Shown here: one piece after another, positions 1 to 11,253 of the stretch
How the letters are laid out: each line of letters begins with the position of its first letter
Position numbering within the stretch: position 1 is the first letter of the stretch
NCBI GenBank assembly: GCA_018816205.1
Contig: JAHIWJ010000109.1
Coordinates: forward strand, 1 to 11,253
DNA: 11,253 bases
Origin: Nanobdellota archaeon
Lineage (GTDB): Archaea > Nanobdellota > Nanobdellia > Pacearchaeales > GW2011-AR1
Reading direction: 5' to 3'
Made by a program: the position numbers and the translations under genes
Notes under the pieces: generated by a model
Databases searched by the model: none
Told to the model about the DNA's origin: nothing
The model's input: the letters and a program-made list of their open reading frames with translations, nothing else

Positions 1-385
1 ATTTGCAAGAACAATATACAGACTGCCCGGGCAACCGGGAGGAAGGCGCGGGCCACGTTAGGTGAGTACATCCCAAATACCCTGGGCTACACGCGCGCGG
101 CAATGCTGCATTCAAAGGGCCGCAACACCGAAAGGTGAAGCTAATCTCATAAACCGCAGCTTAGTTCAGATCGAGGGTTGCAACTCACCCTCGTGACGCT
201 GGAATTGGTAGTAATTGGTTTTTATCAGAGACCAGTGAATAAGTCAATGTCCCGTGCTCTCACCGCCCGTCAAACCAACCGAGTTTAGCCTTGGTGAGGC
301 CCGTCAGGGACGAGCCTTTGTTAGACAAGGTAGGTTAAGTCGTCACAAGGTATCTGTAGGGGAACCTGCAGATGGATCACCTCCT
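1..385 (+). rRNA. 16S rRNA, 3' part (5' end outside window)
   Basis: This is the 3' domain of the small-subunit rRNA. Recognisable blocks in order are AGGAAGGCGCGGGC (about 40-53), GGGCTACACGCGCG (about 83-96), the ACCGCCCGTC decoding-site block (262-271), AAGTCGTCACAAGG (337-350) and the 3' tail GGATCACCTCCT (374-385), which contains the anti-Shine-Dalgarno. The signature near ACCGAAAGGTGAAGCTAATC (127-146) is archaeal in style. The gene is divergent at positions usually invariant: the stretch before ACCGCC reads GTGCTCTC instead of TGYACACAC, and the 1492-region reads GTCGTCACAAGG instead of GTCGTAACAAGG. The 3' end is placed by homology to the CCTCCT terminus and may be off by a base or two. 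Confidence 0.97.
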
Positions 386-450
386 AAAATTAATAATTTT
401 AAAATACCAAAGTGATAGGTGCGAGTTACAATAATGATCGTTTGCATACC

Positions 451-473
451 CATTTCTCTTTTTTAGAGAAATG
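451..473 (+). other. hairpin downstream of 16S rRNA
   Basis: A perfect 9-bp stem, CATTTCTCT paired with AGAGAAATG, closes a loop of five T. It lies 65 nt after the 16S 3' end and just before the first protein gene. It could be a 3'-processing or stability element of the 16S precursor, or a termination signal. No T-tract follows it, so bacterial-type intrinsic termination is unlikely. The function is inference; the pairing is seen directly. Confidence 0.5.
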
Positions 474-477
474 AAAG

Positions 478-507
478 TTAACAAAATAAAACTTAACAAA
501 ATAAAAC
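478..507 (+). repeat. perfect 15-bp tandem duplication before start codon
   Basis: Two exact copies of TTAACAAAATAAAAC (478-492 and 493-507) abut each other, and the second ends immediately before the ATG at 508. Each copy has an A/T-rich TATA-like core. The upstream copy lies about 16-30 nt ahead of the start, where an archaeal TATA box of a leaderless gene would sit. Confidence 0.85.
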
Positions 508-804
508 ATGGAAGTTGAATCTGGAATTGTTAAAGAAGTCGTTCCTACTGTTGAAGGATGGACGCGCATCACATTAACCTTATTAGACAGCCCAAGATGG
601 GACGAAACTTCTGTAAATTATCATACCACATTATCAGAAACAGAAAGGCGTTATTTAGCAGGAAGAAACATTGATATTATTACTAGAGATAGCGATCTAA
701 GAAATGGTGGAATAACTGAAGAAATTACTTGCGCCGGCGGATCATACCACAAGGTGAATTTATCTCCCGAACAAGTAAAAAGAATTCTAAATAGTAACCC
801 TTAA
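508..804 (+). CDS. hypothetical protein, 98 aa
   Basis: I do not recognise this small soluble protein. It begins MEVESGIVKEVV and has alternating hydrophobic residues suggesting beta strands in the first third, one cysteine at residue 75, and an acidic-basic C-terminal helix (SPEQVKRILNSN). There is no signal peptide or membrane segment. The ATG immediately follows a duplicated A/T-rich element and no Shine-Dalgarno is present, fitting a leaderless transcript. It is the first gene after the 16S rRNA and is followed 24 nt later by the next small gene in the same direction, so the two may be cotranscribed. Reality as a gene is supported by the clean frame, the leaderless-type start and codon texture like the neighbours. 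No function is assigned. Confidence 0.6.
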   Translation: MEVESGIVKEVVPTVEGWTRITLTLLDSPRWDETSVNYHTTLSETERRYLAGRNIDIITRDSDLRNGGITEEITCAGGSYHKVNLSPEQVKRILNSNP

Positions 805-828
805 ATCCCCATCTTCCTTTTACCAATA

Positions 829-1128
829 ATGGCTGGAATTAAAAGAATTCTCTATCTTGTCTTGCCGTTAGCTTTAGCAATAAGTCTACCTTCTCATCAG
901 GAAATTCCCCCAAGATCCTTTTACGAACCCCTAGTTTCTCAAACCGCGAGTTCTCCTAGAACCACCATTAAATTTTCCTGCGGGGGCTCTGGTATCGATT
1001 ATGCAATCGGTGTAAGAGTAGAAAATGGAGATCGATTAGACATTTATGGTTTTTCTACATTCGAAGGACCAAAGAAAATTTCCTGCCATCAAGAAGGAGA
1101 CAAAATTATCGTTGATTCAGGATTATAA
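829..1128 (+). CDS. small putative secreted or membrane-anchored protein, 99 aa
   Basis: The N-terminus has a signal-peptide shape: K5 and R6 precede a hydrophobic stretch at residues about 7-20 (ILYLVLPLALAISL), followed by a polar segment. The remaining roughly 75 residues look like a small beta-rich extracellular domain with two cysteines (51 and 86) that could form a disulfide. I do not recognise the family. No lipobox cysteine follows the hydrophobic stretch, so it is not a typical lipoprotein; it could also stay anchored by an uncleaved N-terminal helix. It follows the 98-aa gene by 24 nt, with a weak A/T-rich element (CTTAAAT) across that gene's stop, so it could be expressed either way. 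Export is inference from hydrophobicity alone. Confidence 0.6.
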   Translation: MAGIKRILYLVLPLALAISLPSHQEIPPRSFYEPLVSQTASSPRTTIKFSCGGSGIDYAIGVRVENGDRLDIYGFSTFEGPKKISCHQEGDKIIVDSGL

Positions 1129-1144
1129 TCGTTAGATGCAAAAT

Positions 1145-1153
1145 CTTAAAAAC
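1145..1153 (+). promoter_or_regulatory. TATA-like box for tRNA-Ala(TGC)
   Basis: CTTAAAAAC lies 31-39 nt before the mature tRNA 5' end, consistent with archaeal TATA placement if the transcript starts a few bases ahead of the tRNA. It falls between the stop of the preceding gene (1128) and the tRNA. Confidence 0.45.
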
Positions 1154-1183
1154 CACCCTTTTCTTTTTCAACTCATTGAAGAC

Positions 1184-1254
1184 GGGCCCGTCGTTCAATG
1201 GTAGGATACGTCACTTGCACTGATGAGACACGAGTTCGATTCTCGTCGGGTCCA
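1184..1254 (+). tRNA. tRNA-Ala (anticodon TGC)
   Basis: The sequence folds into a full cloverleaf of 71 nt. The acceptor is GGGCCCG (1184-1190) with CGGGTCC (1247-1253) plus discriminator A1254, and contains the G3:U70 wobble that is the alanine identity element. The D-arm is GTTC/GGAT with GG in its loop. The anticodon stem is CGTCA/TGATG around loop CTTGCAC, with anticodon TGC at 1216-1218. The T-arm is ACGAG/CTCGT with loop TTCGATT. CCA is not encoded. A tRNA-Ala in the 16S-23S spacer is a classic archaeal arrangement, although here protein genes separate it from both rRNAs. Its 3' end from the T-loop onward is repeated downstream, see the repeats ending at 1388 and 2386. Confidence 0.95.
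1240..1254 (+). repeat. tRNA 3'-end direct repeat, copy 1 (within tRNA-Ala TGC)
   Basis: TTCTCGTCGGGTCCA forms the end of the T-loop, the 3' T-stem and the 3' acceptor strand of the tRNA. It recurs exactly at 1374-1388 and nearly so at 2373-2386. The tRNA 3' end is the usual target of site-specific integrases, so this is a candidate attachment core. Confidence 0.8.
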
Positions 1255-1256
1255 CT

Positions 1257-1367
1257 TCAGGACTGCAAGTCCTGAGACGATGGCTTGTGCCATCGGCAAA
1301 CAAGATTGCGAAGCAATCCAAAAATAGTTTCTTGATTCATACAACTTCTTTTCTAAAGAAGTCGTAT
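1257..1367 (+). other. run of four hairpins between tRNA-end repeats
   Basis: Four consecutive perfect or near-perfect hairpins fill most of the 134-bp segment after the tRNA. The first is TCAGGACT/AGTCCTGA (8 bp, loop GCA, 1257-1275). The second is CGATGGC/GCCATCG (7 bp, loop TTGT, 1278-1295). The third is GATTGC/GCAATC (6 bp, loop GAA, 1304-1318). The fourth is ATAC-ACTTCTTT/AAAGAAGT-GTAT (8 bp, then one mismatch, then 4 bp, 1339-1367). There is no plausible plus-strand gene. It may be a structured RNA transcribed with the tRNA, or a folded recombination site. Identity is unknown. Confidence 0.6.
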
Positions 1368-1373
1368 TTCTGG

Positions 1374-1388
1374 TTCTCGTCGGGTCCA
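1374..1388 (+). repeat. tRNA 3'-end direct repeat, copy 2
   Basis: An exact 15-nt copy of TTCTCGTCGGGTCCA from tRNA-Ala(TGC), ending 134 nt after the tRNA end. The flanks differ (TTTATT follows here, CTTCAG after the tRNA), so the match is confined to the tRNA 3' part, as expected for an attachment-site core rather than a large duplication. Confidence 0.85.
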
Positions 1389-1416
1389 TTTATTTATGTT
1401 TTACTCTGACAATATG

Positions 1417-1424
1417 TTTTTAAT
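1417..1424 (+). promoter_or_regulatory. TATA-like box for the 301-aa gene
   Basis: TTTTTAAT sits 21-28 nt ahead of the ATG at 1445, with no Shine-Dalgarno between, matching a leaderless archaeal promoter. It lies inside the segment bounded by tRNA-end copies 2 and 3, so that segment carries its own promoter. Confidence 0.5.
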
Positions 1425-1444
1425 TAATCTCTTTATCCACAATT

Positions 1445-2350
1445 ATGGCCAAACTAAACCTCCCTGTAGCAGTGCCCTACGTTTATCCGGAAACTGTTGT
1501 AGAAGTTAATGACAGATTACAAGACCTTAACCATCTGGACACTGCCATTGGCAGAATTAAAGAGAAGAACCCTTTGGTTTGCCCAAATTTCAATACGCGC
1601 ATTTCCAGTGTTTCCGAAAGAGTAGAAACTATTGGAAAGTATACTTTCGCACTCCTTTATGAGTGTATGGATCAAGAAGCTAGAGCTGAAAGATTAAGTT
1701 TACCAGTTGTGAGCCGCGAAGCAAGGCGGGATGTTACAAGAAGATTTCAAAAAGATCCAGAAGGTTTTCAATTAGATACAACCAAGGAGCTTTTTTTCAG
1801 AGGAAAAGCGTTGGCAGAACGTTTAAGGAACACAGGCGCATTACCAAATCAAAGGGACCAAGCAGCAGTTTATGTTAATTGGTTGATGCCCTTAGCCTTT
1901 TCCTTTTTATTCACCCAGGCACAAACGAACGCTAATCGACAATTCAGTGGCACTCAGAGAACCTCAGTCGATATGTGCGAATACGAAACCGTTCAAGATC
2001 CCAAGGCAACTTTCAGACAATTCGATGCAAACTTTGTGCCTTTGCGCGGAGACGGCATAGAGCCTTATTTTTTATGGAGAAGAGAAGAAGGCACTTTAGT
2101 TTATGCCCGGGCCAACCCTGAGCTTGGGAGGAACTTTATTGCATTTGTTTCATTAAGAGGATTAGATCGGGCAGTTTTAGGGTTAGTAAAAGAATTTCAA
2201 GAGAAGACCCCCACAGAGTTATTACCCTTGCCATTTGATCCTTCACACCCCAATCATCATAGGCTTAATTGGGTGATGTCGGAATCTACATACAATCCTT
2301 ATTTTGTAAAATACTATGACAGGAATATTGCTGCAGCCACAAGCCATTAA
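1445..2350 (+). CDS. hypothetical protein, 301 aa, inside a tRNA-end-bounded segment
   Basis: I do not recognise this protein. It looks soluble and helical in its first half (residues about 50-165, many Arg/Glu/Gln), with three cysteines (46, 74, 178), aromatic residues in the middle (YVNWLMPLAFSFLF around 143-156) and a His-rich C-terminal stretch (SHPNHHRLNW around 267-276) ending in a Tyr cluster. The start ATG at 1445 is preceded by a TATA-like box and no Shine-Dalgarno. The gene lies between two copies of the tRNA-Ala(TGC) 3' end (1374-1388 and 2373-2386) and nearly fills that interval, so it may be cargo of a small integrated element. I looked for the tyrosine-recombinase pattern (R, HxxR, Y) because of this position and did not find a convincing one. 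Codon use appears somewhat less A/T-biased than that of the neighbours. Confidence 0.7.
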   Translation: MAKLNLPVAVPYVYPETVVEVNDRLQDLNHLDTAIGRIKEKNPLVCPNFNTRISSVSERVETIGKYTFALLYECMDQEARAERLSLPVVSREARRDVTRRFQKDPEGFQLDTTKELFFRGKALAERLRNTGALPNQRDQAAVYVNWLMPLAFSFLFTQAQTNANRQFSGTQRTSVDMCEYETVQDPKATFRQFDANFVPLRGDGIEPYFLWRREEGTLVYARANPELGRNFIAFVSLRGLDRAVLGLVKEFQEKTPTELLPLPFDPSHPNHHRLNWVMSESTYNPYFVKYYDRNIAAATSH

Positions 2351-2372
2351 CATCCATTCACAAAAAAGATGC

Positions 2373-2386
2373 TTCGTCGGGTCCAC
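2373..2386 (+). repeat. tRNA 3'-end direct repeat, copy 3
   Basis: TTCGTCGGGTCCAC shares the 14-nt string TCGTCGGGTCCACT (2374-2387) with the tRNA end and its immediate downstream bases (1243-1256), and 12 nt with copy 2. Because it matches copy 1 beyond the mature tRNA end, it may be the original right-hand junction, with copy 2 a later insertion between them. That order is inference. Confidence 0.75.
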
Positions 2387-2403
2387 TCTTTCTAAGCAAA
2401 CAA

Positions 2404-2411
2404 TTTTAATC
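2404..2411 (+). promoter_or_regulatory. TATA-like box for tRNA-Ala(CGC)
   Basis: TTTTAATC lies 22-29 nt before the mature 5' end of the second tRNA, in the 46-nt interval following tRNA-end repeat copy 3. Confidence 0.4.
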
Positions 2412-2432
2412 ACCCCTTTGTCTATTAACTAG

Positions 2433-2503
2433 GGGCCTGTAGTATCACTGCAGAATATCGCATTCGCATTGCGAAGATCCGAGTTCAATTCTCGGCAGGT
2501 CCA
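2433..2503 (+). tRNA. tRNA-Ala (anticodon CGC)
   Basis: This is a second alanine cloverleaf of 71 nt. The acceptor is GGGCCTG (2433-2439) with CAGGTCC (2496-2502) plus A2503, again with G3:U70. The anticodon stem TCGCA/TGCGA encloses loop TTCGCAT, with anticodon CGC at 2465-2467. The T-arm is CCGAG/CTCGG with loop TTCAATT. The D-arm is poor: GTAT against GAAT gives one Watson-Crick pair, two wobbles and an A-A mismatch, and the 7-nt loop CACTGCA lacks the G18G19 pair that normally docks on the T-loop. It resembles the Ala(TGC) gene upstream and is probably a paralogue. It would read GCG codons. The weak D-arm leaves some doubt about activity. Confidence 0.88.
2494..2503 (+). repeat. tRNA-Ala(CGC) 3'-end direct repeat, copy 1
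   Basis: GGCAGGTCCA at the 3' end of tRNA-Ala(CGC) recurs exactly at 2585-2594. At 10 nt this is shorter than the repeat at the TGC gene, but the phase (ending at the discriminator A) is the same. Confidence 0.65.
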
Positions 2504-2525
2504 GTCAAACTTCCAGAATCTTCTT

Positions 2526-2594
2526 CCTGCCGAGTTAGCTCTCGAATGCGCAAGCGTTCGAACGGCTGAACAAAGTTCAGACCTGGCAGGTCCA
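2526..2594 (+). other. cloverleaf-like structured segment ending in the tRNA-end repeat
   Basis: CCTGCC (2526-2531) pairs with GGCAGG (2585-2590) and encloses three hairpins: GAG-TTAG-CTC (2532-2541), TCGAATGC-GCAA-GCGTTCGA (8 bp with a GNRA tetraloop, 2542-2561) and CTGAAC-AAA-GTTCAG (6 bp, 2566-2580). The 3' end after the outer stem is TCCA (2591-2594), resembling a discriminator base plus CCA. The overall shape mimics a tRNA, but arm sizes are wrong and the third loop has 3 nt instead of 7, so it is not a normal tRNA. It could be a tRNA-like RNA or a folded recombination site. GCCG/CGGC pairing (2529-2532/2563-2566) is a competing alternative. Confidence 0.55.
2585..2594 (+). repeat. tRNA-Ala(CGC) 3'-end direct repeat, copy 2
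   Basis: An exact copy of GGCAGGTCCA ending 91 nt after the tRNA end. It also supplies the 3' strand of the outer stem of the cloverleaf-like segment. Confidence 0.65.
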
Positions 2595-2622
2595 AAAATT
2601 AGTTCCACTTTGTCCCAGGTAG

Positions 2623-2633
2623 CTTTATTAAAC
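2623..2633 (+). promoter_or_regulatory. TATA-like box for the 86-aa gene
   Basis: CTTTATTAAAC lies 22-32 nt before the ATG at 2655 with no Shine-Dalgarno in between, the leaderless pattern used by several genes here. Confidence 0.5.
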
Positions 2634-2654
2634 AATATACTTTAATTCTCCCTC

Positions 2655-2915
2655 ATGGCAGACGAAAGAGAAGTTATTTATCATGTCACTGGAAGAATCA
2701 CCTCAACAGGAGTAGAACTACAAAGACATGTCTCAAGATTGCCTCCTGAAGAAGTCAGGGAACTTGAAGCAGCACTCCGAGAATCATTCAAAGGGCAGGT
2801 AACCTCTTTAAGATATTCAAAAGCTTTCTATCCCATAGACGTCACAATCTACGCAAGAGAATCCCCTCCAAATCCCCCAAGACAACCAGACGTAGACCCA
2901 AGTCTCTACGCTTAG
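2655..2915 (+). CDS. hypothetical protein, 86 aa
   Basis: I do not recognise this small soluble protein. Its N-terminal part looks like beta strands (EVIYHVTGRITSTGVELQRHV), followed by an amphipathic helix rich in Glu and Arg (PPEEVRELEAALRESF, about 31-46), another strand region, and a proline-rich acidic tail (residues about 71-83). It has no cysteine, signal peptide or membrane segment. The start is set by the TATA-like box 22-32 nt upstream. It sits between tRNA-Ala(CGC) with its repeat and the four-TM protein gene 37 nt downstream, which has its own TATA-like box, so it is probably transcribed separately. The regular secondary-structure pattern supports a real gene. Confidence 0.6.
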   Translation: MADEREVIYHVTGRITSTGVELQRHVSRLPPEEVRELEAALRESFKGQVTSLRYSKAFYPIDVTIYARESPPNPPRQPDVDPSLYA

Positions 2916-2922
2916 CACAACA

Positions 2923-2932
2923 TTTTTTAAAC
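2923..2932 (+). promoter_or_regulatory. TATA-like box for the four-TM protein gene
   Basis: TTTTTTAAAC sits 20-29 nt upstream of the ATG at 2952. An ATG also occurs at 2949 but is out of frame. Confidence 0.5.
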
Positions 2933-2951
2933 ATCTTTCTTTCTTTTATGC

Positions 2952-3746
2952 ATGGCCGGACTAAAAAATTTCTTTGTAGGCATACTAACAACCTTGCTTA
3001 TAATCTCACTTTCCCTCGCGATAGCTTCATTAGTCTTCTCAATGATGATTAATGAAAAGACACTTCTCTCAATAGCAGACAACGAAGTTAAGCCATTTAT
3101 CGAAGAGCAAATTGATACAGCATTAGCAGAAACCTCTCAATCTCAAATGGAAAACGAGCGCCGCACTGCAACACGGCTCTGCGAGCAAGGAGAAGTCTAT
3201 GCACTTGACATGGAAGCAGGTGATCCTATTGAAATTGACTGCACAGCCATCAACAACACCCCTCCTGAGAACTTCAAGGATTTACTAAAAGATTCTATAG
3301 TTGACTACACAATAAACTCTATCAAGGGCGGCCTTCAAGAAGCATCATCAAAACTCTTCTACATTATTCTAGCTTTGTGGATATCTGTCGCCCTATCACT
3401 AATACTCATTTTAGCAATTATCCTAATTGAAGGAAAGTTTCCCTTCAAAACTTTCGGAACAACCGGAATAATTGCAGGCCTCCCCTTCATTTTCATAGTC
3501 TTCTCCCAAACATTTTTAATTGCAATGGTAAAAGAAGAAATACAAAAATCAGTCCCTCCAGAACTTATCGATCAGGTCTTACAATCTTCGCTTTTCCAAG
3601 CAATAACCCAATTGTTAAAGAACCTAATGCTCGGCATGGCCATCGGCTTCGCTCTACTCTTCCTAGCAGGGCTAATCCTTTTGCTGGCAGGAGTCTTACT
3701 TCACAAAAAAAATCCACAGGAGAAAACTCCCCCTAAAAAGGCCTAA
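2952..3746 (+). CDS. hypothetical membrane protein, four predicted TM segments, 264 aa
   Basis: The hydrophobic segments are at about residues 8-32, 135-159, 165-192 and 225-250. Between TM1 and TM2 is a polar domain of about 100 residues, probably extracytoplasmic, with two cysteines (77 and 97) that could form a disulfide; a second polar amphipathic stretch lies at about 193-223. The C-terminus is short and lysine/proline-rich, probably cytoplasmic. I recognise no named family; proteins of this general layout are common and uncharacterised in small-genome archaea (family-level recollection, not a search). The gene has its own TATA-like box and lies directly upstream of the 23S promoter region. 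Nothing in the sequence ties it to ribosomes, and its position between the rRNA genes appears incidental. Confidence 0.75.
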   Translation: MAGLKNFFVGILTTLLIISLSLAIASLVFSMMINEKTLLSIADNEVKPFIEEQIDTALAETSQSQMENERRTATRLCEQGEVYALDMEAGDPIEIDCTAINNTPPENFKDLLKDSIVDYTINSIKGGLQEASSKLFYIILALWISVALSLILILAIILIEGKFPFKTFGTTGIIAGLPFIFIVFSQTFLIAMVKEEIQKSVPPELIDQVLQSSLFQAITQLLKNLMLGMAIGFALLFLAGLILLLAGVLLHKKNPQEKTPPKKA

Positions 3747-3767
3747 CACCGACGTCAAACCCAAATG

Positions 3768-3775
3768 TTTAAAAA
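3768..3775 (+). promoter_or_regulatory. candidate 23S rRNA promoter, upstream TATA-like box
   Basis: TTTAAAAA within AATGTTTAAAAACC is a strong archaeal-type TATA element about 220 nt before the mature 23S 5' end. A start about 25 nt downstream would give a leader of roughly 200 nt containing the processing stem. No gene on either strand is convincing between 3747 and 3990, so that interval is interpreted as 23S promoter and leader. Confidence 0.5.
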
Positions 3776-3897
3776 CCCTCGATAACCTAACATTTTACTC
3801 TTCGGAGGAAACTCAAAATCGTAAATCGAAAACTCATAAATCATATTCACTTTTTTAGTGATAGTGGTGCTATACCGACGGTTAAGTATCACGCAGA

Positions 3898-3906
3898 GTT
3901 TATAAT
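3898..3906 (+). promoter_or_regulatory. candidate 23S rRNA promoter, proximal TATA-like box
   Basis: GTTTATAAT about 90 nt before the 23S is a second possible TATA box. A start near 3930 would still include both halves of the 5' processing stem. Which of the two boxes is used cannot be decided from sequence. Confidence 0.4.
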
Positions 3907-3937
3907 CAATGAAGCAAGTAAGAAGGTAATTTCCACT

Positions 3938-3956
3938 AGCAAACAAAATGTTTGCT
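3938..3956 (+). other. hairpin in the 23S leader
   Basis: AGCAAACA pairs perfectly with TGTTTGCT (8 bp, loop AAA). It stands immediately before the 5' half of the 23S processing stem and may help set up precursor folding. Confidence 0.45.
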
Positions 3957-3990
3957 GTTTAGAAGGAACAATATAGTTTATCTGATCTTA
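3957..3990 (+). other. 5' half of 23S rRNA processing stem
   Basis: CTGATCTTA (3982-3990) is perfectly complementary to TAAGATCAG (7399-7407), and GTTTAGAAG (3957-3965) to CTTCTAAAC (7408-7416). The two 5' parts are separated by 16 nt while the 3' partners are contiguous. Alternatively GTTTA at 3976-3980 pairs with TAAAC at 7412-7416, leaving a small asymmetric loop. Such stems bring the 23S ends together for archaeal rRNA processing. A textbook bulge-helix-bulge is not obvious. Confidence 0.7.
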
Positions 3991-4027
3991 TTAATTAAAC
4001 TGTTAGATGGATAGCTTGGTTTGGATT

Positions 4028-4058
<31 letters not shown>

Positions 4059-5183
4059 CTTGGGGAGCCGCATGCGGGCTTTGAGCCAAGGATCTCCGAA
4101 TGCGAAAACGTGTTCTACGAAAATCCCGAGAGGGAAGCATACGCCGGGAATTGAAACATCTTAGTACCGGCAGGAAGAGAAATCAATTGAGATTCCCTAA
4201 TTAGCAGCGAGCGAAAAGGGAACAGGGCAAACCGAATCTCCGTTGGAAACGACGGCAGAGATGTGGTGGAGTTGAGCCTAAGTTGTCGAGGGGAAGTTGA
4301 CTGGAACGTCATGCTTTAGAGGGTGATAGCCCCGTACTTGAAGACGATATGGCATGCTCTAACAGAGTAAGGCCCCCTAGAAAGGAGGCCCGAATACGGC
4401 AGGATTAACTGCCAACCCTAAATATAAATCCAAGTCCGATAGCGAACTTAGTACCGCGAGGGAAAGCTGAAAAGTACCCATAATAGGGGGTTAAAAGACT
4501 TGAAATCTATCAGTGACATGTGGTTACGGCATTACGGTGTTGTAACGTACGTTTTGAAAAACGGGCCACGGAGTGTATTTATGCGGCGAGGTTAAATAAG
4601 AAGCCGGAGCGCAAGCGAGTCTGAAAGGGCGCGAGTCACCTGGATACGACCCGAAGCCGGATGATCTATTCCTGAGCAGGTCGAAGTTTTTCGAAAGGAG
4701 AATGGAGGACCGAACCGGTGTTGTGCGCATGCACTCGGATGATTTGGGAATAGGGGTGAAAAGCCAATCTAATTCGGCAATGGCTGGTTCCTGTCGAAAT
4801 ATGCCGTAGTATAGTCTCTACGTGCTCGCCAGCGGGGTAAAGTACGGATAAGGTCCGCAGGGCCGCAAGGTTACGGGACCTATTCCAACTCAGAACCTGT
4901 TGGCTGTATATGTAGGGAATAGGGGGCAGGGCGTAAGGTTCTGTTCCGAAACGCGAACAAGCGAGACTAAAGTTAAGGTCCCTAAAGGTATGCTAAGTGT
5001 AACAAACCTGGTTTTGAACCTGAGACACTAGGGATGTAGGCCCAGAAGCAGCCATCATGTAAGGAAAGCGTAACAGCTCACCTATTGAGGTTCGAAGCGG
5101 GGAAAATGGACGGGGCTAAGCATACTACCGATACTTTAGAGGCACTCGACAATTTTGTGGGTTTTTTTGAAAAAATAATCTTG

Positions 5184-5209
5184 AAGCCCGACGATTCGTC
5201 GTCGGGTTT
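5184..5209 (+). terminator. terminator-like hairpin inside the 23S insertion
   Basis: CCCGACGA (5187-5194) pairs with TCGTCGGG (5199-5206) around a TTCG tetraloop. The stem is extended by AAG/TTT to 11 bp and followed by TTTTAATTTTATTT. This resembles a bacterial intrinsic terminator, lying ahead of the insert's own gene and inside an rRNA gene. It may instead be a folding or cleavage signal for the insert. Confidence 0.5.
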
Positions 5210-5270
5210 TAATTTTATTTCATATTCAAAAGACAAGAAGAAAGTAACTAAAGAGTAATAACAAAACGAA

Positions 5271-5274
5271 AGGT
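5271..5274 (+). promoter_or_regulatory. weak Shine-Dalgarno of the insertion gene
   Basis: AGGT, four bases complementary to the 16S tail CACCT, lies 4 nt before the ATG at 5279. Unlike the leaderless genes elsewhere in the window, this gene would be inside a long rRNA precursor and would need an internal ribosome binding site. Confidence 0.35.
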
Positions 5275-5278
5275 TTAA

Positions 5279-5662
5279 ATGTGGGTAAATTTCCAGAGAT
5301 ATATGAAAGATTTACCACAAGACGTTAGAGAAGGATTGCAAGAAGTTCTAAATCTGTTAGATGTGTATATAGCTCGCGAAGATTGGTCTCGTCAGCAACA
5401 TTTTGCGAGATATGGCCTTTTTGATGGTAAAATGAAACCATCAGAGAAATGGAAAGGTCCTTTCTTGAGCAGTGAAGAATTTCAGAGAATTGAAGATAGG
5501 AGTGATGCGAGAAAACGAATTTTTTATGGGATAAAAGGAGATATCCATCATGCGTTTAAGATGCGTGGGTTCTCGCCAATAGAACAAAGAGACTGCGACG
5601 GTCAATTATATTTTGACTTTTTTGATAAACGAGATTTGTATCCCCAAGTTAAACCTTTTTAG
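5279..5662 (+). CDS. orphan protein encoded in the 23S rRNA insertion, 127 aa
   Basis: I do not recognise this protein. It has an N-terminal amphipathic helical part (residues about 1-35), an Arg/Lys- and aromatic-rich middle (EDWSRQQHFARYGLF, SEKWKGPF), a charged helix (EEFQRIEDRSDARKRIFYGIKG, about 66-87) and a C-terminal Asp/Phe-rich end (QLYFDFFDKRDLYP). It has a single cysteine (106). It lacks the LAGLIDADG and GIY-YIG motifs of intron homing endonucleases, I see no complete HNH motif, and it does not resemble the four-helix S23 proteins of bacterial 23S intervening sequences. The mixed-charge, aromatic composition would suit RNA or protein binding, but that is inference. The start is supported by a weak Shine-Dalgarno and by position; Met9 is an alternative. 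It is the only gene in the insertion and fills most of it. Confidence 0.7.
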   Translation: MWVNFQRYMKDLPQDVREGLQEVLNLLDVYIAREDWSRQQHFARYGLFDGKMKPSEKWKGPFLSSEEFQRIEDRSDARKRIFYGIKGDIHHAFKMRGFSPIEQRDCDGQLYFDFFDKRDLYPQVKPF

Positions 5663-5711
5663 TTAATTACCTTTAACATATTATTTCAGCAATTTCAATT
5701 TATTATTTCAC

Positions 5712-5748
5712 AAATCATATTCATCATTCGATGAAAAAATCATATTCA
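5712..5748 (+). repeat. duplicated 12-mer AAATCATATTCA near the insert 3' end
   Basis: AAATCATATTCA occurs at 5712-5723 and 5737-5748, and a third exact copy lies in the 23S leader at 3838-3849. A related TTTCATATTCAAAAG is at 5218-5232. Between the two insert copies TTCATC/GATGAA forms a 6-bp hairpin (5720-5735). Confidence 0.7.
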
Positions 5749-7398
5749 TAAAACCCACAAATAGAGTGTTCTGGTAGACAGGCGTGGATTCTGCGCAGAA
5801 GCGTTCTCGAGAGAGTGCGTGGAGCGGGATCCAACGAGAATCGTGGTGTAAGTAAGATCTATTTGCCCTGAGAACGGGCAACGCCGAAAGAGCAAGGTTT
5901 CCTTGGCACTATCGTTTAACCAAGGGTTAGTCGGCGCCTAAGTGTACCCTTAACTGGCGTACGCGAATGGACATCTGGTTAATATTCCAGAACTGTTGCA
6001 ATGTTCCGCACATAACGCTTCCGGATAGATGGAGGATCGAGAGGTCTAGTCAAGAAGAAAGACGTCGAGCGTAATGCACAGACGCGTCTGAATTCTGATG
6101 AATCCGTTGACTCCAGGAGCCCATGAAAAATATGTGCTTAACGCGTTGCAATAGCCGTACCAAGAACCGACACTGGTGCTCTAGCTGAGAAGGCTAAGGC
6201 GTGAAAGGATAAACTGGTTTAGGGAATTCGGCATATTAGCCCCGTATCTTCGGTACAAGGGGTGTCTATCGATGTATCTGATTTATTAGGTGCGTCTGTA
6301 GATCGCAGTAACAAGGACTGCCCGACTGTTTATCAAAAACGTAGCCGAGTGCAAATCGGAAACGACTAGTATACTCGGTGAGACCTGCCCAGTTGCGGTG
6401 TGTCAAAGTTCATTTCAATGGACCTAAGCCCCGTAAAACGGCGGGCCTAACTATGAGGCTCTTAAGGTAGCGTAATGCCTTGTCATCTGAATGGTGACGT
6501 GCATGAATGGTTTAATGAGGTAGTCACTGTCCCAAACCAGGACCTTCTGAACTCACTTGCCGGTGAACATGCCGGCAACTCCTAGTGGGAAGCGGAGACC
6601 TTGTGGACCTTTACTGCAACTTGTTGTTGCAGTGTTTGGTGGGATGCATAGCATAAGTGGGAGCGTCGATGGTTAGCTTAGGCAAAACCGGAGCAACATT
6701 GTAATACCACTCACCTCGCTGAACATTGCTAACTTTCTTCGGAGAGGACAGCGGCAGGCGGGCAGTTTGGCTGGGGCGGCACCCTCCAGAAAAGATATCT
6801 GGAGGGCCCAAAGTTAAGCTCAGTTAGGTTGGAAATCTAACGTTGAGTGCAGAGGCAAAAGCTTAACTGACTGTATTTCGCACAGCAAAGAATGCAGAGA
6901 TGAAAGTCTGGCTCAGCGACCCCACGTGGCCTTTTAATAGGGCCCGTGTGTGACAGAAAAGGTACCCCAAGGATAATTGGCTTGTCGCGCCCGATAGTCC
7001 ATATTGACGGCGCGGTTTGGTGCGTCGCTGTCGGCTCTTCCTATCCTGGCACTGCACAAGGTGCCAAGGGTGTCGGAGTTCACGCATTAAAAGGGATCGT
7101 TAGCTGGGTTAAGAACGTCGTGAGACAGTTTGTATGATATCTACTAGGAGTGCTGTTGTCTGAGTGGAACGACCATCTAGTACGAGAGGAACGGTGGTTG
7201 GTTGCCTCTGGTGTACCGGTTGTTACGAGCAGGCCGGGCAGCTACGCAATAGGCGGATAAGTTCTGAAAGCATCTAAGAACGAAGCCGTCCGCAAGACGA
7301 GACAACTAAGGCCGTCATAGAAGATGACGTTGATAGAGTTGGTGTGTAAGATTCAAGGCAACGAGAATTTAAGCACGCAACTACTAAAAGCCTTACTT

Positions 7399-7416
7399 TA
7401 AGATCAGCTTCTAAAC
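7399..7416 (+). other. 3' half of 23S rRNA processing stem
   Basis: TAAGATCAG and CTTCTAAAC, contiguous here, are complementary to 3982-3990 and 3957-3965 upstream of the 23S. This marks the 3' limit of the 23S precursor domain. Confidence 0.7.
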
Positions 7417-7454
7417 GGAAATTACTTTCTTACTTGCGTTTTTGATTTTCACAA

Positions 7455-7465
7455 ATATTTTAAAC
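7455..7465 (+). promoter_or_regulatory. TATA-like box for the 68-aa membrane protein
   Basis: ATATTTTAAAC lies 21-31 nt before the ATG at 7486, directly after the 23S trailer, with no Shine-Dalgarno between. Confidence 0.5.
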
Positions 7466-7485
7466 TCTGCATTCTAAATAACAAA

Positions 7486-7692
7486 ATGAACAAAGCAGCA
7501 AAACTTACTCTTGCTATCCTTGGAACGATTGCAATTTTTACTTTAACACGGCTCGCAATACCTCAAAACGATTTTTCAGAAGTTTTTCTCTCTCCACCAG
7601 AAGTCTACGCAATCTCAATCATAGACGCAATTTGGGCAATACTGGCAATAACCGTTAGCGTCGCTTATTGGTACTGGATCTGGAAAAAATAG
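7486..7692 (+). CDS. small membrane protein, two predicted TM segments, 68 aa
   Basis: The protein has two hydrophobic segments: about residues 6-25 after a positively charged N-terminus (MNKAAK), and about 43-65 ending in an aromatic belt (YWYWIW) followed by KK. The short loop between them contains FSEVFLSPPEVYA. The layout suggests a hairpin inserted with both ends in the cytoplasm, or a signal peptide with one anchor; archaeal pilin-like cleavage is not obvious. No family is recognised. It has its own TATA-like box. Its stop codon (7690-7692) directly abuts the stop codon of the convergent 384-aa gene (7693-7695), leaving no room for a separate terminator. The two membrane proteins may be functionally unrelated. 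Confidence 0.65.
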   Translation: MNKAAKLTLAILGTIAIFTLTRLAIPQNDFSEVFLSPPEVYAISIIDAIWAILAITVSVAYWYWIWKK

Positions 7693-8847
7693 CTACTCAA
7701 ACTTCTTACTCGCCTTAAACAATCCAATAATCTCAAAAATTCTCGCGATTTGTTTTAAACCCACTACTCCATAGAATGACCACATAGCAATCAATGTAGG
7801 CGTGGTGCTTATAAGGGGCTCCAAATTAGTACCTGCCCCCGCAGTAGAGAACGCATTCAATATTGAATAAATCAAGAGGACCATTCCCACTAGGAAGCCG
7901 AGCCCGCAAATAAATCCTGCTATCCCTAAGATACCAGCTATTTTTAGAATGCTCACTTCTTTGCCAGCCTTTATCATCCCCACTGCTGTCAAAATCATTC
8001 CTATAACATGAATTAGCATCACAACAACCCACAAAATAGACAATATCAGGAAAGTAATTTTATAAGACCCATCAGCCGCCCCTGCCCCAGAAAAGAAATC
8101 CAATGCCTGCTGATAAACAAAAACTCCTGCAACAACTAAAAGCGCAAGATAAACTATTGTCGGAACAATAACAAACCAAGCACCCAGACTAAGCAATCTC
8201 TCATTTGTCTTCTTGCCCACACGCACAAAAGCATAATAATACAAAGAGGTCATTAAAACTATTACAATCATCACAATCAAAACCAGCAGATTATTTCCTA
8301 ACAAGCTACTAAACAATTCCTTGGCAAAAAAGCTGAGTCCGACGCTTGTCAAAGTTAAAACCAAAATAACTATCCCAAGAATCGCTCCGACAGACATCCA
8401 CTTACCCTCCTGACCGCTCTTCACTTGATCCTTTTTCTCACCGCTTTTTGTATTGCCAAGCTGAATTTCTTGTTTTTGTTGTATTCCTGTCATCGGTTGA
8501 ACAGCAGGTTGTACATTAATCGGTTGAATCTTGCTCGGCTCATTCATAGAAGTCTGAGTTTGTTGCGGTGACATCTGCTGTCCAGGCAATTGTCTCTGCT
8601 GTTGAGCTTGTCCGAAAGGCATTTTCTGCTCAGCAGGATGATTAAACGTGTACCTACTATCCTGAGATTTGTCAAACAAATTTATTTTGCCTGCTGATTG
8701 ATCCGCAGGAATCGCCATTGCGGAAATAGCCTCATCTATGTCTCTCTCTTGAAAACCGCCCTCGAGAAGCTTCTTTTTCAATAACTGTATAGAAAACCCG
8801 CGTTTTTTACCTTCTTCGAGATACTTGACAATATCTTGGTTCACCAT
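7693..8847 (-). CDS. membrane protein with N-terminal helical domain, Gln/Pro-rich linker and about six TM segments, 384 aa
   Basis: Three parts are visible. Residues about 1-45 form a small helical domain (DIVKYLEEGKKRGFSIQLLKKKLLEGGF, then ERDIDEAISA) with the look of a UBA- or SHOCT-like two/three-helix module seen at the N-termini of many archaeal membrane proteins (family recollection). Residues about 48-150 are a low-complexity linker rich in Gln, Pro, Lys and Ser. Residues about 152-384 contain hydrophobic segments at about 152-174, 186-207, 219-245, 263-291, 302-331 and 345-363. No catalytic motif is seen. It may tether the helical domain to the membrane as a recruitment or sensing module, which is inference. 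The start MVNQ is preceded on the minus strand by a TATA box. The gene is divergent from the nuclease gene and convergent with the 68-aa gene. Confidence 0.8.
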   Translation of the reverse strand: MVNQDIVKYLEEGKKRGFSIQLLKKKLLEGGFQERDIDEAISAMAIPADQSAGKINLFDKSQDSRYTFNHPAEQKMPFGQAQQQRQLPGQQMSPQQTQTSMNEPSKIQPINVQPAVQPMTGIQQKQEIQLGNTKSGEKKDQVKSGQEGKWMSVGAILGIVILVLTLTSVGLSFFAKELFSSLLGNNLLVLIVMIVIVLMTSLYYYAFVRVGKKTNERLLSLGAWFVIVPTIVYLALLVVAGVFVYQQALDFFSGAGAADGSYKITFLILSILWVVVMLIHVIGMILTAVGMIKAGKEVSILKIAGILGIAGFICGLGFLVGMVLLIYSILNAFSTAGAGTNLEPLISTTPTLIAMWSFYGVVGLKQIARIFEIIGLFKASKKFE

Positions 8848-8875
8848 CTTCGTTCTATGTAAAAGGAAATAATCC

Positions 8876-8884
8876 TTTTTATAC
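8876..8884 (-). promoter_or_regulatory. TATA box of the 384-aa membrane protein
   Basis: On the minus strand this reads GTATAAAAA, within AAAGTATAAAAAGG, a near-consensus archaeal TATA box 29-37 nt ahead of the ATG at 8847. It lies in the 143-bp divergent interval shared with the nuclease gene. Confidence 0.6.
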
Positions 8885-8960
8885 TTTCTGTTAGCAGTGG
8901 GGGTGTTAAGTTTTCGTGGCTCGAATAAGGGCGTTAAGAGGCGTGGCTTTGAAAAGATAA

Positions 8961-8969
8961 CTTTAAATT
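8961..8969 (+). promoter_or_regulatory. TATA-like box of the nuclease gene
   Basis: CTTTAAATT lies 22-30 nt ahead of the ATG at 8991 with no Shine-Dalgarno, a leaderless arrangement. Confidence 0.5.
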
Positions 8970-8990
8970 GTATCTTCTTGTTAGATTGTT

Positions 8991-9641
8991 ATGGCTTGGG
9001 AGATAATCCTTCTTGTAATCGGCATAATTATCGGTTTTTTTATAGCTAAATGGATGCTTTCTAAACAGAAGTGGAGTGATAAGGAAGAAATACTAAACGA
9101 AAGGTGGAAGCGACAAATCGCAGAATTAGAAAGAACTTACGCCGTAAAATTTGAACAAAGCAATACGACTTTAGAGCAAGTAAAAAAAGAATGGCAAGTT
9201 AAGTATATTCAGGACATAGAAGAATTAAAGAGATTGTTTAAAGACTCAGAAAAAGTAATAAGACTAAAATCTGTTTCAAGTTCGAGAAGAAGTCTTGTCG
9301 GAAAATTTATTGAAAGATTTGTTCCTTTTTTAAGTAAAGTTCCTTATGAACCATCAGATATGCATTTTATTGGTTCTCCGATAGATTATATAGTCTTCGA
9401 GGGGCTACACGAAGATAATGTTCAAAGAGTAGTTTTTGTAGAAGTTAAAACTGGTGAAAGTAAACTTACTAAAAGAGAGAAGAGTTTGAAAGAAGCAGTA
9501 GAAAGAAAAAAAGTTTCTTGGAAGGAAATTAATGTTGATACTGCTGAGGGCGATGTTCCAGACAAAGAAATGGAAAATGAAGAAACAACAATTAATGATT
9601 TGTATAGTAATATCGATGAAAAATTACGAAGAGTGAAGTAA
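8991..9641 (+). CDS. membrane-anchored endonuclease related to archaeal Holliday junction resolvases, 216 aa
   Basis: The N-terminus is a single hydrophobic helix (about 3-23, IILLVIGIIIGFFIAKWML), followed by a charged coiled-coil-like region (about 30-95). A PD-(D/E)XK nuclease core follows at about 97-180: SRRSLVGKFIERFVPFL carries the first acidic residue (E108), GSPIDYIVF the catalytic Asp (D132), and VVFVEVKTG the E151-x-K153 pair, followed by a helix (KREKSLKEAVERKKVSWKEI). This matches the family of endonucleases related to archaeal Holliday junction resolvases (Pfam Endonuc_Holl, from memory). The last roughly 35 residues are acidic. The expected role is cleavage of branched or damaged DNA from the membrane; the substrate is not known. 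The gene is divergent from the 384-aa membrane protein. Its 3' end overlaps the convergent 128-aa gene by 18 bp. Confidence 0.88.
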   Translation: MAWEIILLVIGIIIGFFIAKWMLSKQKWSDKEEILNERWKRQIAELERTYAVKFEQSNTTLEQVKKEWQVKYIQDIEELKRLFKDSEKVIRLKSVSSSRRSLVGKFIERFVPFLSKVPYEPSDMHFIGSPIDYIVFEGLHEDNVQRVVFVEVKTGESKLTKREKSLKEAVERKKVSWKEINVDTAEGDVPDKEMENEETTINDLYSNIDEKLRRVK

Positions 9642-10010
9642 AAATCTTTTTTCAATTAGTTTCAATCCTTCAAGATAAGTATGTAAATTTCCGTCTTTTA
9701 TGTGGCTGTTAAATCTAAACTGGACTATAAATTGCGGTTCACCTTTAATTCCAAATTCTCTTTCATAAACTAATTCTTTCTTTCTGTCTTGCTTTGTTCT
9801 TTCTCTTGTTATTTTTTTGGCTTTTCCTCTGGGTTCTATGAATTTATATGAAAAGTCGGGATTTATTCCAAAATGAATATGCGGTTCTTTACCTCTCTTG
9901 CCTGCTAACACGTCAAAATAATCTTTGTCCCTTCGTAATTTTATCCAATAATTTTTCGTTCTTCCTTCTATTTTATTTTGACTTCTTTTGATATTATAAT
10001 TCTTAGACAT
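9624..10010 (-). CDS. hypothetical basic protein, 128 aa, last gene of a minus-strand operon
   Basis: I do not recognise this protein. It is strongly basic, with Lys/Arg clusters (KNYWIKLRRDKDY, RGKAKKITRERTKQDRKKEL), a conspicuous EPHIHFGINPD segment at about 42-51, beta-strand-like EPQFIVQFRF at about 91-100, and a C-terminal helix. The composition fits a nucleic-acid-binding protein, which is inference. Its ATG directly follows the stop of the 374-aa gene (TAAATG), so translation is probably coupled; an imperfect Shine-Dalgarno (AAGGCGG) lies within the upstream gene's end. The HIHF string also occurs in the upstream protein, perhaps by coincidence. It overlaps the 3' end of the convergent nuclease gene by 18 bp. 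Confidence 0.65.
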   Translation of the reverse strand: MSKNYNIKRSQNKIEGRTKNYWIKLRRDKDYFDVLAGKRGKEPHIHFGINPDFSYKFIEPRGKAKKITRERTKQDRKKELVYEREFGIKGEPQFIVQFRFNSHIKDGNLHTYLEGLKLIEKRFLLHSS

Positions 10011-11135
10011 TTAAACCGCCTTGCTTAATACCTGCATTTTAGTTTTCCAGAATACCGACCATCTTTCCTTTTCCGTTTCAATAAATTCGATAGCCGTATC
10101 TTCTTTTTCTGGATAAGCCGTTTCTAATATGGCGTCGTTAAGAATATCAAAATCCTCTTGTTGTCCACGGTGATTAGTCCATTGGATTGCTTGAAAAGGA
10201 GTAAGCCCTTCGGAGACTTTTACACTTTCTAAAAATTCTCTTGTGATATTCCTGCCGTCCCAAAATTCCTGCTCTGCCGACAAATTGTAACCGCCGATAA
10301 TTTTATCGTATCTCATAATTTCATCAGGGGTTTTATTTTTGATTTGCTTCGCAATTTCAGATGGCAAATTTTTAAAATTAAGTTGCCTATCCGAAAAAAT
10401 ATCAAATCCGAAACAAGAGTAAGCGAAACTACCTGAAACGTTTGAGAAACTGCGTAATATCTTCCCATAATTTAACGCCAAAAGCAAAGGTGCTTCGTCT
10501 CCAACCTGCAACATAGAGTTACGCAACTTTATTTTCATTAGATTAAGAAATGTATCGTTATCGTTAATATTGTAACATTGCACGCCAATTAATCTTGAAT
10601 GTTCAAACTCGTAATTAAAAACGGCTTCAAATTTCTTTATGTCGTGTTTTGAATAGAAAATAACAACTAATATCTGGCTCGGATGCAAGATTTTTTCTGC
10701 GATAGCTCGTCTTATTTTCCACTCATCTAATGACGCTGTTGGCGGAATTGAATAAGGAACAAGTGGCAAACCTCTATAAGCTAAATCCTGAAAGTCGCCC
10801 TCTGCTTCTGAAAAATCAAGAGCCAACCATTGATTTTCTGTTCGTTGTTGGAATGGCAAATAAAATCTCTTTTGTTTCTTTGCATGTTCTTTGCTTTCTT
10901 CTAATCCATCAAAGTCCCAAATGCCTTTTTCTTTGTTAAAATGAATGTGGTGTGTTTGAAATGGAATATTTAGTATTGGTTTTGAGTAAGCAAGTCGTTG
11001 CTGTTCGCAATTAAATAGCGAGTTGTTTGCTGCAATCTTGTGATTAAGATGTTCCCATTCTGACGTTGTTATTCTCTTAACAACCAAACCTGTTTTCTCA
11101 TCGCTGTGTTCTGTTTTAATTTTTTGTAGTATCAT
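10011..11135 (-). CDS. hypothetical protein, 374 aa, middle gene of a minus-strand operon
   Basis: I do not recognise this soluble protein. It has an N-terminal part with HHIHFNKEKGIWDFDG at about 62-77, a segment around QWLALDFSEAEGDF (102-115), and then alternating strands and helices from about 117 to 250 (LPLVPYSIPP; QILVVIFYSKHD; RLIGVQCYNIND; APLLLALNYGKILRSF; FAYSCFGFDIFSD), a rhythm that could belong to an alpha/beta barrel. The final 120 residues are helical and charged. No catalytic signature is claimed. Its start overlaps the end of the upstream winged-helix gene by 20 nt, and GGAG lies 10 nt before the ATG, a reasonable Shine-Dalgarno. Its stop abuts the next start. The tight packing, A/T richness and lack of recognisable homologues suggest an accessory or mobile-element origin. 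Confidence 0.72.
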   Translation of the reverse strand: MILQKIKTEHSDEKTGLVVKRITTSEWEHLNHKIAANNSLFNCEQQRLAYSKPILNIPFQTHHIHFNKEKGIWDFDGLEESKEHAKKQKRFYLPFQQRTENQWLALDFSEAEGDFQDLAYRGLPLVPYSIPPTASLDEWKIRRAIAEKILHPSQILVVIFYSKHDIKKFEAVFNYEFEHSRLIGVQCYNINDNDTFLNLMKIKLRNSMLQVGDEAPLLLALNYGKILRSFSNVSGSFAYSCFGFDIFSDRQLNFKNLPSEIAKQIKNKTPDEIMRYDKIIGGYNLSAEQEFWDGRNITREFLESVKVSEGLTPFQAIQWTNHRGQQEDFDILNDAILETAYPEKEDTAIEFIETEKERWSVFWKTKMQVLSKAV

Positions 11136-11253
11136 TTTTTACGTTCTCCACAATTTGCATCGGATTGTTTAGAGTATAGACTCTTTTTCTGCTGTCTCCT
11201 TCACCCAAACTAACAGCAATCCATCCAGCAGTTTTTAGCTCATTAAACATAAC
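11116..11253 (-). CDS. winged-helix-like protein, C-terminal end only (N-terminus outside window)
   Basis: The minus strand is open from the window edge for 45 residues and ends at TAA (11118-11116). The residues FNELKTAGWIAVSL followed by GDSRKRVYTLNNP match the end of a winged helix-turn-helix domain: recognition helix, then a beta-wing with a D-x-R-x-R-x-Y-x-L pattern typical of MarR/PadR-type regulators. A short tail (VENVKNDTTKN) follows. The reading frame overlaps the start of the 374-aa gene by 20 nt, so it heads the visible operon and is a plausible autoregulator of it (inference). It is too short to name. Confidence 0.6.
   Translation of the reverse strand, partial: VMFNELKTAGWIAVSLGEGDSRKRVYTLNNPMQIVENVKNDTTKN

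Follow-up and report, generated by a model that had tools for sequence, protein, structure and literature searches.

Helix 45 of the 23S rRNA gene in a Pacearchaeota-like family holds inserts resembling intervening sequences with apparently exchangeable genes

The 23S rRNA gene of the draft archaeal genome G000 is interrupted in helix 45 by an insert that we read, with a probability of roughly 0.6, as a resident gene cassette, that is, a non-coding frame around one small accessory gene. The frame would comprise complementary ends and an archaeal promoter-like block, in most cases together with a hairpin and a conserved 3′ tail. At the sequence level, this reading is supported by the position of the inserts, by complementary ends whose sequence changes between genomes and by a patchy presence, as well as by one frame found with unrelated genes, one gene family found in two frames and copies outside 23S that bear 23S exon pieces. 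What is new is a set of inserts that resemble bacterial intervening sequences (IVSs), carry promoter-bearing, apparently exchangeable genes and have outside copies, so far in one Pacearchaeota-like family. In open-licence papers judged by their titles and the starts of their abstracts, which is weak evidence, we recognised no description of such archaeal inserts.

Besides a full-length archaeal 23S gene, the window, by which we mean the whole 11,253-nt stretch of DNA analysed, contains two tRNA-Ala genes, several ORFs and a 3′ portion of a 16S gene. G000 is a draft of 1.08 Mb, 72% complete, and this 23S locus is the only one found in it, so that the interrupted gene most likely supplies the ribosomes of the cell; an uninterrupted second copy could be absent from draft bins. 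The features of the gene and its insert are the following.

3982..7407, + strand: 23S rRNA gene hosting the insert (Rfam RF02540, LSU_rRNA_archaea, 2171.9 bits, model positions 1-2987, the whole model)
5143..5147, + strand: 5′ strand of the native helix 45 stem, CACTC (Rfam structure alignment; the corresponding stem pairs in 8/8 carriers)
5148..5763, + strand: insert of 616 nt in the helix 45 apical loop (Rfam alignment; empty sites in relatives)
5148..5153, + strand: 5′ side of an asymmetric internal loop, GACAAT, identical in G154 and G148
5154..5165, + strand: 5′ terminal arm, TTTGTGGGTTTT
5181..5212, + strand: hairpin of 14 pairs (6 G-C) followed by a T-rich stretch, terminator-like, upstream of the internal promoter-like block
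5258..5280, + strand: archaeal promoter-like block with BRE-like CGAAAGG and TATA-like TTTAAAT (5274-5280)
5303..5662, + strand: cargo gene, 119 aa, of no known family
5707..5723, + strand: 3′ tail motif, TTCACAAATCATATTCA
5737..5749, + strand: second copy of AAATCATATTCAT
5750..5761, + strand: 3′ terminal arm, AAAACCCACAAA
5762..5763, + strand: 3′ side of the internal loop, TA
5764..5768, + strand: 3′ strand of the native helix 45 stem, GAGTG (Rfam structure alignment; pairing in 8/8 carriers)

A local Rfam alignment sets 614 nt of the window against 5 in the model, within one small hairpin that we take to be helix 45 by E. coli numbering. The empty site of a relative in the same genus (L005) reads GCACTC-GAAA-GAGTG, from which we conclude that the insert replaces a 4-nt loop. 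An earlier note on this DNA, made from its letters, had described an intact native stem CACTC/GAGTG, some 600 extra bp inside helix 45 and a perfect 12-bp inverted repeat extending the helix. All three hold: the stem strands align at 5143-5147 and 5764-5768, the insert spans 5148-5763, and the two arms (5154-5165 and 5750-5761) are 100% complementary, continuing helix 45 across the asymmetric internal loop GACAAT/TA. When the first and last 45 nt were shuffled 1000 times by mononucleotide, no match of this length arose. Bacterial 23S IVSs are expected in helix 9, 25 or 45, with terminal inverted repeats extending the helix, and to leave 23S fragments unligated in the mature rRNA; the window insert has such repeats and, if our helix number is right, such a position. 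The anatomy of an IVS at helix 45 of an archaeal gene, as the note had put it, is thus borne out by position and terminal repeat.

The insert's own gene, also claimed by the note, is present as an ORF, yet its start is probably ATG 5303 (119 aa) rather than ATG 5279 (127 aa): its closest homologue, 91% identical and likewise 119 aa long, begins at that point, and the upstream ATG overlaps the TATA-like TTTAAAT. The gene is probably leaderless. We presume the names BRE and TATA for the block at 5258..5280; a near-identical block precedes another gene on contig C49 of the same genome, and a search for it gave 3 matches versus 0 in the control.

We also looked, as the note had proposed, for insertions at the same helix in other archaeal 23S genes, those of the family and the order, and found at least seven further carriers, all in one family. 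At least eight carriers are therefore known among the matches listed: the window genome G000, G154 (JAHISS010000039), G148 (JAHITZ010000045), G135, G099 (JAFCDB010000020), G039 (JAGVXI010000012), G003 (JAHKAF010000020) and G144 (MFWP01000012). They were found by DNA searches of the family and the order, in which gaps between two flank matches were inspected. A pattern scan of named genomes matched 8 archaeal and 6 bacterial stretches, 14 in all. Of the archaeal stretches, six were taken as carriers, all Pacearchaeota or Nanoarchaeota, and two proved to be copies lying outside 23S; the matches in the six bacterial records and in two viral contigs were treated as chance, the viral stretches containing no 23S by eye. 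The carriers are draft genomes and several of their records are marked MAG, as would suit an assembly or binning artefact. Eight genomes with the same insertion point and much the same plan, records that name several different isolates, and two further homologues of the window cargo on other contigs make such an origin highly improbable. The earlier reading had overlooked both this set of inserts with different genes behind promoter-like blocks and the copies outside 23S.

The eight inserts measure 362-653 nt at 26-42% G+C, and close to the native stem each has ends complementary over 8-15 nt. Per 1000 end shuffles, the observed length was reached 0 times for G000, 3 for G154, 32 for G148, 33 for G135, 0 for G099, 2 for G039, 0 for G003 and 12 for G144. 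The distance between native stem and arm is 6-10 nt on the 5′ side and 1-3 nt on the 3′ side in seven inserts, and 19 and 16 nt in G003; the predicted fold of every whole insert pairs both ends. Arm sequences vary from one genome to another: 8 arm positions compared across 8 genomes include 24 compensatory cells, and 64/64 arm cells pair (0/5000 permutations), a dependent test because the arms had been picked for complementarity. According to the predicted folds, a hairpin follows the 5′ arm in most inserts. All eight contain a promoter-like block ending in TTTAAATA or a near variant and, some tens of nt past it, an intact ORF of 72-140 codons, a spacing that would fit a leaderless mRNA. A 3′ tail with CATATTCA precedes the 3′ arm in seven of the eight carriers, including the rRNA copy of G003, though one pattern search matched only the free copy of that genome. 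The insert of G135 has neither hairpin nor CATATTCA tail and, on these grounds, may be a separate kind at the same site. In a draw of 371 genomes from the phylum, the CATATTCA pattern occurred in 3, all within the carrier family; the pattern is blind to inserts like that of G135 and overlooks some longer gaps, so that absence outside the family refers to this frame only.

Complementary ends in all eight carriers would also stabilise a permanent expansion segment, that is, an insert that stays in the mature rRNA with its ORF merely tolerated, and 5S rRNA expansions have been reported in prokaryotes, according to an excerpt of PMC7812874. Several hundred nucleotides of such low G+C content with a promoter-like block and a gene speak against this explanation, as do the copies outside 23S, and we regard it as unlikely.

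Of the 41 LSU loci placed on a tree, 8 are filled and 33 empty. The distribution of filled loci takes 6 changes to explain, and well supported branches force at least 5 gains or losses. The loci are mostly the best-scoring ones rather than a random sample, and G003 was placed by hand. G092 and G027, the rows nearest the window, are both empty. Whether the filled state clusters is unclear, since 53 of 500 label shuffles gave an equally low number of changes; on this tree, an unclustered filled state fits mobility and fits repeated loss as well.

The genes inside the inserts differ. When ten cargo proteins (all but that of the G106 copy described below) were compared with one another, only those of G154 and G099 matched (36% over 89 aa, E 2e-15), the next best pair reaching E 0.055; a common protein for all inserts was rejected on account of this single matching pair. 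G154 and G148 are sisters on the LSU tree and have 115 nt of 3′ tail in common at 86%, and their cargoes show no match, whereas G099 belongs to another clade than G154 and its cargo does match. Because one gene family thus sits in two different frames, cargo appears to have been exchanged between frames. The other cargo differences could partly reflect fast divergence instead. A profile of the G154/G099 family gave 26 matches in the protein set, the two queries and 24 further ones, one of them weak (E 0.099), and the motifs LYHG, ELNSR and GTP are invariant over 21 aligned rows (the two queries and 19 matches). The family occurs in 8 of 180 genomes of the carrier family, twice in helix 45 and six times elsewhere. 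No rRNA was found at these six other loci, and the frame was not seen by eye around the two of them whose flanks were viewed.

In databases, two relatives matched the window cargo, at 91% and 52-53% identity, the homologues on other contigs mentioned above; among the 180 family genomes the window cargo gave, apart from itself, three weak hits (E 0.006-0.008). No Pfam model scored above cut-off for the cargoes of the window, of six other carriers (G144 excluded) and of the G106 copy, and the same cargoes gave no match to the S23-type protein (S23p, which we take to be PF05635). The window cargo is without an NCBIfam match, and PHROGs matched none of the ten cargoes. PADLOC gave one match among the ten, to the window cargo (E 0.017, 11.7 bits), which we took as chance. 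We set a viral origin aside: PHROGs gave no match, and viral contigs yielded no relative of either the window cargo or the G154/G099 family.

Outside 23S we found three further copies, in G003 (L062), G052 (L069) and G106 (L107), and all keep 23S exon pieces, which argues that the unit gets copied. Some 29, 48 and 44 nt of 3′ exon sequence are retained in G003, G052 and G106, respectively. At the 5′ side, G052 keeps an aligned piece, G003 keeps about 13 nt as judged by eye, unaligned to a 23S set that excluded G003, and G106 keeps none. The free copy of G003 lies about 2.2 kb upstream of a 16S gene, on a contig that overlaps by 96 nt the G003 contig whose 23S holds the helix 45 copy; from this overlap, both copies seem to lie within one rRNA region. 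Their frame ends are 87-90% alike and their genes are different. The G052 copy lies about 1.5 kb downstream of the end of a 23S gene, and its arms are unpaired, the longest match of 6 being reached by 795/1000 shuffles. The G106 copy follows rpsI and lacks the 5′ arm along with the 5′ exon; the 47 nt that precede its 3′ exon match exactly those of the 23S copy of G003, a genome that, by group code, belongs to a different genus. Paired ends thus occur in 8/8 copies inside rRNA versus 1/3 outside (G003, 14 nt, 1/1000 shuffles), a contrast in keeping with arms that act in the rRNA precursor, the sample outside being small.

The G106 copy is flanked by rpsI on one side and by a gene for a Recombinase-domain protein (PF07508) on the other, and we considered an integrase platform. 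In 30 loci viewed (both genes found in 29), the gap between rpsI and the Recombinase gene holds assorted genes or almost nothing, so we read the placement as coincidence. No transposase matches were found in the window, six other carriers or the G106 copy, and no mobility enzyme was seen in the inserts. By eye, there is no clear target-site duplication at helix 45; the G106 copy is flanked on both sides by a T run, maybe by chance.

Outside copies with exon pieces could also reflect exon recognition by an intron, which would be spliced out and leave the 23S rRNA rejoined. Archaeal rRNA introns exist, and Pacearchaeota have group I introns in LSU rRNA, according to the available part of PMC6125680. 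Relaxed matches resembling a bulge-helix-bulge (BHB) motif exceed the shuffle mean in 6/8 carriers, as long stems would also bring about. Against a BHB, group I or group II intron, our own script, run without a positive control, found no strict BHB at the exon-insert junction of any of the 8 carriers. Its one strict hit, in G148, pairs the insert interior with the 3′ exon, and strict hits arise in shuffles as well. At gathering score, Rfam reported no intron for the window, for six other carriers' loci (all but G135) or for two free copies, and none appeared at E up to 1 in window positions 5000-5900. LAGLIDADG genes, common though dispensable in archaeal BHB introns, and other homing endonucleases had no match in the cargoes of the window and six other carriers. 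The insert position is absent from the group I positions in the table excerpted from PMC6125680. An intron is therefore improbable, and the note's statement that neither a BHB motif nor a LAGLIDADG gene is seen stands, for the strict BHB within the reach of that script. By eye, we also weighed a K-turn at the junction and set it aside. The inserts share with archaeal BHB and group I introns with LAGLIDADG genes a place in an rRNA gene and the ability to carry an ORF, and differ from them in lacking a junction BHB, a ribozyme match and an endonuclease match. Insertions in the 23S genes of CPR bacteria are likewise frequent in reduced genomes, and some encode an S23-type IVS protein; over half of those are group-I-like, unlike the archaeal inserts, and LAGLIDADG is the commonest protein domain there (PMC11270868, in excerpt).

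The route of removal that the note had suggested, by RNase III, did not find support. RNase III (TIGR02191) was detected in 1 of the 180 family genomes (G049) and in none of the 8 carriers, drafts in which the gene could be missed singly, so that at the gene level this property of bacterial 23S IVSs has no counterpart here. The ORF beside the G049 gene looks, we presume, like a bacterial NusB, and the hit may therefore come from a stray bacterial contig. A review, in the part available, reports that RNase III has not been found in archaea. Bacteria excise IVSs with this enzyme, and bacterial IVSs, as excerpts of PMC4990558 describe them, occupy the same helix with terminal inverted repeats, a sense-oriented ORF and a scattered spread, their function and origin still being termed unclear. 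These likenesses to the IVSs of Coxiella burnetii type would suit a bacterial IVS acquired by an archaeon as an inert selfish stem-loop, cut by RNase III and bearing a decaying S23-type ORF. The near absence of the enzyme, cargoes without family matches and, in 8/8 inserts, a promoter-like block with an intact ORF all run counter to this scenario, and we give it little credence. The archaeal inserts further differ from bacterial IVSs in leaderless-looking genes, differing cargo and copies outside 23S. Judged from its anatomy, the insert would work like a bacterial IVS, but we keep it apart from that class because no carrier has a detected RNase III gene and no tested cargo is an S23 protein.

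As a gene cassette, the unit would move between loci and genomes, most likely by recombination on 23S-derived flanks, a route we favour because we detected in the unit neither a recombinase nor an endonuclease of any known family. The arms would join the ends of the insert in the precursor and extend helix 45, so that the ribosome could fold around it. A nuclease other than RNase III might then excise or nick the insert, giving a fragmented 23S rRNA, or else the insert might stay as an expansion. Transcription of the gene would start mainly at its own promoter and yield a leaderless mRNA, and hairpin and 3′ tail may separate the cargo transcript from the rRNA transcript. In Pyrococcus furiosus, helix 98 is removed from the LSU rRNA by an unknown enzyme (PMC7758197, in part), from which a route free of RNase III seems possible in archaea, and 23S fragmentation in the carriers is plausible by analogy. 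That case concerns a 41-nt native helix at another position, with no gene or mobility mentioned in the excerpt.

The sequences suggest that helix 45 may be a site where exchangeable genes settle. Tentatively, and with the odds somewhat against it, we extend this to an archaeal cassette system in which helix 45 of a usually single 23S gene would be a protected exchange site: a standard promoter and arm frame would accept different small genes, travel on short 23S exon homologies and be removed independently of RNase III, and it would not easily be lost, since imprecise removal breaks the ribosome. If true, there is a class of IVS-like rRNA inserts in archaea without RNase III, archaeal rRNA fragmentation becomes testable beyond Pyrococcus, and rRNA genes are used as a site of gene exchange. 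Differing promoter-bearing genes and empty sister sites would make the question of IVS function and origin testable. For surveys, 23S genes with an internal gene may be broken or misread in annotation.

Sequences like the 3′ tail, which we weighed as a possible signal at gene ends in general, also occur elsewhere in G000. With up to 3 mismatches, the CATATTCA tail has 10 matches there versus 2 in the control, 2 of the 10 inside the insert. The two best matches outside it lie 48 and 87 nt past a stop codon, and 5 of 6 weaker ones fall inside ORFs.

The spacer between the 16S and 23S genes of the window is long and gene-bearing:

Window 386-3981: 16S-23S spacer, about 3.6 kb, with two tRNA-Ala genes and five plus-strand ORFs of 86-301 aa.

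A Pfam search with these five ORFs returned no match above the cut-off. A copy of the insert's 3′ tail motif, with 2 mismatches, lies at 3833-3849, just 5′ of the 23S gene and 87 nt past a stop codon. Elsewhere in the same genome, a region (L002, contig G000:C49, 85-1620) contains a 36-nt block that is 92% like the cargo promoter, the promoter-like block ahead of the insert's own gene, and that likewise precedes a gene. By eye, the end stretch of this gene is repeated downstream with differences chiefly at A positions, and the repeat is followed by an ORF that reads like a reverse transcriptase, an arrangement that to us looks like a diversity-generating retroelement.

Two other carriers of the helix 45 insert give rRNA gene matches of unusual length (L063 and L071). 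At 2150 nt, the 16S match of G148 exceeds its model by several hundred nucleotides, as does the 23S match of G154 at 4095 nt, of which the insert accounts for 586; both genes are therefore likely to contain additional insertions. The 23S match of G148 is oddly short, at 2542 nt including the insert.

The free copy in G003 (L062) is adjoined by HepT-like and nucleotidyltransferase genes (1188-2098), which often form a toxin-antitoxin pair. Positions 1-99 of this locus match 1012-1110 of L109, a contig from the same bin, exactly over 99 nt, beyond which the small genes differ; this divergence possibly represents a strain-level difference or an assembly branch. In 29 of the 30 loci viewed, rpsI, which precedes the free copy in G106, has close by a gene that encodes a PF07508 Recombinase domain or one related to that gene (L107, 8233-9584, and L132-L161); the gene content of the gap between the two varies by species.

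The sole RNase III found among the 180 family genomes is carried by G049:C22 (L060), where the adjoining ORF is NusB-like; this contig may be of bacterial origin and binned with the archaeal genome.
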